A program made the position numbers and the translations under genes. Positions 1 to 64,000 of a stretch of DNA of 64,000 nt are shown here, piece after piece. The stretch lies in assembly GCA_019218415.1 (NCBI GenBank), contig JAHUUL010000003.1, positions 124,001 to 188,000 of the forward strand. Direction: 5' to 3'. The notes beneath the pieces are model-generated. The model searched no databases and had not been told where the DNA came from. It worked only from the letters and a program-made list of their open reading frames with translations. The stretch comes from Dermabacteraceae bacterium TAE3-ERU27. GTDB taxonomy: Bacteria; Actinomycetota; Actinomycetes; Actinomycetales; Dermabacteraceae. Within the stretch, counting starts at the first letter, position 1, and each line of letters starts with the position of its first letter.

Positions 1-1028
1 GCGCAAAGTCTCGCGGGTAGCTGCGGGGAAGTATCGGTGATCCCGCCATCGCGCAGCCAGCGCCGGGCGTAGGAAAGCGTATCCAGCGCGTCGCGCTGCA
101 CCACCCAGGAAACCAGCGGCGGCAGGCCGGGAGCGCTCAGCCAGGCCCTGGGGTGCGTATCCCAGGCCGCGTTATCCGGGATCTCCCAGTTGCCGAGCAA
201 AACCAGATTGCCGCCCACCGCCAAATGCTTCGGCAGCGCGGTAAGCAGTTCCTGCAGCAGCGCGTCCCCCGCGTGGGAAGTCTCCCGATAGGTGTGCTTG
301 TCTTCCCCGGGAGGGGAAATCACGAACGGCGGGTTACTCACGATCAACGCGAACTCTTCGCCCGTGAGCGGTTCGGTGAGGGAGCCGAGGCGCGTCTCGA
401 TAGCAAGCCCGTTCAGGGCCGCATTGAAGCTGGCAAAGCCGAGGGCACGCCGCGAAACGTCCGTAGCCACCACGCGCTTCGCGTGGCGTGCCAGGTGCAG
501 CGCCTGAACGCCGCAACCGGTGCCGACGTCGGCCGCGCTAGATACGGGGGTGCGCGGCGTGAGCTGCGCAAGCGTACGCGACGCCCCGCCCACACCCATC
601 ACGTGATCGGGGCCGAGAGGTTTGCCGGTGGCTACCTCGCGCAGGTCGGAGGCCAGCCACCAGTCGGCCTCTCCCAGTTCGTCGTGCACCTGGTAGGGGC
701 GCAGCTCCACCAGGGCGCGGCAGCCACCGTTCTCGGTGTGGGAAAGCAGCCCCAGTTCCTGTGCTCCCGCGGAGGTTAACGTGGGCAGCAGCGAATCTAT
801 CTCCGCGCCGCTCAGTTCCTCTCCCAAGGTGAAAAGGGCCAGCAGCCGCAGGCACGGTGCGGCGGCGTCGGCGCGCGCTGCGAGCAGGGCGGGCGCGGTA
901 AATTCCTGCGCGTAGGCGTCGGCCGCGCTTTCCCCGAGCTGCATCCGCAGGGAAAGCTCCGTGTAGCGTGCCGCTGTCAGATCGGCGCGCAGGGCGGCCA
1001 GCAGGTCGCAGGAGGTAGCTAGAGGCAT
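1..1028 (-). CDS. Class I SAM-dependent methyltransferase, partial (C-terminus cut by window edge)
   Basis: The frame opens at an ATG at 1028 and stays open to base 1, giving 342 visible residues without a stop. A motif I SAM-binding loop, DVGTGCGVQALHLA, sits at about residue 167, and an NPPF motif at about residue 232. NPPF is typical of N6-adenine or N5-glutamine methyltransferases and of RsmC-like enzymes. The N-terminal 150 residues are a helical region seen in large actinobacterial members of this class. The exact substrate (rRNA, DNA or protein) cannot be told from the sequence. The gene is divergent from the helicase at 1161, with about 130 bp between them. The start is the first ATG after the upstream stops; no strong ribosome site is visible. 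Confidence 0.85.
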   Translation of the reverse strand, partial: MPLATSCDLLAALRADLTAARYTELSLRMQLGESAADAYAQEFTAPALLAARADAAAPCLRLLALFTLGEELSGAEIDSLLPTLTSAGAQELGLLSHTENGGCRALVELRPYQVHDELGEADWWLASDLREVATGKPLGPDHVMGVGGASRTLAQLTPRTPVSSAADVGTGCGVQALHLARHAKRVVATDVSRRALGFASFNAALNGLAIETRLGSLTEPLTGEEFALIVSNPPFVISPPGEDKHTYRETSHAGDALLQELLTALPKHLAVGGNLVLLGNWEIPDNAAWDTHPRAWLSAPGLPPLVSWVVQRDALDTLSYARRWLRDGGITDTSPQLPARLC

Positions 1029-1160
1029 ACTTAAATTGTGCACACATAACGGTTTGTCAGGCCGGTACGCCACACATAACCTTTCCCATAAATTGCCTCC
1101 GGGCCGAGAACGCGGCACCGGACGGCAGGTAAACGAGCAAAAGGCAGGTTAAGTAACCGC

Positions 1161-3626
1161 ATGCAAGCCAGAAACCCACTGCTGCGCATGCTCACCGCGC
1201 CACCCCAGCGGCGCGGCTGCCTGCGACACGTGGAGAACGTTCCGGCCCGATCGGCCCGCTACGCCGACATTCCCGACTGGGTTAGCCCCGGCCTGCGCCG
1301 GGCGCTGCACGCACGCGGCGTGGAAAGGCTATGGAGCCACCAGGCGCAGGCAGCAGAGCTTGCCCACGCGGGCAGGGACGTTGTGATCGCCACCGGGACG
1401 GCATCCGGCAAATCCCTCGGCTACCTGCTGCCGGTGCTCAGCGCCCTACAGGAGGGCGGGCGAGACGTAAACGGCAGGGCGCCCAGCGCGATCTATCTTT
1501 CGCCGAGCAAGGCGCTCGCCGCAGACCAGTATGCGGCGATGTCGGAACTCATCACGGCGGGGGAACTGGGCGGGGTACGCGCCCGCGTCTACGACGGCGA
1601 CACCCCCAGCGAGGAACGCCGCTGGGCGCGCAGACACGCAAACCTACTGCTCACCAACCCCGACATGCTGCACCACGCCCTGCTGCCGGGGCACGAACAG
1701 GCAACGCGTTTTTGGCGGGGCCTCAAATACGTGGTGATCGACGAATGCCACAGCTACCGGGGAGTGTTCGGGGCGCACGTTTCCCTGGTGCTGCGCAGGC
1801 TGCGGCGGATAGCCGCCCGCTACGGTGCGGAACCGACGTTCATCCTGGCCTCCGCCACCAGCGCCGACCCGGCGCTGAGCGCTTCCCGGCTGATCGGGCG
1901 CGCAGTGGCCGCCATCACCGAGGACGGATCGCCGCGCGGCGGGCTTACGTTCGCGCTCTGGGACCCGGTGGACCCGGAAGACGAAACTAAGCGCAGACCC
2001 AGCGGCGCGGAAAGCGCCGCGTTGCTGGCCGATCTGGTGGCGGCGGGCGCGCAAACCCTGGCTTTCACCCGTTCCCGTCGCGCCGCCGAAATGGTGGCGC
2101 AGACCGCCTCCCGGCTGCTGCGCGAACGGGCCGAAGAAAGCGCCAGCGCGCCGCTGCTGGCGCTCGCCGACCGCGTATCGGCCTATCGGGGTGGTTACCT
2201 GCCGAGCGAACGCCGCGAGCTGGAGGCGGCCCTGCGCGCCGGGGAGATTCGCGGCATGGCGTCAACCAATGCGCTGGAACTGGGGATAGACATTTCTAGC
2301 CTGGATGCGGTGATAGTGAACGGTTGGCCGGGCACGCGGGCGTCCCTGTGGCAGCAGGTGGGGCGGGCCGGGCGCGGTGCCCAGGCGGACGCGCTGGCCG
2401 TCTTCGTGGCCAGGGAGGACCCGCTGGATAGCTACGTGGTTTCCCATCCGGAAACCGTTTTCGCGGCCCCGGTGGAGGCATCTGTATTCGATCCGGCCAA
2501 CCCTTACGTGCTGATGCCGCACCTGTGCGCGGCGGCTGCCGAACTACCGATCAGCACGGCGGAGGTGGCAGAAGCGGCCGGGGAGAACGGGGCGGAAAGC
2601 GCGCGCCTCGGGGTGTGGCCGGAAAGCACCGCGCAGGTGTTGCGGTTGCTCGGGGAGAAAGGCACGCTCCGCAAAAGGCCACACGGCTGGTTTTGGACGC
2701 ACGCGCAAAGCGCCCATGCGCTAACTGATCTGCGCGGCAGCGGCGGGCAGCCGGTGCGCATCATCGAAACCGGCACCGGGCAAATGCTCGGCACGGTCGA
2801 TGCGGGCAGCGCCCACGAACAGGTGCATGACGGGGCGGTTTACCTGCACCGGGGGCGAACGTTCGTGATAGATCACCTGGATGTGAAAAACGCCGTGGCT
2901 TTCGCGCACCGTGATAACCCGTTGGTGAGCACCCACCCGCAAAACGTTTCCGAGATCCGTGTGATCGGCGTGGAAGAAACCGTGGAACTGGGCGGGGGAG
3001 TGCGCCGCTGTTACGGCAGCGTAGAGGTGCGCGACAGGGTTACCGGCTACCAGGTGAGGGATGTTTACACCCAGGCGGTGCTGGGACAAAATCCACTCGA
3101 CCTGCCCGAACGTACCCTGCGCAGCAAGGCCGTCTGGTGGGTGCTGCCGGAGCAAACCGCCTGCGCCGGGATAGACGCGGAAACCCTGCCGGGGGCGCTG
3201 CACGCCGCCGAGCACGCCCTGATTTCCCTGCTGCCGCTGGTAGCCACCTGCGACCGCTGGGACATCGGCGGGGTATCCACCGCCCTGCACCCGGACACCG
3301 GCCACCCCACGATTTTTGTTTACGACGGTGCGGCGGGCGGTGCCGGGTTCAGCCAGCGCGGGCACCGGGAGGCGGACGCCTGGTGGCGGGCCACCACGGA
3401 ACTGCTCACTCACTGCCCCTGCGCGGCGGGCTGCCCCGCCTGCGTGGTTTCGCCCAAATGCGGCAACGGGAACGAACCGCTTTCCAAACCGGGGGCGCTT
3501 ACGCTGCTTTCGGCGGGGCCGGAGTTTGCGGACCGCCCTGGCCCGGATGTTCCCGGCTCAGACGCTCCCGGTGCGGCTGGGCCTGCGCGGGCCGAAGATT
3601 CCGCCTCGGCCCAGCCCAGGGAGTAG
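1161..3626 (+). CDS. DEAH-type ATP-dependent helicase with C-terminal DUF1998/MZB cysteine cluster
   Basis: Superfamily 2 helicase of the YprA/MrfA type, 821 residues. Walker A (ATGTASGKS) lies near residue 77 and the DECH box near 194. The helicase C-terminal domain shows ALELGIDIS followed by QQVGRAGRG. The C-terminal part carries CPCAAGCPACV followed by a further Cys, a zinc-binding DUF1998 signature near residues 753-770. In actinobacteria this helicase is a constant neighbour of Tad-like pilus genes (the 'helicase/secretion neighborhood'), exactly as here. MrfA-type relatives act in repair of alkylated or crosslinked DNA; that role is by family only. The last 40 or so residues are Pro/Ala/Gly-rich and overlap the opposing TadE-like gene by 217 bp. 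Confidence 0.93.
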   Translation: MQARNPLLRMLTAPPQRRGCLRHVENVPARSARYADIPDWVSPGLRRALHARGVERLWSHQAQAAELAHAGRDVVIATGTASGKSLGYLLPVLSALQEGGRDVNGRAPSAIYLSPSKALAADQYAAMSELITAGELGGVRARVYDGDTPSEERRWARRHANLLLTNPDMLHHALLPGHEQATRFWRGLKYVVIDECHSYRGVFGAHVSLVLRRLRRIAARYGAEPTFILASATSADPALSASRLIGRAVAAITEDGSPRGGLTFALWDPVDPEDETKRRPSGAESAALLADLVAAGAQTLAFTRSRRAAEMVAQTASRLLRERAEESASAPLLALADRVSAYRGGYLPSERRELEAALRAGEIRGMASTNALELGIDISSLDAVIVNGWPGTRASLWQQVGRAGRGAQADALAVFVAREDPLDSYVVSHPETVFAAPVEASVFDPANPYVLMPHLCAAAAELPISTAEVAEAAGENGAESARLGVWPESTAQVLRLLGEKGTLRKRPHGWFWTHAQSAHALTDLRGSGGQPVRIIETGTGQMLGTVDAGSAHEQVHDGAVYLHRGRTFVIDHLDVKNAVAFAHRDNPLVSTHPQNVSEIRVIGVEETVELGGGVRRCYGSVEVRDRVTGYQVRDVYTQAVLGQNPLDLPERTLRSKAVWWVLPEQTACAGIDAETLPGALHAAEHALISLLPLVATCDRWDIGGVSTALHPDTGHPTIFVYDGAAGGAGFSQRGHREADAWWRATTELLTHCPCAAGCPACVVSPKCGNGNEPLSKPGALTLLSAGPEFADRPGPDVPGSDAPGAAGPARAEDSASAQPRE

Positions 3627-3883
3627 ACGACCCGCACGGTTACGTCGCCGCCGGGAACGGGCACGCAAGAAACCAGGGTGGCGCGGTTTGCGGCGGCGAT
3701 ACGTTTCGCCGCGCGGCACGGCTCCTGCCCCTCCCGGTAGGCGGTGGCCGCAGAAAGCGCGGCCAGATCTGCGGCGGCGTTCGCGCCGGTCCTAGCCTGC
3801 GCCGCCTGCCCCCAGAGCGATAGGGAGGCCAGCAGGGCAGCGCCGAAGCCGGCAAAAGCCAATGTGGTGCCGGTGGAGGTCAC
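3410..3883 (-). CDS. TadE-like small secreted/membrane protein (helicase/secretion neighborhood, Rv3654c-like)
   Basis: 157 residues. An N-terminal hydrophobic segment (residues 7-25) is followed by GANAAADLAALSAA, the hallmark of TadE/TadG-like minor pilins (ADLAALAAA-type helix). The conserved part ends near residue 90. The remaining 70 residues are Pro/Ser/Gly-rich and are translated through the antisense of the helicase tail, so the family domain is shorter than the frame. Its ATG overlaps the stop of the upstream tadE by four bases (ATGA), which fixes the start and implies translational coupling. It is the last gene of the Tad operon. Probable role: minor pilin or pilus-associated pseudopilin; the exact function is unknown. 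Confidence 0.8.
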   Translation of the reverse strand: MTSTGTTLAFAGFGAALLASLSLWGQAAQARTGANAAADLAALSAATAYREGQEPCRAAKRIAAANRATLVSCVPVPGGDVTVRVVYSLGWAEAESSARAGPAAPGASEPGTSGPGRSANSGPAESSVSAPGLESGSFPLPHLGETTQAGQPAAQGQ

Positions 3884-4326
3884 GGCGTTCCTCCCGGCGG
3901 AGGCGCGGTTTCGCGCAGGGCGGTGGCGCTAGCGTCTAGCCGCAGCCCCGGCCAGCCTTTCAGGGGCGCGTATTCGCGGCTTATATGCACCGTGACCGAT
4001 TCCCCGCCACTGATCTTTACCCGGTTGCTCTTTACCCGGCTGCCCGGCTCGGCCGTTTGCGCGGCTATCTGTTCCGCCCGCGCGGGGCCTTCCCCGCGCG
4101 CCAGTTCCCGGGCCGCATCCCGGGCCGCCACTTGCAGACGGCCCTGCGCGGCGAAAGCCCCGGCGGCGAAGGCCAACGCGGCCAGCAAAAGCACCACCAC
4201 CGGCAACACGAGCGCGGTTTCGGCGGTCACCGTACCCGTATCGCTGGTGGCAGCCCGTTTCAGGTAAACCGCTGCGGCGGGCCGGTAATCCCGCCTCGCC
4301 ACAGCGTTAGGATTGCTCCCGCTCAC
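3880..4326 (-). CDS. tadE: TadE family pseudopilin
   Basis: 148 residues. The class III prepilin-like signal GTVTAETALVLPVVVLLLA begins at about residue 31: a short basic leader, then Gly, then Glu at +5 and a hydrophobic helix. A prepilin peptidase would cut just before TVTAE. The helix is followed by RDAARELARGE, the usual TadE basic stretch, and a small beta-rich C-terminal domain. TadE proteins are minor pseudopilins needed for Flp pilus assembly in other bacteria. It lies between the Flp-like pilin (4 bp upstream gap) and the TadE-like gene (4 bp overlap), in the conserved actinobacterial order. No prepilin peptidase gene is present in the window. Confidence 0.87.
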   Translation of the reverse strand: MSGSNPNAVARRDYRPAAAVYLKRAATSDTGTVTAETALVLPVVVLLLAALAFAAGAFAAQGRLQVAARDAARELARGEGPARAEQIAAQTAEPGSRVKSNRVKISGGESVTVHISREYAPLKGWPGLRLDASATALRETAPPPGGTP

Positions 4327-4330
4327 GCCG

Positions 4331-4588
4331 CTACACCCCTCCCAGGGCGAGCGCGGAACGGATGATTCCCAACAGCAGTTTCTTCATCTCTCCCGACTGC
4401 GCGATCGCCACCAGCAGAGCGGCGAAACTGCATGCGGCAACGGTAGCGATCGCGTATTCGGCGGTGGTTGCGCCGTCGTCCGCCGCCAGGCGCGAACGCA
4501 GCCCGCGCAGAGAACAGGGCGCGCTCTCAGGGTGGCGGGAAGCCGGGAAGCGGCGGTTGCCGCAGCGGGTGATTTCGTGAAGATACAT
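4331..4588 (-). CDS. DUF4244 Flp-like major pilin subunit
   Basis: 85 residues. A basic leader of about 38 residues is followed by DDGATTAEYAIATVAACSFAALL, matching the DUF4244 pattern (GxTTAEYAxGTVAA), with Glu at +5 of the predicted cleavage site after Gly-39. The C-terminus is short and hydrophobic (LLLGIIRSALALGGV). DUF4244 proteins occupy the position of the Flp pilin in actinobacterial Tad-like loci (Rv3656c-like). GGAG lies seven bases before the ATG. Predicted role: structural subunit of a thin pilus in the membrane or wall, assembled by TadA and the TadB/C platform encoded just upstream. Confidence 0.85.
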   Translation of the reverse strand: MYLHEITRCGNRRFPASRHPESAPCSLRGLRSRLAADDGATTAEYAIATVAACSFAALLVAIAQSGEMKKLLLGIIRSALALGGV

Positions 4589-4675
4589 TTTCGTTCTCCG
4601 TTTCTTTTTCTCTGTTTCTTTTCTCTTTGTGTTTTCGGTTTTTACCGGTGCGCCGCTCCCAGCAGCGCACGTTTA

Positions 4676-5728
4676 TCACCAGCGCACGTCAGTTATCAGG
4701 GAGGCCACCGTCGGCACTATCCCCAGGGCGACGAACGCGGGCAGAAGCAGCAACCCCAGGGGCACCACCAGCCGCACCCCCAAGCGGGCCGCCGCGCCCT
4801 CGGCCTCACGGGAGCGCAGCGAGAGCGCGTCGCGGGCGGCGGATCGCAACAGATCGCCGGTGTTCGCTCCCGCCGCGAGGGACAGGGCGAGCGCAGAAGC
4901 TAGCTCTGCGGGCAAATGCTGGCACGCTGTTTCCGGAGACAGCCCCAGACGCAGCGAGCGCCCGGCTTTGGTCAAGGAATCTTCCTGCAACACCCGGCCC
5001 ACTATCGTTAGCGCGGCAGGCACCGCAGCCCCCGTATCGAGCACAGCGGCCAACAGTTCGAGCGTCAGCGCCGGATCGTTTCCCGGCTGCGGACGGGCCG
5101 CCGCCAGCAACAGGCGGAAGATCCAAAACGTGCCCGCCAGGTAGCAGGAAACCCCGCTCAACAGGCAAAACAGGCCCAGGGAGGAACCGAACAGGAAAAC
5201 CAGCGGGCTGCCCCCGAGCAGGTAGCCGAGGCCCAGGGCCGCCACCGGCAGCAGGGCCAGCAACCGGGCCGTGGCACGCGGCCCGGCAAACGCTGCCTGC
5301 CGGGCACGCTCTGCGTCGTCCAACGCGCGTAGCTGCGCGGCGATACGCGCCAAGATGCCGCTGCGGGAAATGCCCGCCGTGCAGGAAAGCTCCAGCGCGG
5401 CCCCCAGCGCCCTCCCCGCGTGCGGTTCCTCCCGTAGCGCCACGGCAGCCTGCCCTCCCGAAGCGAGTTGGCGCGAAACCCGTTCGGCCACCGCGTGCTG
5501 CGCCGCCAGGAGGTGCCACGCTTTCGCCTCGCTCACCCCCGCCGCCAGCAGCGCCGCCAGCGACTGCGTCAGCCTGGCCGTTCCCAGCAGCCCGCATTTG
5601 CGCGGGCACACGCTTGCCGCGCGCATTTCGCCACGGGGCAAAACGGAAAAATTGGGCGCGGCAAGGAGCCACAGACAGCCCAGAAAACAGACGGTGGCTG
5701 ACAGTAGATACCAGGGAGAAAACATCAC
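4676..5728 (-). CDS. Fused TadB-TadC type inner-membrane platform protein (T2SS F family)
   Basis: 350 residues. An N-terminal membrane segment (5-22) is followed by a first GspF-like cytoplasmic domain (about 50-155), two membrane helices (about 165-215), a second GspF-like domain (about 225-310, with LAAGANTGDLLRSAARDALSLR) and a C-terminal helix (about 322-345). In mycobacteria and streptomycetes TadB and TadC are separate, overlapping genes. Here one uninterrupted frame covers both, with each half shortened. The family forms the membrane platform that couples the TadA ATPase to pilin extraction. Its ATG overlaps the tadA stop by four bases. An 87-bp gap separates it from the pilin gene downstream. 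Confidence 0.85.
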   Translation of the reverse strand: MMFSPWYLLSATVCFLGCLWLLAAPNFSVLPRGEMRAASVCPRKCGLLGTARLTQSLAALLAAGVSEAKAWHLLAAQHAVAERVSRQLASGGQAAVALREEPHAGRALGAALELSCTAGISRSGILARIAAQLRALDDAERARQAAFAGPRATARLLALLPVAALGLGYLLGGSPLVFLFGSSLGLFCLLSGVSCYLAGTFWIFRLLLAAARPQPGNDPALTLELLAAVLDTGAAVPAALTIVGRVLQEDSLTKAGRSLRLGLSPETACQHLPAELASALALSLAAGANTGDLLRSAARDALSLRSREAEGAAARLGVRLVVPLGLLLLPAFVALGIVPTVASLITDVRW

Positions 5729-6948
5729 TCTTCACCCCTCCCGGCAGGTGCCAACGCGGCGGGCAAGAGAGCGCCATGTTTCCCCAGCAATCCCCGCAGC
5801 TCACCCCAGGCGGGACCGACCCCCTCCGGCGTGAGGGCGCTGCTCACGGCGAGGTATCCGTCAGTATCACGACGTAGCACAGCCGCCTCCGCCAGATACC
5901 GCCGCCCGGAACCATCCCGGCGCATGTGCAGCACCAGCCGCAGCGCGGCGGCTGCCTGCGCAGCCAGGGCGGCGCGATCCAGTCCGCTCAACGCCCCTAG
6001 CGCCTCCAACCTGGCTGGCACGTCACCGCACGAGTTAGCGTGCACTGTAGCCGCGCCACCGTCGTGCCCCGTATTGAGTGCCTGCAACAGTTCCCGCACC
6101 TCCCGGCCGCGACATTCCCCGACCACTATGCGATCTGGCCGCATGCGCAGCGCCTGCCGTACAAGAACTTCTAGCCCGATTTCTCCGCTACCTTCCGCAT
6201 TGGCGTGCCGGGCCTGCAAAGAAACCACGTGCGGATGATCGGGCTGTAGCTCGCGCGCGTCCTCTATCAGCACCAGGCGCTCCCGCGCGGGCACCAGGCC
6301 CAGCAGCGCGGTAAGCAGCGTGGTTTTCCCGCTGCCCGTCCCGCCGCTAATCAGAAAAGAAACCCCGCTGGCAATAATCGCCCTGCACAGACCCGTGGAA
6401 AGGGCAGAAAGCGTGCCCGCCCGCTCCAGGTCACGCAAAGTGAACGCGGTTCCCGAAGGCAGGCGCAGGGAAATCGTGGGAGCCTCGCTAAGTGGCGGCA
6501 AAGTGGCGTGCAGCCGCGCCCCCGCAGGCAACGCAAGCCGGGCAGGTAGGTGCGCGTCAACGTAAGGCAGCTCATCGTCCAGCCGCCTCCCCGCAGAGGT
6601 CGCGAGCCGCACCGCCAACTCACGCGCAGCCACGGCGCTAAGCCTGATATCGGTGCGCCTCAGACCCTCGCCATCATCAACCCACACGCTGCCGTCCGGG
6701 TTCACGTTTATATCGCTCACTCCCGGTGCCAGCAGCGGCTCCAAATCGCCCAACCCAAACACGGCCTCGCGCAGCAAAACGGTTAAACGCATAAGCCCCT
6801 GCGCGCCCAGCACCATCCCGGCCTGGCGAGACACTCGGCGTACCCTGGGCACATCTATCTGTCCAGGCGAGGCCACCAAATCTAGCCGCAGCGCGGGGAG
6901 TACCTCCGCCACCGCCGCACGCTCCGCCGCCACCGTCCTAAAAACCAC
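5725..6948 (-). CDS. tadA: TadA/CpaF-type pilus assembly ATPase
   Basis: About 407 residues from a GTG at 6948 (a second GTG at 6933 is possible). The frame is open further upstream to 7206, but that stretch lies inside the CpaE-like gene and does not resemble the family, so the late start is preferred. Conserved features: VSDINVNPDGSVWVDDGEGL, an early CpaF signature; Walker A GGTGSGKTT; the Asp box LIEDARELQPDHPHV; Walker B RPDRIVVGECRG; and the His box TGHDGGAATVHANS. It is a hexameric secretion ATPase that powers assembly of the Flp pilus. It overlaps cpaE by 11 bp and tadBC by 4 bp, so the operon is translationally coupled. Confidence 0.92.
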   Translation of the reverse strand: MVFRTVAAERAAVAEVLPALRLDLVASPGQIDVPRVRRVSRQAGMVLGAQGLMRLTVLLREAVFGLGDLEPLLAPGVSDINVNPDGSVWVDDGEGLRRTDIRLSAVAARELAVRLATSAGRRLDDELPYVDAHLPARLALPAGARLHATLPPLSEAPTISLRLPSGTAFTLRDLERAGTLSALSTGLCRAIIASGVSFLISGGTGSGKTTLLTALLGLVPARERLVLIEDARELQPDHPHVVSLQARHANAEGSGEIGLEVLVRQALRMRPDRIVVGECRGREVRELLQALNTGHDGGAATVHANSCGDVPARLEALGALSGLDRAALAAQAAAALRLVLHMRRDGSGRRYLAEAAVLRRDTDGYLAVSSALTPEGVGPAWGELRGLLGKHGALLPAALAPAGRGEE

Positions 6949-7927
6949 CGTGCACGCCCCCAAGCTCCGCCAGCAGAGAGCGACAGGCGGCGTCGGCCCC
7001 GGTTCGCCTGCGGGAAACGTCCAGGAGCGGCACCAGCGCGCGCCGGTTATCGCGAAAATCCGCACAGACCGGAAAGCCGCAGTCCTTGGCAACCTCCGCC
7101 GCAGGTAAACCCAGCCTGCTACGGCGCAGCACGATCCCCGCTCGGTATCCATTCCGGCGTAATTCCCGGCAGCGCAGGGCGCTCGCCGCCACCTGGTTAA
7201 GGGCATCCCCCGTCACCAGCAGCAGCGGGTACGCTTCGTCGAGGCAAGCGGGCGGGCAGGCCAGGTTGCAGTCGACCACCACCAGGTCGCAGACGCTGCG
7301 CAGCGCGCTCGCCGCGGAATCCCTCACGGCGGCGTCCCGGGGGAGAGGGCCGGTGAGGATACGCACCCCGTCCACGAGCGGGAGAGCCGCGAGCAGCGCC
7401 GCCGGGTCCTCCCCGGCCAGGGAGCTAACCTCCGGCCAGCGCAGCCCCGGAACGTTCCCGGAGGCCGTGAGGGTATCCAGGTAGCCGCCGCACGGATCGA
7501 GGTCTATCAGCGCCGACGTAACGTTTTTGGCCCCCGCAGCCCCTGCCAGGCGCGCGGCGAAAGAGGACGCTCCCGCGCCGCCGTGCCCGGACGCGATAGC
7601 CACCAGCGGGGAACGTTTCGCGGGCGCTGACGCGGCCTCCCGCAGCGCGGTAAGAAAAAGCGCGGAATCTTGGGGCAGGCGCACCACTGCGGCGGCGCCA
7701 TCGCGTAGCGCCCTGGCCCAATCGGTGGCAGTGGGAGGGGTATCGGTGGCGTAGATCAGCCGGGAGCTGACCTGCGGTGCAGGGCTCTGTAGCGAGGCCA
7801 CCGTGATGTCGGCCTGCGCGGGGTCGGCCACTAGCGCATAACCGAGCGCCTGCACATGGTCCCTGACCGCCTGGGGGAGGGCGCCGTGAGCGGGCAGGCC
7901 GTGCAGGTGACAGGTGGGTGTTTCCAT
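6938..7927 (-). CDS. CpaE-like / Ssd-type MinD-family ATPase of the Tad locus
   Basis: 329 residues. The N-terminal 110 residues resemble a receiver-like domain without clear phosphoacceptor context. The ATPase part starts at SGHGGAGASSFAARLA (about 113), a deviant Walker A in which the usual GKT lysine/threonine pair is replaced, as in Rv3660c (Ssd) and its relatives. LIDLDPCGGYLD (about 140) and LVVVDCNL (about 216) follow. CpaE proteins localise pilus assembly; mycobacterial Ssd has been linked to septum regulation. Which applies here is not decidable. It is first in the Tad operon, and the ATG at 7927 is the only sensible start. Confidence 0.87.
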   Translation of the reverse strand: METPTCHLHGLPAHGALPQAVRDHVQALGYALVADPAQADITVASLQSPAPQVSSRLIYATDTPPTATDWARALRDGAAAVVRLPQDSALFLTALREAASAPAKRSPLVAIASGHGGAGASSFAARLAGAAGAKNVTSALIDLDPCGGYLDTLTASGNVPGLRWPEVSSLAGEDPAALLAALPLVDGVRILTGPLPRDAAVRDSAASALRSVCDLVVVDCNLACPPACLDEAYPLLLVTGDALNQVAASALRCRELRRNGYRAGIVLRRSRLGLPAAEVAKDCGFPVCADFRDNRRALVPLLDVSRRRTGADAACRSLLAELGGVHGGF

Positions 7928-8081
7928 ACCGGAAAGCCTGCCCCGGAAATAAATAGCGCAAGCGGGGGCTGTGTAAAACCCTGCCGTGTAGCGGGGCTAA
8001 TACTGGCGGTAACGGCGGTTGTGGATTAAGCGCCGGGGAACGCGCCGCGCGGGAGGGGCACGAGCATTTTAGGTGCTGCCG

Positions 8082-9320
8082 TTAGTCGGCCAGCTGCGGC
8101 TTTCTAAAGAACGGGTGCGCCAGCACGAACAGGGACATGCCGCCCACCAAAACCGCCGCGATCAGCATGGGCAGCGGTTCCCAAACGCCGTAAAGCAGGG
8201 TGCCCGCGGTGGGGGCGATCACCCAGGAAAGGCCGTTGGTGGCGTTTATCAGCCCCGCCATGCCGCCCTGTTCCTCGCGGCTCATCAGCAGGGTGGGGCC
8301 GGTGACGTAGGCGGGGATGGACATGCCCAGCCCCAATCCGACAGCGACTATGCCGATCAGGAAGAGCCACATCTGGGGCGCGAAGCTCATCAGCGCGAAA
8401 CCGATGAACGCCACCAGGCCGCCAAGTTTCAGCAGGGAGGCGGGCAGCAGGCCGCAGCGGGGCACAACCACCATCTGCGAAAAAACCATTCCCAGGCCGC
8501 TCACGAACATGGCCATGCCCGTTACCAGGCCGGTGGTGGCCTGGTCGTAGCCGAAACGATCCTGGATCAAGAACCCCGGCACGAAGTTCACGAAGCCGAG
8601 CGCGGTGAACATGGCCAGGCCCGTCACCAGGAACGGCCACACGCGCGGATCGCGCGGGCTGATCTTTGCGGGCTGCGCGATGAGTTCGTGTTTTTCTTCC
8701 CGTTTGAGCAGCAGCAGGAGCGTCACCAGACCCGCGCACAGCATCAGCGGAATAGCCAGCAGCGGCGCCATCAGGCCGAAAGCGGAAAGCAGACCGCCCA
8801 GCATCGCGCCCGCGATGGAGGCCATGCCGGAAACCGCGCCGATCCCGGCCATGCCGCGCAGGCGCGAGGCTTCGTCCGGCGTGATGTCGGCAATGTATGC
8901 CTGCACGGTGGGGGCAACCGCCGTCACGGAACTGCCGAAGCCGACGCCGCGCAGCAAAATAAACCCGGCGAAAAGCAGGGAGCCGGTAACTAGGCCCTTT
9001 ATGCCGAGCCAGGAGACCAGTGCAAAAAGCCCCATCGACAGTGCCGACAGCGCGTAGGCGGTGACCAGCACCGGCTTGCGGCCCCAGGACTGCGATTTGC
9101 GACCCCAGAAGTCGCTGGTCACCACGACCATGACGGCGGCCGCGCTGATGGTTACGCCGACCTGCCATTCCGTAAGCCCCACGGCGCGCGAGAGCGGCGC
9201 GATGATCGGGTTCAGGGTCACCTTCCCCAGGTTCGCGATAAATACCGCCCCGAGCAGCAGTTTTATCTGCGATGCGGGGGCGGCGAGTGGCTCTGCGGAG
9301 GTGCTTTCTGCGGAAGTCAT
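8082..9320 (-). CDS. MFS transporter, 12-helix (DHA1-like)
   Basis: 412 residues with about 12 hydrophobic segments and the loop 2-3 motif DFWGRKSQSWGRKPVL, a variant of the MFS A motif. It is the last gene of the leftward unit that begins with two ECF S components. The 61-bp gap after the ATPase holds a GGCCC/GGGCC hairpin but no clear T tract, so read-through is likely. The family includes drug and siderophore exporters. Given the iron-box-like site before the first gene of this unit, export of a metal-chelating metabolite or resistance to a transported compound is possible but unproven. No substrate is assignable from sequence. Confidence 0.85.
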   Translation of the reverse strand: MTSAESTSAEPLAAPASQIKLLLGAVFIANLGKVTLNPIIAPLSRAVGLTEWQVGVTISAAAVMVVVTSDFWGRKSQSWGRKPVLVTAYALSALSMGLFALVSWLGIKGLVTGSLLFAGFILLRGVGFGSSVTAVAPTVQAYIADITPDEASRLRGMAGIGAVSGMASIAGAMLGGLLSAFGLMAPLLAIPLMLCAGLVTLLLLLKREEKHELIAQPAKISPRDPRVWPFLVTGLAMFTALGFVNFVPGFLIQDRFGYDQATTGLVTGMAMFVSGLGMVFSQMVVVPRCGLLPASLLKLGGLVAFIGFALMSFAPQMWLFLIGIVAVGLGLGMSIPAYVTGPTLLMSREEQGGMAGLINATNGLSWVIAPTAGTLLYGVWEPLPMLIAAVLVGGMSLFVLAHPFFRKPQLAD

Positions 9321-9381
9321 GTCTTGCTACATGCCTGTCTAAAGGTTTGCGGAGAGGCCCGAAAATGGGCCAGTGGGCAGG

Positions 9382-10827
9382 CTACGCCTGTTTTGGACGC
9401 GGAGCCAGCCTGATCTCTGCGTCCGCCGCGAGGGTGAGCAGATCTTCATCGTGACTGATCAAAATGACGATGGCCCCGGACTCAGCAAGCTGCCTGATCT
9501 GGCTGGAAATGGAAACCAGGTGCCGCCGGTCCACGCCGGAACTCGGTTCGTCGAAAATGACTATGCGCCGGTTGCTGACCCGGACTGTGGCGACCACGAG
9601 GCGCTGCTGCTGCCCGCCCGATAGCGAAAGCGGGTGCCTATCGGAAAGGTGCGCTATGTCGAGGTCTGACAGCACCTCGTCGTTTTGTGCGCTGCGTGGG
9701 GCGGCAAGTTCGATCTCCGCCGCCACGGAATCCGTGAAGAGCTGCCGTTGCACGTCCTGCATGACGAATGCGCTGGTGCGCTGCCGGGTCCGTCGGCTCA
9801 CCTGCCTGCCGTCTAGCAGCACCTTGCCGGTGCTTCGCTGCAGCCCCGTGATGACCCTGGCCAGGGTGGTTTTTCCGCAGCCGTTCGGGCCGCGCAGGGC
9901 GCACACGATACCCGCCGGGATGAAGGCGTGCTCTACCGCCACTACGCGCTTCCCCTGGAACGACACCGCTACGTCCCGCAGCTCCAACCCAGCCGGGGAA
10001 GAATCTGCCGGCAGTGTTTCGCTGCCCTCCTGCGGCGGCACCACGCTGGCACCCCGCGCGGGCAGGGAGGGCAAGATGGCGTCGCGCAGCTTGCCGCGCA
10101 ACCCCTCGCTGGCCAGCTCTTCATCGCTGATCTGGGCGAACTGGGCGGCGGTATAGATGCGGTCTATGCGGCCGTCACGCATCACCACCACCCGATCCAG
10201 CAGTTCGCTCAGGTAGCTGAGGCGATGCTCTGCCACGACGATGGTTGTGCCCAGGCGTTTCAGTTCCCCGAGGGCGGCGGCAAGCCGCTGCACGGCATCG
10301 CGGGAAAGGTTGGAGCTGGGTTCGTCTAGCAGCAAGATTTCCGGTCCGTGTGCGCGGGCCGACGCGAGCGCAACCTGTTGCTGCTGCCCGCCGGAAAGGT
10401 GCTGCAACCGGGTGGTGACGTCCATGTGGGAGCGAAGCTCTGCAACCAGCCGCTGCACGGTTTCGCGGATCCGTTCGCGGGGCAGACCGAAATTTTCCGG
10501 GCCGAAGGCGATCTCTTCCGCCGCGTAGTCAGCGAAGAACTGGCGGCGCGGATGCTGTAGCACCGTGCCGGTGAGCAGGCCGACCTCGTCTATTTCGGCC
10601 TTTTTCGTTTCCAGCCCGGCCACGTGGATATCCCCGGTGAGCGTGCCGCCCTCCTGGAAATGGGGGATGAGGCCGTTCATCATGCGCAGCACGGTGGATT
10701 TCCCGCTGCCGCTGGCCCCGCAGAGAACCACGAATTCGCCGGGCCGAATGTGCAGGTTGATCTGTTCGAGGCAGGGGGTTTCCGCGTATGGGTAGGACCA
10801 GGTGGCGTTTTCTAGGCGGATCATCAT
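9382..10827 (-). CDS. ECF transporter double ATPase (fused A-A' subunits)
   Basis: 481 residues, two ABC ATPase domains in one chain. Domain 1 (about 1-235): Walker A GASGSGKST, signature LSGGQQQQVALAS, Walker B ILLLDEPSSNL. Domain 2 (about 265-475): Walker A GPNGCGKTT, signature LSGGQQQRLVVAT, Walker B IVIFDEPSSGVD. In both Walker B motifs Ser follows Pro where Thr is usual. Fused ATPases paired with a dedicated T component are a common form of dedicated energy-coupling-factor transporters. It overlaps the T component upstream by four bases. It energises import through the S components encoded at 11533 and 12180. Confidence 0.9.
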   Translation of the reverse strand: MMIRLENATWSYPYAETPCLEQINLHIRPGEFVVLCGASGSGKSTVLRMMNGLIPHFQEGGTLTGDIHVAGLETKKAEIDEVGLLTGTVLQHPRRQFFADYAAEEIAFGPENFGLPRERIRETVQRLVAELRSHMDVTTRLQHLSGGQQQQVALASARAHGPEILLLDEPSSNLSRDAVQRLAAALGELKRLGTTIVVAEHRLSYLSELLDRVVVMRDGRIDRIYTAAQFAQISDEELASEGLRGKLRDAILPSLPARGASVVPPQEGSETLPADSSPAGLELRDVAVSFQGKRVVAVEHAFIPAGIVCALRGPNGCGKTTLARVITGLQRSTGKVLLDGRQVSRRTRQRTSAFVMQDVQRQLFTDSVAAEIELAAPRSAQNDEVLSDLDIAHLSDRHPLSLSGGQQQRLVVATVRVSNRRIVIFDEPSSGVDRRHLVSISSQIRQLAESGAIVILISHDEDLLTLAADAEIRLAPRPKQA

Positions 10828-11540
10828 TTCCCTAGCGGCAGGTAGAGGCTGGCCAAAACGAGGATTACGGCAAGTGCCAAGATCAGTGCGTCCTGCACCG
10901 TGAAGCGCGGCGGCACTAGCACGGTCGGCTTACGGTGAGAGCCCAGCCCGCGCAGGATGGCGGATGCCGAAAGGTCCTCTGCCGCGCGCAGGCTAGAGGC
11001 GATCATCGGCACCATGAAACGTTCCATGGCCAGCAGCGGGTGGCGCAGCATTCCGCCGGGGCCGGAAATGCCGCGCAGCCGCATCGCGTCCTGCACCGAC
11101 GCGGATTCCTGCACCACGGTGGGCAAGAAACGCAGCATGACGGTGAACGGCACGTTCACCACGCGCGGCACCCGCATGGCGCGCAGCGCCGCGCTGAAAT
11201 CGCCGGGGCTGGTTGAGATCATCATGTAGACGCCCAGTCCTCCCGCCGCGCCAAAGCGCAGCATGTAGGCGAAGCCGACGGCGAAGATGTTGGTGAGCGC
11301 CCCCGGCATGTAGGTGGGAAGCACCCAGCTCAGCACGAAGAACGCGAGCATGGTGAGCGGAAACCCGAGGGTGCCGCGCAGGGTTCTTGTGTGAAGCGCG
11401 AGCAACAGGGTGCCCATGAGTATCGTGGGCAGCAGGAACCGTTCCCCGCCGGGAGCCACCACAACGGAACTGGCGGCCGCCGTGAGCAGCAGCTTTGTGC
11501 GTGGATCCAAGTGAAAACTGCTGCGGGTTACCTCAGGCAA
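10824..11540 (-). CDS. ECF transporter T component (EcfT/CbiQ family)
   Basis: 238 residues with hydrophobic segments at about 12-60, 62-110 and 218-235, and a long cytoplasmic coupling region between. That region carries two Arg-containing coupling motifs typical of EcfT (AMRLRGIS at about 152 and ASAILRGLGS at about 193). The T component holds the S component and the ATPases together. It overlaps the upstream S component by eight bases and the ATPase by four, so one T subunit serves both S subunits of the operon. Confidence 0.88.
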   Translation of the reverse strand: MPEVTRSSFHLDPRTKLLLTAAASSVVVAPGGERFLLPTILMGTLLLALHTRTLRGTLGFPLTMLAFFVLSWVLPTYMPGALTNIFAVGFAYMLRFGAAGGLGVYMMISTSPGDFSAALRAMRVPRVVNVPFTVMLRFLPTVVQESASVQDAMRLRGISGPGGMLRHPLLAMERFMVPMIASSLRAAEDLSASAILRGLGSHRKPTVLVPPRFTVQDALILALAVILVLASLYLPLGK

Positions 11541-12141
11541 GGCCGGCCTTGCGGAAGTGCTTGTGCGTGTATTTCAGCCCCAGCATGGCACCGAACAGGG
11601 CGGCCAGGATTATGGTCACGCAGAACCCGCACACCACGGGGGCGCTGAGGAGTGCACGTGCGTCCACAACGTAATCTGCTCTGAGGCCGTCCCACTGGGA
11701 ACCGGTGAAGAATGCCTCCGGATTAAGGATCGCGGGGGCGAACCAGGAGAAGATGGCCAGGCCGAAAGTGCAGTAGCTGGCGATCGCGAACTTTTCGCTG
11801 CGGTAGCGGCCGATTCCCGCAACTATGTCGGCCATGATTGACCAGAAAATTACGAGCAGGCTGCTCTGCAGGGGCGCGCCCATGAGCAGGTAGATCAGTG
11901 CGTAGCTGGTCCCGAACAGGGTGACTAGGCCCGCCTTGTTAACGCGGCTCATGAAGAGCATGAAGGTAGTGCCGTTAATGAAAACGATGACTATGGTGAT
12001 GAGCAACCAAACCACGGGGTTGATGGCACCGAGCACGCCCAGGGAGAACGTCAGGGCGTTGAAGATGGCGGCGAAAACGGCGACGTTAATCAGGTCCTTC
12101 GCCTTAATGGGCTGAAAGACCGACTGATTCTGTGTAGGCAA
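11533..12141 (-). CDS. ECF substrate-binding S component, MptD/Trep_Strep family (copy 2)
   Basis: 202 residues, strongly hydrophobic with five to six predicted membrane segments, ending in a basic motif, THKHFRKAGLA. A basic C-terminal motif of this kind is the hallmark of the Trep_Strep (TIGR02185/MptD) group. The preceding gene at 12180 is a paralogue with the same ending (LRKHFSRAGLA). Both begin with a short polar leader followed by KDLI/KDLV. Substrates of this S-component group are not established. Two adjacent divergent copies could bind different ligands or the two could be alternative partners of one T/ATPase module. Confidence 0.82.
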   Translation of the reverse strand: MPTQNQSVFQPIKAKDLINVAVFAAIFNALTFSLGVLGAINPVVWLLITIVIVFINGTTFMLFMSRVNKAGLVTLFGTSYALIYLLMGAPLQSSLLVIFWSIMADIVAGIGRYRSEKFAIASYCTFGLAIFSWFAPAILNPEAFFTGSQWDGLRADYVVDARALLSAPVVCGFCVTIILAALFGAMLGLKYTHKHFRKAGLA

Positions 12142-12179
12142 GGGGAGTCCTTAACTCGTTTCGGGAAAAGGGATGACTA

Positions 12180-12776
12180 CTAGGCCAGGCCTGCGCGGGA
12201 GAAGTGCTTGCGCAGCATGGCGTAACCGAGCAGGCCACCGAGCAGGCCCGAGATGAAAAGGGTGGGGAGCGAAACCCAGAGCATGAGCGGGGAGAAGAAA
12301 GCATCGAACTCTTGCGCGAATTCGCTGCCGCCTTTTCGGGCGGTGAGCACCTTTAGGTAGGCTTGGCGATCGAGGATGAAAGGCACCATCGGGCCGATAT
12401 ACCAGAAAGTGAATACCGCGTAGGTGAGAGCGGTACGCAGCCGCGTGTGCGCGCCGGTCGAATAGATAACGTCGGCGCAAACCGAAGAAATCAGCGTGAC
12501 CAGGAGCGCTACCAGCGGGTGCCCGATTAGTACGAACAGCAGCGCGTAGGAAACGCCGAACAGGGTAATCATGCCGGGCTTGTGCACCTTGGAAAGGAAT
12601 AGCACGTAGGGAATGCCGCCCAGCACCGCCGCCACCGTCAGGGAGATGAACATGGCGAGCGGGCCGAGGAACCCTAGAATCGCGAGCGCGAACATCGTGA
12701 CGAAATAGAGCGCCACGTAGATAGCGATTGTGACGAGGTCCTTCGCGGTGAGTGACTTTTTGCGAACGTCTGGCAT
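12180..12776 (-). CDS. ECF substrate-binding S component, MptD/Trep_Strep family (copy 1)
   Basis: 198 residues, first gene of the leftward ECF operon. It has about six hydrophobic segments and the family C-terminal basic motif (MLRKHFSRAGLA). Compared with copy 2, the membrane core is recognisably similar but divergent, so the duplication is old. Its start at 12776 lies about 70 bp from the iron-box-like site at 12848-12866 and opposite the TetR regulator, placing the operon under a shared divergent control region. The 38-bp gap to copy 2 has no terminator. The ligand is unknown; a metal-chelate cargo is suggested only by the control site. Confidence 0.82.
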   Translation of the reverse strand: MPDVRKKSLTAKDLVTIAIYVALYFVTMFALAILGFLGPLAMFISLTVAAVLGGIPYVLFLSKVHKPGMITLFGVSYALLFVLIGHPLVALLVTLISSVCADVIYSTGAHTRLRTALTYAVFTFWYIGPMVPFILDRQAYLKVLTARKGGSEFAQEFDAFFSPLMLWVSLPTLFISGLLGGLLGYAMLRKHFSRAGLA

Positions 12777-12847
12777 GGGGTTATCTTCCTAGGCGCGCAC
12801 GGCGACCGCGCGATACTGAACGCTGTTCTACTTGGGCTAATTTAATG

Positions 12848-12866
12848 CAAGGTAAGGCAACCCTCA
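12848..12866. promoter_or_regulatory. Candidate DtxR/IdeR iron box in the tetR/ECF divergent promoter
   Basis: CAAGGTAAGGCAACCCTCA matches the DtxR consensus TTAGGTTAGCCTAACCTAA at 12 of 19 positions, including the AGGT and CCT cores. It is followed by a second inverted element, CAACCC (12858-12863) against GGGTTG (12874-12879), which could be the TetR operator. The site sits between the starts of the two divergent genes. Matches in this range can be chance; binding is inferred. Confidence 0.4.
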
Positions 12867-12935
12867 ATAGGTTGGGTTGTTTCGCTGCCGCTAATCTGGG
12901 CCGATACGGGAGAAGATAGAAGCGCGGAGGTGTTA

Positions 12936-13637
12936 ATGATGGCTGTGAACAGGGATTTAAATGCGCGCGCGGGGCTTACCCCGGACGCGGTGATTGACGC
13001 CGCGCTGGAGCTTACCCGTGAACGCCACCTGTACGGCTGGTCCATCCGCGATCTGGCGAAGCGGCTCGGGGTGGCACCGTCCGTTATCTATCACCACGTG
13101 GGCGGAAAGGACCTGCTGGCTAGGCGGGTGGTGGGCAGGGTGATCCCCGAGATCGCCATGCCCAACCTTTCCCTTGAGTGGAAAGAATGGTTTCGCGCGC
13201 TGCTTATTTCCGGCCGGGACGTGATGCGGGAATATCCCGGCGTTGCCAAGTGGGTGATGCTGCACGGGCCGATGTTCCCCGACTCCCTGCGCACAATCGA
13301 CGCGGGGGTGGAAAAACTGAAGGACGCGGGGTTCGGCGATAACGCCATCTACGCCTACTCCCTGATCCTGAATAATTGCGTGGCCGCGCTGATGGTGGCA
13401 GACGAGAGACTTCTGCACGAGGACGACGGCCCGCGCGATCACGCCACGATTCGTGACGAATTCCTGCGTAATGCGGAAACAAGCAAGGCGCTCGGTGAAA
13501 TGACCGAACGCATGGTGGTTCCCTTGGCGGAGGGAAACGAGGCGGCGGAAAGGGTGGGCAACCACTATTACGGCCTGGTTGTGGAAACCACCATCGCCGG
13601 GGTAGAGAAAATGCTGCACCCTAAGAAGCAGAGATAG
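12936..13637 (+). CDS. TetR family transcriptional regulator
   Basis: About 233 residues. The N-terminal helix-turn-helix shows VIDAALELTRERHLYGWSIRDLAKRLGVAPSVIYHHVGGKDLL (spread over residues 20-62), with the TetR signature IYHHVGGKD. The C-terminal ligand domain (about 75-215) resembles the TetR_C group common in actinobacteria. GGAGG ends at 12930, so ATG at 12936 or 12939 is favoured over the in-frame GTG at 12930, which would overlap the ribosome site. It is divergent from the ECF operon and probably represses it, responding to the transported compound. Confidence 0.88.
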   Translation: MMAVNRDLNARAGLTPDAVIDAALELTRERHLYGWSIRDLAKRLGVAPSVIYHHVGGKDLLARRVVGRVIPEIAMPNLSLEWKEWFRALLISGRDVMREYPGVAKWVMLHGPMFPDSLRTIDAGVEKLKDAGFGDNAIYAYSLILNNCVAALMVADERLLHEDDGPRDHATIRDEFLRNAETSKALGEMTERMVVPLAEGNEAAERVGNHYYGLVVETTIAGVEKMLHPKKQR

Positions 13638-13710
13638 CGCTATGTCCGGCGCGAATACGCGAATAAGAACGGTTAAAAGCGCGGACTGATTTGGGATATA
13701 TTTTCTCAGC

Positions 13711-14982
13711 GTGTCCCTAGTTACCCAAAGAGCGGTCCTACGTGCCCGCCGCCTGATGGTGGTGGGCCTCGTCGTGACCGTGCTCGGCAACCGCCTGATC
13801 GACGGCGGCTTTGAGGCGCTCACCGCCGCCGGAGCCATTACCGTTACCACCCTGGTGGTGGTTTCCAGCCTTTCCACCGTCTCCGTAATGGCGTTTCCCG
13901 CCTACGCCCGCTGGCTGAAGAAGTTTTCTCCGGATAGCGCGCTAATTACCGTTGATCTGCTGGAGGCGTTGCTTTCCCTGGTGGCGATCCTGGTGACGCT
14001 AGCGGCACCGCAATATGGCACGGCGGCGGTGGTCGCTTACGTGCTGATCGATCTCTTTCTAGCTCCCGTATCTGACATTGCGGAGGAATTTTACGGCGCG
14101 AAACTGGCCGACTATGGCGAGGATGAGGCGCTCGCTTTCAATTCGTCCCTTTACGCCCTGCTGGGGCTGCTCGGCCTGGTGGTGGCCAGCCCGCTCGGAG
14201 CGGTGCTGTCGGGCCTGTCTACCGTGGTGCTGCTCGCCGCAAACGTGGTGCTTTCCCTGGCAGGTGCCGCTTTTAGGGGGTATGCGCGCAGCCGGGCACC
14301 GATGCCGCCGGCAATAGATGCCGACGATGAAGAGTTCACCATGACGGGGGAGAGGCTGCCCTGGCGTCAGTTCCTGCACGATCTGCTGGCCTCCGGCCCC
14401 GCCTCGCCCCTACTTTCGCTGGCACTGGATCTGGTGGGGGAGCTGACGGGGCGGCTTTTGTTTCTGTGGGTGGCGGCCCGCGCCGCGATGGAGCCGCACG
14501 CCGCCATGGGGTTGGTGCTGGCCGTGTTCGGCGCGGCCGCGACGCTCGGCCCGCTGCTGGGTCGCAGGCTGCGCGGCCGCTGGGACACCGGCCCGGTGCT
14601 GCGCGTAACCGCGCTGCTTTCCCTGGTGAACGCGCTGGTGCTGCTTGCCCAGGTGCTTTACGGTAGCGCCGGCTTTGCCTCCGGAATCGCGTTCGTTTTC
14701 GTGAACGTGATGCTGAACCGTTCCCGCATGGTGGTGTTGGAAACGCACCGGCAGGTGTTCTTTAAGGGCACCCAGTTCTCGCGGATCATGAGCTGGTCCT
14801 ACAGCTTCGGCGCGGTGGGCACGCTGATCGGCCTACAGATCGGTTACTGGCTGCACACCGTTGATGACCCGACGTATACGCTGGCGCTGGTCGCGTTCGC
14901 GTGGCTTGCCATCGCGGCGGTCGTGAACAGTTCCCGCAGGAGAGAGGCAGCTCCGGGGCCGCCAGATGGCTATTTACGCTGA
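13711..14982 (+). CDS. MFS-like multi-pass membrane protein
   Basis: 423 residues with about 10-12 hydrophobic segments and a central cytoplasmic loop (about residues 190-225). The pattern of two six-helix halves fits MFS, but clear A-motif residues are weak. It starts with GTG at 13711; a -10-like TATATT lies about 15 bp upstream. It follows tetR by 73 bp on the same strand and may or may not be in its regulon. Similar uncharacterised MFS proteins occur in Actinomycetaceae. No substrate can be assigned. Confidence 0.75.
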   Translation: MSLVTQRAVLRARRLMVVGLVVTVLGNRLIDGGFEALTAAGAITVTTLVVVSSLSTVSVMAFPAYARWLKKFSPDSALITVDLLEALLSLVAILVTLAAPQYGTAAVVAYVLIDLFLAPVSDIAEEFYGAKLADYGEDEALAFNSSLYALLGLLGLVVASPLGAVLSGLSTVVLLAANVVLSLAGAAFRGYARSRAPMPPAIDADDEEFTMTGERLPWRQFLHDLLASGPASPLLSLALDLVGELTGRLLFLWVAARAAMEPHAAMGLVLAVFGAAATLGPLLGRRLRGRWDTGPVLRVTALLSLVNALVLLAQVLYGSAGFASGIAFVFVNVMLNRSRMVVLETHRQVFFKGTQFSRIMSWSYSFGAVGTLIGLQIGYWLHTVDDPTYTLALVAFAWLAIAAVVNSSRRREAAPGPPDGYLR

Positions 14983-15130
14983 CCCTGTATCACAAACGCC
15001 TGGGGTTGATCTGTTTAGGGACCTAGGTGGTTTTGGCAAAACTATTTTGTGCCCCCCCCTTTGAGGCTGGCTGCGCGGAAGCTGTGTTCCCATAGACGGT
15101 CCCCGAAGAAAACCCTCCCATTACCTAAGC

Positions 15131-15155
15131 GCGGCTTCAGCCGCTCTATTTTTAA
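15131..15155 (+). terminator. Rho-independent terminator after the MFS-like gene
   Basis: GCGGC-TTCA-GCCGC stem-loop (five perfect pairs, tetraloop) is followed within three bases by ATTTTT. It is oriented to stop rightward transcription from 13711-14982 before the opposing gene pair. The preceding 14983-15130 stretch shows no gene. Confidence 0.6.
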
Positions 15156-15190
15156 TATAGAGGTTCGCCTCAGGGTCTATCTAGGGAAAT

Positions 15191-15652
15191 TTACGCTTTG
15201 TCGGGCCGGGCCAGCCGGTAGCGTGCCCCCTGAGTATCGCGTTCTAGCAGGCCGGTATCCACGCAGTCCCGGCGGGCCAGCGCCACATCGTCCACCAACA
15301 TTCCTAGCGCGGCGTTGAGCTGCGGCTCCGTACAGGAATCCCAGCCGTTGCGTGCGAATGCCTCTCGGCAGGCCCGCTCGCTCAGCGGTAGCCGGGACTC
15401 CGCCGAGACAGGCAGCTCCAGCCTGCCCCGCTCGAACACCGACTCGGGGCCTAGCGCGTCATTCAACGCGGCGCGCAGCGTCAAAAGCGCCTCGGTATCA
15501 AGCCCGCCCTCGCTATCCACGAAAGAAAGCTGCCTGACGGGCGTGCTCTCGGTGGAGCTGCCCTGCAAGACCTCCACCAGGGCGGCCCGCAGCCGGGGTG
15601 CGCACAGCACGTTGAGCAGCAGGCGCAGCTCAGAGAAAGGATTTGCGTTCAT
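15191..15652 (-). CDS. DUF2087-type small protein (winged-helix-like C-terminus)
   Basis: 153 residues. The C-terminal 60 residues (FARNGWDSCTEPQLNAALGM then VALARRDCVDTGLLERDTQG, ending in YRLARP) fit the DUF2087 pattern: a helical, winged-helix-like domain often fused to ArsR/MarR-type regulators. The N-terminal 60 residues are helical (FSELRLLLNVLCAPRLRAALVEVL), suggestive of a DNA-binding or dimerisation unit. Its ATG overlaps the stop of the upstream gene by four bases. A role as a regulator of the neighbouring gene is possible, but function is not known. Confidence 0.6.
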   Translation of the reverse strand: MNANPFSELRLLLNVLCAPRLRAALVEVLQGSSTESTPVRQLSFVDSEGGLDTEALLTLRAALNDALGPESVFERGRLELPVSAESRLPLSERACREAFARNGWDSCTEPQLNAALGMLVDDVALARRDCVDTGLLERDTQGARYRLARPDKA

Positions 15653-16107
15653 TTTTGATACCTCTCCAGGTAAGAGAACCGCAGCGCGCCGAGGGTGGCC
15701 CTGAAGGCGTCGAGATCGGAGAGGATCTCGGCTCCGTCCTTACCGAAGTCGGGGTGCCCGCTGAACGCGTCCCACGCAGAGTCCATGACGGCCGAGATTC
15801 GGCCCAGCTGTTTGGCCACGAACTCCTCCAGCAGCAGCGTGGATAGCTCCGCGATGTTCTCGTCGTAATAGGGGATGGTCACGTGAAGGTTGCTGATGAG
15901 GGCCTCCACCAGCCTGACGTCTTCACCGCCGTCAAAAGAGCGCACCGCGCGGACGATGAAGTCTCCGAACAGCCCGAAGTTCTCCCGCTTCCAGTCCCAG
16001 AACTCGTCAGGGTCCCAGTCGCCGACCCCGGTGCCGCGCACTAGCTCCCGCAGCTGACCCTCGGGCATGCCTATACCGCCCCTAACCAGGGCCTCCATGC
16101 CTTTCAT
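15649..16107 (-). CDS. Hypothetical acidic protein coupled to the DUF2087 gene
   Basis: 152 residues, no recognised family. It is acidic and helical, with Trp/Phe-rich stretches (DWDPDEFWDWKRENFGLFGDF), no signal peptide and no membrane segment. The start may be 16107 or the ATG at 16098, which has GAAAGG just upstream. It forms a two-gene leftward unit with the DUF2087 protein, divergent from the bacteriocin operon. Because it shares the 185-bp control region with the bacteriocin gene, a link to bacteriocin regulation or self-protection is conceivable but unsupported otherwise. Confidence 0.55.
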   Translation of the reverse strand: MKGMEALVRGGIGMPEGQLRELVRGTGVGDWDPDEFWDWKRENFGLFGDFIVRAVRSFDGGEDVRLVEALISNLHVTIPYYDENIAELSTLLLEEFVAKQLGRISAVMDSAWDAFSGHPDFGKDGAEILSDLDAFRATLGALRFSYLERYQK

Positions 16108-16121
16108 TCAGACACGTCCAC

Positions 16122-16149
16122 CCATTAAGTCTGTTCCATTAAGTCTGTT
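16122..16149. repeat. 14-bp tandem direct repeat in the bacteriocin control region
   Basis: CCATTAAGTCTGTT occurs twice in immediate tandem (16122-16135, 16136-16149). It lies upstream of the CRP-like site and between two divergent units, so it could be a paired regulator binding site. Confidence 0.6.
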
Positions 16150-16180
16150 TAAGAAGCGGGGAGGGCGCAAAATTTTCCGA

Positions 16181-16196
16181 TGTGAGGTGTGTCACA
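16181..16196. promoter_or_regulatory. Perfect CRP/GlxR-type site upstream of the bacteriocin gene
   Basis: TGTGA-GGTGTG-TCACA is an exact match to the TGTGAN6TCACA consensus of the CRP/GlxR family. It is centred about 105 bp before the bacteriocin ATG. In corynebacteria and mycobacteria such sites bind the cAMP-dependent regulators GlxR/Crp. No crp gene is in the window; binding is inferred from sequence only. Confidence 0.6.
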
Positions 16197-16292
16197 CTTA
16201 CAATAATCCTGTGGCCTTCGTGGTAATACATATACATCAAGGCGTCCCCCTTGATTCAACCCTATTCAATCGAAGATGATTGGAGGCCTGTT

Positions 16293-16694
16293 ATGTTTGT
16301 AAAACGTGCGTCTTTTGGGGCTGCAGTGCTAGCTGTAGCTTCTATGGTGGCGCTTTCCCCAAATGCTGCATTTGCGGCTGAAAAATCTGTGTTTTTCGCG
16401 GATGTACCCCATCCCACTCAGGAGGTTAGTGGGCTTACTGGTATTCGACCGCTTTGGGTGGCTCCAGGTAGGCACATTCAGTACCCCAATAAAGGCGGGG
16501 TATGGGAATATGGGTTCTGGGACCTAAAGTACCGTTCCTACTACACTGTGGGAAGGTGTCACGGCACCACGGTGAAGAGTGGTAGCCGGGTTTCTCGTAG
16601 TACCAAAACTGCCGCAGGTAAGAAATCTGTGGCGGAACTTTGGACAATCAATAATCCGTGGGCTAACCCGCAGTACTACTATCGCGTCTGCTGA
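16293..16694 (+). CDS. Lactococcin 972 family bacteriocin precursor
   Basis: 133 residues from ATG 16293, with GGAGG six bases upstream; an earlier in-frame start lacks a ribosome site. Residues 1-28 are a classic Sec signal (MFVKRASFGAAVLAVASMVA, then AFA before Ala-29). The C-terminal 65 residues (69-133) show the family pattern: GGVWEYGF, then SYYTVGRCHGTTV, then VSRSTKTAAGKKSVAELWTI, ending in QYYYRVC. Lactococcin 972 binds lipid II and blocks septum formation in its host range; that activity is by family only. The region between signal and core (29-68) may be a propeptide. Cys-89 and the terminal Cys-133 could form a disulphide; lactococcin 972 itself lacks cysteines. It heads a three-gene operon with a DUF1430 protein and an ABC ATPase. 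Confidence 0.9.
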   Translation: MFVKRASFGAAVLAVASMVALSPNAAFAAEKSVFFADVPHPTQEVSGLTGIRPLWVAPGRHIQYPNKGGVWEYGFWDLKYRSYYTVGRCHGTTVKSGSRVSRSTKTAAGKKSVAELWTINNPWANPQYYYRVC

Positions 16695-16721
16695 TTAGTC
16701 TTTGTGTGCGGCTCGTAAGGG

Positions 16722-16770
16722 GCGTGGCGAGGGGCGTGTGAGGCTCTCATAATCATTTCCCTCGCCACGC
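16722..16770 (+). repeat. 12-bp perfect stem-loop between the bacteriocin and its transporter genes
   Basis: GCGTGGCGAGGG (16722-16733) is the exact inverse complement of 16759-16770, with a 25-base loop. No T tract follows; the ribosome site and start of the membrane protein gene come next. It is more likely an mRNA-stabilising or attenuating element than a full terminator, allowing more bacteriocin than transporter. Confidence 0.7.
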
Positions 16771-16794
16771 ATTATGTTTGTTAAGGGGAAGGGT

Positions 16795-18789
16795 GTGAAA
16801 AAGTATTTTTCGCTCGCTTTTGTGCTTATAGTTTTAGTTTCTGTGCTGCTTGGCGGTCAGGTCCTAAAGCGAAACGAGCTGCTTACCCCGCTGGGCACTT
16901 CCACCTCATTTGAATTGTATCTGGGTGACGCAGGGGTTTCCCGAGATCAGGTAATTCAGGACCTGGAGCAGATCGCGGCAGCTAATAAAGCTATTCTGCT
17001 TAAACCGAACACGGATTCTAAAAGCTATGGTTCGGTGCGAAACCTGTACTATTTCTCGCCGTCACCCCCATCTGGCGGGTTCCCCAGTGTAGGGCCTGGT
17101 GGGAAACTAGAGTGGTTCACAGACTCGATGACTGGAGACCTGCTTCCGGCCTCAGCTTTGGGGGATGCGCCCATATCTGGCACCTACCACGTCTCCCACA
17201 GTGCCCAAGCGCAGCAAGCTCTGGAGCGGTGGGCAGCAGACAAAGGCTTGACCCTGCGCTACCGGCAGCCAGAATCCACGCTAGCGCAACTGCATATTTT
17301 GGCAACACAAACCGGTCTGGGAATATCTTTTGTCGCAGTGCTGCTTCTGTCTCTAGCACTTGTCGTCACGGACGTTCTAAACCGAACATACTTGCGGTCC
17401 ATCCAGCTGCTCAATGGCGTAGATACAGCCAAAATCAACCTGCAGCAGATCTCGCGCGTGCTTCGCTGGGGCGGACTAGGCGTGACCATAGGGCTTGCTT
17501 TGAGCCTGCTGTACGCAACGCTGTTCCTGCCGGCGGCCGTGGCCGCAAACGTTGCCCTCAGTGCCTCCCCCTACCTGGGTGCAGGACTAGCCGCGATGGT
17601 TGCCGCCACCGTATCAAGCGTGCTCATTTTTGCTCCAAACGTAGACTTGATCCGCACGCGCTCCCTGCCCACCAAGCTATACCGCCGGGTCAACCTGACC
17701 CTACAGGTCGTGGCGGTGGCTGTTTGCGTGATGGCTAGTGGGTCCGCGGCAGCCCTGGGAAAAAACGTGTTCATCGCCTACCAGCAACAGGTCTCCACCA
17801 AGGCCATGGGACAGTCTGTCGCCGTATCCTTCAAAACTTTCGACTACCTGGATACCCAAGAAGGCATTAGCCGAGTTGAGCAAATTCTGGCGCAGCCCGA
17901 AATTGACCGATCCGCAGCATTGTCAATGAACATTGGTGCCGGGATTGAGCTGACAATGCAAGAACTGGGAGGCTACGACCAGATCGACATTGCAAACCAA
18001 TCCTTCCTAGACCTAATTAAGCTACCCCAAAAAGCTCTGCTACCCGTGAAATGGGAGTCCCTGCCAGACCCCACCGCCAAATTCCTCAACAGTCAACTAG
18101 AGCTCTGGATACCCCAGGGGGGCGATGTGCGTCAGGCTTTCAGGCTCTACACGCTCTCGGAAAACAGTGGGTATATTTCTTTAGACCCTAACGTTGGCCA
18201 GGGAGGGCAGGTAAACCGACCCGCGCACCCCTTGATAATTGTCCCCACTATGCCGATAGCCAAAATGGACACTAGCGGCTTTTCGATCCCGGCAATTTCA
18301 AGCAGTAACCTGATTTTTACCGACCCGGTTGTGCTGAGAGATAAAATATACTCCAGTCCTATCGCTCCGAGCGTACGCTCAATTGATCGTATAGCCGACG
18401 CCGGCCTGGTTTCGGCGCAATACTTTAAAGGGCAAGCGATCTCCTACCTGAGCGCCATCATCGTCTCATTCATTTTGATTGCCGTAACAGCGTGGCAGTC
18501 GGCGATGATCTGGGCAGCCGGCCATCGAAAACATATCCTGGTTGCAACCATGTCGGGGGTGGCGGCTAAAACACTGTACCGACAGACCTTGAACAAGGCT
18601 CTCTCTCTGACCCTGGTGGCAGCAACAGCTGGCGCATTAACCTCCGTGCTCACCTCCGGGTACGTAGACGCCATTACGGCAATGCTTACCGCAATGGTCA
18701 TGATGGGAGCATTCTGGTCACTGTCCGCACAGGCCTACGCCTCCAACACGAGGCTCACCTTCAAGAAAACTATCCGAAGGAAAGCGTAA
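16795..18789 (+). CDS. DUF1430 bacteriocin-associated integral membrane protein (putative immunity/permease)
   Basis: About 664 residues from GTG 16795, preceded by AAGGGG at six bases; the ATG at 16774 lies directly against the stem-loop and has no ribosome site. Topology: an N-terminal helix (5-22), an extracytoplasmic domain of about 160 residues, a block of four helices (about 185-330), a second large extracytoplasmic domain and three C-terminal helices. This resembles duplicated FtsX/MacB-type permeases. DUF1430 (TIGR01654) proteins accompany lactococcin 972-like genes together with an ABC ATPase and are believed to give immunity or export. The stop is two bases before the ATPase start. 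Confidence 0.88.
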   Translation: MKKYFSLAFVLIVLVSVLLGGQVLKRNELLTPLGTSTSFELYLGDAGVSRDQVIQDLEQIAAANKAILLKPNTDSKSYGSVRNLYYFSPSPPSGGFPSVGPGGKLEWFTDSMTGDLLPASALGDAPISGTYHVSHSAQAQQALERWAADKGLTLRYRQPESTLAQLHILATQTGLGISFVAVLLLSLALVVTDVLNRTYLRSIQLLNGVDTAKINLQQISRVLRWGGLGVTIGLALSLLYATLFLPAAVAANVALSASPYLGAGLAAMVAATVSSVLIFAPNVDLIRTRSLPTKLYRRVNLTLQVVAVAVCVMASGSAAALGKNVFIAYQQQVSTKAMGQSVAVSFKTFDYLDTQEGISRVEQILAQPEIDRSAALSMNIGAGIELTMQELGGYDQIDIANQSFLDLIKLPQKALLPVKWESLPDPTAKFLNSQLELWIPQGGDVRQAFRLYTLSENSGYISLDPNVGQGGQVNRPAHPLIIVPTMPIAKMDTSGFSIPAISSSNLIFTDPVVLRDKIYSSPIAPSVRSIDRIADAGLVSAQYFKGQAISYLSAIIVSFILIAVTAWQSAMIWAAGHRKHILVATMSGVAAKTLYRQTLNKALSLTLVAATAGALTSVLTSGYVDAITAMLTAMVMMGAFWSLSAQAYASNTRLTFKKTIRRKA

Positions 18790-18791
18790 AA

Positions 18792-19418
18792 ATGGTTAAC
18801 ATTAGCGCACAAAATCTTGGTATCGCTATTGAAGGCAACTCGGTTTTCGAAAACGTAACTCTAGAATGTGGGCCTGGAGTCATGATGGCGTTAACCGGTC
18901 CGAGCGGGTGCGGCAAAAGCACCCTGCTGAACGCCCTCGGACTGGTGCTGCCGCCATCGGTGGGTGATGTTCTAGTTGACGGCGTAAGCACCAAAAACTG
19001 GAGCGACAAACAACGGTTCGCCTTCTGGAAGCAGCATGCCGCGTTCATCTACCAAGACTACGGTGTTATTGAGGCGGAAACCCTCAGCTTCAACATCACT
19101 CTAGGTGGGCAGCTTAAAAGCGCAACCTATCAAAGGCCAGAAGAAGTCCTAGAAATAGTTGGCTTGCAAAGCCGAGAAAAAGAGCACGCCTCGGTGCTAT
19201 CGGGAGGCGAAAAACAGCGCCTAGGAATAGCGCGGGCAATGTACAAAGACAGCCACGTCCTGTTCGCGGACGAGCCAACCGCCTCGCTGGACCCGGCCAA
19301 CCGAGACATGATCATCGAACTGCTCCGCCTCGCCACAGCCCGAGGGATGAGCGTCATCGTCGCCACCCACGACGACTACCTAGCCCAGGCCTGCCCGCAG
19401 AAATACCGGTTGCCGTAA
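18792..19418 (+). CDS. ABC transporter ATPase of the lactococcin 972-type operon
   Basis: 208 residues, the usual size for MacB/LolD-type ATPases. Walker A GPSGCGKST near 36, Q-loop YQDYG near 82, signature LSGGEKQRLGIARAM near 136, Walker B VLFADEPTASLD near 156, switch His in VATHDD near 194. It follows the DUF1430 gene by two bases, so the pair forms one ABC unit. Likely role: energises removal of the bacteriocin from the producer membrane (immunity) rather than secretion, since the bacteriocin has a Sec signal. The role is inferred from homologous operons. Confidence 0.9.
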   Translation: MVNISAQNLGIAIEGNSVFENVTLECGPGVMMALTGPSGCGKSTLLNALGLVLPPSVGDVLVDGVSTKNWSDKQRFAFWKQHAAFIYQDYGVIEAETLSFNITLGGQLKSATYQRPEEVLEIVGLQSREKEHASVLSGGEKQRLGIARAMYKDSHVLFADEPTASLDPANRDMIIELLRLATARGMSVIVATHDDYLAQACPQKYRLP

Positions 19419-19600
19419 AAGCCAGCCAGGTCAGGCAGGGAAGGGGAGAAAAGAGCAGCGCCGAGCGGCCGCGGCTAGGACCAGGCGGACAGGGCCTGAG
19501 AGAGAGCGGATGTTTAGTGACCCATTTGGATACAAGGGGCTGCGTGGGTGCAAAACCAGACTGGATGGGTGCAAAATCGCGGTTCTCATGCAACCACCTC

Positions 19601-20254
19601 CTACACACGCCCGGAGAGAAGTCTTAGAATCCGACGTACCCGATTTATTACACTCGGTGTCTCACTCGAATTGCTGCTCGATGGCACGTCGTTGTCGAAC
19701 TTGTCTTTCAGAGCTTGTGAAATCTCCAACGGATACAGCGCGCCCAGCATGCTTGCATCCTTCTCCTCCTCAATGAATGTTGCTTCTGCTTCTTCAGAGA
19801 ACAGCCCAGCAAAGTTCGTGCCCGGATGGATCTGCGCATTTATAGCATCATCCTTTACAAGGCTCTCCAAATAAAACTCATGCAGGAAAAGCCTGTAACC
19901 GTAAAGAAACAGGTAGACCTCGAGGTCGATCCTGAGACGTTCTTCTGGATCTTCAATACGGTGAAATATCTTGTCGTCATGGACTCCACAGAACAGTCTC
20001 TCAACACCGGCGGATTTTGCTGCTACCGATGTCAGCCATTTCTCGGAGTCAACTTGTCTTCCCTTAGTGAATGCCTCGTCTAAGTTGAGAGTAAGAAGAC
20101 TGTTCGATTCAGGATATCGAACAAGGAATGACCGCGGGTAAGTGTGGGAACGAATCGCCCTATCCATGCATCCAGGGAATAGGCAAAGACTATCTTCTCT
20201 ATATTTATTTAGTGTCATTTTTCGGTTCAAACCGAAGAGCTTTTCATTATCCAT
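19601..20254 (-). CDS. Uncharacterised protein with HNH-like CxxxxC...SH...FCxxHD zinc site
   Basis: 217 residues from ATG 20254, with AGAGG six bases upstream. The pattern LCLFPGC (about 25-31), RSHTYPRSFL (about 36-45), LFCGVHDDKIF (about 84-94) is a conserved Cys/His arrangement in a widespread uncharacterised family; it probably binds zinc as a treble clef, like HNH proteins without the full nuclease motif. The rest is helical, with an aromatic YLFLYGYRLFLHEFYLE segment. Base composition is more AT-rich than neighbours. It sits inside the segment bounded by inverted repeats, suggesting transfer. Function unknown; such proteins are sometimes found near defence genes. Confidence 0.7.
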   Translation of the reverse strand: MDNEKLFGLNRKMTLNKYREDSLCLFPGCMDRAIRSHTYPRSFLVRYPESNSLLTLNLDEAFTKGRQVDSEKWLTSVAAKSAGVERLFCGVHDDKIFHRIEDPEERLRIDLEVYLFLYGYRLFLHEFYLESLVKDDAINAQIHPGTNFAGLFSEEAEATFIEEEKDASMLGALYPLEISQALKDKFDNDVPSSSNSSETPSVINRVRRILRLLSGRV

Positions 20255-20325
20255 ATACGCCTCTTGAATACCCAATATCAAAACACGGGTGTGCCTATAT
20301 TGATCCTATAAACTCTTGCCTCTGA

Positions 20326-20850
20326 CTAGTCTGTTCTTGACTCATCCTTGAACGTGACAGTGATGGTGCCGTCTGTGTGGACGGTGGCGTGATCAATAAG
20401 TGCGTTCCATGCGTCGTCGCTGTATTTAAGGGTGGGGTGGTTGGTTCGGTAGGCGTGGGCTTGTTCGATGCGGTGGCGCTTTTCTTGAGTCTGGCGGATC
20501 TGCGACTCGAGGTCGTCGCAGCGCTGCGCGTGGCGTTCATATTCAGCTTGGAGCTGGTCGAAGGTGTGTTGGTAGGTGTCTTGGTCTTGGGCGTGGGTGG
20601 CGTTGACGGTGATGAGCTGGTTGAGTCTGGCTAATACTGCATCACGGGCGAGTGCTTCTCGTGCTACTTGTTCCTCTAGCTCGGTGGTGTCGCAGGTTTG
20701 GCTCTCCTGACAATTTCGGTTTGAACCAAGTCCCATGTTGCTGGCTCGATGATCGGCTCGTGGTTGCCGATGACGTAGTATTGGGGGATTTCTCCTTCGT
20801 TGGGTTTGGTTCTTTTTAGATAAGGGCGAAATGTGTAGAAAATCAAGAGC
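20326..20850 (-). pseudogene. Remnant of a large serine recombinase (internal deletion plus frame change)
   Basis: Two frames carry pieces in the right order. The first (about 20850-20676) has TKPNEGEIPQYYVIGNHEPI and PATWDLVQTEIVRR, the recombinase domain. The second (about 20700-20326) has TTELEEQVAREALARDAVLA and SDDAWNALIDHATVHTDGTI, the helical and C-terminal parts. The zinc-ribbon between IVRR and the TTEL segment is gone, the frame changes there, and the N-terminal resolvase catalytic domain is absent. It can no longer catalyse recombination, but marks past integration of a phage or mobile island here. Confidence 0.85.
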
Positions 20851-20920
20851 CATTGCCTGTTAGAAAAGAGAACTTCTTTAATATCAGACAATGGCTCTCG
20901 AACGATTTTTCCAATAGACC

Positions 20921-21148
20921 CTAATCGCTTGTGGTCGGACCGGTTGGAAGAAGTCTGCTCTGAAAGAAAGTCCAAGCAATGGTCGAAGTGACCAGCATGG
21001 CTGCCAAAAAGACTACTAGAAGCGTCTTGAAACTAATCTCTAGCTCAAGTAAAAAGTGCGCGATTCCCAAATATGCTAGGAAATTTCCAAAAAACACTCC
21101 TAGCGTGAACAAAATCGTAAACTTTAGATGAATTGTTTTGCTCCGCAT
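20921..21148 (-). CDS. Small two-helix membrane protein
   Basis: 75 residues from ATG 21148, with GGAG eight bases upstream. It has a basic N-terminus, hydrophobic segments at about 9-32 and 41-62, and a short polar tail. No family is recognised. It overlaps the last codons of the Gly/Ala-rich peptide frame at 21124-21267. That arrangement, a small hydrophobic peptide followed by an overlapping small membrane protein, resembles bacteriocin plus immunity gene pairs, but here the peptide gene has lost its start. Confidence 0.5.
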   Translation of the reverse strand: MRSKTIHLKFTILFTLGVFFGNFLAYLGIAHFLLELEISFKTLLVVFLAAMLVTSTIAWTFFQSRLLPTGPTTSD

Positions 21149-21267
21149 ATGCCCACTCCTGCAATTACCGCTGAACCACCCAGAACTTTACCCGCTCCTG
21201 TAACGAACGCTGGCCCAAGTGCACGCGCAATCGTCGAAGCAGCAAGTCCCCAGTTCCATATTCGACG
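21124..21267 (-). pseudogene. 5'-truncated Gly/Ala-rich hydrophobic peptide (bacteriocin-like remnant)
   Basis: The 47-codon open stretch encodes WNWGLAASTIARALGPAF then VTGAGKVLGGSAVIAGVGIC, ending GAKQFI. GxxxG-like spacing and hydrophobic small residues recall class II bacteriocin core peptides. There is no start codon between the upstream stop and this text, so the gene is decapitated. A perfect 8-bp-arm palindrome, GGTTGTGT-GA-ACACAACC (21278-21295), lies just upstream. The bacteriocin reading is an inference. Confidence 0.35.
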
Positions 21268-21507
21268 CTAACTCATAGGTTGTGTGAACACAACCGAACC
21301 TTTTGACGATTCCGTATACCTTTTGACGCCCATCGGTCGAAGTGAGATACCGAGGCCGAAGTCAGGCGCTTGACAGCCTCGATACGGGGCGATCGCTGAC
21401 CCACCACGACTAGCCACGCTTCGCCTAACATTAGGAAAACCCGCTATATCAAGCAAAAACCTACTCGAATAACCAGTCGAAACATTGTATCCAAATGGGC
21501 GCTTAAG

Positions 21508-21583
21508 TGGAGCCGCCTGGGGGAATCGAACCCCCGACCTATTCATTACGAGTGAATCGCTCTGCCGACTGAGCTAAGGCGGC
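21508..21583 (-). tRNA. tRNA-Thr (anticodon CGT), CCA encoded
   Basis: A complete cloverleaf reads on the minus strand: acceptor GCCGCCT/AGGCGGC, D-arm TAGCTCAGTCGGCAGAGC, anticodon stem ATTCA/TGAAT with loop CTCGTAA (anticodon CGT), T-arm GGGGGTTCGATTCCCCC, discriminator T, then CCA at 21510-21508. The 3' end faces the accessory segment. Confidence 0.95.
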
Positions 21584-21675
21584 CTGTCTAAACAGACAGG
21601 TCAACTGTACGCGATGGGGCGCCCGCCACGCAAAACCCTATGGGTGTGACATGCGTGGCGGGCCGCCCGCGCAGA

Positions 21676-23373
21676 TTAGCCGTTCTGCTGCTGCCCCTTG
21701 CCGTCGCAGCGTACGTCCCCGTCGGGCGCCTGGCCGGTCAGGAAGAAGCGGTCCACAACCTTTTCTACGCAGCCGCCGGAACGCCCGTACGCGGTGTGGC
21801 CGTCACCCTCGAACGTGATCAGGCGGGAGTTTTCCAGCTGCTTATGCATCGCCACGGCCCAGGCGTAAGGGGTGGCGGGATCGTGCGTAGTGCCGATCAC
21901 CAGGATCGGGCCGGTGCCCTTCGCGTGAATCGGTGCGGGCTCACGCACCGGGGCAACCGGCCAGTCCAGGCAGCCGAGCGAGCCGTAAACGAAGTAGCGT
22001 CCCAGGTACGGGTGTTCCTTAACCATCTTCTTCGACTGCGCGTCCATGTCCTCCTTACGCGCCATCACCGGATGGTCCAGGCAGTTAATCGCCCCTATCG
22101 CCTCCTTGGAGTTGTCCTTGAAAGAACCGTCCGGGTTACGGCTATTGCCCAGATCGGCCAGATAGAACATGAGGGCCGGATCGCCCTTGAACGCCCCCTG
22201 CAGCGCCTGCGTCAGGAACGGCCACGAAGAATCCGAATAGAGGGGGAGGATGACCGCGGTCAATGCCAGCGGCAGGGTCAGCTTACGGCCGTCCTTGCCG
22301 GTCAACGGGGCGGTTTCGCTGCGCTCCAAGAAATCGGAAATCTGCTTCATGCCGTCTTCCACGCTGCCAGTCAGGGGGCAATCGGCGTTCGCCTGGCAAT
22401 GCTTCACGTAACGGCGCAGGGAATCCTCAAATCCGGCAAGCTGCGCTTCCGTCAGCTGCGCGGACGAAACATTAGGATCGAGCGCACCATCAAGCACCAT
22501 GCGGCCAGCCCGCTGCGGGTACAGCTCCGCATAAGAAGCCCCCAGGTAGGTGCCGTAGCTGTAGCCCAGGTAGTCCAGCTTCTCCGAGCCGACGGCGGCG
22601 CGCAAAACATCCAGATCGCGCGCGGCAGACCAGGTATCCAGGTAGCCGAGGATCTTGCCGGAACGCTGCTGGCACTTCTTCGCGTAGTCCTTGGCCTTTT
22701 CCCGAGTCTCCGCGAACTCGGTTTCGTCCAGCGTTCCCTTCTCGTCCGAAACAGGTTCCGCCTCTTCGTCGGAAAGCAGCTTGTCCAGCTCCGCATCATC
22801 CACGCAATCAACCGGGGAAGAAGCAGAAACGCCGCGCGGATCAAAGCCAACAATGTCGAAAGCGTCGCGGATGTCGGCCGAGAAACCGGTGTTTGCCGCC
22901 TGCGCAGCGAACTCCACGCCGGAACCGCCCGGCCCGCCCGGGTTAACCAGGATGCTGCCCTTGCGTTCACCGCGCGCGGGCACCTTCAACACAGCCAGTT
23001 CGATCGTGTCCTGATCCGGGGCGTCCCAGCGCAGCGGCACCTTCACCTTCGCGCACAGAAACTCGGATTCGCCCTCGCACTTCTTCCAGTCCGGCTGCTG
23101 CTTATAGAAAGCGCTGTACGCGGGTAGCGTGGCAGGATCGCCCGCCACCTGTAGGGCGGCGCTCTTACCCGCTTTCACCGTCTCGCGTTCATCTCCGGGC
23201 TGCCCCGAACCGGCGTTCGGAGCGGCGGAAGCGGGCGCGTCGGGCTTGTAGTTACCGCCCTTCTTCGCTTGCAGGCCGGGCGGCACGCAACCGGAAAGCA
23301 GCAGGGCGAGCGCCGCAGAGGCCACCCCCAAGCGGGTCAGCAAACGTGGGCGGGGGGTGTTGGCTGCGGGCAT
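21676..23373 (-). CDS. Secreted lipoprotein alpha/beta hydrolase, TAP-type (tripeptidyl aminopeptidase-like)
   Basis: 565 residues. The signal ends in the lipobox LLLSGC (Cys about 29), so the protein is membrane-anchored outside the cell. A disordered Gly/Pro/Ala linker (30-70) is followed by an alpha/beta hydrolase fold: oxyanion region NPGGPGGSG (about 144), nucleophile elbow GYSYGTYLG (Ser about 271), acid TTHDPATPY (about 498) and His GDGHTAYG (about 526). The TAP C-terminal domain is present. Streptomyces homologues (Tap, SlpD/E) remove N-terminal tripeptides from proteins. It is divergent from the two-component system at 23482. Confidence 0.9.
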   Translation of the reverse strand: MPAANTPRPRLLTRLGVASAALALLLSGCVPPGLQAKKGGNYKPDAPASAAPNAGSGQPGDERETVKAGKSAALQVAGDPATLPAYSAFYKQQPDWKKCEGESEFLCAKVKVPLRWDAPDQDTIELAVLKVPARGERKGSILVNPGGPGGSGVEFAAQAANTGFSADIRDAFDIVGFDPRGVSASSPVDCVDDAELDKLLSDEEAEPVSDEKGTLDETEFAETREKAKDYAKKCQQRSGKILGYLDTWSAARDLDVLRAAVGSEKLDYLGYSYGTYLGASYAELYPQRAGRMVLDGALDPNVSSAQLTEAQLAGFEDSLRRYVKHCQANADCPLTGSVEDGMKQISDFLERSETAPLTGKDGRKLTLPLALTAVILPLYSDSSWPFLTQALQGAFKGDPALMFYLADLGNSRNPDGSFKDNSKEAIGAINCLDHPVMARKEDMDAQSKKMVKEHPYLGRYFVYGSLGCLDWPVAPVREPAPIHAKGTGPILVIGTTHDPATPYAWAVAMHKQLENSRLITFEGDGHTAYGRSGGCVEKVVDRFFLTGQAPDGDVRCDGKGQQQNG

Positions 23374-23481
23374 ATCTACCGTCCTCTAGCTGGCCGAAAA
23401 GCGTTTCTTTAAGTCTAGGGGGAACGCCTGAGCGCTAACCTCCGACTTTCGTCGTGTAAACCACACGCATAACCTGTACCT

Positions 23482-24711
23482 GTGTCTACGCCCAAAACCG
23501 CCCCCGCCCCCGGTAAACGCCGCCGCGTGCACCTGATCGATGCGCTGATAGCGGTGCTCGGCTGCGGGGAAATGCTGACCCTCCTGTTCATCTCCCAAAA
23601 AATGATGCCGGGAGACGTCTACGTGGCGCTCAGCATGTTCACCCCGCACGGGATCCTGCACCTGATGCCCGACGTCGCAACGAGTGCGAAAATCGCGGCG
23701 CTGCTCGGCTGCCTGCTGGCGCTGGCGCTGGTAGGTAAGGGCCGACACCGCCGCTGGCTGCTGCCCATCGTGCTGCTCGCCAACCTGCTGCCGAACTCCC
23801 TGGTCGTCACCAGCGTGGCCGTTTTTAGCGGCGTGGTGAACGCGAAACGCCGCCCCGGCATAGTCGGCATTACCCTGCTCGGGGCCTGCGTCACCGTGGC
23901 AAACGCGCTCACCGTGCCCGGCCCGTACGACGTGGTGGTGGTGCGCGTAGCGTTCGCCCTGCTGGTGTGCGGGCTGGCGGGATCGGCGGGGATGAACATG
24001 CGTTCGCGGCAGATGCTGCTGGAACAGTGGCGCGAGCGCGCGGTGAACGCGGAAGAAAACCGGGCCACCCACGAAGCGCAGGCGCGCCGCGCGGAACGCA
24101 CCAGGATCGCCCGCGAAATGCACGACGTCGTGGCGCACAAAATCTCGCTCGTCGCGCTCCAGGCGGGCGCGCTTGAAGTAAACGCCGGCATCCCCCGCCA
24201 CAAGGTAGAAGAATCGGCTGCCCTAATCCGCGCCACTGCCACGTCGGCCCTCCAAGAACTGCGCATGGTGCTGGGCGTGCTGCGGCAAAGCGGGGACGAA
24301 AAACCGCTTTCGCCCCAACCCACCTGGCGCGACATCGAACGGCTCATCCAGGAATCGCGCGAGGCCGGAATCCAGGTGGAACTCTACGATTTCGTGGATG
24401 GGGAAGTGCCCGATCTGCTCTCGCGCACCGTCTACCGGGTGGTGCAGGAGGCCCTCACAAACATTCACAAGCACGCCCCGCGCGCGGCAGCCCGGGTAGC
24501 ACTCGTGGGGGAGCCAGGCCGTGACCTCACGGTGGAGGTCAGCAACCCGCTGCCCATCGGGTACGAAACGCAGCTGCCCGGCGCTAGCATGGGGCTCGCC
24601 GGGCTGCAGGCCCGCGTAGCCCACGCCGGAGGTCAACTACACTCCGGTGTAAAGGACAATCAACGCTTCGAAGTTAAGGCGGTTATTCCGTGGCCGATGC
24701 AGCCGCAGTAG
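23482..24711 (+). CDS. Sensor histidine kinase (NarL/DesK type, HisKA_3)
   Basis: 409 residues from GTG 23482. The N-terminal sensor has five to six membrane helices (about 15-170). A coiled linker leads to RIAREMHDVVAHKISLVALQ with phosphoacceptor His-214, then a HATPase_c domain containing VVQEALTNIHKHA (N box) and GLAGLQARVAHAGG (G box). The following response regulator overlaps by 22 bp. Stimulus unknown; membrane-embedded sensors of this class often detect envelope stress or lipids. Confidence 0.92.
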   Translation: MSTPKTAPAPGKRRRVHLIDALIAVLGCGEMLTLLFISQKMMPGDVYVALSMFTPHGILHLMPDVATSAKIAALLGCLLALALVGKGRHRRWLLPIVLLANLLPNSLVVTSVAVFSGVVNAKRRPGIVGITLLGACVTVANALTVPGPYDVVVVRVAFALLVCGLAGSAGMNMRSRQMLLEQWRERAVNAEENRATHEAQARRAERTRIAREMHDVVAHKISLVALQAGALEVNAGIPRHKVEESAALIRATATSALQELRMVLGVLRQSGDEKPLSPQPTWRDIERLIQESREAGIQVELYDFVDGEVPDLLSRTVYRVVQEALTNIHKHAPRAAARVALVGEPGRDLTVEVSNPLPIGYETQLPGASMGLAGLQARVAHAGGQLHSGVKDNQRFEVKAVIPWPMQPQ

Positions 24712-25391
24712 CAGAAACCGGTATGGACCGCCCGCTCAGGTTGGTACTGATAGACGACGACTCCCTGGTGCGCGCCGGGCTGTCCATGATCCTGGATGCC
24801 GACCCCGAAATCGACATCGTGGGAGAGGCGGGCGACGGCAGCGAGGCTGTGCAGACCGTGCAGGCACACAGGCCCGACGTGGTGTTGATGGACGTGCGCA
24901 TGCCCCGCATGAACGGCATCGCCGCCACCCAGCAGCTCGGAGAGCTGCCGAACCCGCCCGCAGTCATCATGCTGACCACGTTCGACATGGACGAATACGT
25001 GTTTTCCGCGCTCCAGGCCGGGGCCGTCGGATTCCTGCTGAAAGACACCCCGCCGCGCGACCTGATCGCAGCCGTCAAGGTGGTGGCGCGCGGCGACGCG
25101 ATGCTTTCCCCCGCCGTCACCCGGCGCATGCTTAGCCACTTCACCGACGCCACCCCGGCGTCCGGGAACGACGCCCACCACGATCTGATCTGCCAGCTCA
25201 CGGACAGGGAACGGGAAGTGCTCGGCTGCGTCGCGGCGGGGCTTTCCAACGCCCAGATCGGCGGCAAACTCTTCATGAGCGAAGCTACCGTGAAAGCACA
25301 CGTGTCCAAGATCTTCGCGAAACTGGACTGCACAAACCGCGTGCAGATCGCGATCATCGCCCACGAAGCCGGCCTGACCGCAGACGAATAG
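24690..25391 (+). CDS. Response regulator, NarL/FixJ family
   Basis: 233 residues. Receiver domain (15-135) with IDDDS acidic pocket and Asp-68 in VLMDVRMP; LuxR-type helix-turn-helix (about 165-228) with LTDREREVLGCVAAGLSNAQ. Start GTG 24690 overlaps the kinase gene; ATG 24723 would remove eleven poorly conserved residues. Partner of the kinase at 23482. Its targets are unknown; the divergent lipoprotein gene at 23373 is one candidate by position. Confidence 0.92.
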   Translation: MADAAAVAETGMDRPLRLVLIDDDSLVRAGLSMILDADPEIDIVGEAGDGSEAVQTVQAHRPDVVLMDVRMPRMNGIAATQQLGELPNPPAVIMLTTFDMDEYVFSALQAGAVGFLLKDTPPRDLIAAVKVVARGDAMLSPAVTRRMLSHFTDATPASGNDAHHDLICQLTDREREVLGCVAAGLSNAQIGGKLFMSEATVKAHVSKIFAKLDCTNRVQIAIIAHEAGLTADE

Positions 25392-25410
25392 CCGCCGGGC
25401 GGGGCGGGAA

Positions 25411-25977
25411 TCAGGAACCGGGATGCGCCGCCCGGTAGGCCGCATCCTCCCGCTCCAGCAGCGCCGTCTTGATCGCACTGCCGTAACGGAAACCGCCCAG
25501 CGCGCCGCCCGTGGCGGTGACCCGATGGCAGGGAATGAACAGCGGCAGCGCATTACGGGCGCAGGCATTCGCCGCCGCCCGGTACGCGCGCGGGTTACCA
25601 GCGAGCGCGGCCAACTGCGCGTAACTGACCGTATCGCCGGGAGCGATATCGGCAAGGCGCTGCCAGGCGCGCCCGGTGAAATCGCCGCCGGGCTGCTTTA
25701 GCGGCACCTCCCTCAGCGCGGGGGAGAGGGGATCGGCGTAATAACTGGCGACTGCCTCGGCCGCCTGCCGGAGAGCCTCAGCGGTGGAGGAAACCTCTTC
25801 CCCGCAGGGGGCGAGCAGGCTCGCGTGGACGCGGCGCAGCAGCTGCGTCGGCCCCTCACCCCAACCGCAGGAAACCAGCGCACCGTGCGCCGCCAGCAGC
25901 GCGAAAGGGCCGTGCGGCGTGCTCACTTCGGTGAAAAGGAAACCGTCCGGCAGGTGAACGGGGGAGAAGCTTGGCAT
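25411..25977 (-). CDS. ogt: Methylated-DNA--protein-cysteine methyltransferase
   Basis: 188 residues. The C-terminal domain has the active-site motif IPCHRVTATGGALGGFRYG with acceptor Cys near 148, and the Arg-finger region YRAAANACARN. The enzyme transfers the methyl group from O6-methylguanine (or O4-methylthymine) to its own cysteine, a suicide repair reaction. The N-terminal domain is the usual poorly conserved one. It is convergent with the response regulator 20 bp away. Confidence 0.93.
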   Translation of the reverse strand: MPSFSPVHLPDGFLFTEVSTPHGPFALLAAHGALVSCGWGEGPTQLLRRVHASLLAPCGEEVSSTAEALRQAAEAVASYYADPLSPALREVPLKQPGGDFTGRAWQRLADIAPGDTVSYAQLAALAGNPRAYRAAANACARNALPLFIPCHRVTATGGALGGFRYGSAIKTALLEREDAAYRAAHPGS

Positions 25978-26061
25978 GAAGCAACTCTAACGTGCGAACT
26001 GCATCACTTGCCGCCCCTCGTTTTGGCGAGCGGCAGCCAATATGGGTACTATTGACGTGTT

Positions 26062-26134
26062 GCCCCCATCGTCTAGCGGCCTAGGACGCCGGCCTTTCAC
26101 GCCGGTAGCACGGGTTCGAATCCCGTTGGGGGTA
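26062..26134 (+). tRNA. tRNA-Glu (anticodon TTC)
   Basis: Acceptor GCCCCCA/TGGGGGT, D-arm TCGTCTAGCGGCCTAGGA, anticodon stem CCGGC/GCCGG with loop CTTTCAC (anticodon TTC), T-arm CGGGTTCGAATCCCG, discriminator A. CCA is not encoded. Confidence 0.95.
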
Positions 26135-26143
26135 CTAGAGAAG

Positions 26144-26171
26144 CCACGGTCCACGCCGTGGTTTTTCTTTT
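26144..26171 (+). terminator. Terminator of tRNA-Glu
   Basis: CCACGG-TCCACG-CCGTGG stem-loop followed by TTTTTCTTTT, starting ten bases after the tRNA. Confidence 0.85.
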
Positions 26172-26362
26172 GCCCTTTTGTGGTTTTCCGCTCCGAAGCG
26201 AGGCGGCCGATACGGTGATGTGCGGTCGCTGCATGGCGCTGGAGTTGCCCGGTGTTGGTCTAATGCGTGCCCCGGTATGCCTAGGTCCAGATCTGCCCGC
26301 CCTATTGGTTTGTTTTGGTGCGTCTTAGGCCGGGGCCGCCCCCCTAAACGGACCTGCTCATT

Positions 26363-26493
26363 ACGTTTGGGTGCACTTTTGGCTGTTTCCCGGCCTTGCT
26401 GACGCTCAGGTGCACTAACTGCTGCTAAAACCCGGTTTAACCATCACTTAGTGCACCCGAACGTAACCCCTAACCAAAAGTGCACCCAAACGT
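26363..26493. repeat. Three copies of a 14-bp GTGCACCC[G/A]AACGT element in an otherwise empty 540-bp gap
   Basis: The element occurs inverted at 26363-26376 and direct at 26451-26464 and 26480-26493. The outer pair extends to a perfect 20-bp inverted repeat (26363-26382 with 26474-26493). A partial GTGCACT copy lies near 26410. The 26172-26713 gap shows no convincing gene; the several short frames there lack ribosome sites and family features. The repeat could be a repetitive extragenic element or a protein-binding array. Confidence 0.6.
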
Positions 26494-26713
26494 CCGTGAG
26501 GGAGGGAAAAGGAGGGGGCAGCACGGGGGATGTAGGAAATGAGGAAGGACGCGGGAGAAGCGGGGCAAAACAAGACGGCGCCGGGAGCCAAACTCTCTAC
26601 CGACGCCGTCAAGGCATTCACGGGAGCACCAGAGCGCAAACGGCCCGCAAGAAACTCCCGAAGAATAATCGCGGCCTCCCCGGCTGTGTGGGGACCGAGG
26701 AGACCGCGAAGTT

Positions 26714-27400
26714 TTAGTTGGCCAGCGCCTCCCGGAACCAGCCGGTGATGCTGGTCGGGTGCGTAATGCCGGTGCCGACCACGACGGCGAATGCGCCCGT
26801 ATCGGCGGCGGCGCGCGCCTGTACCGGGGTATGAATCCGGCCCTCGGCAACCACGGCCCGCCCCGGTAGCTTCTCCACCAGGGTGGTCAACAGCTCCAGG
26901 TCGGGGCCGACCGTCTTTTCCCGCGCCCCCGTGTAACCGGCCAGGGTCGTGCCGATGATGTCGGCACCGGCCTCGGCAGCAGCCAGGGCAGAATCCACGC
27001 TGTCACAGTCGGCCATAATCGCCGCGTCGGAAATCTCCCGCACACGGCGCACCGTCTCCGCGAAAGTCAGGCCGTCCGGGCGCTCCCGCAGCGTGCCGTC
27101 CAGCGCCAGAATGTCGGCTCCGGCCTCCAGCACGGCCTTGCAGTGTTCGAAGGTGGGGGTGATGAACACGCCCTCCTTGCCGTCCTTCCAGATACCGATA
27201 ACCGGCACCTTCACGGCGGCCTTCACCTGGCGAATATCCTCCAGGCCCTGTGCCCGGACGGCGGAAGCGCCGCCGATCTCCACGGCCGCCGCGATCTGCG
27301 CCATCGTGCGGGGATCGCGCATCGGTTCGCCGGGGTACGCCTGGCAGGAAACAATCAGGGTGTCCTTTAACGGGGCCACCAGCGGGTGAATAGCAGTCAT
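26714..27400 (-). CDS. nanE: N-acetylmannosamine-6-phosphate 2-epimerase
   Basis: 228 residues, a TIM barrel of the NanE family. Conserved motifs: LIVSCQAYPGEPM, ASAVRAQG, VPVIGIWKDG (catalytic Lys region), FITPTF, DILALDGTLRERPDG, MADCDS, IGTTLAGYT and VVAEGRIHTP. It converts ManNAc-6-P to GlcNAc-6-P, the last dedicated step of sialic acid breakdown. Its ATG shares a base with the nanK stop, so it is coupled to nanK. An imperfect GC-rich hairpin at about 26668-26708 may end the operon. No nagA or nagB lies in the window, so GlcNAc-6-P must be handled elsewhere. Confidence 0.95.
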   Translation of the reverse strand: MTAIHPLVAPLKDTLIVSCQAYPGEPMRDPRTMAQIAAAVEIGGASAVRAQGLEDIRQVKAAVKVPVIGIWKDGKEGVFITPTFEHCKAVLEAGADILALDGTLRERPDGLTFAETVRRVREISDAAIMADCDSVDSALAAAEAGADIIGTTLAGYTGAREKTVGPDLELLTTLVEKLPGRAVVAEGRIHTPVQARAAADTGAFAVVVGTGITHPTSITGWFREALAN

Positions 27401-28326
27401 TAGATATCCTTCCCAGCCCAGGCGGCGGCACCCAACAGGGCGGCCTCCACCCCGGCGGTAGCGTCAAGCACGGGGGTGTTCATCACTACGTCCATGGCGT
27501 CGTATTCGATCCCGTCCAGAACCGCCGTGCGCCACAGGTTGCCGATCTGCGCCACCCCGCCGGTGAGGGTAACCACCGCCGGGTCGATCACGTTCAGCAG
27601 CCCGCCGATCACGCGGCCGGTCGCGAACCCCGCCAGGCGCAGCACCTCGGCGGCGAGCCGTTCGCCGTCGCGGGCACGGGCCGCCACCTCCTTGGTGTCC
27701 ACCGCCTGCCCGCCACGGCGGGTGTAGAGCGCGTGAATACCGGGACCGGAAGCCAGCCCCTCCAGGTGGCCGGTGCGGCCGCAGGAACAGAGCACGCCCT
27801 CCGCCTCCGGCACGGCAATGTGGCCGACGTGCCCGGCGGCGTGAGAGAAACCGGTGAAGGGCTGCCCGTCGATCACGATGGCGCCGCCGATGCCGGTCCC
27901 GACAGCCACCATCAGCATGGAGGAATGGCCGTTACCGGCGCCGTACAGGGCCTCTCCCAAACCGTGCGCATGCACGTCATTCAGGGCGCGTGCGGGGAGC
28001 GAAAACTCTCCCGCGAAAGCGGCGGCCAGTTCGGTCCCCGGCCAGCCCGGCAGGGCGTCGGTGGCGTGGGTGACGAGGCCCCGCTGCGGGTCGATCACCC
28101 CGGCAGAGGCGATACCGACACCGGCCACGGTATCCGCGTCGCCGCCCCACTCCGTGAGCGTCCGCCGAGTCAGCGCCAGGGAAGCGACCAGCACGGAGTT
28201 GGCCCCCTCCCTGGCGGGGGTGGGCTGGCTGGCGCTGTGCAGTACGCGTGCGTCCCGACCTTGCAGCTCAACCACCGCAGCGGTGGTCTTGGTGCCGCCC
28301 AGGTCTAAAGCCAGAAAACGTTGCAT
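27400..28326 (-). CDS. nanK: N-acetylmannosamine kinase (ROK family)
   Basis: 308 residues. ATP-binding motif LALDLGGTKTT at the N-terminus and the ROK region VAVGTGIGGAIVIDG. The ROK zinc motif reads CSCGRTGHLEG; the third Cys of the usual CxCGxxGCxE is His here. The enzyme phosphorylates ManNAc released by NanA. Position between nanA and nanE makes ManNAc the best substrate. The gap to nanA is 10 bp and it abuts nanE. ROK sequence alone would not exclude glucokinase activity. Confidence 0.9.
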   Translation of the reverse strand: MQRFLALDLGGTKTTAAVVELQGRDARVLHSASQPTPAREGANSVLVASLALTRRTLTEWGGDADTVAGVGIASAGVIDPQRGLVTHATDALPGWPGTELAAAFAGEFSLPARALNDVHAHGLGEALYGAGNGHSSMLMVAVGTGIGGAIVIDGQPFTGFSHAAGHVGHIAVPEAEGVLCSCGRTGHLEGLASGPGIHALYTRRGGQAVDTKEVAARARDGERLAAEVLRLAGFATGRVIGGLLNVIDPAVVTLTGGVAQIGNLWRTAVLDGIEYDAMDVVMNTPVLDATAGVEAALLGAAAWAGKDI

Positions 28327-28336
28327 GGGGCGAGCC

Positions 28337-29254
28337 TTAGATCAGCCCGGCCTCTTCGACCAGGGCACGAATGCGCGCCACCGAATCGCCCTCGATCGGG
28401 CTCATCGGGGTGGACATCGTGTTGGTCGAGAACACGCCCATTTCGCGCAGCGCGGTCTTGAAGGCACCCACGCCAGCGGCGGGGCCGACCTTGCCGACCG
28501 GCTGGAAGACGATCTCGAACAGGCGGGCCAGACGATCCTGCTCCGACTGCACGGTTGCCCAGTCGCCCGCCATGGCGGCCTTGTGCATACGCACGTAGCC
28601 CGCGGGATCGACGTTACCGAGGCCGGGAACGCAGCCGTCGGCACCTGCCAGGTAGGCACCGTCCACTACCACCTCGTGCCCGGTCAGCAGCGACATCGGG
28701 GAACCGTTCGCGCGGTTCATCGCGGCCAGGCGGCGGAACGAAACGTCGTCACCGGAAGAATCCTTCACACCGGCCAGCACGCCCTCCGCGCCCAGCTGCG
28801 CGAGCAGGGCAGGGGCGACCTTGACGTGTACGCAAACCGGAATGTCGTAGGCGTACAGCGGCAGTTCGGTGGCGGCGGCCACGGTGCGGAAGTGACGTTC
28901 GATCTCCTCCGGGCCGGTGATCGCATAGAACGGGGCGGTGGCAACCACGCCGTCCACGCCGACGCGCTCGGCGTCGCGCACGTGAGAGATGACGCGATCG
29001 GTTTGGGTATCGATCACGCCCGCGATGACGGGAACCTGGCCGGCGACCAGGCCGGTGACCGTCTCCAGCACTTCGCGGCGGCGCTCATCGGTGAAGAACG
29101 CGACCTCGCTGGAGGAACCGAGGGCAAAGATGCCGTCCACACCGGCGTTAACCAGGTGTGCTACCAGCTTTTCGAGCGAGGGGCGGTCAACCTGGCCGTC
29201 AGCGGTGAGGGGGGTGAGGAGCGGCGGCACAACGCCGCGCAACGGGGTAGCCAT
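28337..29254 (-). CDS. nanA: N-acetylneuraminate lyase (DHDPS/NAL family)
   Basis: 305 residues, the normal length for the family. The carboxylate-binding motif GSSSE lies at 46-50, the Tyr of YAYDIP at 136 and the Schiff-base Lys at 164 in AGVKDSSGD. The reaction cleaves Neu5Ac to ManNAc and pyruvate. DapA (dihydrodipicolinate synthase) shares the fold, but the operon with nanK and nanE and the sialic acid importer settle the assignment. It is 33 bp downstream of the importer ATPase gene, so it is probably co-transcribed with it. Confidence 0.92.
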   Translation of the reverse strand: MATPLRGVVPPLLTPLTADGQVDRPSLEKLVAHLVNAGVDGIFALGSSSEVAFFTDERRREVLETVTGLVAGQVPVIAGVIDTQTDRVISHVRDAERVGVDGVVATAPFYAITGPEEIERHFRTVAAATELPLYAYDIPVCVHVKVAPALLAQLGAEGVLAGVKDSSGDDVSFRRLAAMNRANGSPMSLLTGHEVVVDGAYLAGADGCVPGLGNVDPAGYVRMHKAAMAGDWATVQSEQDRLARLFEIVFQPVGKVGPAAGVGAFKTALREMGVFSTNTMSTPMSPIEGDSVARIRALVEEAGLI

Positions 29255-29287
29255 GACAAACCTTTCGTTACGGCAAAGAAATGTGTT

Positions 29288-30088
29288 TTAGAGAAGGGAC
29301 GGAGTAGCGGAGAGAAGAGTGCGTGTGTACTCGTCCTTCGGATTGGCGAAGATTTCCTCAGCGCTGCCGGTTTCCACAATACGACCGCTGTTCATCACCG
29401 CGATACGGTCCGATACGTAACGCACCGTGTTGATGTCGTGAGAGATGAACACCAGGCCGAGGCCCAGGGTCGCTTTGAGGTCTGTGAGCAGGTTAAGCAC
29501 CTGCGCGCGCACCGATACGTCCAGCGCGCTAGTCGGTTCGTCGGCCACGATGATGTCCGGATCGAGCACCAGGGAACGGGCGATGGCCACGCGCTGACGC
29601 TGACCGCCGGAGATCTGACGGGGCAGAACGTCCAGGGCCGACTGGGGCAGACCCACCATGTGCAGCAGATCGCGCACCTTTTCGAGTCGTTCCTTCGGGG
29701 AACCGATACCGTGCACCCGGAGCGGATCGATCAGCTGATCGCGCACCACCATGCGGGGGTTAAGCGCGGTGGCCGGGTCCTGGAACACCACCGACACGGA
29801 GCGCCCCAGCACCTTACGGGCCGAACGGGACGAACCGAGCGGTTCGCCCTTGAAGAACACCTTGCCTTCGGTGGGCTTTTGCAGGCCGACCATGACGCGG
29901 GCCAGGGTGGACTTGCCGCAGCCGGACTCGCCTACGATGCCGACCACCTCGCCGCGCGAGACGGTGAAGTTAACGCCGTTCACCGCGCGGATCGTGTCGG
30001 GCTTCAGCAGCTTCCCGGTGCGCAGCCGGTGCACAACGTGAATGTCGCGCAGGTCAAGAACCGGAACGTCAGTCTGGTTAGTCATCAC
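29288..30088 (-). CDS. Sialic acid ABC importer, second ATPase (DppF/OppF type)
   Basis: 266 residues. Walker A GESGCGKST, signature ISGGQRQRVAIARSL, Walker B IIVADEPTSALD, switch His in FISHD. It has the N-terminal VHRLRTG region typical of OppF but is shorter than usual at the C-terminus. It overlaps the upstream permease-ATPase fusion by four bases. Sequence fits dipeptide/nickel importers; the sialic acid role comes from its position between nan genes and the similarity of this arrangement to the Sat and Sia-type importers of other bacteria. Confidence 0.88.
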   Translation of the reverse strand: MMTNQTDVPVLDLRDIHVVHRLRTGKLLKPDTIRAVNGVNFTVSRGEVVGIVGESGCGKSTLARVMVGLQKPTEGKVFFKGEPLGSSRSARKVLGRSVSVVFQDPATALNPRMVVRDQLIDPLRVHGIGSPKERLEKVRDLLHMVGLPQSALDVLPRQISGGQRQRVAIARSLVLDPDIIVADEPTSALDVSVRAQVLNLLTDLKATLGLGLVFISHDINTVRYVSDRIAVMNSGRIVETGSAEEIFANPKDEYTRTLLSATPSLL

Positions 30089-32154
30089 TTCGCTCCTTCG
30101 GATGCGCTGAGGGGCGCGGGCACGGAATCCGTGGTGGTCGCGACTACATGGTTGGTGCCCGCGATCGGGCGCAGCACCGGCTTCACGTCGGCACCGACTC
30201 CCTGATTAACCGAACGCGGGGCGAAACGGTCACCCTTCACGAACTCGCGCGGGGACGGAACGGTGCCCTGCACCTGGTGCAGGCGGGAGGCACCCGACTC
30301 GATGGAGAGAACCGAACCGAGCAGGCCGCGAGTGTACTCGTGGCGCGGATCGGTCAGCAGTTCCTTCGTGTCGGCCTGCTCCACCACCTGGCCCGCGTAC
30401 ATCACGGTGATGCGGTGCGCGAGCTGCGCCACCAGGGCGAGGTCGTGGCTGACGAACACCATTGCGAAGCCTAGCTCCTCGCGCAGCTTGTTCAGGAGGT
30501 CAACCACCTGCTTCTGCACGGTCACATCGAGCGCGGTGGTCGGCTCGTCCGCGATCACCAGGCGCGGATTGCGGGTCAGCGCCATAGCGATCAGCACGCG
30601 CTGACGCTGGCCGCCCGAAAGCTCGTGCGGGTACGAGTTCAGCATGCGCTTGGGGTCCAGACCCACCAGCTCCATCAGTTCCTCCGCGCTGCGGGTGCCG
30701 CCGCGGTTGATGAGCTGCTGCAACTGGGTGCGGATCAGCATGGACGGGTTCAGGGAGCTGAGCGCGTCCTGGTAAACCATCGCCATGTCGTGACCGCGCA
30801 GGGCGTTGCGTTCCTTCGGCCCCATCTCCAGCAGGTTCTTGCCGTCGAACAGGATCTCGCCGGTGATGCGCGCCGTCTTGGGCAGCAGGCCCATCACGGC
30901 CATCGAGGTGATCGACTTACCGCAGCCGGATTCGCCAACCAGGCCCATCGTCTCGCCCTCGCGGACGGTGAAGGAAACGTTATCGACGATGTTCACGTCG
31001 CCGTGCGCGGCGGGGAATGCGATGCTCAGGTTCTTCACCTCGAGCAGCGGCTTAGCTTCCTTGTTCTCCAGCACCAGGCGATCGTTGCGGGCCGACTCGT
31101 TAACGTGCAGCCGGTTCAGCGACTCGTTGAGCAGGCGCTGCGCGGTGGCCTGGTCGGTCTGGCCGAGGATGGCGCTCTTAGCGGCGCGATCCTTCTGCTC
31201 GGCCAGGGCCTTTTCGTCGGCCTCCACATCAACGCCGCGGCGGATCGCCGGGCTGGCCAGGGCGTCGGTCAGGCCCTCGGAGAGGACGTTCAGCGAAAGC
31301 ACCGTCAGCAGGATCATCAGGCCCGGGAAGAAGGTCGGCCACCAGTCGCCCGCAAGCAGCAGCTGCTTGCCCTCAGCAAGAATGTTGCCCCAGGACGGGT
31401 TCGGCGGCTTCACACCGGCGTTGATGAAGGACAGCGAGGCTTCGAACACGATTGCGTCGGCCACCAGCACGGTAGCGAACACCATGATCGGGGCCATGCA
31501 GTTACGGGCCACGTGCTTAATCAGGATCCAGGTGGTAGAGGCACCCATCACGCGGGAAGCCGACACGTAATCCTCGCCGAACTGGGCGAGCACGTTAGCG
31601 CGGATCACGCGGGAAAGCTGCGGCACGTACAGGAAGCCGATCGCGAAGATGATGACCGGCAGGGAGGTGCCGAACACCGCGACGAACACGGCGGCCAGGG
31701 CGATGCCGGGGAACGACATGATGATGTCGAGCACGCGCATCAGCACCTCGGAGGCCCACTTGTGCGCGGTGGCGGCGAACGAGCCGAGGACCGCTGCGAC
31801 GAACAGGGCGGCGCCGGTGGCGCAGAGGCCGATCAGCAGCGAGGAACGCGCACCGTAGAGCACGCGCGAGAAAACGTCGCGGCCGGTGGCGTCGGTGCCG
31901 AACCAGAAGGTGCCGTTCGGGGCGACGTCGGGGCGCGGGATGGCACCCTCGGGAAGTTTGCCGACAACGTTCGGATCGGTCGAAAGACCGGTGGCGAGCG
32001 GATCGAAACGGGCGATCAGCGGGGCGAAGATGGCCAGCAGGGCAACGAGCGCCAGAAAGCTGAGCGCAATCTTGGAAGCCATCGGCAGATTACGCAGGCC
32101 GGAAAGCGGTGCCCCCTGCACAGAGCCGAGGCGCGAAGAGAGTTTGCGTCGCAT
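30085..32154 (-). CDS. Sialic acid ABC importer, fused permease (DppC) and ATPase (DppD)
   Basis: 689 residues. The N-terminal DppC-type permease (about 25-300) has six membrane segments and an extracytoplasmic loop with FWFGTDATGRDVFSRVLYG; its EAA-like loop is ASRVMGASTTWILIKHV. A 70-residue charged linker precedes the ATPase (about 370-640): Walker A GESGCGKS, signature LSGGQRQRVLIAMAL, Walker B LVIADEPTTALD, and an oligopeptide-type C-terminal region. In the C-terminal motif usually written GCRFxxRC, both cysteines are replaced (GDRFAPRS). One chain thus supplies one permease and one nucleotide-binding domain. Confidence 0.92.
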   Translation of the reverse strand: MRRKLSSRLGSVQGAPLSGLRNLPMASKIALSFLALVALLAIFAPLIARFDPLATGLSTDPNVVGKLPEGAIPRPDVAPNGTFWFGTDATGRDVFSRVLYGARSSLLIGLCATGAALFVAAVLGSFAATAHKWASEVLMRVLDIIMSFPGIALAAVFVAVFGTSLPVIIFAIGFLYVPQLSRVIRANVLAQFGEDYVSASRVMGASTTWILIKHVARNCMAPIMVFATVLVADAIVFEASLSFINAGVKPPNPSWGNILAEGKQLLLAGDWWPTFFPGLMILLTVLSLNVLSEGLTDALASPAIRRGVDVEADEKALAEQKDRAAKSAILGQTDQATAQRLLNESLNRLHVNESARNDRLVLENKEAKPLLEVKNLSIAFPAAHGDVNIVDNVSFTVREGETMGLVGESGCGKSITSMAVMGLLPKTARITGEILFDGKNLLEMGPKERNALRGHDMAMVYQDALSSLNPSMLIRTQLQQLINRGGTRSAEELMELVGLDPKRMLNSYPHELSGGQRQRVLIAMALTRNPRLVIADEPTTALDVTVQKQVVDLLNKLREELGFAMVFVSHDLALVAQLAHRITVMYAGQVVEQADTKELLTDPRHEYTRGLLGSVLSIESGASRLHQVQGTVPSPREFVKGDRFAPRSVNQGVGADVKPVLRPIAGTNHVVATTTDSVPAPLSASEGAK

Positions 32155-32155
32155 A

Positions 32156-33121
32156 TCAGATGCTCCTGATCCGCGGATTGACGAGGACGTACAGCATGTC
32201 CACCACGATGTTCACCACGATGAAGGCAATCGCGACCGTGAGGGTCACGCCCTGCACCAGGAAGACGTCGTTACGGGTCACGCCGTCCAGGATGAGCTGG
32301 CCCATCGCCTGGATGTTGAAGATGATTTCGATGATGACCGCGCCACCCATTAGGTAGCCGACGCGCAGGCCAAGCACGGTGATCGGGGTGATGAGCGCGT
32401 TACGCAGCACGTTGCGAGCCACCACGATCGGGTAGGGGATGCCGGAGCCGATGGCGGTACGTACGTAGTCCTTATCCAGCTCCTCAACCATGGCGGTACG
32501 CACCACGCGGGTGAGGGAGCCTGCGACGGGGACGGCCAGGGCGAACGCGGGCAGGAAGATGTTGTTGGTGTAAACCGGCGGGTTCTCGAAGAAGGGAACC
32601 CAGTTCACGATCAGCGCCGGGAACATCTGCCAACCGCCGGGAACGGTGCCCAGCCACTGGATCAGCAGAATCGCCAGCCAGAAGGAGGGGGTCGCCAGCG
32701 CCGCGATGGAAACGATACGGATGGCCTGGTCAACCCAGGTATCGCGGTAGAGGGCGGCCAGCACGCCGAACACGAGCGCGAGCACCACGGCGATGATGAG
32801 GCCGATGAAGGTGAGCTGCAGCGTGATCGGGAACGCCTTGGCCACTACCTCCGTCACGGGGGTGTTACCGCTTGTCGTGCCCAGGTCTCCCTGCACCATC
32901 CCCGCAAGGAAGTGGCCGTAGCGGACGAGCAGCGGATCGTTGAGGCCGTTTGCATCTCGGTAGGCGTTTAGGGCTTCCTGGGATGCTGATTCACCCAGCG
33001 CGAGGCGCGCGGGATCGGCGGGAGAGAACGACATGACGACGAAAACGAGCAGCGTGACCCCAAGGATCATGATGGGGAGAGCAACTAGTCGCCTGCCAAT
33101 AAGCCGAAGCAGATTAGACAC
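32156..33121 (-). CDS. Sialic acid ABC importer permease (DppB type)
   Basis: 321 residues, six membrane segments, the first at 12-32. Conserved DppB features: GESASQEALNAYRDANGLND-like N-terminal periplasmic region, GNTPVTEVV, and the EAA loop RTAIGSGIPYPIVVARNVLRNAL near 230. It follows the binding-protein gene after a gap that holds a strong 12-bp hairpin, and precedes the fused permease-ATPase by one base. Together with that protein it forms the transmembrane channel. Confidence 0.9.
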   Translation of the reverse strand: MSNLLRLIGRRLVALPIMILGVTLLVFVVMSFSPADPARLALGESASQEALNAYRDANGLNDPLLVRYGHFLAGMVQGDLGTTSGNTPVTEVVAKAFPITLQLTFIGLIIAVVLALVFGVLAALYRDTWVDQAIRIVSIAALATPSFWLAILLIQWLGTVPGGWQMFPALIVNWVPFFENPPVYTNNIFLPAFALAVPVAGSLTRVVRTAMVEELDKDYVRTAIGSGIPYPIVVARNVLRNALITPITVLGLRVGYLMGGAVIIEIIFNIQAMGQLILDGVTRNDVFLVQGVTLTVAIAFIVVNIVVDMLYVLVNPRIRSI

Positions 33122-33183
33122 GAGGGCGTCTCCTTCTACAGGAGGTTGCGGTTAAACGGATAAAAAGCGCGTTAGGGGGGAGG

Positions 33184-33211
33184 GGCGGCACCGGGTATTC
33201 CCGGTGCCGCC
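33184..33211 (-). promoter_or_regulatory. Intercistronic stem-loop between binding protein and permease genes
   Basis: GGCGGCACCGGG pairs perfectly with CCCGGTGCCGCC across a four-base loop. There is no immediate T tract on the minus strand, so it probably protects the upstream mRNA and attenuates transcription, giving an excess of binding protein over permease. Confidence 0.7.
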
Positions 33212-33225
33212 TTCCTCGGCTTTGT

Positions 33226-34857
33226 TTACTTGGTGGAGCCGACGCTGATGAAGCTCAGGCCGGTCAGCGAGATCGGCTTGAAATCAACCAGGGTCTTGGC
33301 ATCCCAAGCGGTCGGGGTCTTGCGGTGGAACAGCGGGTACAGCGGGATGTTGTCCGACAGCAGGTTGAACATCTTGTCCCACGATTCCTTCTGCTTGGCC
33401 TTGTCGGTGGCCTGCAGACCCTCGGCGAGGAGCTTCTGCGCCTCGGTGTAGGACTCGGTGCCCTTCCAGTGCATGCGGGAGTCGGTCCAGGTGTCACCGG
33501 CGTACCACCAGCTCATCAGCAGGTCGGGGTCGTTGCCGAATACCGACGGGTCGCCGGGGGCGATCACCACGTCGTAGGCTTCCGGCTTGCCGTCGATGGT
33601 GTTGTAGACGTCGGAGGACTTCTTCTGCTCGAACTCGACCTCCATGCCGACAGCCTTCAGCGACTCCTGGATGATCGGGGTGCACTTCTTTACCCAGTCG
33701 TGGTCGGTGCACAGCATGCGGAACTTCTTCAGGCCGGTCTCGGCGAACAGCTTCTTCGCCTTCTCCGCATCCAGCGAGTAGACGGTCGAGGCCTTCTTGT
33801 AGTCCGGGTGCGAGGTCTGCAGGAAGCTGGTGGCAGCCTCTGCCTGGCCGAGCAGGCCGGTGTTGATCACCTTGTCCATGTCGATCGCGTACATGAACGC
33901 CTGGCGGTTGCGGACGTCACCGAACGGGTTGTCCTTGCTGTTGTTGAACATCGCGAACAGCAGACCGAAGCCCTGCACGGACTCAACGGTGCTGGTGGCC
34001 TTGAGCTGGTCGATCGACAGGTAGGGAACCGAGTCGATGGCCTGCACGGTGCCGGACTGCATCGCGTTGGTGCGGGTGGAGGCGTCGGGGATGATCTGCC
34101 ATTCCATGCTCTTCACCAGGGCGGGCTTGGAGCCGTTGTAGAGATCGTTGCGCTCGAAAACGACCTTCTTCGAGGAAGCGCCGTTGTCGGTCATCTTGAA
34201 GGGGCCGGTGCCGACGGGGTTGGCGTCGAACGCCTTGGGATCCTTCTCGACCAGAGCCTTCGGGACAACCTTGACGACCGCGAGGCGATCCGCGAACACG
34301 CCGGTCGGGTACTTCAGCGTGAAGGTGACGGTCTTGTCATCCTTCTTCGCAACCTTTTCGATGAAGGGAATGAAGGCGACGTAGAGCGACTTGTTCTCCG
34401 GGTTCATGACGCGCTCGAAGGAGAACACGACGTCATCGGCGGTAACCGGGGTGCCGTCGTGGAACTTAGCGTCGTCGCGCAGGGTGACGTCAACGCTGGT
34501 GCCGTCGGCCTTCGGGAGGTCCTTAGCCAGTGCGGCGTAGGTTTCGCGCGAAACCGGATCGATCTCGGTCAGGCCCTCCATCGTGTGCCAGTTGGCGGCG
34601 ATGGTCAGAGCCGAGGTGGTGGTCATGGGGTCGTAGCCATTGGTGCCGAGCTCGTAAGAGATAGCGGCAGAAATCTTGCCGTCCTTGTTGGCGCTGCCGG
34701 CTGCGGGGGCTGCCCCCTTCGAGTCGGTCTTAGGCGCATCGCCCGACTTCGGGGCGCAGGCGGCGAGGGTTGCGGCGAGGCCGGCGGCAACGCCGAACTT
34801 CGCAGACAGCCCAAAGAATTCACGGCGTGAACGGGATTCGTTGAGGGGGGACACCAT
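33226..34857 (-). CDS. Solute-binding lipoprotein of the sialic acid ABC importer (SBP family 5, Tat-type signal)
   Basis: 543 residues. The leader has a twin-arginine motif SRREFFGLS followed by a hydrophobic stretch and lipobox LAAC (Cys about 34), so it is a Tat-exported lipoprotein. The mature part matches family 5 solute-binding proteins (NGYDPM, HDGTPVTADDVVFSFERV, GTGPFKM). In other bacteria, members of this family bind dipeptides, nickel, or sialic acid (SatA-like). AAAGGAG precedes the ATG. First gene of the leftward import/catabolic operon; its promoter is shared with the regulator at 35086. Confidence 0.92.
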   Translation of the reverse strand: MVSPLNESRSRREFFGLSAKFGVAAGLAATLAACAPKSGDAPKTDSKGAAPAAGSANKDGKISAAISYELGTNGYDPMTTTSALTIAANWHTMEGLTEIDPVSRETYAALAKDLPKADGTSVDVTLRDDAKFHDGTPVTADDVVFSFERVMNPENKSLYVAFIPFIEKVAKKDDKTVTFTLKYPTGVFADRLAVVKVVPKALVEKDPKAFDANPVGTGPFKMTDNGASSKKVVFERNDLYNGSKPALVKSMEWQIIPDASTRTNAMQSGTVQAIDSVPYLSIDQLKATSTVESVQGFGLLFAMFNNSKDNPFGDVRNRQAFMYAIDMDKVINTGLLGQAEAATSFLQTSHPDYKKASTVYSLDAEKAKKLFAETGLKKFRMLCTDHDWVKKCTPIIQESLKAVGMEVEFEQKKSSDVYNTIDGKPEAYDVVIAPGDPSVFGNDPDLLMSWWYAGDTWTDSRMHWKGTESYTEAQKLLAEGLQATDKAKQKESWDKMFNLLSDNIPLYPLFHRKTPTAWDAKTLVDFKPISLTGLSFISVGSTK

Positions 34858-34943
34858 CGGTGAGCTCCTTTGCGTCGTGCCGAGCCTGGGGAGACTCGGC
34901 GATGATGGCGTGACGGGGTGCCACGGCCTTCCAAAACTATCTA

Positions 34944-34965
34944 CAGACGTCTGATGTCTGATGTG
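34944..34965. promoter_or_regulatory. Candidate operator of the sialic acid regulator
   Basis: The palindrome CAGACGTCTG (34944-34953) overlaps a tandem direct repeat GTCTGAT-GTCTGAT (34949-34962). It lies between the divergent binding-protein gene and the GntR regulator, about 90 bp from the former, the expected place for a NanR operator. No NanR GGTATA repeats are present. Confidence 0.45.
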
Positions 34966-35085
34966 TTTAGAATGACTCTACGACCGCGTAAACGGGCGGT
35001 CAAGTCGAAAGTAAAAGTCGGTACAGAAGCGCTAGTAGAGACGATTTAGCGATAGCTAATGGGCTGTATCAAGGGAGAGCAGAGC

Positions 35086-35796
35086 ATGGCTGGAATGCGG
35101 TCACGCGCCGGTGAGAGCACCGTTGATGCGATTAAATCTTTCATCCTGGAAGAGGGGCTGCGCCCCGGAGATTCCTTGCCGAGCGAATCGGAAATCTGTA
35201 GTGACCTAGGGGTTTCTCGTTCTTCCGTGCGTGAGGCCATGCGCACGCTGTCCTCGTTAGACATCGTCCAGGTAAAACACGGGCGCGGCACCACAGTGGG
35301 TGGGCTTTCCCTCTCCCCGTTCATTGCCGGGCTCGCTTTTCGCACGCTGCTTAACGAAGACGGGCGCTTCAGCCAGCTGGCGGAAGTTGTGCAGCTGCGC
35401 GAGGGCGTGGATCGCGCGATCGGAGAGAGCCTCATCGCGCGGTGCAGCGGCCAGCGCGATCCGGAACTGTCCCGCCTGGTGGAGGAGATGCGGGAGCAGT
35501 CCGCCGCCGGGGAAAGCTTCATGATGATTGATCGCGCCTTCCATGCGCGGCTGCTGGAATTCGTGGGTAACGGCCTGCTGGCGCAGATAGTCACGGCCCT
35601 CTGGGAAGTGCACACCGTGGTCGTGCCGCAGCTCGGCATCCAGGCCCCGCACGACATAGACGAAACGGTCTGCGCGCACGGGCACATGCTGGACGCGATA
35701 GAGGCCGGTGACCTAGACGCATACCTGGAGGCCGTGGGGGCGCACTACCTGCCCCTGCGCCGCGCTATCGAGCGCGCCGCTGCCAGCGCCAACTAG
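35086..35796 (+). CDS. nanR: GntR family regulator, FadR subfamily (NanR-like)
   Basis: 236 residues from ATG 35086, preceded by AAGGGAG at eight bases; the ATG at 35059 lies upstream of this ribosome site. The winged helix shows IKSFILEEGLRPGDSLPSES and SRSSVREAMRTLSSLDIVQV. The C-terminal FCD domain is all-helical with the metal/ligand-binding residues of the family (DRAFHARLLEFVGN; CAHGHMLDAIEAGD). In other bacteria FadR-type regulators of sialic acid genes respond to Neu5Ac or ManNAc derivatives. Divergent from the import operon and followed by the sialidase. Confidence 0.88.
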   Translation: MAGMRSRAGESTVDAIKSFILEEGLRPGDSLPSESEICSDLGVSRSSVREAMRTLSSLDIVQVKHGRGTTVGGLSLSPFIAGLAFRTLLNEDGRFSQLAEVVQLREGVDRAIGESLIARCSGQRDPELSRLVEEMREQSAAGESFMMIDRAFHARLLEFVGNGLLAQIVTALWEVHTVVVPQLGIQAPHDIDETVCAHGHMLDAIEAGDLDAYLEAVGAHYLPLRRAIERAAASAN

Positions 35797-35885
35797 GGGG
35801 GATTCCGTTGCGCCGTGGCGGAAGCAAAACGCGGCGGGGAAAACTGAATAGTTGTTTGGCAGGCCCTTGTATTAGGAGGAAATGA

Positions 35886-37292
35886 ATGGCCAGTCATACC
35901 GTCATCGCTAGCGAAGGTGAGGACGGATACGCGCGCTACCGCATTCCCGCGCTCACTCTAACCGCCACGGGAGAACTGCTCGCCGTCTATGACGCGCGCG
36001 GGGGAGTGGACGACCTGCCCGGCCCTATTGACCTGGTTTCGCGCAGCTCTGCCGATGGCGGTGTGAGCTGGGGGCCGCAGCTACCGGTACGGGTGGGCGG
36101 CGGGCACGAGGGGTACGGCGACGCCTGCCTGCTGACCCTGGAAAACGGTGACATTCTGTTGCTGCATGCGGCTTCCGAGCGGGCGGGGTTCTTTGAATCG
36201 CGCCGCCTGTCGGAAAGCCCGGAGATAGATTCCGACCCGCATATCCTGCAGCTCGACCTATTGCGCAGCGTTGATGGCGGCAAGAGCTGGCAGCCCGCGC
36301 AGCGGCTTACCGCCGCTTTCCACGCCGCTCTGCGCGAGGCTGCCCCGGAATTGGCCGAGCGAGTGAGCGGCGTTTTCCCCAGCTCCGGCACCGGCCTTTG
36401 CGCGGAAGACGGCAGCGCGCACTTCACCATCGTCATGCTTGTTGGCAAAGAGATCTACACCTGCATCTTGAGCAGCAGCGACGGCGGTAAAGCCTGGCGG
36501 GTGGGGCAGATATTTGGGCCCGGCACCAACGAATCCGCCCTGGCCCAGGCAAGCGACGGTAGTTTCGTCTACCATTCCCGTGCCATTGGCTGCCGCAAGT
36601 CTTCCCGCGACGGCGGTGACGGTTACGCAGAGCTGAAAGACCAGCCGCTGCTGAGCGATCCGGGATGTAACGGCTCCGTGTTGCGCTGGGGAAACCTGTT
36701 GGTAGCAACCCACCTAGCGGACCCCGCCCTCAGGCGTTGCCTGGCGGTAGACATTTCCCCCGACATGGGAGAGACCTGGCGCAGGTGCGTCATCATCACA
36801 GAAGCGGAGGCCGCCTATTCCACCGCGGTGGTATTGCCCGACGGGGCGCTCGGTGTGCTGTGGGAGGCTGGCGGTTGTCGCTCCCTGGTGTTTACCCGGG
36901 TGGAGGCGCACGCCTGCGGCTTGAGCACGATACTGCCCGACGAAACCCCGGCTGTTTCGTTGCGGCACATCGTGCCCGCACCCCTCCCGCAGGGGGAAAA
37001 GGATTTGGCTCTACCCGGGCAGAACGAATGGGGGGAGGGCGTTTACAAAATCGTTTCCCCCGGCCCCCAGGTGATTAGGCATCGCGACTCCCTGAAAGAA
37101 ACCGCGCGGCGCGAGATAGCCGCGGGAGACATTCTGGTGTTCGATATCAGGCTGCCGGGTGGCGAGATCCTCTTCAACCGGGAATACCTGGTAAGGGAAG
37201 AAGACATTAGCGGGGATGTCGTGTCGGCGCTTCCGCCGGGAGCAACCGCGCCGGTCACCGTTCCCCGCGTATGGCGCGGGCCCGCCCACTAA
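35886..37292 (+). CDS. Exo-alpha-sialidase (BNR/Asp-box) without export signal
   Basis: 468 residues from ATG 35886, AGGAGG five bases upstream. Family 33-type beta-propeller features: RIP motif YRIPAL at 18-23; four Asp boxes (SSADGGVSW, SVDGGKSW, SSDGGKAW, SPDMGETW); catalytic-site Glu in the NESAL region; and GVLWE late in the propeller. There is no signal peptide, lipobox, LPXTG or carbohydrate-binding domain, so the enzyme is predicted to be cytoplasmic. The 80 C-terminal residues form a non-propeller extension. A cytoplasmic sialidase would act on imported sialyl-oligosaccharides. It is 89 bp downstream of the regulator. Confidence 0.9.
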   Translation: MASHTVIASEGEDGYARYRIPALTLTATGELLAVYDARGGVDDLPGPIDLVSRSSADGGVSWGPQLPVRVGGGHEGYGDACLLTLENGDILLLHAASERAGFFESRRLSESPEIDSDPHILQLDLLRSVDGGKSWQPAQRLTAAFHAALREAAPELAERVSGVFPSSGTGLCAEDGSAHFTIVMLVGKEIYTCILSSSDGGKAWRVGQIFGPGTNESALAQASDGSFVYHSRAIGCRKSSRDGGDGYAELKDQPLLSDPGCNGSVLRWGNLLVATHLADPALRRCLAVDISPDMGETWRRCVIITEAEAAYSTAVVLPDGALGVLWEAGGCRSLVFTRVEAHACGLSTILPDETPAVSLRHIVPAPLPQGEKDLALPGQNEWGEGVYKIVSPGPQVIRHRDSLKETARREIAAGDILVFDIRLPGGEILFNREYLVREEDISGDVVSALPPGATAPVTVPRVWRGPAH

Positions 37293-37311
37293 AAGCACCG
37301 GACAAAAGCGA

Positions 37312-37351
37312 GGGTGGGCGGCTCCCTTTTTAGGAACCGCCCACCCTTTTT
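37312..37351. terminator. Bidirectional terminator between sialidase and catalase genes
   Basis: GGGTGGGCGG and CCGCCCACCC form a ten-pair stem with an AT-rich loop, followed by TTTTT on the plus strand. It separates two convergent units. Confidence 0.85.
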
Positions 37352-37396
37352 GCCTGACGACAGGGCCGACTAGCCGGCCCTAAAGGCTCGCTCGGC

Positions 37397-38917
37397 TCAG
37401 GCCTTCAGCGCGGCGTGCGCCTCGCGGATGCGCTGTGCAACGCCCTCGTCAATGTTCGCCCAGTACTGGAACGCGCGTTCCGCGACATCCTCGCGGGAAA
37501 CGCCCGCGATGTGCCCGGCAACGGTCTGCACGAAGCGATCGCGCTGCTCATCGCTGAAGATGTTCATCAGCAGATCGCGGGCCTGGGTGAAGTCGTCGTC
37601 CTCGGCGGAACGGATGGTCTGGGCGCGGCGCACCAGATCGCCCGAAACGTGGAACGAATCCTCGGACGCGCCGGGGTTATCGGAGAACGGGCGGCCCTCC
37701 GAGTTCGGAGCGTAAGGAGCCGCGTCACCGTTGTGGTCGTAAGCCATTGGGCCGTCCGCCGCGTAGGTGTTCATCTTCGCGTTGTGCGGGCGGTTCACCG
37801 GCAGCTGCAGGTAGTTCGCGCCGATGCGGTGGCGGTGCGTATCGGCGTAAGAGAACACGCGGCCCAGCAGCATCTTGTCGGGGGACAGGCCGGTGCCGGG
37901 GACCAGGGCGCTCGGATCGAACGCGGCCTGCTCGATCTGCGCGAAGTGGTTGACCGGGTTCTTGTCCAGCGTGAAAGTGCCAACCTTGATGCGCGGGTAG
38001 TCCTTCTGCGAAACGGTCTTGGTGACATCGAAGATGTTGTAGCGGTAGGTGAAGCCCTCCTCGAAGGGGATTACCTGCACGTACATGTCCCACTTCGGGA
38101 AGTCGCCGCGCTCGATGGCCTCGAACAGATCGCGGCGGTGCGCGTCGGCGTCGGTGCCTGCCAGACGGTCGGCCTCTTCGTTGGTGAGGGTCTCAACGCC
38201 CTGCTGGGAGATGAAGTGGTACTTGACCCAGAACTTTTCGCCCTCGGCGTTGATCCACATGTAGGTGTGGGAGCCGTAGCCGTTCTGGTGACGGTAGGTG
38301 GCGGGGATGCCGCGATCGCCCATCAGGTAGGTGACCTGGTGCGCGCTCTCCGGGTTCAGGCTCCAGAAGTCCCACTGCATCGAGTTATCGCGCAGGCCGG
38401 AAGCGCCGCGGCGCTTCTGGGAACGGATGAAGTGCGGGAACTTCATGGCGTCGCGGATGAAGAAGATCGGGGTGTTGTTGCCGACGATGTCCAGGTTGCC
38501 CTCGGTCGTGTAGAACTTTAGCGCGAAGCCGCGCGGGTCACGCCAGGTATCGGGGGAGCCGAGCTCGCCCGCCACGGTGGAGAAGCGCGCCAGCATTTCG
38601 GTGCGCGCGCCGGGCTGGAACACGGCGGCCTTGGTATAGGCCGACACGTCTTCGGTCACTTCCAGGTAGCCGAAGGCGCCGGAACCCTTCGCGTGCACCA
38701 CGCGCTCCGGGACGCGCTCGCGGTCGAAGTGCGCCATCTGCTCCACGAAGTGGACATCTTGCAGCATGATCGGGCCGTCGGCTCCCGCGGTGAGGGAGTT
38801 ACGATCGCTCTGCGCGGGAGCTCCGGTGATGGTGGTGGAGCCGGAGGCGTCCACGCCTGCCACGTGGTTAACGGTGGTGTCGGGGCTTTCGCCGGGAGTG
38901 GTGGGGTGAGTGGTCAC
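37397..38917 (-). CDS. katA: Monofunctional heme catalase
   Basis: About 506 residues from GTG 38917. A longer frame to 39166 is open, but it runs into the upstream fur gene and does not resemble catalase. Signature residues: catalytic His in [12 protein letters not shown], Asn in [10 protein letters not shown], and proximal heme Tyr in [12 protein letters not shown]. It is a small-subunit clade catalase that decomposes hydrogen peroxide. It lies about 100 bp behind the Fur-type regulator on the same strand, a usual arrangement for peroxide-responsive catalases. Confidence 0.95.
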
Positions 38918-39018
38918 GTTGCGTCCCTTTCCTAGGTGTTTAACAACCGTCAGAAGGATGAACTCGACCACCGGCAGGGGAATTAGCCCCTGTCGGTTAT
39001 GGCGGTGAGGTGGTTTCT

Positions 39019-39456
39019 TTAGGCCTTTTCGCGGCACTCGGGGCAGACGCCCCGATAGATGACGTCGGCTATCTCTAGCTCGAAGCCGTGCGAATCGCAG
39101 GGCGTCAGGCACGGGCTGTGCCCGATCGCGCAAGGAACGTCCAGGAACCTGGAGCACGACGTGCACACCATGTGGTGGTGGTTGTCGTTCTTTTCCAGTT
39201 CGTAGAGGACGCTTCTTCCGTCCAGCTGTACCGCACGGAGGATACCTGCCCCCGTGAGCGTGTGGAGAACGTCGTAAATGGCCTGTTTAGAAACGCTGCC
39301 ACCCATTTCGCGTACCGCCGCGTGGATCGCGTCGGCACTGCTGTGCGGAGCGCCGGTCAGCACCTGCAGGGTTGCGGTGCGGGCAAACGTTACGCGCAGA
39401 CCCGCTGCGCGCAGCGGCGCGGCGGGGTTGAAGTGGGCGTTCATGCTTTCTGACAC
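39019..39456 (-). CDS. Fur/PerR family metalloregulator
   Basis: 145 residues from GTG 39456 (ATG 39444 also possible). The winged helix is at 10-80 ([20 protein letters not shown]). Metal-site residues: [10 protein letters not shown] near 95, and a second structural cysteine pair VCPEC near the C-terminus. Position directly upstream of katA suggests a PerR/FurA-type peroxide sensor rather than an iron-uptake Fur, but this is contextual. Its own promoter region carries a near-perfect palindrome. Confidence 0.9.
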
Positions 39457-39463
39457 AATGTCA
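39451..39463. promoter_or_regulatory. Palindrome overlapping the regulator start codon
   Basis: TGACA-CAA-TGTCA, five-base arms, overlaps the GTG at 39456. It could allow auto-repression, but the arms are short and chance cannot be excluded. Confidence 0.3.
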
Positions 39464-39515
39464 CCTTACGGGCTTTTTTGGACTAAATCAAATAAGAGAA
39501 TACTTCCAACCTGTG

Positions 39516-39531
39516 TTTAGGTTTACCTAAA
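39516..39531. promoter_or_regulatory. Candidate Fur-family operator upstream of the catalase regulator
   Basis: TTTAGGT-TT-ACCTAAA: seven-base perfect arms around a two-base centre, 60 bp before the regulator start. It resembles metalloregulator boxes (Fur, Zur, DtxR half-sites share AGGT/ACCT). Autoregulation of the fur-katA unit is the simplest reading. Confidence 0.5.
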
Positions 39532-39585
39532 TGCGCAGGTCAGGGGCTTTTGTTGTGGTTTCCTTGTGAGGCATAACAATCTTTG

Positions 39586-40638
39586 TTACCTCCCGCCCGA
39601 CAGATCTAGGCGGGCAAGATCGGCCGCACCGATGAATCCGGCATCATTCCCCAGGCGGGCCAGCAGCAGCGGTGGGGCGGGGCGGAAGCCGCGCCCGGTG
39701 AGCTGACGGTGGAATGCTTCGCGGGCGGGGGAGAGCAGCATCTCCCCGGCCGCGCTGACGCCGCCGCCGACGACCAGGACTGCCGGGTCCAGCGCCGCGG
39801 CCACGTTAGCCAGACCGATGCCCAGCCAGCCGCCCATTTCGTGCAGCAGCTCAATACTCGCCGAGTCCCCCTCGGCCGCGCATTCGCTGACAGTCTGGCC
39901 GGTGATCAGGCCTATATCCCCGCCCACCGCAGAGAGCAGCGCAGAGGCCACCGGGGAATTGCTTTCGGCCAGTTCGCGCGCGGAACGGATCAATGCGCTA
40001 CCGCCCGCATACTGCTCCCAGCAACCCCGGTTGCCGCAGGCGCAAAGCTGCCCCTTGGGAACCAGCATCATGTGGCCGAACTCCCCGGCCATGCCGTAGC
40101 GCCCCCGCTGCAATCGCCCCTCGCTCACCACGGCGCCGCCGATGCCGGTGCCCAGGGTCACCATGACCACGCTGCTAACGCCGCGTGCGGCCCCAAAACG
40201 AGACTCTGCCCAGGCGGCGGCGTTGGCATCGTTTTCCACCACCACGTGTAGCCCCAGACGGGACTGCACGCGTTCGCGCAAAGGCTCGTGCCGCCAGGCG
40301 AGGTGGGGAGAAAAAACCACCTTCGCCCGGTCGCGATCAACGAAGCCCGCCGCGCCGATACCGACGCTGCGCACGCGATAGTTCTGGCGCAGACGCGAAA
40401 CTACCTCGACTATGGCTTCCTCGGTGGCCTCCGGGGAACGGGTCGGCGTGGGCACGCTGAGGCGCTGCAAAACGGCTCCGTCGGGCGCGACCACGCCCGC
40501 CTTGACGTGAGTGCCGCCGATATCCACCCCGACGGAAAGGAACTTCTGCGGCCGAGGCGAAAACGGAGCGACGCTACCGCGCAGACGGCGTAGCGGGCGC
40601 ACTCCGGTGCCGGTACTGGGACGGAAAAAGCCTGACAC
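39586..40638 (-). CDS. ROK family glucokinase
   Basis: 350 residues including a 30-residue Arg/Pro-rich N-terminal extension. VGVDIGGTHVKAG phosphate loop (about 37), VENDANAAAWAE (about 136), MVTLGTGIGGAVV (about 158), zinc motif CACGNRGCWEQYAGG (about 198). Closest in pattern to actinobacterial ROK glucokinases, which phosphorylate glucose with ATP or polyphosphate. A start nearer residue 30 cannot be excluded, as no ribosome site decides. Two bases separate it from the usp gene upstream in the same direction. Confidence 0.82.
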   Translation of the reverse strand: MSGFFRPSTGTGVRPLRRLRGSVAPFSPRPQKFLSVGVDIGGTHVKAGVVAPDGAVLQRLSVPTPTRSPEATEEAIVEVVSRLRQNYRVRSVGIGAAGFVDRDRAKVVFSPHLAWRHEPLRERVQSRLGLHVVVENDANAAAWAESRFGAARGVSSVVMVTLGTGIGGAVVSEGRLQRGRYGMAGEFGHMMLVPKGQLCACGNRGCWEQYAGGSALIRSARELAESNSPVASALLSAVGGDIGLITGQTVSECAAEGDSASIELLHEMGGWLGIGLANVAAALDPAVLVVGGGVSAAGEMLLSPAREAFHRQLTGRGFRPAPPLLLARLGNDAGFIGAADLARLDLSGGR

Positions 40639-40640
40639 GC

Positions 40641-41024
40641 TCAGACCGTAAGCACATCGCAGGGGGCTGAAAGCAGCAGGGCCTGCGAGGTGGCTCCCAT
40701 AAGGTGCCTACCCACGGCCTTTTCGCGGCGTAGGCCGATAACCAGCAGGCGGGCCTTCTCGCTTGCCGCGACGTCCACCAGGGCGTCGGTGACATCCTCC
40801 GCCTCCAGCGTACGAATCTCGCAGCGAATGCCGGCGCTGCGCGCCTTTTCCTTCACGTACGCGAAATCGTTATCGCTCGCCCGGCGAGGATCGTCCTGCG
40901 GGCTTCTCGGGCGCAGCACATTGACGGCCAGGATCGGCTCGGCCGTACGGCCCGCCTCCTGCAATGCAGCGTCAAGCGCCCGATGCCCGATCGGCGTCGG
41001 GATGAACCCCACCAGGACAGTCAC
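40641..41024 (-). CDS. Universal stress protein (UspA family)
   Basis: 127 residues, one Usp domain with the N-terminal VLVGFIPTPIGHRALDAAL strand-loop-helix. The C-terminal part has LLVIGLRREKAVGRHLMGAT, which only partly fits the ATP-binding G2xG9xG(S/T) pattern. Cytoplasmic; role in stress or redox adaptation by family. Between the acyltransferase and glucokinase genes on the same strand. Confidence 0.85.
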   Translation of the reverse strand: MTVLVGFIPTPIGHRALDAALQEAGRTAEPILAVNVLRPRSPQDDPRRASDNDFAYVKEKARSAGIRCEIRTLEAEDVTDALVDVAASEKARLLVIGLRREKAVGRHLMGATSQALLLSAPCDVLTV

Positions 41025-41072
41025 GGTCTCTCCCTCGTTTCGTGCGTTTTGGCAAAAGCTTTACGGTCGATC

Positions 41073-41765
41073 CTACTTTGTCTGAGGGGCGGGTGTATTG
41101 AGACGATCCACGTATTCTTGGCCGCTTAACTCCGCTATCCTCCGCATCAGGGTTTCTGTCAGCTCCCTGCGGCGCACGGATTTAGGTTTTCCGGGCGCTA
41201 CCTCGGAGGGAAAGATCGGCTCCCCGAAACGAATCGTGAACGGGTGGCGCAGGGGATGCTTGCTGCCGGAGGGCCAGAAGTGCTGCGTCCCGCGCAGACC
41301 CACGGGGATGATGGGGGCGTCGGCCTCAAACGCCAGCCAGGCGGCCCCGCCGCGCCCCTTATAAAGGCGGCCGTCGCGGGAACGGGTGCCCTCCGGATAG
41401 ATGCCGAAAGCCTCGCCGCGGCGCAGGTACTTCAGCGCGACCTCGAGTGAGCCCTGTGCGGAATGTAGGGTCCCCCTATCCACGGGAATTGCTCCGGCGG
41501 CGGTGAAAAATAGCCTCTGCACAAGATTGCTTAGCCCCCCGTCGTGCCAATAGGTGGACTTGACCAGAAAATGGATGCGGCGCGGGGTCAGGATCGGCAA
41601 AACTGCGCTGTCGGCGTTAGCCAGGTGATTCGCGGCGATGATCACGGCACCCTCGCGCGGAATGTTCTCCAGGCCGCTAACGCGCGGGCTCCAGAAACCG
41701 TAAAGCACCGGGACCAGGAGCCGGCGCACGGAGTCGTAGAACAGGCGGCTAGCTAATTCGCGCAT
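41073..41765 (-). CDS. 1-acyl-sn-glycerol-3-phosphate acyltransferase (PlsC family)
   Basis: About 230 residues from ATG 41765, with AAGGAA nine bases upstream; the earlier GTG at 41822 is less likely. Acyltransferase block I NHLANAD (HX4D) near 45, block III YPEGTRSRDG near 127. It acylates lysophosphatidic acid in phospholipid synthesis at the inner membrane face. It is divergent from the Gfo/Idh gene at 41899. Confidence 0.9.
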   Translation of the reverse strand: MRELASRLFYDSVRRLLVPVLYGFWSPRVSGLENIPREGAVIIAANHLANADSAVLPILTPRRIHFLVKSTYWHDGGLSNLVQRLFFTAAGAIPVDRGTLHSAQGSLEVALKYLRRGEAFGIYPEGTRSRDGRLYKGRGGAAWLAFEADAPIIPVGLRGTQHFWPSGSKHPLRHPFTIRFGEPIFPSEVAPGKPKSVRRRELTETLMRRIAELSGQEYVDRLNTPAPQTK

Positions 41766-41898
41766 CCTCTGCGGTTCCTTCGCTGCTGGGAATGACTGTC
41801 GGTCAAGCCAACGATAGTGCACGTCGGCCCCCTTGGAACTGGTGCGAGGCGCGGCGCGCTACGATTTCCCCAACACACTTTCTCTCTGGAGGTTCTTC

Positions 41899-43272
41899 AT
41901 GTCTGCCCCCCTGAAGGTAGCGGTCATCGGCCTGGGCGCAATGGCGCAGTCGGTGCACATCCCAACCATCCGCAGGCGCTGGGACCTGTTCGAGCTGTCC
42001 GCGCTGGTGGACATCTCGCAGCGGCGTCGCAATGATGTGCGGGCGCTGACCGGCATCCCCGAGGAACACACATACGAAAGCGTGGCCGACCTGATGCGGG
42101 CGGTCTCCGCGCGGGAAGTGGCGGTGGATGCCGCCGTAATCGCCACCGACGGGCTGCGTGCCGACGACGTGCTGGCGCTGCTCAAGCGCGCCATCCCGGT
42201 GCTGGTAGAGCCGCCGCTGGCCTACAGCAAGCAGGAACTGAAGAAGATCGCCGGATTCGAAAAAATGCTCGGCCGGCCGCTGGTGATGACCGCGTACGCA
42301 CAGCTTTACGACGCCGGGCTGGATAAGCTCACCGACGCCGTGGCCGGCAGCGATGCCCGCCTGATCGAATACGAAACCATCATGCCCTCTACGGGACCGC
42401 TATTTAAGCCGCACTGCGTTACCGCGTCGGCTTACGACGTAGACGTAGAACTGCGCAACGCGCGCCGCGAAGCGTTCGAGGCCGAGCTGAACAACGGAGC
42501 CGGAGCCGCCTCCACGCAGCGAGATCGCGACCTGTACGTGAAAGGCCTGCTGACCGGTTTCACCCAGCAGGTGCTAACTCTGGAAACCGCCTACGGCAAG
42601 CTGGAAAAGATCGACTATCTGCGCCAGTGGCCCGAGGGCGTCATGCCGGGCTCGCTGGAACTGCTGGGACGGCTAGAAAACGGTGCCCAGGTGCGTCTGA
42701 CCTGGCACTACCTGCCTTTCTTCCCCGAATACCGGGAAACCATCCGCGTTATCTCCTCGCGCAAGCTCGCGGAGCTTTCCCTCTACGCCCCCTCCCTGGG
42801 CGATAGGAGCGCGAAGCTCACCGTACGGGAAAAGGACGGGGCTAGCGCCGTCAGCCAAAACGGGTACGAAGACACGCGCGGCTGTGCAGACGCCATGTGG
42901 GACGCTTTCCACCGCATGGCGGTGAACCTGGAACTCCCCCTCGCCGGGGTCGCGGAGGCGCAGCGAGAACTGGCCTTGGCGCGCGATCTGCTCGAGCGCT
43001 ACGCGAGCGCCGAGGGGCGGGAACTAGAACCTGCTCCCGTGGTGGAAACGGAAGAAGCGCCGACGGAAGAAGACGCGGCAAAGGAAGAGCAGGAAGGGGC
43101 GGCCTCGGAAAAACCCGCGGAAGCGGCCGAGGAAAGCGCGGCACCCGCCGTCCCGGCAGACCCCGCAGAGGAGGAGCTGGACGCCGCGGTCAGGCAGGAA
43201 ATGCTTGCGGACGATGCCGAGGTGGACGATGCCGAGGTGGGCAAGGACGAAACCGCCCCCAAACAGGACTGA
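41899..43272 (+). CDS. Gfo/Idh/MocA-family protein lacking catalytic residues, with acidic C-terminal tail
   Basis: 457 residues from ATG 41899, CTGGAGG seven bases upstream. The Rossmann motif VIGLGAMAQ is at 9-17. The family EKP motif that carries the catalytic Lys reads EPP (104-106). At the place of the active-site HxxD motif the sequence is GFTQQVLTLET, so His and Asp are missing. The last 85 residues or so are Glu/Ala-rich and acidic (ETEEAPTEEDAAKEEQEG) and look disordered. It probably binds a dinucleotide without the usual hydride chemistry. A strong terminator separates it from nrdHIE. Confidence 0.8.
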   Translation: MSAPLKVAVIGLGAMAQSVHIPTIRRRWDLFELSALVDISQRRRNDVRALTGIPEEHTYESVADLMRAVSAREVAVDAAVIATDGLRADDVLALLKRAIPVLVEPPLAYSKQELKKIAGFEKMLGRPLVMTAYAQLYDAGLDKLTDAVAGSDARLIEYETIMPSTGPLFKPHCVTASAYDVDVELRNARREAFEAELNNGAGAASTQRDRDLYVKGLLTGFTQQVLTLETAYGKLEKIDYLRQWPEGVMPGSLELLGRLENGAQVRLTWHYLPFFPEYRETIRVISSRKLAELSLYAPSLGDRSAKLTVREKDGASAVSQNGYEDTRGCADAMWDAFHRMAVNLELPLAGVAEAQRELALARDLLERYASAEGRELEPAPVVETEEAPTEEDAAKEEQEGAASEKPAEAAEESAAPAVPADPAEEELDAAVRQEMLADDAEVDDAEVGKDETAPKQD

Positions 43273-43319
43273 GAATCGCGCTCCAGCGCAAGACTGAACA
43301 AGTCACAAAAATTTTTTCG

Positions 43320-43363
43320 CCCGCCCCGCAGCCGACTATGCACAGGCTGCGGGGCGGGTTTTT
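43320..43363 (+). terminator. Strong Rho-independent terminator after the Gfo/Idh gene
   Basis: A 14-pair stem CCCGCCCCGCAGCC / GGCTGCGGGGCGGG with an 11-base loop, then TTTTT. It makes nrdHIE an independent transcription unit. The 43364-43578 stretch has only the NrdR-like boxes and promoter. Confidence 0.95.
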
Positions 43364-43456
43364 CGTTTCCTCCACAGGGTTTCTCCCGGTCAAAGGCGGA
43401 GTGTCCCCAGAGTTCACAGAAGAATCCACAGGCTATGCACATAACATCTGTGTAAT

Positions 43457-43504
43457 TCCGTACATCTAGTGGTGGTGCACAGCCGTGGCCACAAGGTGTA
43501 GTGT
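43457..43504 (+). promoter_or_regulatory. Pair of NrdR-like boxes before nrdH
   Basis: CCACAAGGTGTAGTGT (43489-43504) matches the NrdR consensus ACACWATATATWGTGT at 12 of 16; TCCGTACATCTAGTGG (43457-43472) matches at 10 of 16. The starts are 32 bp apart, about three helical turns, as NrdR sites require. NrdR is the ATP/dATP-sensing repressor of ribonucleotide reductase operons; its gene is not in the window. Confidence 0.65.
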
Positions 43505-43578
43505 TATCGACGTTGGTCCTCCACAAGGGCCAAAAGGAAAATTCCCCCTGATCCTCACCGTGGAAAGGCACTACCGCC

Positions 43579-43830
43579 ATGGAAATCACCGTGTACTCCA
43601 AGCCGATGTGCGTACAGTGCGATGCCACCAAGCGTGCGCTGAACAAGGCCGGCCTCGACTACACCGTCGTTGATCTGACCGAGGATGCCGAGGCGCTCGC
43701 CAAGGTGAAGTCCCTCGGCTACATGGCCGCCCCGGTCGTGATCACCGGAAACGATCACTGGTCGGGCTTCCGCCCCGATAAGATCAAGGCCCTCACCCGC
43801 AGCGTTGAGCGCATGGCGGCAGCGGTCTGA
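43579..43830 (+). CDS. nrdH: Glutaredoxin-like protein NrdH
   Basis: 83 residues. Redox motif C11-VQ-C14 and the C-terminal WSGFRPDKI characteristic of NrdH. It reduces the NrdE active-site disulphide, using thioredoxin reductase (or mycoredoxin systems) as electron source. First gene of the nrdHIE operon, 75 bp after the nearest NrdR-like box, with GAAAGG upstream of its ATG. Confidence 0.95.
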   Translation: MEITVYSKPMCVQCDATKRALNKAGLDYTVVDLTEDAEALAKVKSLGYMAAPVVITGNDHWSGFRPDKIKALTRSVERMAAAV

Positions 43831-43865
43831 TTGGTTTTCGCGGCGCGCTAAGGAGCTAACGGCTG

Positions 43866-44264
43866 ATGGGCAGCATCGTCTATTTCTCGTCGGTTTCCGG
43901 TAACACCCACCGCTTCGTGGAGAAGCTGGGATTGCCCGCGCAGCGCATCCCCCTCTACCCCAAGCAGGAGATGCTGCGGGTGGAGGAGGAATACGTCCTC
44001 ATAGTCCCCACCTACGGGGGCGGCAGCGAACGCGGTGCCGTCCCCAAACAGGTAATCAAGTTCCTCAACGATGAGCACAACCGTTCCCTTATCCGGGGCG
44101 TAATCTCGGCCGGGAACACCAACTTTGGCGAGGCCTACTGCAAGGCGGGGGACATCATCTCCGCCAAGTGTCGGGTCCCGCACCTATACAAGTTCGAACT
44201 GCTCGGCACCCCTGGTGACGTGCAGAAGGTCCACGACGGATTGGAAGAATTTTGGCGAAACTGA
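43866..44264 (+). CDS. nrdI: Flavodoxin-like NrdI
   Basis: 132 residues. FMN-binding [11 protein letters not shown] at the N-terminus, [17 protein letters not shown] in the middle and [15 protein letters not shown] near 80-95. NrdI supplies oxidant for assembly of the dimanganese-tyrosyl radical cofactor of NrdF. AAGGAG lies ten bases before the ATG. Overlaps nrdE by 13 bp. Confidence 0.95.
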
Positions 44265-46402
44265 CCGAAATGCCGGGGCACGATCACCAGCGCAAACTGG
44301 ATTACCACGCCCTGAACGCGATGCTTAACCTCTACGGCGAGGACGGCAAGATCCAGTTCGATAAGGATCGCCTGGCGGCGCGGGAATACTTCCTGCAGCA
44401 CGTCAACCAAAACACCGTTTTCTTCCACACCCTCGAAGAAAAACTCGATTACCTGATCGAAAACAAGTACTACGAGGAGCACGTCTTCGCAAAGTACGAG
44501 TTCGAGTTCATCAAGCGTCTTTTCCAGCGGGCATACGCGAAGAAGTTCCGCTTCCCCACCTTCCTGGGGGCCTTCAAGTACTACACCTCGTACACGCTCA
44601 AGACCTTCGACGGTAAGCGTTACCTGGAGCGTTTCGAGGATCGCGTCTGCGCAGTGGCGCTCACCCTGGCCGACGGCGATACCGCCCTGGCCGAACGCCT
44701 CGTAGACGAGATCGTAGATGGCCGTTTCCAGCCCGCCACCCCCACCTTCCTGAACGCGGGCAAAGCGCAGCGCGGCGAACTGGTTTCCTGCTTCCTGCTG
44801 CGCGTGGAAGACAACATGGAATCCATCGGGCGCGGCATTAACTCCGCCCTGCAGCTTTCCAAGCGTGGCGGCGGTGTGGCGCTGCTGCTGAGCAACCTGC
44901 GCGAGTACGGTGCCCCGATCAAGCAGATTGAGAACCAGTCCAGCGGCGTTATTCCGGTTATGAAGCTGCTCGAGGACAGCTTCAGCTACGCGAACCAGCT
45001 GGGCGCGCGCCAGGGTGCGGGCGCCGTTTATCTGCACGCCCACCACCCGGACATCCTGCGCTTCCTGGATACCAAGCGCGAGAATGCGGACGAGAAGATC
45101 CGCATTAAGACGCTTTCGCTGGGCGTGGTGATTCCCGACATCACGTTCGAACTGGCGAAGAACAACGAACCGATGTACCTGTTCTCCCCGTACGACGTGG
45201 AGCGCGTCTACGGCAAGCCGTTCGCGGATATCAACGTCAGCGAGCGTTACCGCGAGATGGTGGACGATCCGCGCATCTCCAAGAAGAAGATTCGTGCGCG
45301 CGACTTCTTCCAGGTGCTGGCCGAGATCCAGTTCGAGTCGGGCTACCCCTACATCATGTTCGAGGACACCGTAAACCGGGCCAACCCGATCCCCGGTAAG
45401 GTGACGCACTCGAACCTGTGCTCGGAGATCCTGCAGATCGCCACCGCGAGCGAGATGAACGTGGATCTTTCCTACAAGGAGCTGGGCCGCGATATCTCCT
45501 GCAACCTGGGTTCGCTAAACATCGCCAAGGCGATGGACTCCCCGGACTTCGCAAACACCATCGAAACGGCCATTCGCGCCCTCACCAGCGTGTCGGATCA
45601 TTCCGATATCGAGAGCGTGCCGACCATCGCGAACGGCAACCGTAAATCGCACGCCATCGGCCTGGGGCAGATGAACCTGCACGGTTACCTGGCGCGGGAA
45701 AGCATCTTCTACGGCAGCGAAGAAGCCCTGGACTTCACCAACATGTACTTCTATGCGGTGGTGTACCAGTGCATCAAGGCGTCCTGCGCGATTGCCAAGG
45801 AACGCGGCGAAACCTTCGCTGACTTCAAGGAATCCGACTACGGCACCGGCGTCTACTTCGATAAGTACATCGACGGGGAATGGCTGCCGCAGACGGAGCG
45901 CGTGAAGGAAATATTCGCGAATTCCTCCGTGCACATCCCGACCCAGGATGATTGGCGCGCGCTCAAGGCCGACGTCATGCGATACGGCATGTACAACGCC
46001 TACCTGCAGGCGGTGCCGCCCACCGGTTCGATCTCTTACATCAACAACTCGACCTCCTCCATCCATCCGATCGTTTCCAAGATCGAGATTCGTAAAGAGG
46101 GCAAGATCGGGCGCGTCTACTACCCGGCGCCGTTCATGACGAACGACAACCTGGAGTACTACCAGGACGCTTACGAGATCGGCTACGAGAAGATCATCGA
46201 CACCTACGCGGTGGCTACCCAGCACGTGGACCAGGGCCTTTCACTGACCCTGTTCTTCCCCGACACGGCCACCACGCGCGATGTGAACCGGGCGCAGATC
46301 TACGCCTGGCGCAAGGGCATCAAGACGCTCTACTACATCCGACTCCGTCAAATGGCTATCTCCGGTACGGAGGTAGAGGGCTGCGTTAGCTGCATGCTGT
46401 AG
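44252..46402 (+). CDS. nrdE: Class Ib ribonucleoside-diphosphate reductase alpha subunit
   Basis: 716 residues from TTG 44252, which overlaps the nrdI end, a common start arrangement. [42 protein letters not shown] and NLCSEI (active-site Cys) are typical. The C-terminal redox pair is C711-VS-C714, two residues from the end. No N-terminal ATP-cone, as expected for class Ib. It reduces NDPs aerobically with NrdF, encoded about 10.8 kb away rather than adjacent. Confidence 0.96.
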
Positions 46403-46421
46403 CTTTATATAGATGTTAAGT

Positions 46422-46460
46422 GGCAAGGGTGTGGCGTTGGCTGCGCCCTTGCCTGTTTAT
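46422..46460 (+). terminator. Probable terminator after nrdE
   Basis: GGCAAGGG / CCCTTGCC stem-loop followed by TGTTTAT. The T tract is short, so termination may be partial. Confidence 0.5.
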
Positions 46461-46535
46461 GGCGCTGTAAGCAGACGGGTGCACCGTTTTCCTTGTAGCT
46501 GTCGATTTATTTCTGTTCTATGGGAGGCAAAACGC

Positions 46536-46850
46536 ATGTCTGATACTGCCCAAAAGGATGTGGGGAGAGGGAGGCTCCTCTGGGTTGATGTGCTGCGCGG
46601 AGTGGCAATCTTACTGATCTTCCTTCACCATTCCGAACTGGTTGTATCGGTAAAAGAGTTAAGCCCGCTCCTGAGGTCTTTTCGCTATTTTGCGATTCCT
46701 GCGTTCTTCTATATTTGCGGATGCATGTTGGTTCCTGAAATGATTAAGAGGACCGCCCGCTATCTTGACTCCGGTGTGAGAGAGATTATGTGGCCCTGTA
46801 TTTGATGGTAGGCTCAGGCAATAGTCATGTTTAGCGCGGTGGCTAGTTTT
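46536..46850 (+). pseudogene. Truncated acyltransferase family 3 gene
   Basis: From ATG 46536 (GGGAGG upstream) it reads MSDTAQKDVGRGRLLWVDVL then RGVAILLIFLHHSELVV and stops after IMWPCI at 46805. The text after the stop still aligns with the intact copy downstream (intact WPYLGWQAQYIVMV against WPCI-stop-W-stop-AQAIVM), with two in-frame stops, then similarity fades by about 46850. It is a degenerate N-terminal copy of the gene at 47006. The 46851-47005 gap is AT-rich and holds the promoter of that gene. Confidence 0.85.
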
Positions 46851-47005
46851 GAAACATAAGCGCGATATTTTGCGGATAGAATAAGCAGAAATTGGTATTT
46901 TATGTTCTAGGGTGATAATGGTACGAAACCTTCGTTGTGGATGGTTTGTGTAATCTTCGACGAAAGCTTGCTTTAATATAAACTTTAATTAACTGGGAAT
47001 TTTTT

Positions 47006-48025
47006 ATGACAACTGCATCGGTAATTTCTGGGACCTCTAAGCGATTGCTCTGGGTGGACGCCTTGCGGGGTGTTGCAATTTGTTTAGTTGTTTTTCATCA
47101 TTCTTTCATAGTGGTGCCTAGTTTTTCGACATTTTTAACTTCGGTTGACGAGGCTGTTATAGCACTCCGTATGCCGCTTTTGTTTTTTGTTTCCGGTTGC
47201 ATGGTTCCGGGGGCCATTAGGCGTGGCATTAAACATTATTTTGACTCCAGGGTCAGGCATGTCCTTTGGCCCTACCTTGGTTGGCAGGCTCAGTATATAG
47301 TCATGGTTGGATCCTTGGCGGGATTGGCTAATATAGTGTACTGGGGGACTTTGAGTACACTGTGGTTCTTATTTTTCCTGCTTGTATATTATGCTTTGGC
47401 GCCGCTATATAAGTATTTTGGGTGGTTTGTTATGGCGCTTATTGGCCTGGGGTTGTGGGCGGTTATTCCTGCTGAGGCTCTGCCTGATTTACTTGGTCCG
47501 TATAGGTTTACTCCCAATCAGATGGCCTTCTATTCCTTCTTCTTTTATTTGGGGGCTGGAACCTTTAAGAGGATCCGGGACTATAGGCCTAGCAAAAGTG
47601 AAATTCTATTTGCTGGCACGGTCGTTCTCTGTTGCATGGTTTTGGCCTCTAGGGGGGTGCTTAAGGGAACTTTTGAGTTCCTTTTATTGGGGTTTTTTGG
47701 TGGGGTAGCAATGTTAATTATTTTTGCGTCGCTACCAGAAAATCGTACGATGAAACTTTTTGCTTGGATTGGGAGGCGATCCGTCGTGTTGTATGTGCTC
47801 CACATCCCAATATTTATTTACACTAAGGAATTTGTTATCGAGGCGAACATCCCACAAACTCCGACTCTCTGGTTCGCTTCTTTGTTAGCGACCTATTTGA
47901 TCTGTTTTGCTGCGGGTGCTTTGCGTTACAAAATGCCGTTCTCGATCCTGTTCGAGATGCCCAGGTCCTGGGCGCCCTGGAACTGGAAGCGCGACGAAGC
48001 TAAGCGTGATCTAGCTGCCGCCTGA
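47006..48025 (+). CDS. Membrane acyltransferase family 3 protein
   Basis: 339 residues with about ten membrane segments. The family start motif RLLWVDALRGVAICLVVFHH (Arg, and His-His at 31-32) is intact, as is the LWPYLGWQAQYI loop. Such proteins transfer acetyl or succinyl groups onto cell-surface sugars. The codon and base use is markedly AT-rich compared with neighbouring nrd genes, except the last 30 codons. Together with the broken copy upstream it looks like a duplicated, transferred gene. Confidence 0.85.
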   Translation: MTTASVISGTSKRLLWVDALRGVAICLVVFHHSFIVVPSFSTFLTSVDEAVIALRMPLLFFVSGCMVPGAIRRGIKHYFDSRVRHVLWPYLGWQAQYIVMVGSLAGLANIVYWGTLSTLWFLFFLLVYYALAPLYKYFGWFVMALIGLGLWAVIPAEALPDLLGPYRFTPNQMAFYSFFFYLGAGTFKRIRDYRPSKSEILFAGTVVLCCMVLASRGVLKGTFEFLLLGFFGGVAMLIIFASLPENRTMKLFAWIGRRSVVLYVLHIPIFIYTKEFVIEANIPQTPTLWFASLLATYLICFAAGALRYKMPFSILFEMPRSWAPWNWKRDEAKRDLAAA

Positions 48026-48043
48026 GTTCTCGGCCGTCAGATA

Positions 48044-48081
48044 TAGGGCGTCACCTCGTTTGCGGGGTGGCGCCCTAGTTT
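48044..48081 (+). terminator. Terminator after the acyltransferase gene
   Basis: TAGGGCG / CGCCCTA stem extended by CACC/GGTG with a mismatch, followed by GTTTTCT. Separates the acyltransferase from nrdDG. Confidence 0.75.
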
Positions 48082-48122
48082 TCTACGGCTGGGACCATCG
48101 TCCCGGACGTATCGACACAAAA

Positions 48123-48170
48123 CCACAATATCTGGAAACTACGGCGTGTCGTAACCACTAGATATAGTGT
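48123..48170 (+). promoter_or_regulatory. Pair of NrdR-like boxes before nrdD
   Basis: CCACTAGATATAGTGT (48155-48170) matches the NrdR consensus at 14 of 16 positions; CCACAATATCTGGAAA (48123-48138) at 10 of 16. Spacing between starts is 32 bp, identical to the pair before nrdH. Confidence 0.75.
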
Positions 48171-48201
48171 TTGACTGTGTTTTACTCCTAACGTCTAAGG
48201 C

Positions 48202-50055
48202 ATGGCAGAACAAACACATACCCCCGCCCCCCGTCCGCGCCGCACCGTGGACCCCGTGCGCACCGTCAGCGAATACCTGGACCGTTCCGACTGGCGCGTG
48301 AACGCGAACGCAAACCAGGACTACAGCGTCGGCGGCCTCGTGCTAAACAGTGCGGGCAAGATGGTTGCCAACTACTGGCTGGACGAAGTTTTCAGCGCAG
48401 AGGCCGGGCGCGCCCATCGCGAGGGGGATATCCACATCCACGACCTCGACATGCTCACCGGCTACTGCGCTGGCTGGTCCCTGCGCCGTCTGCTCGAAGA
48501 AGGTTTCAACGGCGTGCGCGGCGCAATCGCGTCGGCCCCGCCGAGGCACTTCTCTTCCGCTTGCGGGCAGATCGTGAACTTCCTCGGAACCCTGCAAAAC
48601 GAATGGGCCGGGGCGCAGGCGTTCAGCTCTTTCGATACCTACATGGCACCTTTCGTGCGGCTAGATAACCTGAGCTTCGAGCAGGTGCGCCAGAACATGC
48701 AGGAGCTTATCTTCAACCTGAACGTGCCCTCCCGCTGGGGATCCCAGTGCCCCTTCACGAACCTGACCTTCGACTGGACCTGCCCCGCAGACCTGGCCGA
48801 CCAGTACCCGCTGATCGGCGAGGAGCTTTGCGACTTTACCTACGGTGAGCTGCAGGCGGAGATGGACATGATCAACCGCGCCTACATCTCCGTGATGACT
48901 GAAGGGGACGCCGAGGGGCGCGTATTCACGTTCCCGATCCCCACCTACAACATCACCAAGGACTTTGACTGGGAAGGCCCCAACGTTGAAGCCCTGTTCG
49001 AGATGACGGCGAAATACGGGCTGCCCTACTTCCAAAACTTCATCAACTCCGAGCTCGACCCCGGCATGATCCGTTCCATGTGCTGCCGCCTGCAGCTGGA
49101 CCTGCGCGAGCTGCTCAAGCGCGGCAACGGTTTGTTCGGATCGGCGGATCTCACCGGCTCCATCGGAGTGGTCACCGTAAACATGGCGCGCCTCGGCTAC
49201 CTGTATTCCGGGGACGAGGCCGCGCTGCTGCGCGAGCTGGGCCGGCTGCTGGAACTTGGCAAAGAGATCCTCGAAGCACGCCGCGTCACGGTGCAAAAAC
49301 TGATCGACCAGGGGCTCTACCCGTACACCAAGCGCTACATGGGCACCCTGAACAACCATTTCTCCACCCTCGGCGTGAACGGCATGAACGAGATGGTGCG
49401 CAACTTTACCCGCGACGCCCTCGACATCACCGACCCGGCAGGCCACGAAATGTGTGCTCGCCTGCTCGATCACATCCGGGATCGCATGGTCGAGTTCCAG
49501 GAGGAAACGGGGAACCTGTACAACTTGGAGGCGACCCCGGCGGAGGGGGCCACCTACCGGTTCGCCAAGGAGGACCGTGCCCGCTTCGCGGACATCATGC
49601 AGGCCGGGACCGACACTAACCCGTACTACACGAACTCCTCTCAGCTCCCCGCCGGAGCCACCGAGGACCCGTTCGAGGCGCTCGAAGAACAGGCGGACCT
49701 GCAAAGCAAATACACCGGCGGCACCGTGCTGCACCTGTACATGCCGGAGCGTGTCAGCACCCCCGCCGCCTGCCGGGAGCTGGTGCGCCGCGCGCTAACG
49801 AACTTCCACCTGCCCTACATCACCGTCACCCCCACTTTCTCTATCTGCCCCTCCCACGGCTACCTGGCCGGGGAACACAAGAGCTGCGAGAAGTGTCTAT
49901 CAGCCGGGGCGTCTGAGGCCGAGGCGGAATGTGAGGTCTGGACGCGCGTGATGGGTTACTTCCGTCCCGTTAAATCGTTCAACATCGGCAAGAAGGGCGA
50001 ATACGCCGAGCGCCGCTTCTTCACCGAGGCCGCGGCCAGCGCCCACCTGGTCTGA
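48202..50055 (+). CDS. nrdD: Anaerobic (class III) ribonucleoside-triphosphate reductase
   Basis: 617 residues. Conserved GDIHIHDLDMLTGYCAGWSL, FTFPIPTYNITKDFDW, and cysteines SMCCRLQLDLREL of the active site. The glycyl-radical loop reads RVMGYFRPV with Gly about 585, preceded by a Cys/His zinc site (CPSHGY, CEKC, CEVW). No ATP-cone precedes the catalytic domain; it begins directly with VSEYLDRSDWRVNANANQ. The enzyme makes dNTPs without oxygen and is activated by NrdG, whose start overlaps its stop. Confidence 0.95.
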   Translation: MAEQTHTPAPRPRRTVDPVRTVSEYLDRSDWRVNANANQDYSVGGLVLNSAGKMVANYWLDEVFSAEAGRAHREGDIHIHDLDMLTGYCAGWSLRRLLEEGFNGVRGAIASAPPRHFSSACGQIVNFLGTLQNEWAGAQAFSSFDTYMAPFVRLDNLSFEQVRQNMQELIFNLNVPSRWGSQCPFTNLTFDWTCPADLADQYPLIGEELCDFTYGELQAEMDMINRAYISVMTEGDAEGRVFTFPIPTYNITKDFDWEGPNVEALFEMTAKYGLPYFQNFINSELDPGMIRSMCCRLQLDLRELLKRGNGLFGSADLTGSIGVVTVNMARLGYLYSGDEAALLRELGRLLELGKEILEARRVTVQKLIDQGLYPYTKRYMGTLNNHFSTLGVNGMNEMVRNFTRDALDITDPAGHEMCARLLDHIRDRMVEFQEETGNLYNLEATPAEGATYRFAKEDRARFADIMQAGTDTNPYYTNSSQLPAGATEDPFEALEEQADLQSKYTGGTVLHLYMPERVSTPAACRELVRRALTNFHLPYITVTPTFSICPSHGYLAGEHKSCEKCLSAGASEAEAECEVWTRVMGYFRPVKSFNIGKKGEYAERRFFTEAAASAHLV

Positions 50056-50846
50056 TGTCGCCGCAAGCCGTGGCACCGCCCGCCCCCGCGCAAACGCCGT
50101 GGGCGGGCGGGCATAACCGCAGCGCCGCAGCAAACGAGCTGCGCATAGCGGGAATGGTGCCCTATTCCAGCGTGGACTGGCCCGGAAAGTTAGCGCTGAG
50201 CGTCTTTTGCCAGGGCTGCCCCTGGAAGTGTCTCTACTGCCACAACCACGACATCATCGACCCGCGCAAACCGGGCAGTGTGCCCTGGGAAAAGGTGCGC
50301 TCCCTGCTTTCCCGCCGCGCCGGACTGCTTGACGCGATCGTGTTTAGCGGGGGAGAGGCGTGCCTGCAGCGGGCCCTCGTGCCCGCCGCGCGCGAGGCCA
50401 AGGAAATGGGTTTCCTGGTCGGCTTGCACACCTGCGGGGCCTATCCGAAACGGCTCGCTGAACTGCTATCTGCGCGGCTGGTGGACTGGGTGGGGTTCGA
50501 TCTGAAAGCATCCCCGGCCGGATACCCGGAACTGGTGGGAAGGGTGCATTCGTGGCGGCCGGTGGCGACCTCGCTCGGCGCTCTGGTCGCCTCCGGGGTC
50601 GCGTACGAGGTGCGCATGACCGTCACCCCCGGCCTGGTGGCGCAGGTACCGCAGGTCCTCGCGGTGGCCGCGCAGGCGGGCGTCACGGAAGTGGTGTTAC
50701 AGCAGGCGCGTGCCGACGGCGCGCCTGCGGCGCTGAGGGAGGCCCTGCGCGATTCGCCCGGCTGGGACGGCGTGTTTTCCCGCGCGGTGGCGTCGGCCAG
50801 GAACGATTTTCCCGCCCTCAAAGTGCATGCACGCCCCGCGCAGTAA
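50055..50846 (+). CDS. nrdG: Anaerobic ribonucleotide reductase activase (radical SAM)
   Basis: 263 residues with a 25-residue Pro/Ala-rich leader. The iron-sulfur motif is GCPWKCLYCHN (Cx3Cx2C) at about 55-62, with SAM-binding SGGEA near 98. It generates the glycyl radical on NrdD. It is longer than the small E. coli NrdG and belongs to the PflA-like form. It shares one base with the nrdD stop. Confidence 0.94.
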   Translation: MSPQAVAPPAPAQTPWAGGHNRSAAANELRIAGMVPYSSVDWPGKLALSVFCQGCPWKCLYCHNHDIIDPRKPGSVPWEKVRSLLSRRAGLLDAIVFSGGEACLQRALVPAAREAKEMGFLVGLHTCGAYPKRLAELLSARLVDWVGFDLKASPAGYPELVGRVHSWRPVATSLGALVASGVAYEVRMTVTPGLVAQVPQVLAVAAQAGVTEVVLQQARADGAPAALREALRDSPGWDGVFSRAVASARNDFPALKVHARPAQ

Positions 50847-50945
50847 AGAGACATGCGCGGCTCGCGCAATAGACTGAGGAAGAGGCCTACGGTGCCCGGG
50901 ATTGCCGACTGGGCGGGCCTCGCGAGCAAAGGAGGCCGGAAGAAC

Positions 50946-52115
50946 ATGGCGGATCTGCGCATAGGGGTTATCGGTTACGGCGCGCGTGGCGGTCTTGCCA
51001 AGCACGCCCACAAGCCGGGGGAGGGCAGCGCCGTGGTGGCGGTCTGCGACCCGACCGAGAGAGGGCTGGCCGACGCGCGCGAAGTATTCGGCGATAGCGC
51101 CGCCTACGTGGGGGAACTAGACGAACTGCTCGCGCTGGGACTCGACGCGGTGATGATCCTCGCGCCCGACTACGCCCATGCAGGCATCGCCCGCCGCACC
51201 CTCGCCGCGGGCCTGCCCACGTTCTGCGAGAAGCCGCTGGCCATCAGCCTGGAGGACGCTGACGATCTGCTCGATCTGGCCAAGCGGCACCGGGCCCGGC
51301 TTTACGTCGGCCACAACATGCGCCACATGCCGGTGGTGCGGCAGATGAAACGCCTGATCGATGAGGGGCGGATCGGCAGGGTGCGCGCTATCTGGTGCCG
51401 CCACTTCGTCGGTGCTGGGGGAGACTTCTACTTCAAGGATTGGCACGCCGAACGCGAGCGCGTAAACACCCTGCTGCTGCAAAAGGGGGCGCACGACATA
51501 GATGTGATCCACTGGCTCGCGGGCGGCTACACCCGCCGCGTGTCAGGCGTTGGCAAGCTGGCCGTTTACGGAGACATCACCGATCGCCGCGACAACAGCG
51601 ACCGCCGCATGTGGGACTGGTACAGCGCTGACAACTGGCCGCCCACCGCGCAAAAGGAACTAAACCCGGTGGTGGATGTTGAAGATATCTCCATGCTGCA
51701 AATGGAGCTGGATAACGGGGTGCTCGCCTCCTACCAGCAGTGTCACTTCACCCCCGACTACTGGCGCAACTACACGATCATCGGTGACGCCGGGCGGATA
51801 GAAAACATGGGAGATAACGGCGGTGACTTCATCTACCTGTGGGACAGCCGCCGGGGCGGAGCGGGAAAGCCGGACGCGGTGGAGGTGATCGCCCGCGAGA
51901 GCGGCGGTCACGGCGGGGCCGATCCGAGCCTGGTAGCGGAGTTCCTGCGGTTTGCGCGCGCGGGTGGGCACACCGAGGTGTCGGCGGTTGCTGCACGGGA
52001 GGCGGTGGCCACCGGCTGCGTCGGCGCGGATTCGCTGCGCGCGGGCGGCGGCATGCTACCCGTGCCCCCGCTGGCCGCTGAGGTGCGACAATACTTCGAT
52101 GCGGGACAGTGCTAG
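50946..52115 (+). CDS. Gfo/Idh/MocA-family oxidoreductase, canonical active site
   Basis: 389 residues from ATG 50946, with AAAGGAGG upstream. Rossmann VIGYGARGG at 8-16, EKP at 95-97 (catalytic Lys-96), HDID at 183-186. The C-terminal beta-sheet domain includes MWDWYSADNWPPTAQKELNP. An NAD(P)-dependent sugar or polyol oxidoreductase by family; substrate unknown. It follows nrdG by 99 bp without an obvious terminator, so co-transcription with nrdDG is possible. It is a candidate for dehydrogenation of a sialic acid derivative, but nothing in the sequence proves this. Confidence 0.88.
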   Translation: MADLRIGVIGYGARGGLAKHAHKPGEGSAVVAVCDPTERGLADAREVFGDSAAYVGELDELLALGLDAVMILAPDYAHAGIARRTLAAGLPTFCEKPLAISLEDADDLLDLAKRHRARLYVGHNMRHMPVVRQMKRLIDEGRIGRVRAIWCRHFVGAGGDFYFKDWHAERERVNTLLLQKGAHDIDVIHWLAGGYTRRVSGVGKLAVYGDITDRRDNSDRRMWDWYSADNWPPTAQKELNPVVDVEDISMLQMELDNGVLASYQQCHFTPDYWRNYTIIGDAGRIENMGDNGGDFIYLWDSRRGGAGKPDAVEVIARESGGHGGADPSLVAEFLRFARAGGHTEVSAVAAREAVATGCVGADSLRAGGGMLPVPPLAAEVRQYFDAGQC

Positions 52116-52221
52116 AGCGGAATAATTCGCGGCAAAAATCCCGGCGAAACCATTGCCCGACGTCCCCCGTGCGACTTAGTATGTACAGACATATACAGTG
52201 ATGTTTAAGGAGGGCGTGGAC

Positions 52222-52419
52222 ATGCCTGGCATAGATCTCTGGGAAGCTACCGTACTGGGTATTACTTTCGCGCCCGTCGTGCTGGTAATCGCTTTGCTTG
52301 CCGCCTGGCTCTGGAAATCCCCCACCAAGTTGCTGCGTAAGTTGCGGGGCGCACGAAGCGCCGACGCGCAGGTCGAAAAGCTGCGCCGCGAACGGCGCGA
52401 GGCCGCCGGCAGGGGCTAA
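52222..52419 (+). CDS. Small single-helix membrane protein with basic tail
   Basis: 65 residues from ATG 52222, with AAGGAGG eight bases upstream, which argues for a real gene. Membrane segment at about 10-30 (LGITFAPVVLVIALLAAWLW), then a highly basic tail (KSPTKLLRKLRGARS...). Its stop overlaps the opposing response regulator stop by four bases. No family recognised. Confidence 0.65.
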   Translation: MPGIDLWEATVLGITFAPVVLVIALLAAWLWKSPTKLLRKLRGARSADAQVEKLRRERREAAGRG

Positions 52420-53063
52420 AGCCAGCCGTTTTTCTCCGCCGTATAAGCGGCCTCGGTGCGGTTGCGCGCCATCGTCTTAGCGATGGCCGACGAAGCATAG
52501 TTACGCACGGTCCCCTCGCTCAGGTGCAGTTCTGCGGCGATCTCCGAAACGTCCGCCCCGTTGCGCGAAGCGCGTAAAACATCCGCCTCGCGCGCGGTGA
52601 GGGGGCTTGGGCCGAGCAACACGGTTTCCTCCGCGAGGCTGGGGTCGATCACCCTATCCCCGGTGTGCACCCGTCGGATTGCTTCCGCCAGCTTCTCGGG
52701 TGGGGTGTCCTTCACCAGGAATCCCGATGCGCCCTCCGCGAGGGCGCGCGAAACATAGCCGGGCCTGCCGAAAGTCGTCACCATCAAGACCCGGCAAGCC
52801 GGGTAGTTCTGGCGCACCTGGGAAAGCGCCCAGAAGCCGTCTCCGCTCGGCATGTCTATATCCACCAGGGCCACGTCCGCCCGTGCGGTCTGGGCTGCGG
52901 GCAGCACCTCGCGACCGGTGCCGACGTCGGCCACCACCTCGATGTCCTCCTCCAGCCCGAGCAGGGTTGCCAGCGCGCCACGCACCAGGTGCTGATCGTC
53001 GGCGATCAGCGCCCTGATCGGTGTGGCCGGTGTGCCTGTGGAAAACATCCCGTTATCACTCAC
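52416..53063 (-). CDS. Response regulator, NarL/DesR type
   Basis: 215 residues. Receiver with ADDQH acidic pocket and Asp-68 in ALVDIDMP; C-terminal LuxR-type DNA-binding domain (LTAREADVLRASRNGADVSE). The start overlaps the kinase stop (ATGA). It probably controls the exporter genes at the head of its own operon. Confidence 0.92.
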   Translation of the reverse strand: MSDNGMFSTGTPATPIRALIADDQHLVRGALATLLGLEEDIEVVADVGTGREVLPAAQTARADVALVDIDMPSGDGFWALSQVRQNYPACRVLMVTTFGRPGYVSRALAEGASGFLVKDTPPEKLAEAIRRVHTGDRVIDPSLAEETVLLGPSPLTAREADVLRASRNGADVSEIAAELHLSEGTVRNYASSAIAKTMARNRTEAAYTAEKNGWL

Positions 53064-54265
53064 TTAAACCTCACTTCCGCCAGGGTGCCGGGGGACGCCG
53101 AATCGCCGGGGAAAGCCGGTTCCAGGGTAAGCATTCCCCCGTGTGAGAGAAGCCTTTCCCGCATCCCCGTAAGCCCGTTTCCGTAGGGCGCCTCGGCGCA
53201 GCCTACCCCGTTGTCACGCACCCGCAGCAGGTTCGGGGTCAGGGTCACCTCTACCCGGCTGGCCAGGGAATGGCGCACCACGTTGGTGGTCAATTCCCGC
53301 AGCGCCCAGGAGAAAATCTCGTTTCTTTCCGGGGGGAGGGAGGTCACCTCGCTATCCGGCAGAGGCAGGTTGTGGGAGATCCCGGCGGCTGTGAAAGCGG
53401 TCTCGCTGGCCAGCAGCTGGGAGGCCAGATTCGGGGCGCGTAGCCGGGTCACGGTCTCGCGCACGTCGGCCAGGCTGCGCCGGGAAATCTGCAGCACCTC
53501 CGTCAGCTCCCGCTTGGCGTCCTCCGGGCGGGTGTCTATCAGTCTGAGTGCCACCTCCGCCTTCAGGGTCAGGGTTGTGAGGGAATGGCCCAGGATGTCG
53601 TGCACCTCCCGGCTGATCTCGGTTCTCTCCAGCTCCCGTGCCAGGCTGGTCTCGCGCATTCCCTGCTCCATGCCGAGACGGCCCAGCAGCGCGCTGACGG
53701 CCCCGCCAATGTTGCCGACCAGTGTCCATATTCCCGCAGGCGTAGGAAGGAAGAGCCACACGGCAAGCGCGGTCAGCGAGATCAGGAAGGCACTAAAGAA
53801 GATGCCCTGCCGAAGCCTGGTGGTGAACAGCACGAGCGCGCAGACGAAGGGCAGGAAAAACAGCGAGAACTCTCCGATTACCGGGAAAGTTGAGACTGCG
53901 GAAAGTATCAGCAGCGGCAGGATGAAGCGAATCGGATAGAGCTGGGTGCGCAGTGGGGTGCTTGGCAGGTAGGCGCTGAACACCGGCTCCGACTTATCGC
54001 GTTCCGCGGTGAAGAGGATGCTGTGCACATATAGCGCGGCAAAAATCGCAAAACCGGTGAACGCCAGGGCTCGGTAGCCGAACGGGGCGGGGGAGCGGAA
54101 GATCGCCACCAGAGGGAAAAGCAGGAACACCGTCCAGAAAACCGCAAAAATCTTGTCCCAGAAAGACTGGTTCCTGCGCCTCTGCGCGAGCGCGGCACCC
54201 GCCTCCCGGCCCTCGCTGCGGGGGACCGGGGAGACAGGATTGATTGCTGCCCGAGCGTCTTTCAC
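53060..54265 (-). CDS. Sensor histidine kinase, DesK type
   Basis: 401 residues from GTG 54265, whose bases overlap the permease stop; GGAAGGAA precedes it. Six membrane helices (about 38-190) form the sensor. Phosphoacceptor His-222 in EISREVHDILGHSLTTLTLK; HATPase domain with WALRELTTNVVRHS and GNGLTGMRERL. DesK-like kinases beside ABC exporters often sense membrane state or peptide antibiotics. Confidence 0.92.
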   Translation of the reverse strand: MKDARAAINPVSPVPRSEGREAGAALAQRRRNQSFWDKIFAVFWTVFLLFPLVAIFRSPAPFGYRALAFTGFAIFAALYVHSILFTAERDKSEPVFSAYLPSTPLRTQLYPIRFILPLLILSAVSTFPVIGEFSLFFLPFVCALVLFTTRLRQGIFFSAFLISLTALAVWLFLPTPAGIWTLVGNIGGAVSALLGRLGMEQGMRETSLARELERTEISREVHDILGHSLTTLTLKAEVALRLIDTRPEDAKRELTEVLQISRRSLADVRETVTRLRAPNLASQLLASETAFTAAGISHNLPLPDSEVTSLPPERNEIFSWALRELTTNVVRHSLASRVEVTLTPNLLRVRDNGVGCAEAPYGNGLTGMRERLLSHGGMLTLEPAFPGDSASPGTLAEVRFK

Positions 54266-55029
54266 GCTTTCCTTCCGCGCAGGCGCAGCGCCAGCAGCGC
54301 GGCCCCGGCGAAGATCAGAATCCATGCCACCAGGTTAGCTACCTGCTGGCCGATTCCCTGGGTGACCAGACCGTCGATTGATGCGAACGTGCCACCGACC
54401 AGCGGCCACTGGACCAGACGGTTGATGCCATACAGCGGGGTGAACTGGCTGAACTGGAGTAGCTTCCCGCCCAGCGGCATGAACATGTTGCCGAGGAACG
54501 CGAACAGGCTGATCGCGGAAGCCGCTATGCCCGCCGCCGAATTAGCCGGCACCACCATTCCGATGAGGATGCCGAACAGCGCGCACGGCAGGGCAGCCAG
54601 GTAGCAAAGGGCGGCACAGGTCAGCCACAGCTGCAGGGAAGGCATCCGGGACACGGTGGCGGCCCCCACGGTGAACAGCACCGCCACGGGCAACATCGAC
54701 AGGAACAGGGTGGAGAGCAGCTTCGCCGTCAGGTACGTCTTCATGCCCCCCGAGGAAAGCGCGACCTGCCTGCCCCAGCCGGTGCTCAGCTCGACAGCCA
54801 TCTGGGCGGCAAACGCGGCCCCGGCTGCGGCAGCGCTATAGGTTGCCATCGATACCAGGATCACCGCGGAAACGTTCAGGCCCTCCTTGATGGTTTCGGA
54901 CGCGAAAGAGGAGTTGACGCCGAAGATGGCGAACATCATCAGCGGCATCACCACGGTAAAGAACATCGCGCTCGGATCCCGCAGCGTGCTTAGCAGCTCC
55001 GTGCGGGTGTAAGTTCCAAGGCCCCTCAT
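54262..55029 (-). CDS. ABC-2 type exporter permease
   Basis: 255 residues, six membrane segments, with the NodJ/YadH-like MPLMMFAIFGV near the start and a cytoplasmic N-terminal amphipathic stretch. Overlaps the ATPase (upstream) and the kinase (downstream) by four bases each. Pairs with the ATPase as a small-molecule or peptide exporter. Confidence 0.88.
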   Translation of the reverse strand: MRGLGTYTRTELLSTLRDPSAMFFTVVMPLMMFAIFGVNSSFASETIKEGLNVSAVILVSMATYSAAAAGAAFAAQMAVELSTGWGRQVALSSGGMKTYLTAKLLSTLFLSMLPVAVLFTVGAATVSRMPSLQLWLTCAALCYLAALPCALFGILIGMVVPANSAAGIAASAISLFAFLGNMFMPLGGKLLQFSQFTPLYGINRLVQWPLVGGTFASIDGLVTQGIGQQVANLVAWILIFAGAALLALRLRGRKA

Positions 55030-55952
55030 TTGTTTTCCCCTTCCACAAGTTCCGTGTAGATGTCGTCGATACTGCGGGCGCTCACCCGCAGCCCGCTCGC
55101 TCGGGTTTCGGTGAGCAGGCGGCGCAGTAGCGCGTCGGAAGTCTGCTGCCCGGACAGGGCGTCCTGGGGCGATTCGGTGACCAGTAGCCGGAAAGATTCG
55201 CCGTGCGTCTCGATCCGGGTACCCGCAGGGCAGAGCCGACCCAGCGAACTTTCGTCAGCGCCCCCGGGAAGGCTGCCGGAAACAACCACCTGGCTGGTGA
55301 ACATCTCTTGCAGCGGCCTATCCGAAATCACGTTTCCCTTCGCCAGCACCACCACCCGATCCGCCGCGTCTGCCGCTTCCTGGAGATAGTGGGTGGCAAA
55401 CAGCACCGTCATCCCGCCGCTGGCCGCCTCCTCGCGCAGCATCCGCCAAAAATCGCGCCGGGCGCCGACGTCCATCGCGTTCGTCGGTTCGTCCAGTACC
55501 AGCAGGCGGGCCCTGCCCAGCAGCGCCAGTGCGAGCCGCACCCGCTGGCGCTCGCCGCCAGAAAGCGAGGCCTGCTTCCGTTTCATGAGCGATCCCAGGT
55601 TGGCTTTCTCCACCACCTCGGAAAGCGGGGCGGGGTTGACGGTCATGGCCGACATGGTGCGCAGGATTTCCGCTACGCGCAGGTCTTGCGGCATGCCGCC
55701 GTTTTGCAGCATCGCCCCGACCAGCCCCTTGTTGACTGCCTTTGCGGGTGTCATGCCGAGCATGCGGGACTCGCCGCTGGTTGGTTTACGTAGCCCCAGC
55801 AAAATATCCATGGTGGTCGATTTGCCGCTGCCGTTCGGCCCGAGTAGCGCGGTCACGCTGCCCTGCCGCCCGGCCAGGTTGATGTCTCGCACCGCCGTGA
55901 AGTCGCCGAAACGCTGCGTGACGTTCCTTAGTTCCCATGCGTATGTGTTCAT
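55026..55952 (-). CDS. ABC exporter ATPase (DrrA/CcmA type)
   Basis: 308 residues. Walker A GPNGSGKST, signature LSGGERQRVRLALAL, Walker B LLVLDEPTNAMD, switch His in FATHYL. A C-terminal extension of about 80 residues is typical of the DrrA group. First of four genes linked by four-base overlaps. Likely acts in drug, bacteriocin or lipid export. Confidence 0.92.
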   Translation of the reverse strand: MNTYAWELRNVTQRFGDFTAVRDINLAGRQGSVTALLGPNGSGKSTTMDILLGLRKPTSGESRMLGMTPAKAVNKGLVGAMLQNGGMPQDLRVAEILRTMSAMTVNPAPLSEVVEKANLGSLMKRKQASLSGGERQRVRLALALLGRARLLVLDEPTNAMDVGARRDFWRMLREEAASGGMTVLFATHYLQEAADAADRVVVLAKGNVISDRPLQEMFTSQVVVSGSLPGGADESSLGRLCPAGTRIETHGESFRLLVTESPQDALSGQQTSDALLRRLLTETRASGLRVSARSIDDIYTELVEGENK

Positions 55953-56013
55953 GGCGTTAATTCTTCGCGCGGGCCGAAAAAAGGGGGTAGGGAGGGGCGT
56001 AACGGTTTAGACA

Positions 56014-56025
56014 TGACATTTGTCA
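56014..56025. promoter_or_regulatory. Palindrome upstream of the ABC/DesKR operon
   Basis: TGACA-TT-TGTCA, perfect five-base arms, about 62 bp before the ATPase start and 45 bp before the divergent acyltransferase. A site for the operon's own response regulator is plausible. Confidence 0.45.
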
Positions 56026-56070
56026 GATCGCGTGCAAGCGGGAAGGTTAGCATGAGATACGATTGTTGGT

Positions 56071-57120
56071 ATGAAAAAATCATTCGCAGACGCGGGGAAA
56101 TCTGCTGAAAAGAACGGCTCTCGCTATGTTTGGGTAGACATTATTCGCGGTTTCATGATTCTTGTGGTAGTCATGTTCCATGTTCCGGCTTGGATTGAGG
56201 ATGCTCCGGGAAATTTTCTTCTGGGTAGGTTGATAAACCGTTTTTTCACCCCATATATGATGCCGATGATGATGATATTATCTGGGTTTTTTATTGTGCG
56301 CTCGGTAGAGAAGCCGCTTAAGGAATATTATGTAGGTAAATTCCGCTCAATTGTTTGGCCGTACCTAGTTTGGCAAACGATATATTTACTGGTTTTAATA
56401 TCGCTCTCTGGCAACATTGAGGAAGTGCGACCTTTTATTAAATATTGGGACCCTGTTTCATATCTGTGGTACCTGTTCTTCTTATCTCTGATGCTCCTAG
56501 GGGCGCCTCTATTGCGATTTGTATCCGGATTCCTCTTCTTGGCGCTCTTTGTGGCGGGCGATATTCTAACAGCCTCTCAGGATTGGGTGTTTATTTCTGG
56601 TGGAATAAAAACTTTTATGTTTTTTGGGGTTATGTTCAGCTTTGGGGCTTTGTTTGGGAAGTGGTACCCTAAGATTTCCGGTTTGTTTGCTGGGTGGGTT
56701 GCGCGGGCTTTTGTTGTAGTGACCTTCATGATCGGCTCTGTGACTGTATTTTGGCGCGGCAGTTATGATAAGAGTACGCTTTTGTGGCTGCTTCTTACGC
56801 TAATTGGGTTCGTAAGTATGGTTGGGGTTACGGTATGGATTCAGGACTTGCCCTTTTTTGCCCCTATTGCTTGGCTGGGAAAGAATTCCCTGGTTCTTTA
56901 TGTCACCCATTTGCCGGCGGGAATGCTGCTTGGCCACCTGGGTAGCACCACCGGCATCACCTCCCGGATGCCCAACGGCGTCGCGTTCTGCATGCTCACG
57001 GCGATCCTGGTGGGCGTGGGAGTGCTTTTCGTGGCTATGAGACGCCTGCGCCTGATAGATGCGCTGTTCGTGGGCCCGCGCCTTAACTGGGGCGCGCAGC
57101 GGCACAGCAAAATTGTGTAA
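56071..57120 (+). CDS. Membrane acyltransferase family 3 protein (AT-rich)
   Basis: 349 residues, about ten membrane segments. The family motif YVWVDIIRGFMILVVVMFH near 20-38 and IVWPYLVWQ near 93 are intact. It is a distant paralogue of the gene at 47006 and shares its low-GC composition for most of its length, switching to local GC-rich use near 56920. Predicted to acylate surface polysaccharide or peptidoglycan sugars. Lies 85 bp before nrdF on the same strand. Confidence 0.85.
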   Translation: MKKSFADAGKSAEKNGSRYVWVDIIRGFMILVVVMFHVPAWIEDAPGNFLLGRLINRFFTPYMMPMMMILSGFFIVRSVEKPLKEYYVGKFRSIVWPYLVWQTIYLLVLISLSGNIEEVRPFIKYWDPVSYLWYLFFLSLMLLGAPLLRFVSGFLFLALFVAGDILTASQDWVFISGGIKTFMFFGVMFSFGALFGKWYPKISGLFAGWVARAFVVVTFMIGSVTVFWRGSYDKSTLLWLLLTLIGFVSMVGVTVWIQDLPFFAPIAWLGKNSLVLYVTHLPAGMLLGHLGSTTGITSRMPNGVAFCMLTAILVGVGVLFVAMRRLRLIDALFVGPRLNWGAQRHSKIV

Positions 57121-57175
57121 GCCTTTTCTTGCCCGCTTTTACCCGCCCCTGCGTACTAGACTGGAGGCGACCTAA

Positions 57176-58186
<1,011 letters not shown>

Positions 58187-59194
58187 ATGTCTACCGTGCG
58201 CGTCGGCATGATCGGTGCCGGCTACATTTCCGCAGAACACGCCCGCGCCTGGCGCGAACTTGGCGTGGAACTGACCATCCACGCGGTGGCGGGAGCCAAG
58301 GAACTGGCTCACGACCACGGGGCTGAGGTGGCCGATACCCTGGATGAACTGCTTGACCGCAGCGATCTGGTGGATGTCATCACCCCCACCGCAACCCACG
58401 CGGAACTGGTCACCACCGCTCTCGAAGCGGGCAAGGACGTAGTCTGCGAGAAGCCGCTCACCGCCGATCTTACCTCCGCGCACGCGCTGCGCGAGACCGC
58501 GCAGCGCACCGGACGCCAGCTTTTCCCCGGCCAGGTGGTGCGTTACGACCCGGCCTACCACGCGGTGCACAAGGCAATCGGTCTGCGCCGCCTCGGTGAC
58601 CTCGCCGTGCTGCGCTACGAGCGCAGCGGGCTGGCTCCGAAGAGCGCCTGGTACGCCGACGAAAGCACCTCCGGCGGCATCGTCATGGACCTGATGATTC
58701 ACGACATCGACCAGGCGATCTGGAACGCCGGTCCCGTCACCTCGGTGCACGCCACCCGGCGCGGGCTGGGCAGCGACGAGCACAGCCAGATCCAGGCTGC
58801 GCACGTCGTGCTGACCCACGAATCCGGCACCGTCAGCCACGTGCGTGGCCTGTGGGGAGCCGAGGGCACCACGATTCGCAGCGCGTTCAGCCTGTACGGC
58901 ACGGGCGGCGTGATCGAACACGATTCGCGCGATCACTCCGGCGTGCGGCTGGACTTTGCGGCGCTCGAAAACACGCGCCGCAGCGGCGGTTACGTGCCTT
59001 CCGACCGTCTCACCGAGTCCCCGTTCCTGACCCAGCTGCGAGACGTTTACCTAGCCGTCACCCAGGGGCGCGAGGTGCGCACCAGCCTTGACGAGGGCAT
59101 CTATAGCGTCGAGGTTTGCCTGGCCGCTATCGAGTCGCTGCGCAGCGGTAATGCCGTGCGCCTTGCCGACATGCTGACCGAGGAGGAAGCATGA
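58187..59194 (+). CDS. Gfo/Idh/MocA-family oxidoreductase, canonical active site
   Basis: 335 residues; its ATG follows the nrdF stop with no gap, so it is co-translated with nrdF. Rossmann MIGAGYISAEH at 8-18, EKP at 88-90 (Lys-89), HDID at 172-175. Substrate unknown; the family oxidises or reduces sugars and inositols with NAD(P). Overlaps the next Gfo/Idh gene by four bases. Confidence 0.88.
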   Translation: MSTVRVGMIGAGYISAEHARAWRELGVELTIHAVAGAKELAHDHGAEVADTLDELLDRSDLVDVITPTATHAELVTTALEAGKDVVCEKPLTADLTSAHALRETAQRTGRQLFPGQVVRYDPAYHAVHKAIGLRRLGDLAVLRYERSGLAPKSAWYADESTSGGIVMDLMIHDIDQAIWNAGPVTSVHATRRGLGSDEHSQIQAAHVVLTHESGTVSHVRGLWGAEGTTIRSAFSLYGTGGVIEHDSRDHSGVRLDFAALENTRRSGGYVPSDRLTESPFLTQLRDVYLAVTQGREVRTSLDEGIYSVEVCLAAIESLRSGNAVRLADMLTEEEA

Positions 59195-60414
59195 AAATCG
59201 CGCTCATGTCGCTAGCCCATCCCAGGGCGATCGATCACGCGGAACGCCTGCTGGGCCGCCCCGACGTGGAACTCTTGCTGGCGGATCCGCTGGAAGAGGG
59301 CGACGCGGTAGGGGAGATGCGAGGCTACGAACTGGCCGAGCATTTCGAGGTTGAGCTGGTCGGCTCCTACGACGAAATGTTTGCCTGGGGCCCTGACGCC
59401 GTGATCATCTGCGAGAAGCCGAGCCGCCGCGCGGCAGCCGTGAAAATGGCTGCCGAACACGGCGTGCACGTGCTGGTCGAACAGCCCCTCGCGCTGAGTG
59501 TTAGCGAAGCGCGCGAGGCCGTGCAGGCCTGCGCCGAGGCAGGCGTGAAACTACAGGTGGTGGCCCCGCTCAGGTTCTCGCGCGCGGTAGAGGCGGCCCG
59601 AAAGGCCATCGCCTCCGGCGCGGTAGGCGAGGTTCTCGGCATTACCGCCACGCACACCTCGAAGCTGCCGCTCACCGAACGCGCCTGGTTTGGCGAAGCC
59701 GCCGAGGGCGGCTGCATCGGCGAGCACCTGGCTCCGGTAATCGATGTGGCCTCGCTGCTGACGGGCCGCGACCTGGCGGCGGTCGGCGCAGACGTTTACG
59801 TCACCACCAACCGGATCGTGCACGGTGCCTCCGACGGCCTGGACGTGCCCACCGGTGCGCTGGTCGATGTGGTGCCGCAGGATGGCCCGATTACGGCCGT
59901 CGACTGCAGCTGGACCATTCCGGACACGGCGCCGACGGACCGCGAACTCACCGTGCAGGTGATGGGCAGCGAGGGCACGATTGACGTGGAGCCCTATGCG
60001 CAGCACCTGGCAGGTTTCGAGCGGGCCAGCGCCAAGAGCTTCTGGATTCCGTTCGGCACCGACTTCCTGGCGGCCGCGTTGGACGAGTTCCTGGGCCTCG
60101 TGGACGGCACCGTTAGCGAGGGACGCGCGGGCGCAGAGATCGCCCTGCAGGGGGCCCGCATCGCGGAGACCGCGCTCTACAGCGCCACCACTCCCGGCAT
60201 CGAACAGGTTTTGGCCGATGACGCCCCGCGTGGAGGAAACGAGGAAGAGACCGTTCCGGCGGAAGATTCCATGCTCGAAGCGGAAACCGAAGCCGAAGCG
60301 GACAGCCTTTCTCCGGAAGATGCCGAGGCATCGGCAGAGGAGAACGAGGCAGACTCCACTATGGCAGAGCGGCCTGAAACTGACGAAGAGGACGCCGACG
60401 TTCGCGAGGACTAA
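59191..60414 (+). CDS. Gfo/Idh/MocA-family protein lacking catalytic residues, with acidic C-terminal tail
   Basis: 407 residues, ATGA overlap with the preceding gene. The EKP motif is replaced by EQP (97-99) and the HDID position by PVID (182-185), so the catalytic Lys and His are gone. The N-terminal strand lacks the glycine-rich dinucleotide loop (MKIALMSLAHPRAID). The last 75 residues are acidic and low-complexity (EAETEAEADSLSPEDAEASA). The same combination occurs in the protein at 41899. A regulatory or partner-binding role for the canonical gene just upstream is an inference. Confidence 0.8.
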   Translation: MKIALMSLAHPRAIDHAERLLGRPDVELLLADPLEEGDAVGEMRGYELAEHFEVELVGSYDEMFAWGPDAVIICEKPSRRAAAVKMAAEHGVHVLVEQPLALSVSEAREAVQACAEAGVKLQVVAPLRFSRAVEAARKAIASGAVGEVLGITATHTSKLPLTERAWFGEAAEGGCIGEHLAPVIDVASLLTGRDLAAVGADVYVTTNRIVHGASDGLDVPTGALVDVVPQDGPITAVDCSWTIPDTAPTDRELTVQVMGSEGTIDVEPYAQHLAGFERASAKSFWIPFGTDFLAAALDEFLGLVDGTVSEGRAGAEIALQGARIAETALYSATTPGIEQVLADDAPRGGNEEETVPAEDSMLEAETEAEADSLSPEDAEASAEENEADSTMAERPETDEEDADVRED

Positions 60415-60439
60415 TCCTCACGGCCGGATCGCAACATCG

Positions 60440-60472
60440 GACGCAGCTCACCCCCGAGGGGTGGGCTGCGTC
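60440..60472 (+). terminator. Terminator after the nrdF operon
   Basis: GACGCAGC / GCTGCGTC with an inner CCCC/GGGG pairing; the T tract is weak (TCTGTATT). Confidence 0.6.
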
Positions 60473-60602
60473 TCTGTATTGGATGTACCCCCTGGTAGAA
60501 GCCGATTTTGCGGGTAGAGTCGCAGAGGTTCGACCGTGGAGTCGAACCGTACGGACTTCCGCGCCAGACGATGGCGCGTTGTGATCTAAAGGGGTTTTAT
60601 AA

Positions 60603-60863
60603 ATGGGTTTCATCGGTTGGATCATCCTCGGTATTCTCGCTGGCGCTATCGCTAAGGCGATCATGCCGGGCAAGCAGGGTGGCGGCATCTTCGCGACCAT
60701 GATTCTGGGCATCGTCGGTGCCGTGGTTGGTGGCTTCATCGGCAGCCGCCTGTTCAACGTCGACCTGAGCACCTTCTGGAGCCTTTCCACCTGGGCTCTG
60801 GCCATCGGTGGTTCGCTGATCGTTCTCGCTGTGTGGGGCTACTTCACCGGCAAGAAGAACTGA
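60603..60863 (+). CDS. GlsB/YeaQ/YmgE family membrane protein
   Basis: 86 residues, three membrane segments: MGFIGWIILGILAGAIAKAI, GGIFATMILGIVGAVVGGFI, and a C-terminal helix. Typical of the 'transglycosylase-associated' family, which is stress-induced in many bacteria. Function in the envelope is unknown. Confidence 0.88.
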   Translation: MGFIGWIILGILAGAIAKAIMPGKQGGGIFATMILGIVGAVVGGFIGSRLFNVDLSTFWSLSTWALAIGGSLIVLAVWGYFTGKKN

Positions 60864-60902
60864 CTTTAGAAGTTGCGCTCCGCTGAGGCGGAAGCAAAGC
60901 CA

Positions 60903-60933
60903 GGGGGCATCGGGAGACCGGTGCCCCCTTTCG
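60903..60933 (+). terminator. Terminator after the GlsB-type gene
   Basis: GGGGGCA / TGCCCCC seven-pair stem with inner CGG/CCG, followed by TTTCG. Confidence 0.75.
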
Positions 60934-61049
60934 CTAGCGCGATGCGCCTAGCTGGGTGCGAGCGTTCCTTGCCAGGGGGACTGCGGTATAGCACTCATTG
61001 GGGCTGACGCGCACATTGCGATATAGTTAGAACGCTGCTTCGGTAGCGC

Positions 61050-61122
61050 GGGCCTCTAGCTCAGTTGGCAGAGCATCGGACTTTTAATCCGCGGGTCGTG
61101 GGTTCGATCCCCACGGGGCCCA
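61050..61122 (+). tRNA. tRNA-Lys (anticodon TTT)
   Basis: Acceptor GGGCCTC/GGGGCCC (one G-T pair), D-arm TAGCTCAGTTGGCAGAGC, anticodon stem TCGGA/TCCGC with loop CTTTTAA (anticodon TTT), T-arm GTGGGTTCGATCCCCAC, discriminator A. CCA is not encoded. Confidence 0.95.
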
Positions 61123-61305
61123 CCGTGTGACCAGGGCAAATGCTCGGTTTTTGCGTTTGTAGTGTGGAAGGTGCACCCATTGGTGCACCCGCCAGAACCA
61201 AAGGTTTGTCGTAAGGATGACCGACTGGCGGTTCTGCCTGAGCCAGGGTTCCTACAGTAAAATCTGTCATGATCTTCCCACTGTTCGTAGGCAGCAAGGA
61301 AAACC

Positions 61306-61962
61306 ATGAGTCTCCCGTCGTTTTCACCCAATAGCCAGCCAGGCTCGCAGGGCGACGGCTACCAGCCGCCAACCCAGGCTCCGTACTACCAGCAACAGCC
61401 CCAGCCTCAGCAGCCGACGGCGCCCGCCGTAGCGGAGGCGGTGAAGGTGGTCGAATATGTCGACATTCCCGGCCGCGAACCGGTGAAACTAGCCTCGGTT
61501 ACACAGCGTTTCCTGGCGCGGGTGATAGATCTGGGAATTTTTCTTGCCGTCGACGCCCTGATCATTTTCATGCTGACAGGGGTGTTGTCGTTGGGAAGCG
61601 GCGACGACGCCTCCGATTTCATCTTCACCTTCCTGGGCTTGATGGTTATCTTTAACCTCTACCTGATGCCGCTCATGTTCCTGTTTGGCTACCTCTACGA
61701 ATCGATCATGGTTACGCTCTGGGGAGCTACCGTGGGCAAGCTGCTTTTCGGGGTAAAGGTGGTGAACTCGGTAAATGCCGAGCTTCCCGGGCCCGGCGCA
61801 GGATTTATGCGCTTTCTGATTCCCGCCCTCTGTCCGCTGATTCCTTTCATCGGTCTCTTGGGCACTCTGATTTTCTTGATATCTCCCACCTTCGATTCAT
61901 CCGGACGCCGCCAAGGTTGGCACGACAAGATTGCCAATACTCTGGTTGTAGCGAGTAAGTAG
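61306..61962 (+). CDS. RDD family membrane protein
   Basis: 218 residues. The Pro/Gln-rich N-terminus (1-45) is disordered. The RDD domain begins RFLARVIDLGIFLAVDAL (Arg and Asp of the family signature), with three to four membrane helices and WGATVGKLLFGVKVV. The late HDKIANT is typical. Function in actinobacteria is unclear. Confidence 0.85.
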   Translation: MSLPSFSPNSQPGSQGDGYQPPTQAPYYQQQPQPQQPTAPAVAEAVKVVEYVDIPGREPVKLASVTQRFLARVIDLGIFLAVDALIIFMLTGVLSLGSGDDASDFIFTFLGLMVIFNLYLMPLMFLFGYLYESIMVTLWGATVGKLLFGVKVVNSVNAELPGPGAGFMRFLIPALCPLIPFIGLLGTLIFLISPTFDSSGRRQGWHDKIANTLVVASK

Positions 61963-61975
61963 CTGTGGGGAAAAC

Positions 61976-62013
61976 AAAGTGGGGTTTCCGGTATCTACCG
62001 GGAACCCCACTTT
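61976..62013. terminator. Bidirectional terminator between RDD and CPBP genes
   Basis: A long stem of 16 near-perfect pairs (AAAGTGGGGTTTCCGG / CCGGGAACCCCACTTT) with T and A tracts at its ends, between convergent genes. Confidence 0.9.
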
Positions 62014-62030
62014 GCAATGCCTCGCTGTTC

Positions 62031-62798
62031 CTAGGCGGTTACGCTAGCGCGCTTGCGCCAGAGAACCACCCAGGCGATTGCCCCGAAAACTACTATCAGT
62101 GCGCCTTCCACTGACTGCATCGTGGCGATCAACTTGGGCGATACGGGGGCGTTCAGGGAAGAAAGCAAGATGAAGTCCCAGAGCGCGTGCGCCAGGATCA
62201 GCGGCTTCAGATTGCGGGTAAGCAGCGCAATCGGCCCCATGGCCAGGCCGAATAGCAGGGTGTGTCCAAGCTGCACCGCGACGCCGGCTACGGGCAGGCC
62301 GCCCAGCACGTTTACCGCGTGCAGCAGGCTGAACAGGATTGCGGAGACCAGGGCCGCCAGCAGCGGGTTAGACCTGTTACGCAGCATCCCCTGCAGGATG
62401 ACGCCGCGGAACATGGTTTCTTCCGCGTAGCCGACGAGTGCGGTCAGTATGGCGACTATGGCGATGGAAAATAGGGCTTCGCTGTCTGCGTAGAGGGCCG
62501 CCGCCACTCCAACCAGGTCGAACGCTTCCAACAGCAGCCAGGGGCTTACCCAGGCATAGGAGGCGGCGGCGGAACTATCCTCGGCGGTTAGCCGCACCCG
62601 GGTTTTCTTTGCCGCGAAAGCGGTGTATCCGGCGACAACGACCATCCAGGGCAAGAAGGTGAAGGCGAAATAAGGCGTGGCGTAGGGGACGGCAAAGACA
62701 TGGAACGTGACGGCCATGCCCACTCCCATGATGGCTATGTAGCCGATAACCCAGGGAAGCCAGGACTGGCGGGGACGAGACTGTGCAGGAGTGCTCAA
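62031..62798 (-). CDS. CPBP family intramembrane metalloprotease
   Basis: 255 residues, about seven membrane segments. Abi/CPBP motifs: YAEETMFRGVILQ (EExxxR), FSLLHAVN, and LILAHALWDF. Homologues act as CAAX proteases or in self-immunity to bacteriocins; which applies is unknown. Convergent with the RDD gene. Confidence 0.87.
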   Translation of the reverse strand: MSTPAQSRPRQSWLPWVIGYIAIMGVGMAVTFHVFAVPYATPYFAFTFLPWMVVVAGYTAFAAKKTRVRLTAEDSSAAASYAWVSPWLLLEAFDLVGVAAALYADSEALFSIAIVAILTALVGYAEETMFRGVILQGMLRNRSNPLLAALVSAILFSLLHAVNVLGGLPVAGVAVQLGHTLLFGLAMGPIALLTRNLKPLILAHALWDFILLSSLNAPVSPKLIATMQSVEGALIVVFGAIAWVVLWRKRASVTA

Positions 62799-62983
62799 AA
62801 CTTTTCCTTAGGAGAATAGGTGAAACCTATAGAGAAACGAATATTAGCAGGTCAGGGTGGGGAAAGATGAAATGTTCCTGTGAGTGGACGCTGGGGCTGT
62901 AACACTGCTTCCCAGTTCAGCCGCGAGCGGACAGCAAACTCTTACCAGTTATGTATTACCTGGTCAGGTATTAATCTGGCCGT

Positions 62984-64000
62984 ATGACCCATTACGACAT
63001 GCTCATCATCGGCACGGGCTCGGGAAATTCCCTCCTGGGGCCTGAGTTTTCCGACAAAAAGATCGCCCTCGTAGAGAAGTCGGTCTTTGGCGGTACCTGC
63101 CTCAACGTTGGCTGCATACCCACCAAAATGTTTGTCTACACGGCCGATCTGGCCGCCACCCCCGGCGAGGCCGGTCGCTTCGGTGTGGACGAAACGCTGG
63201 ACGGCGTGCGCTGGGCAGATGTGCGCGATCGCGTCTTTGGTCGGATTGATCCGATCGCGGCGGCGGGTGAGGAATACCGGGTAAGCAACCCCGATAACGA
63301 CAACGTCACGGTTTATCGCGGCACCGCGCGCTTTACGGGTGAAAAAACCATCGAGGTTACGCTCAACGACGGCGGCACCGCCACGGTCACGGCCGACACC
63401 GTGGTTATCGCGGCGGGGGCGCGCCCGCAGATCCCCGACATCGCTGGCCTGGCCGACGCTAACCCGTTGACCTCAGACAATGTGATGCGCATGGAATCCC
63501 TCCCGGCCAGCATGGCGATCCTCGGCTCCGGTTTCATCGCCGCCGAAATGGCGCACATCTTTGCCTCGCTAGGGGTTGAGGTGACCCTGCTGGCCCGCTC
63601 CGGGGCGCTGCTGCGCGCAGAGGATGCCGACGTCAGCGAAGCCTTCACAAAGCTGGCCCGCGAACGCTTCAACGTGCGCAGCAACTTCTCCACCACCTCC
63701 GTGGTGCGCGATGACGAGGGCGTGAAGATCACGGGGGATACCGTGAATGGCAGCGAAACTATCCGGGTGGAGGAAATCCTGGTCGCTACCGGCCGCACTC
63801 CGAATGGCGATGTGTTGAATGTTGCCGCAGCAGGCATCGACATGACCGACGACGGCCGCGTTGCGGTGGATGAATACCAGCGCGTGCTGGGCGGGGGAGC
63901 GCCGCTCGCAGGCGTTTGGGCTCTCGGGGACGTCTCGTCCCGCTACCAACTCAAGCACGTGGCGAACCACGAGGCGCGAACGGTAAAGCACAACCTTTTA
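62984..64000 (+). CDS. mtr: Mycothione reductase, partial (C-terminus beyond window)
   Basis: 339 residues visible from ATG 62984; the frame is open at the right edge. IIGTGSGNS at 8-16, redox disulphide GGTCLNVGCIPTK with C39 and C44, NAD-binding ILGSGFIAAEMAH and second FAD motif WALGDVSS. SGNS and the absence of a lipoamide-type sequence around the disulphide fit mycothione reductase over dihydrolipoamide dehydrogenase. It reduces mycothiol disulphide with NADPH, which implies that the organism makes mycothiol. Confidence 0.93.
   Translation, partial: MTHYDMLIIGTGSGNSLLGPEFSDKKIALVEKSVFGGTCLNVGCIPTKMFVYTADLAATPGEAGRFGVDETLDGVRWADVRDRVFGRIDPIAAAGEEYRVSNPDNDNVTVYRGTARFTGEKTIEVTLNDGGTATVTADTVVIAAGARPQIPDIAGLADANPLTSDNVMRMESLPASMAILGSGFIAAEMAHIFASLGVEVTLLARSGALLRAEDADVSEAFTKLARERFNVRSNFSTTSVVRDDEGVKITGDTVNGSETIRVEEILVATGRTPNGDVLNVAAAGIDMTDDGRVAVDEYQRVLGGGAPLAGVWALGDVSSRYQLKHVANHEARTVKHNLL

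Follow-up and report, generated by a model that had tools for sequence, protein, structure and literature searches.

A probably acquired lactococcin 972-type operon in Dermabacteraceae bacterium TAE3-ERU27 encoding a formosin D-like peptide with a likely C-terminal disulphide and a probable propeptide

The window (the whole 64,000-nucleotide stretch of the Dermabacteraceae bacterium TAE3-ERU27 genome analysed here) contains a complete lactococcin 972-type operon of three intact genes, as the preliminary description had stated with correct coordinates, frames, and residue numbers. The features of the locus are as follows.

16282-16286, forward strand: ribosome-binding site of the precursor gene, GGAGG (read from the sequence)
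16293-16694, forward strand: precursor gene, 133 aa, a complete open frame
16293-16376, forward strand: Sec signal peptide, residues 1-28 (MFVKR... NAAFA), assigned by inspection
16377-16454, forward strand: probable propeptide, residues 29-54, ending in GIRPL before W55 (an insert relative to formosin-like relatives, with modelled disorder)
16455-16691, forward strand: probable mature bacteriocin, residues 55-133, a beta-sandwich (9hkj alignment and AF2 model)
16557-16559, forward strand: Cys89 codon, TGT (read from the sequence)
16689-16691, forward strand: Cys133 codon, TGC, the final residue, adjoining the TGA stop (read from the sequence)
16722-16770, forward strand: strong RNA hairpin between genes A and B (MFE folding)
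16774-18789, forward strand: gene B, membrane protein, 671 aa (weak FtsX C-terminal match; related to the B proteins of homologous loci)
18792-19418, forward strand: gene C, ABC transporter ATPase, 208 aa (PF00005, TIGR03608)
16099-20694, no strand assigned: accessory segment with the operon, missing in a sister species (comparison with G046; low GC)

The GGAGG lies 6 bases 5' of the precursor ATG at 16293, and gene B has an alternative start at an in-frame GTG at 16795, after AAGGGGAAGGG. By inspection, residues 1-28 of the precursor show the n-, h-, and c-regions and the A-x-A motif of a Sec signal, with AFA directly preceding A29, and the earlier assignment of such a signal stands. Codons read from the sequence likewise bear out that Cys89 and the C-terminal Cys133 are the only cysteines of the precursor. 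The predicted mature peptide is cationic, with a net charge of +9.

Profile searches place the peptide in a known family. The precursor matches PF09683 over residues 68-130 (E 1.6e-8; 35.4 bits, cut-off 22), and the genome contains no further match to this model. With TIGR01653, which models lactococcin 972 more narrowly, the score of 28.4 bits falls below the cut-off of 32.1, and the peptide is therefore not placed under that model. Among solved structures, residues 55-132 align with PDB chain 9hkj (E 1.3e-13), and a 22-row profile of mature regions recovers 9hkj at full length (E 1e-33) and, much more weakly, lactococcin 972 itself (2lgn; E 0.081). AlphaFold2, run on the mature-region alignment, yields a seven-stranded model (mean pLDDT 95.0) whose first strand comprises residues 58-63, so that residues 55-67 lie inside the fold. 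The top Foldseek hit of this model is 9hkj, an entry titled Structure of Formosin D (E 3e-7), followed by 2lgn; VIA-align 2 superposes the model on 9hkj with Z 15.4 and rmsd 1.1 over 79 residues, and on 2lgn with Z 8.8 over 63 residues. Further hits at Z ~5, among them arrestin and immunoglobulin, reflect a common beta-sandwich resemblance and were set aside. The family core claimed for the precursor is thus upheld by both the PF09683 score and the modelled fold. The features by which the lactococcin 972 family is recognized (PF09683 core, beta-sandwich fold, Sec-type signal, and a downstream membrane protein and ABC ATPase) are all present, as are those that mark the branch of formosin D, namely the N-terminal Trp extension, the GGxWxYGF motif, and an alignment with 9hkj from end to end. 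The operon product is an ordinary member of the known lactococcin 972-type bacteriocin family.

The 9hkj chain has the same sequence as the C-terminal 85 residues of the Bacillus glycinifermentans GO-13 precursor (locus L071), and the entry numbering, 42..126, implies that the chain begins at a Trp directly after the signal peptide. Formosin D shares with the window peptide the end-to-end fold, the N-terminal Trp, and the GGxWxYGF, HGSTV, and YYYR motifs, and its B and C genes lie close by. It differs in being cysteine-free, with Val and Asn at the places of Cys89 and Cys133, in lacking a propeptide (the signal end, SFA, directly precedes the Trp), and in having a more distant B protein; the open-licence papers searched included none on formosin D. 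Lactococcin 972 shares the beta-sandwich core, the leader, and the three-gene operon, but it has only 66 residues, lacks both the 13-residue N-terminal extension and a propeptide, and is 25% identical across 63 residues. It is cysteine-free in the aligned part, and the earlier remark that it has no cysteine holds for residues 2-64 of the 2lgn chain. Two uncharacterized operons, in Olsenella profusa F0195 (L044) and a Tissierellia MAG (L043), resemble the window in both the insert and the cysteine pair, with B proteins 30% and 27% and C proteins 60% and 44% identical, respectively; both hosts differ from that of the window, and L043 also belongs to another phylum.

The operon sits in a segment that the sister species G046 lacks. 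The two genomes are collinear up to position 16098 of the window, with 95% identity close to this point, and collinearity resumes at 20695 with 97% identity; in place of the intervening 4,596 bp, G046 has an unrelated 691 bp. G046 also lacks a PF09683 match, and a search of it for relatives of gene C at E 1e-30 gave none. The GC content of the segment is 0.531, compared with 0.625 for the window, and serine recombinase remnants adjoin the operon. Collinear flanks, the unrelated 691 bp, and the lower GC together indicate an accessory operon, an insertion or replacement that was most likely acquired horizontally. Viral contigs searched for relatives held none, a search of genome contigs with the single precursor protein gave no match, and tblastn for relatives on plasmids returned one match at E 0.7, which was disregarded. 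Its place in a lower-GC accessory segment beside recombinase remnants, together with its lack in the sister species, is also what would be seen if the operon were a remnant of horizontal transfer that has decayed or fallen silent in this strain. However, none of the three frames is interrupted, ribosome-binding sites and conserved family residues are in place, and we regard such decay or silencing as very unlikely.

The same gene set recurs in the homologous loci. Among 32 sources (31 loci and the window), the precursor and B are found in all 32 and C in 30, and B is recovered by profile in 31 of the 31 homologous loci. Direct assignment of the B product is less clear: it matches Pfam FtsX at E 0.016, below the cut-off, the NCBIfam scan returned nothing at E <=1, and TIGR01654 (bacteriocin-associated 7TM protein) gives 9.8 bits (E 0.17) against a cut-off of 189.35. 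Four of seven B proteins of relatives give weak matches to this model (E 0.00025 to 0.0041), all far under the cut-off, and the two B clades are homologous along their length (hhalign probability 100). Presumably the B product resembles MacB or BceAB systems. The C product is an ABC ATPase (PF00005, E 1.5e-27) whose best NCBIfam model is TIGR03608 (L_ocin_972_ABC), at 178 bits below the cut-off of 254.85. We assign to B and C, with moderate confidence, a role in immunity. Since TIGR03608 is named for a putative bacteriocin export ABC transporter, the pair might instead export the peptide, or do so besides protecting the producer. We consider this unlikely, as the precursor has its own Sec signal and B is a weak FtsX-like permease with no recognized peptidase domain. 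PMC11796350 (mBio 2024) describes the family as presumably Sec-secreted, and B and C as presumed immunity and transport proteins whose functions are unverified in any lactococcin 972 locus.

Between the precursor gene and gene B, the segment 16700-16780 folds with an MFE of -33.6 kcal/mol (z -3.03). Of 19 sources, window included, 11 have a hairpin with z -2.9 or lower downstream of the precursor gene, a count that carries no within-gene control; no clear hairpin is seen in the remaining 8, and the hairpins found at this place differ in sequence between sources. It is possible that the A-B hairpin acts as an attenuator or mRNA stabilizer, such that more peptide than transporter is made. A promoter scan gave 3 sites against 2.0 expected and nothing useful.

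The preliminary description had considered the two cysteines unusual and had itself named a family alignment in which they proved common as its refutation. We collected 73 loci, 42 by PF09683 searches and 31 named loci by likeness to the window peptide. The PF09683 draws, which overlap, covered Actinomycetota genomes, with matches in the host's own family (3 of 47 genomes), order (22 of 396), class (13 of 394), and phylum (4 of 296); Bacillota rows entered only via the likeness-based draw. Two loci were left out of the cysteine counts, the truncated L064 and L016, whose frame follows the family profile for 33 positions and then departs from it. Thinning at 90% identity reduced the remaining 71 cores to 59 non-redundant ones. 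Both cysteines are present in 38 of these 59, Cys89 alone in 0, Cys133 alone in 3, and neither in 18 (46, 0, 3, and 22 of the 71 before thinning). The 39 Actinomycetota cores drawn by family (PF09683), not by likeness, show the same order, with both in 23, Cys89 alone in 0, Cys133 alone in 2, and neither in 14. The claim of rarity therefore fails: the two cysteines do not set the window peptide apart but form the most frequent pattern in the relatives compared here, and the pair appears to be the usual state in Actinomycetota.

Cysteines in this family come in an all-or-none manner. Across the 59 rows, 9 cores have none, 47 have two, 2 have three (L034 and L035, in which the third cysteine sits just upstream), and 1 has five; a single cysteine never occurs. 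Where Cys133 is present without Cys89 (L009, L025, and L065), each row carries a cysteine in the column of Lys105. In rows with other arrangements, the cysteines are paired at columns 80 and 126 (L010, L011, L014, L034, and L035), 73 and 128 (L015, L017, and L018), or 95 and 100 (L002). In 7 well-supported independent contrasts for Cys89, Cys133 changes along in a mean of 5.8 and in the opposite direction in 0 (p 0.031), on a tree from which columns 89 and 133 were excluded and which rests on 63 columns only, with many forks unresolved. This all-or-none pattern supports a Cys89-Cys133 disulphide, so the terminal disulphide proposed earlier for the core is likely to be present in the mature peptide. 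The genome encodes VKOR and a thioredoxin-like oxidoreductase, either of which could serve as an oxidant of the pair. Read in the residue numbering of the window's precursor, the pairs at 89-133, 105-133, 80-126, and 73-128 suggest that the C-terminal strand is stapled at alternative places family-wide, and alternative places on one beta-sandwich would mean that stapling arose or moved repeatedly. We found no description of an all-or-none cysteine-pair pattern in the open-licence papers searched, and a family-wide pattern of pairs stapling this strand at alternative places would be mildly new.

The preliminary description had also suggested that the 40 residues between signal and core might be a propeptide. 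Some propeptide is likely, but its length must be revised: formosin D begins at the Trp aligned with W55, giving a propeptide of ~26 residues (29-54), and residues 55-67, which lie inside the modelled fold and align with the start of formosin D, are part of the mature peptide. Residues 28-47 are modelled as disordered (pLDDT <50). In L003, L051, L053, L054, L058, L065, L066, and L069-L073, the signal (A-x-A) directly precedes the formosin-type Trp. In the window, L043-L046, L048, L050, L052, L055-L057, and L068, an insert of ~19-32 residues separates the signal site, placed by eye, from the Trp position; with L049, in which the insert is present but the chosen start codon gives no signal, 12 named relatives have a similar insert. 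It is common to relatives in Olsenella, Rothia, Anaerococcus, and others, and the formosin branch lacks it.

The insert 29-54 is thus a probable propeptide, removed after export. Across the 32 sources, no protease gene recurs beside the operons, so a dedicated processing protease was not found, and the residues before W55 follow a loose motif, with P-x directly before the Trp (a P-x-W box) in only 9 of 15 aligned rows. Both observations, like the modelled disorder, are what would be expected if signal peptidase alone cuts and the secreted peptide retains a disordered 26-residue tail. Against such a tail, the signal peptidase sites of insert-free relatives immediately precede the corresponding Trp, which is also where the formosin D chain of 9hkj starts; the Trp therefore looks like the working N-terminus, and we consider retention of the tail rather unlikely, if less so than export by B and C. 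Removal of the propeptide is likely the work of one of the host's general extracellular proteases.

Mapped on the B-protein tree, the propeptide label (16 with, 11 without) changes only 2 times, and 0 of 500 shuffles gave a number as low, in a test with a quick tree, labels assigned by eye, and long branches included. Because the label tracks the B tree in this way, we treat it as one inherited operon trait and set aside the idea that propeptide and B protein co-evolved through separate events. From the sequences compared, the trait appears to mark an operon lineage spanning Actinomycetota and Bacillota. These peptides may form a distinct, widespread subclass that is matured twice, by removal of the Sec signal and then by a host protease cutting off a propeptide of ~20-30 residues before the Trp, and that carries a disulphide at the C-terminal strand. 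We hold this subclass, jointly with the alternative staples, to be an evenly balanced proposition. The predicted second processing step, exposing a conserved N-terminal Trp, would be mildly new as well; no description of a second maturation step before Trp was found in the open-licence papers searched.

As a plausible overall mechanism, Sec would export the precursor and signal peptidase would cut after A28, followed by an extracellular protease cutting before W55. The Cys89-Cys133 disulphide would link the beginning of strand 4 with the end of the final strand, in place of whatever stabilizes lactococcin 972 and formosin D, neither of which has cysteines. The mature peptide, which is cationic, would then bind lipid II of closely related competitors and block septum formation as lactococcin 972 does, while B and C, as an immunity ABC system, would clear the peptide from the producer's membrane, an exporter role being less likely. 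By analogy, the product is most likely a secreted peptide that inhibits septation by way of lipid II, as lactococcin 972 does according to PMC11796350. PMC4004548 reports that another family member, Sil of Streptococcus iniae, differs from lactococcin 972 in that it inhibits B. subtilis growth but does not kill the cells, so a single mode of action across the family is not assured. We judge the account as a whole (an acquired PF09683 operon of the formosin D branch, with Sec export, two cuts, a disulphide, lipid II action, and B-C immunity) to be quite probable.

Exact predictions of mass and N-terminus follow for the proposed maturation step. The computed average mass, less 2.0 for the disulphide, is 9148 Da for oxidized residues 55-133 and ~11926 Da for oxidized residues 29-133. 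For the family, our analysis corrects a picture drawn from the cysteine-free prototype, in that most Actinomycetota lactococcin 972-type peptides seem to carry one disulphide. Lactococcin 972 is called metastable in the title of a paper cited in PMC11796350, and its stapled relatives may therefore be sturdier starting points for lipid II-directed antibacterials.

The two small genes directly upstream of the lactococcin 972-type operon, one with a DUF2087 domain and the other without a Pfam match, are mostly kept in the sister species by sequence comparison and therefore lie outside the insertion. Within the accessory segment that carries the operon, a Pfam search with the 226-aa reading frame returned no match.

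Features around the bacteriocin operon
15191-15652, minus strand, small gene directly upstream of the operon
15649-16107, minus strand, second such gene
19601-20281, minus strand, 226-aa reading frame inside the segment
20326-20975, minus strand, large serine recombinase remnants (weak PF07508 match)
21508-21583, minus strand, adjoining tRNA-Thr gene

Judged from the sequence, the recombinase remnants near the tRNA-Thr gene are likely the scar of an integrated element adjoining the operon; DNA comparison indicates that the remnant region is partly common to the sister species, from 20695 on. Inside the operon, the ATG at 16774 of the membrane protein gene (gene B) lies directly 3' of the foot of the predicted hairpin, and translation may begin instead at the GTG at 16795, behind AAGGGGAAGGG.

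In Clostridium gallinarum, the related operon is on a 4207-base contig (L050 in full) with a coverage of 843 per its title; this size (4.2 kb) and coverage make the contig a probable multicopy plasmid. The peptide encoded there has lost the two cysteines, and its last residues are YFYR. In Nocardioides ganghwensis (L065:2266-6237), genes B and C share one strand and the precursor gene occupies the opposite one, and the C-terminal cysteine has a different partner column in the alignment. One genome (G666) holds five PF09683 genes (L028, L036, L038-L040), arranged as two tandem clusters. The bacteriocin operons of Actinotignum timonense and several Corynebacterium species (L057, L059-L064) are nearly identical, a sequence similarity that points to recent transfer between genera.

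Follow-up and report, generated by a model that had tools for sequence, protein, structure and literature searches.

A Gfo/Idh protein without its catalytic residues as a probable RifT-type subunit in a genus of the Dermabacteraceae

Why would a Gfo/Idh protein that has lost its catalytic residues be kept in translational coupling with an intact relative, and is it of one kind with a second such protein encoded nearby? Both questions are raised by the window studied here, the whole stretch of 64,000 nucleotides analysed from Dermabacteraceae bacterium TAE3-ERU27, whose 2.0 Mb genome codes for five PF01408 proteins, the fifth of them outside the window. The host appears to belong to a small-genome genus within the Dermabacteraceae, compared here with one congener, the sister species G001, so that the genus is represented by two species in all. 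The N-terminal domains of the proteins P0003, P0004 and P0005 score 49.1, 83.2 and 55.5 bits, respectively, against PF01408, all above the curated cut-off of 24, and P0005 further matches PF22725 with 45.5 bits.

On the forward strand, P0004 (58187..59194) is a predicted intact enzyme that has the catalytic lysine, aspartate and histidine (K89, D168 and H172) as well as the glycine-rich cofactor motif, and its stop codon overlaps the start of P0005 (59191..60414, forward strand; 407 aa) by 4 nt at 59191-59194. P0005 has Q/E/P in the three catalytic columns: where its relatives have EKP and DHxVH, it has EQP at residues 97-99, with glutamine at codon 98 (59482..59484), and EHLAP at 178-182 (59722..59736), wherein glutamate and proline replace the catalytic aspartate and histidine. 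P0003 (41899..43272, also on the forward strand; 457 aa) has P/T/Q, with EPP at 104-106 and Gln223 in the histidine column. The original prediction had noted the loss of the EKP lysine and active-site histidine in both proteins and an acidic C-terminal tail on each. It had also noted the coupling of the 59191 protein to a canonical member, and the retention of EKP and HDID in the two untailed members, P0004 and the intact protein following nrdDG (50853..52115, forward strand). All of these observations hold, Pro182 and Gln223 being the residues that stand in for the histidine. The missing residues bear on catalysis rather than on membership of the fold, since such members are known in the PDB (RifT). 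Indeed, the P0005 model has the full two-domain Gfo/Idh fold (best Z of 35.6 against 6nor_C, 2.4 A over 320 residues), and that of P0003 also has the two-domain fold (Z of 29.2 against 3m2t_A, 3.1 A, 313 residues).

The tails span about 75-79 residues in P0003 and about 65-72 in P0005 (from about residue 343; 60217..60411, forward strand). Aspartate and glutamate make up 33% and 43% of the last 60 residues, respectively, lysine and arginine 7% and 3%, and AlphaFold pLDDT values mostly below 50 predict disorder in both. A census with a simple gene caller found acidic tails in 2 of 55 gene calls in the window, namely P0003 and P0005, and among 34 calls from the sister species only in their two orthologues; hence, a genus-wide composition effect is unsupported. 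In the alignment, the P0005 tail is absent from orthologues outside the genus, and between the two species it is 44% identical and differs in length.

The coupling itself is widespread. In other Dermabacteraceae, in Micrococcales and in other Actinomycetes, a P0004-type gene precedes a P0005-type gene, and the two commonly overlap by 4 nt (ATGA); the pair and its overlap are conserved in most order- and class-level relatives. The intact pairs of Actinomycetes (L014-L041, L123-L151, L167-L196) resemble P0004/P0005 in gene order, in the subfamilies involved and commonly in the overlap; they differ in that both subunits have the Lys/Asp/His set, the second has no acidic tail, and the genes often lie beside those for sugar transport or regulators. 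Among non-redundant P0005-type subunits, 83 of 93 have the three residues, including the lysine, and 10 lack them, with Q, Y or P at the lysine position. These ten dead subunits come from the two species of this genus, from RifT and, in seven cases, from one other actinobacterial family (f53), and among the Micrococcales examined the catalytic changes are limited to this genus. Beyond the sister species, a contig scan with P0005 recovered a single remote match.

Neighbors of the intact pairs include sugar ABC importers (L077, L155) and a ROK or LacI regulator (L155, L199). Given these, and the relatives of the 50853 protein that also lie beside pairs, the ancestral role may have been the oxidation of a sugar or cyclitol; likewise, the gene neighborhood of intact relatives makes a sugar or cyclitol the probable substrate of P0004/P0005. 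Against the inositol 2-dehydrogenase model TIGR04380, P0004 (133.7 bits) and P0005 (58.6 bits) fall below the equivalog cut-off of 355 bits. Four genomes (L155, L156, L157, L159) have three consecutive Gfo/Idh genes, a relative of the 50853 protein being encoded immediately before the pair; in the window, the 50853-52115 gene and the pair are about 6 kb apart, each following nrd genes.

A structural counterpart of this pair is provided by RifS and RifT. The best PDB match of P0004 is RifS (154.7 bits; next, 89.8), and the P0004 family profile scores 290.7 bits against RifS versus 175.3 for the next chain, thereby placing P0004 in the RifS subfamily. The P0005 family profile detects RifT with 118.7 bits over 256 residues, the longer RifS (136.6) and 2glx (123.5) scoring slightly higher, and in both trees RifT is nested with starred support in the subfamily of P0005, which is thus RifT's subfamily, while RifS falls among the P0004 type. 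The best 50 structural matches listed for the P0005 model include 8w9s_A and not 8w9s_B. RifS and RifT were solved together in four PDB entries (8w9s, 9vcm, 9vcn, 9vco), with eight chains of each. At the catalytic motifs RifT has EYP and AAAPY, and its Rossmann domain is missing the initial portion; our reading of the alignment predicts that RifT is itself non-catalytic. Deletion of rifT in Amycolatopsis mediterranei leads to 8-deoxy products and complementation restores the wild-type profile (PMC7563148, where RifT is called a putative dehydrogenase); our search of the literature on Gfo/Idh pseudoenzymes or heteromers returned nothing else of relevance. Taken together, the profiles, trees, joint PDB entries, residues and deletion suggest that the intact partner depends on a subunit that has no catalytic residues.

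Thus, the heteromeric complex hinted at in the original prediction would, by analogy, have a real precedent in a pair of the RifS/RifT type. The two systems are alike in their paired Gfo/Idh genes, in a P0004 of RifS type, in a P0005 from the subfamily of RifT, and in a second subunit without the catalytic Lys/Asp/His. They differ in that the losses are separate on the tree, the columns reading Q/E/P in P0005 and Y/A/Y in RifT; in the full-length Rossmann domain of P0005; in its acidic tail; and in the presence of nrdF, instead of a polyketide cluster, beside P0004/P0005. Indeed, no ansamycin polyketide synthase genes lie beside P0005, its neighbors being nrdF and a PF04226 protein.

The dead subunits of f53 adjoin an EKP-bearing partner with the 4-nt overlap. 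Downstream of the pair in G365, an f53 genome, come a P450 gene and the gene for a very large polyketide synthase, which begins with an AMP-ligase module; as rifT is placed upstream of the polyketide synthase genes in PMC7563148, this locus fits a rifamycin-type cluster. Three f53 loci (L213, L214, L215) code for RifT-like subunits of 251-283 aa that carry EPP and have a shortened N-terminal half; the gene of each overlaps that of an intact RifS-like partner by 4 nt. In a tree with eight more f53 rows, the RifT group (100/98) lies beside the intact L177 and L178, and the P0005 of this genus falls among intact Micrococcales subunits. Forcing all dead subunits together is rejected with this enlarged set (AU p=0.0008) and not with the smaller one (AU p=0.13), and the same holds for P0005 being a transferred RifT or a RifT orthologue proper. 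On these alignments the two dead groups seem to have arisen independently, with some doubt arising from the long P0005 branch and from H12R and EQPLAL, which are common to both.

These observations lead us to favor, as probable if short of firm, the proposal that P0004 and P0005 form a hetero-oligomeric Gfo/Idh oxidoreductase of the RifS/RifT type, in which P0004 is the active subunit and P0005 the non-catalytic one. Briefly, P0004 would carry out the NAD(P)-dependent hydride transfer, while P0005 would bind P0004 to complete the oligomer and help shape or gate the substrate site; the disordered acidic tail would most likely affect solubility or electrostatic contacts. In Gfo/Idh enzymes the interface is usually formed by the C-terminal sheet; among the 62 positions of P0005 that are nearly invariant in its intact relatives, we looked for preferential retention of C-terminal (interface) residues and found none. 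P0005 is best read, as far as the sequences indicate, as having reached a RifT-like non-catalytic state by its own loss, with a new acidic tail. Since the pair in this genus no longer lies beside sugar importers and has nrdF upstream, its role there may have changed. In evolutionary terms, loss of the active site from the second member of this widespread, coupled Gfo/Idh pair appears to have occurred at least two times on the tree, in the RifT group and in a small-genome genus without an adjacent polyketide cluster. With its intact, dead and truncated forms, the pair offers a natural series on what the second subunit does without catalysis.

The alternative that survives best, unlikely as we hold it to be, is that P0005 is still an enzyme that relies on other residues, or that catalyzes another reaction while retaining the fold. 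It draws on the full Rossmann-type fold predicted at high confidence, on the retention of D32 and some pocket positions, and on strong purifying selection: a comparison of the two species gives 97% identity for the P0005 core, dS of 0.29, dN of 0.015 and dN/dS of about 0.05, which argues that the protein is not decaying. However, there are 62 positions at which the 83 intact relatives hardly vary, and P0005 retains only 36 of them; the lysine, aspartate and histidine (K98, D178, H182) are lost together, H12, H80 and N155 have changed too, and the alignment offers no replacement lysine or histidine at the catalytic columns.

Rather less probable is that P0005 works independently of P0004 and serves as a regulator or scaffold, possibly of ribonucleotide reductase, an idea prompted by the genomic setting. 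The gene upstream of P0004 (57206..58186, forward strand) is one that we take to be nrdF, coding for the class Ib ribonucleotide reductase beta subunit, from its sequence as recognized on reading and from the conserved nrd gene order. The P0004 ATG directly follows its stop codon (TAAATG), and nrdF, P0004 and P0005 abut in the same order in both species of the genus. A 15-bp hairpin 3' of P0005 (60440..60472, forward strand), read from the sequence, without a clear T run and not flagged in a terminator scan of the window, is the probable end of this unit. The gene of the other tailed pseudoenzyme, P0003, is followed by nrdH at 30 of 30 loci in the family. Yet the link between P0004 and P0005 is far older and wider than that with nrdF, which is seen in this genus only, the pair and nrdF not being found together in other Dermabacteraceae. 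Further, a strong terminator, a hairpin with a T run read from the sequence at 43320..43363 (forward strand), separates P0003 from nrdH, so that P0003 is unlikely to be co-transcribed with nrdH, nrdI and nrdE, and no NrdR-like box with up to 3 mismatches occurs at the P0003, P0004 or P0005 genes. In a bolder version, class Ib ribonucleotide reductase would have acquired acidic-tailed Gfo/Idh pseudoenzymes on two separate occasions, P0003 at nrdHIE throughout the Dermabacteraceae and P0005, together with P0004, in this genus's nrdF unit; they would act on the reductase as assembly partners or as sensors of nucleotides or redox state, and not in sugar oxidation. This strikes us as more doubtful again. 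Across the whole window, allowing up to 3 mismatches, one NrdR-box-like site occurs where 0.09 would be expected; it has 2 mismatches and lies just before nrdD (48155-48170). Between nrdE and nrdD the window also has an Acyl_transf_3 gene (47006-48025), pointing to an insertion or a loss, as the corresponding gap in the sister species is just about 200 bp.

That P0005 is a decaying relic of a second enzyme, as its lost catalytic residues, the small genome and its long branch before the split of the two species might suggest, is highly improbable: its dN/dS is close to that of P0004 (dS 0.25, dN 0.007, dN/dS about 0.03), the frame is intact and all substitutions are shared in both species, and pseudogene decay is rejected on the dN/dS.

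There remains the relation between the two tailed proteins, which the original prediction had taken, from their parallel loss, for one distinct, possibly regulatory, subgroup. The parallel loss is real; the subgroup is not. In a maximum-likelihood tree built with the three catalytic columns removed, the check that had been proposed, P0003 and its orthologues form one clade (100/100) and P0005 falls in a different, strongly supported Gfo/Idh subfamily, so that the tailed proteins make two clades with separate histories. Constraining them to one costs 175 log-likelihood units, and the AU test rules this out (p=4e-121). That both are without the lysine and histidine, are tailed and, in this genus, have class Ib ribonucleotide reductase genes as neighbors leaves the single-subgroup reading practically no credence against this rejection and against the distribution of the traits, the lysine loss and tail being family-wide in P0003 and genus-only in P0005. 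On these sequences it is refuted as common descent; a function shared by convergence does not fall with it.

P0003 instead represents a separate, family-wide "EPP" pseudoenzyme, going by its sequence. EPP is found in 30 of 30 Dermabacteraceae orthologues examined (L042-L071), all with 62-263 residues of acidic composition past the core, while relatives outside the family have EKP with HD and short or no extensions. The histidine is retained in most of the family's genomes, with alanine in L109 and L110 and glutamine in this genus; given the family-wide EPP and tail and the patchy histidine, the lysine change and the tail appear to be old, the histidine having been lost later and apparently more than once. 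This subfamily resembles P0005 in its Gfo/Idh fold, lost EKP lysine and acidic C-terminal tail; it differs in belonging to another subfamily, derived from EKP/HD relatives (L111-L121), in having EPP in all members examined, in being unpaired and in its fixed place upstream of nrdH. Throughout the Dermabacteraceae the orthologue has a divergent plsC-like gene on one side and nrdH-nrdI-nrdE on the other (41073-46402 in the window; L042-L071, L162-L164). In two family genomes it was matched in two pieces (G004:C1:1092557-1093845 and G029:C1:2784138-2785404), which suggests a frameshift or an assembly error.
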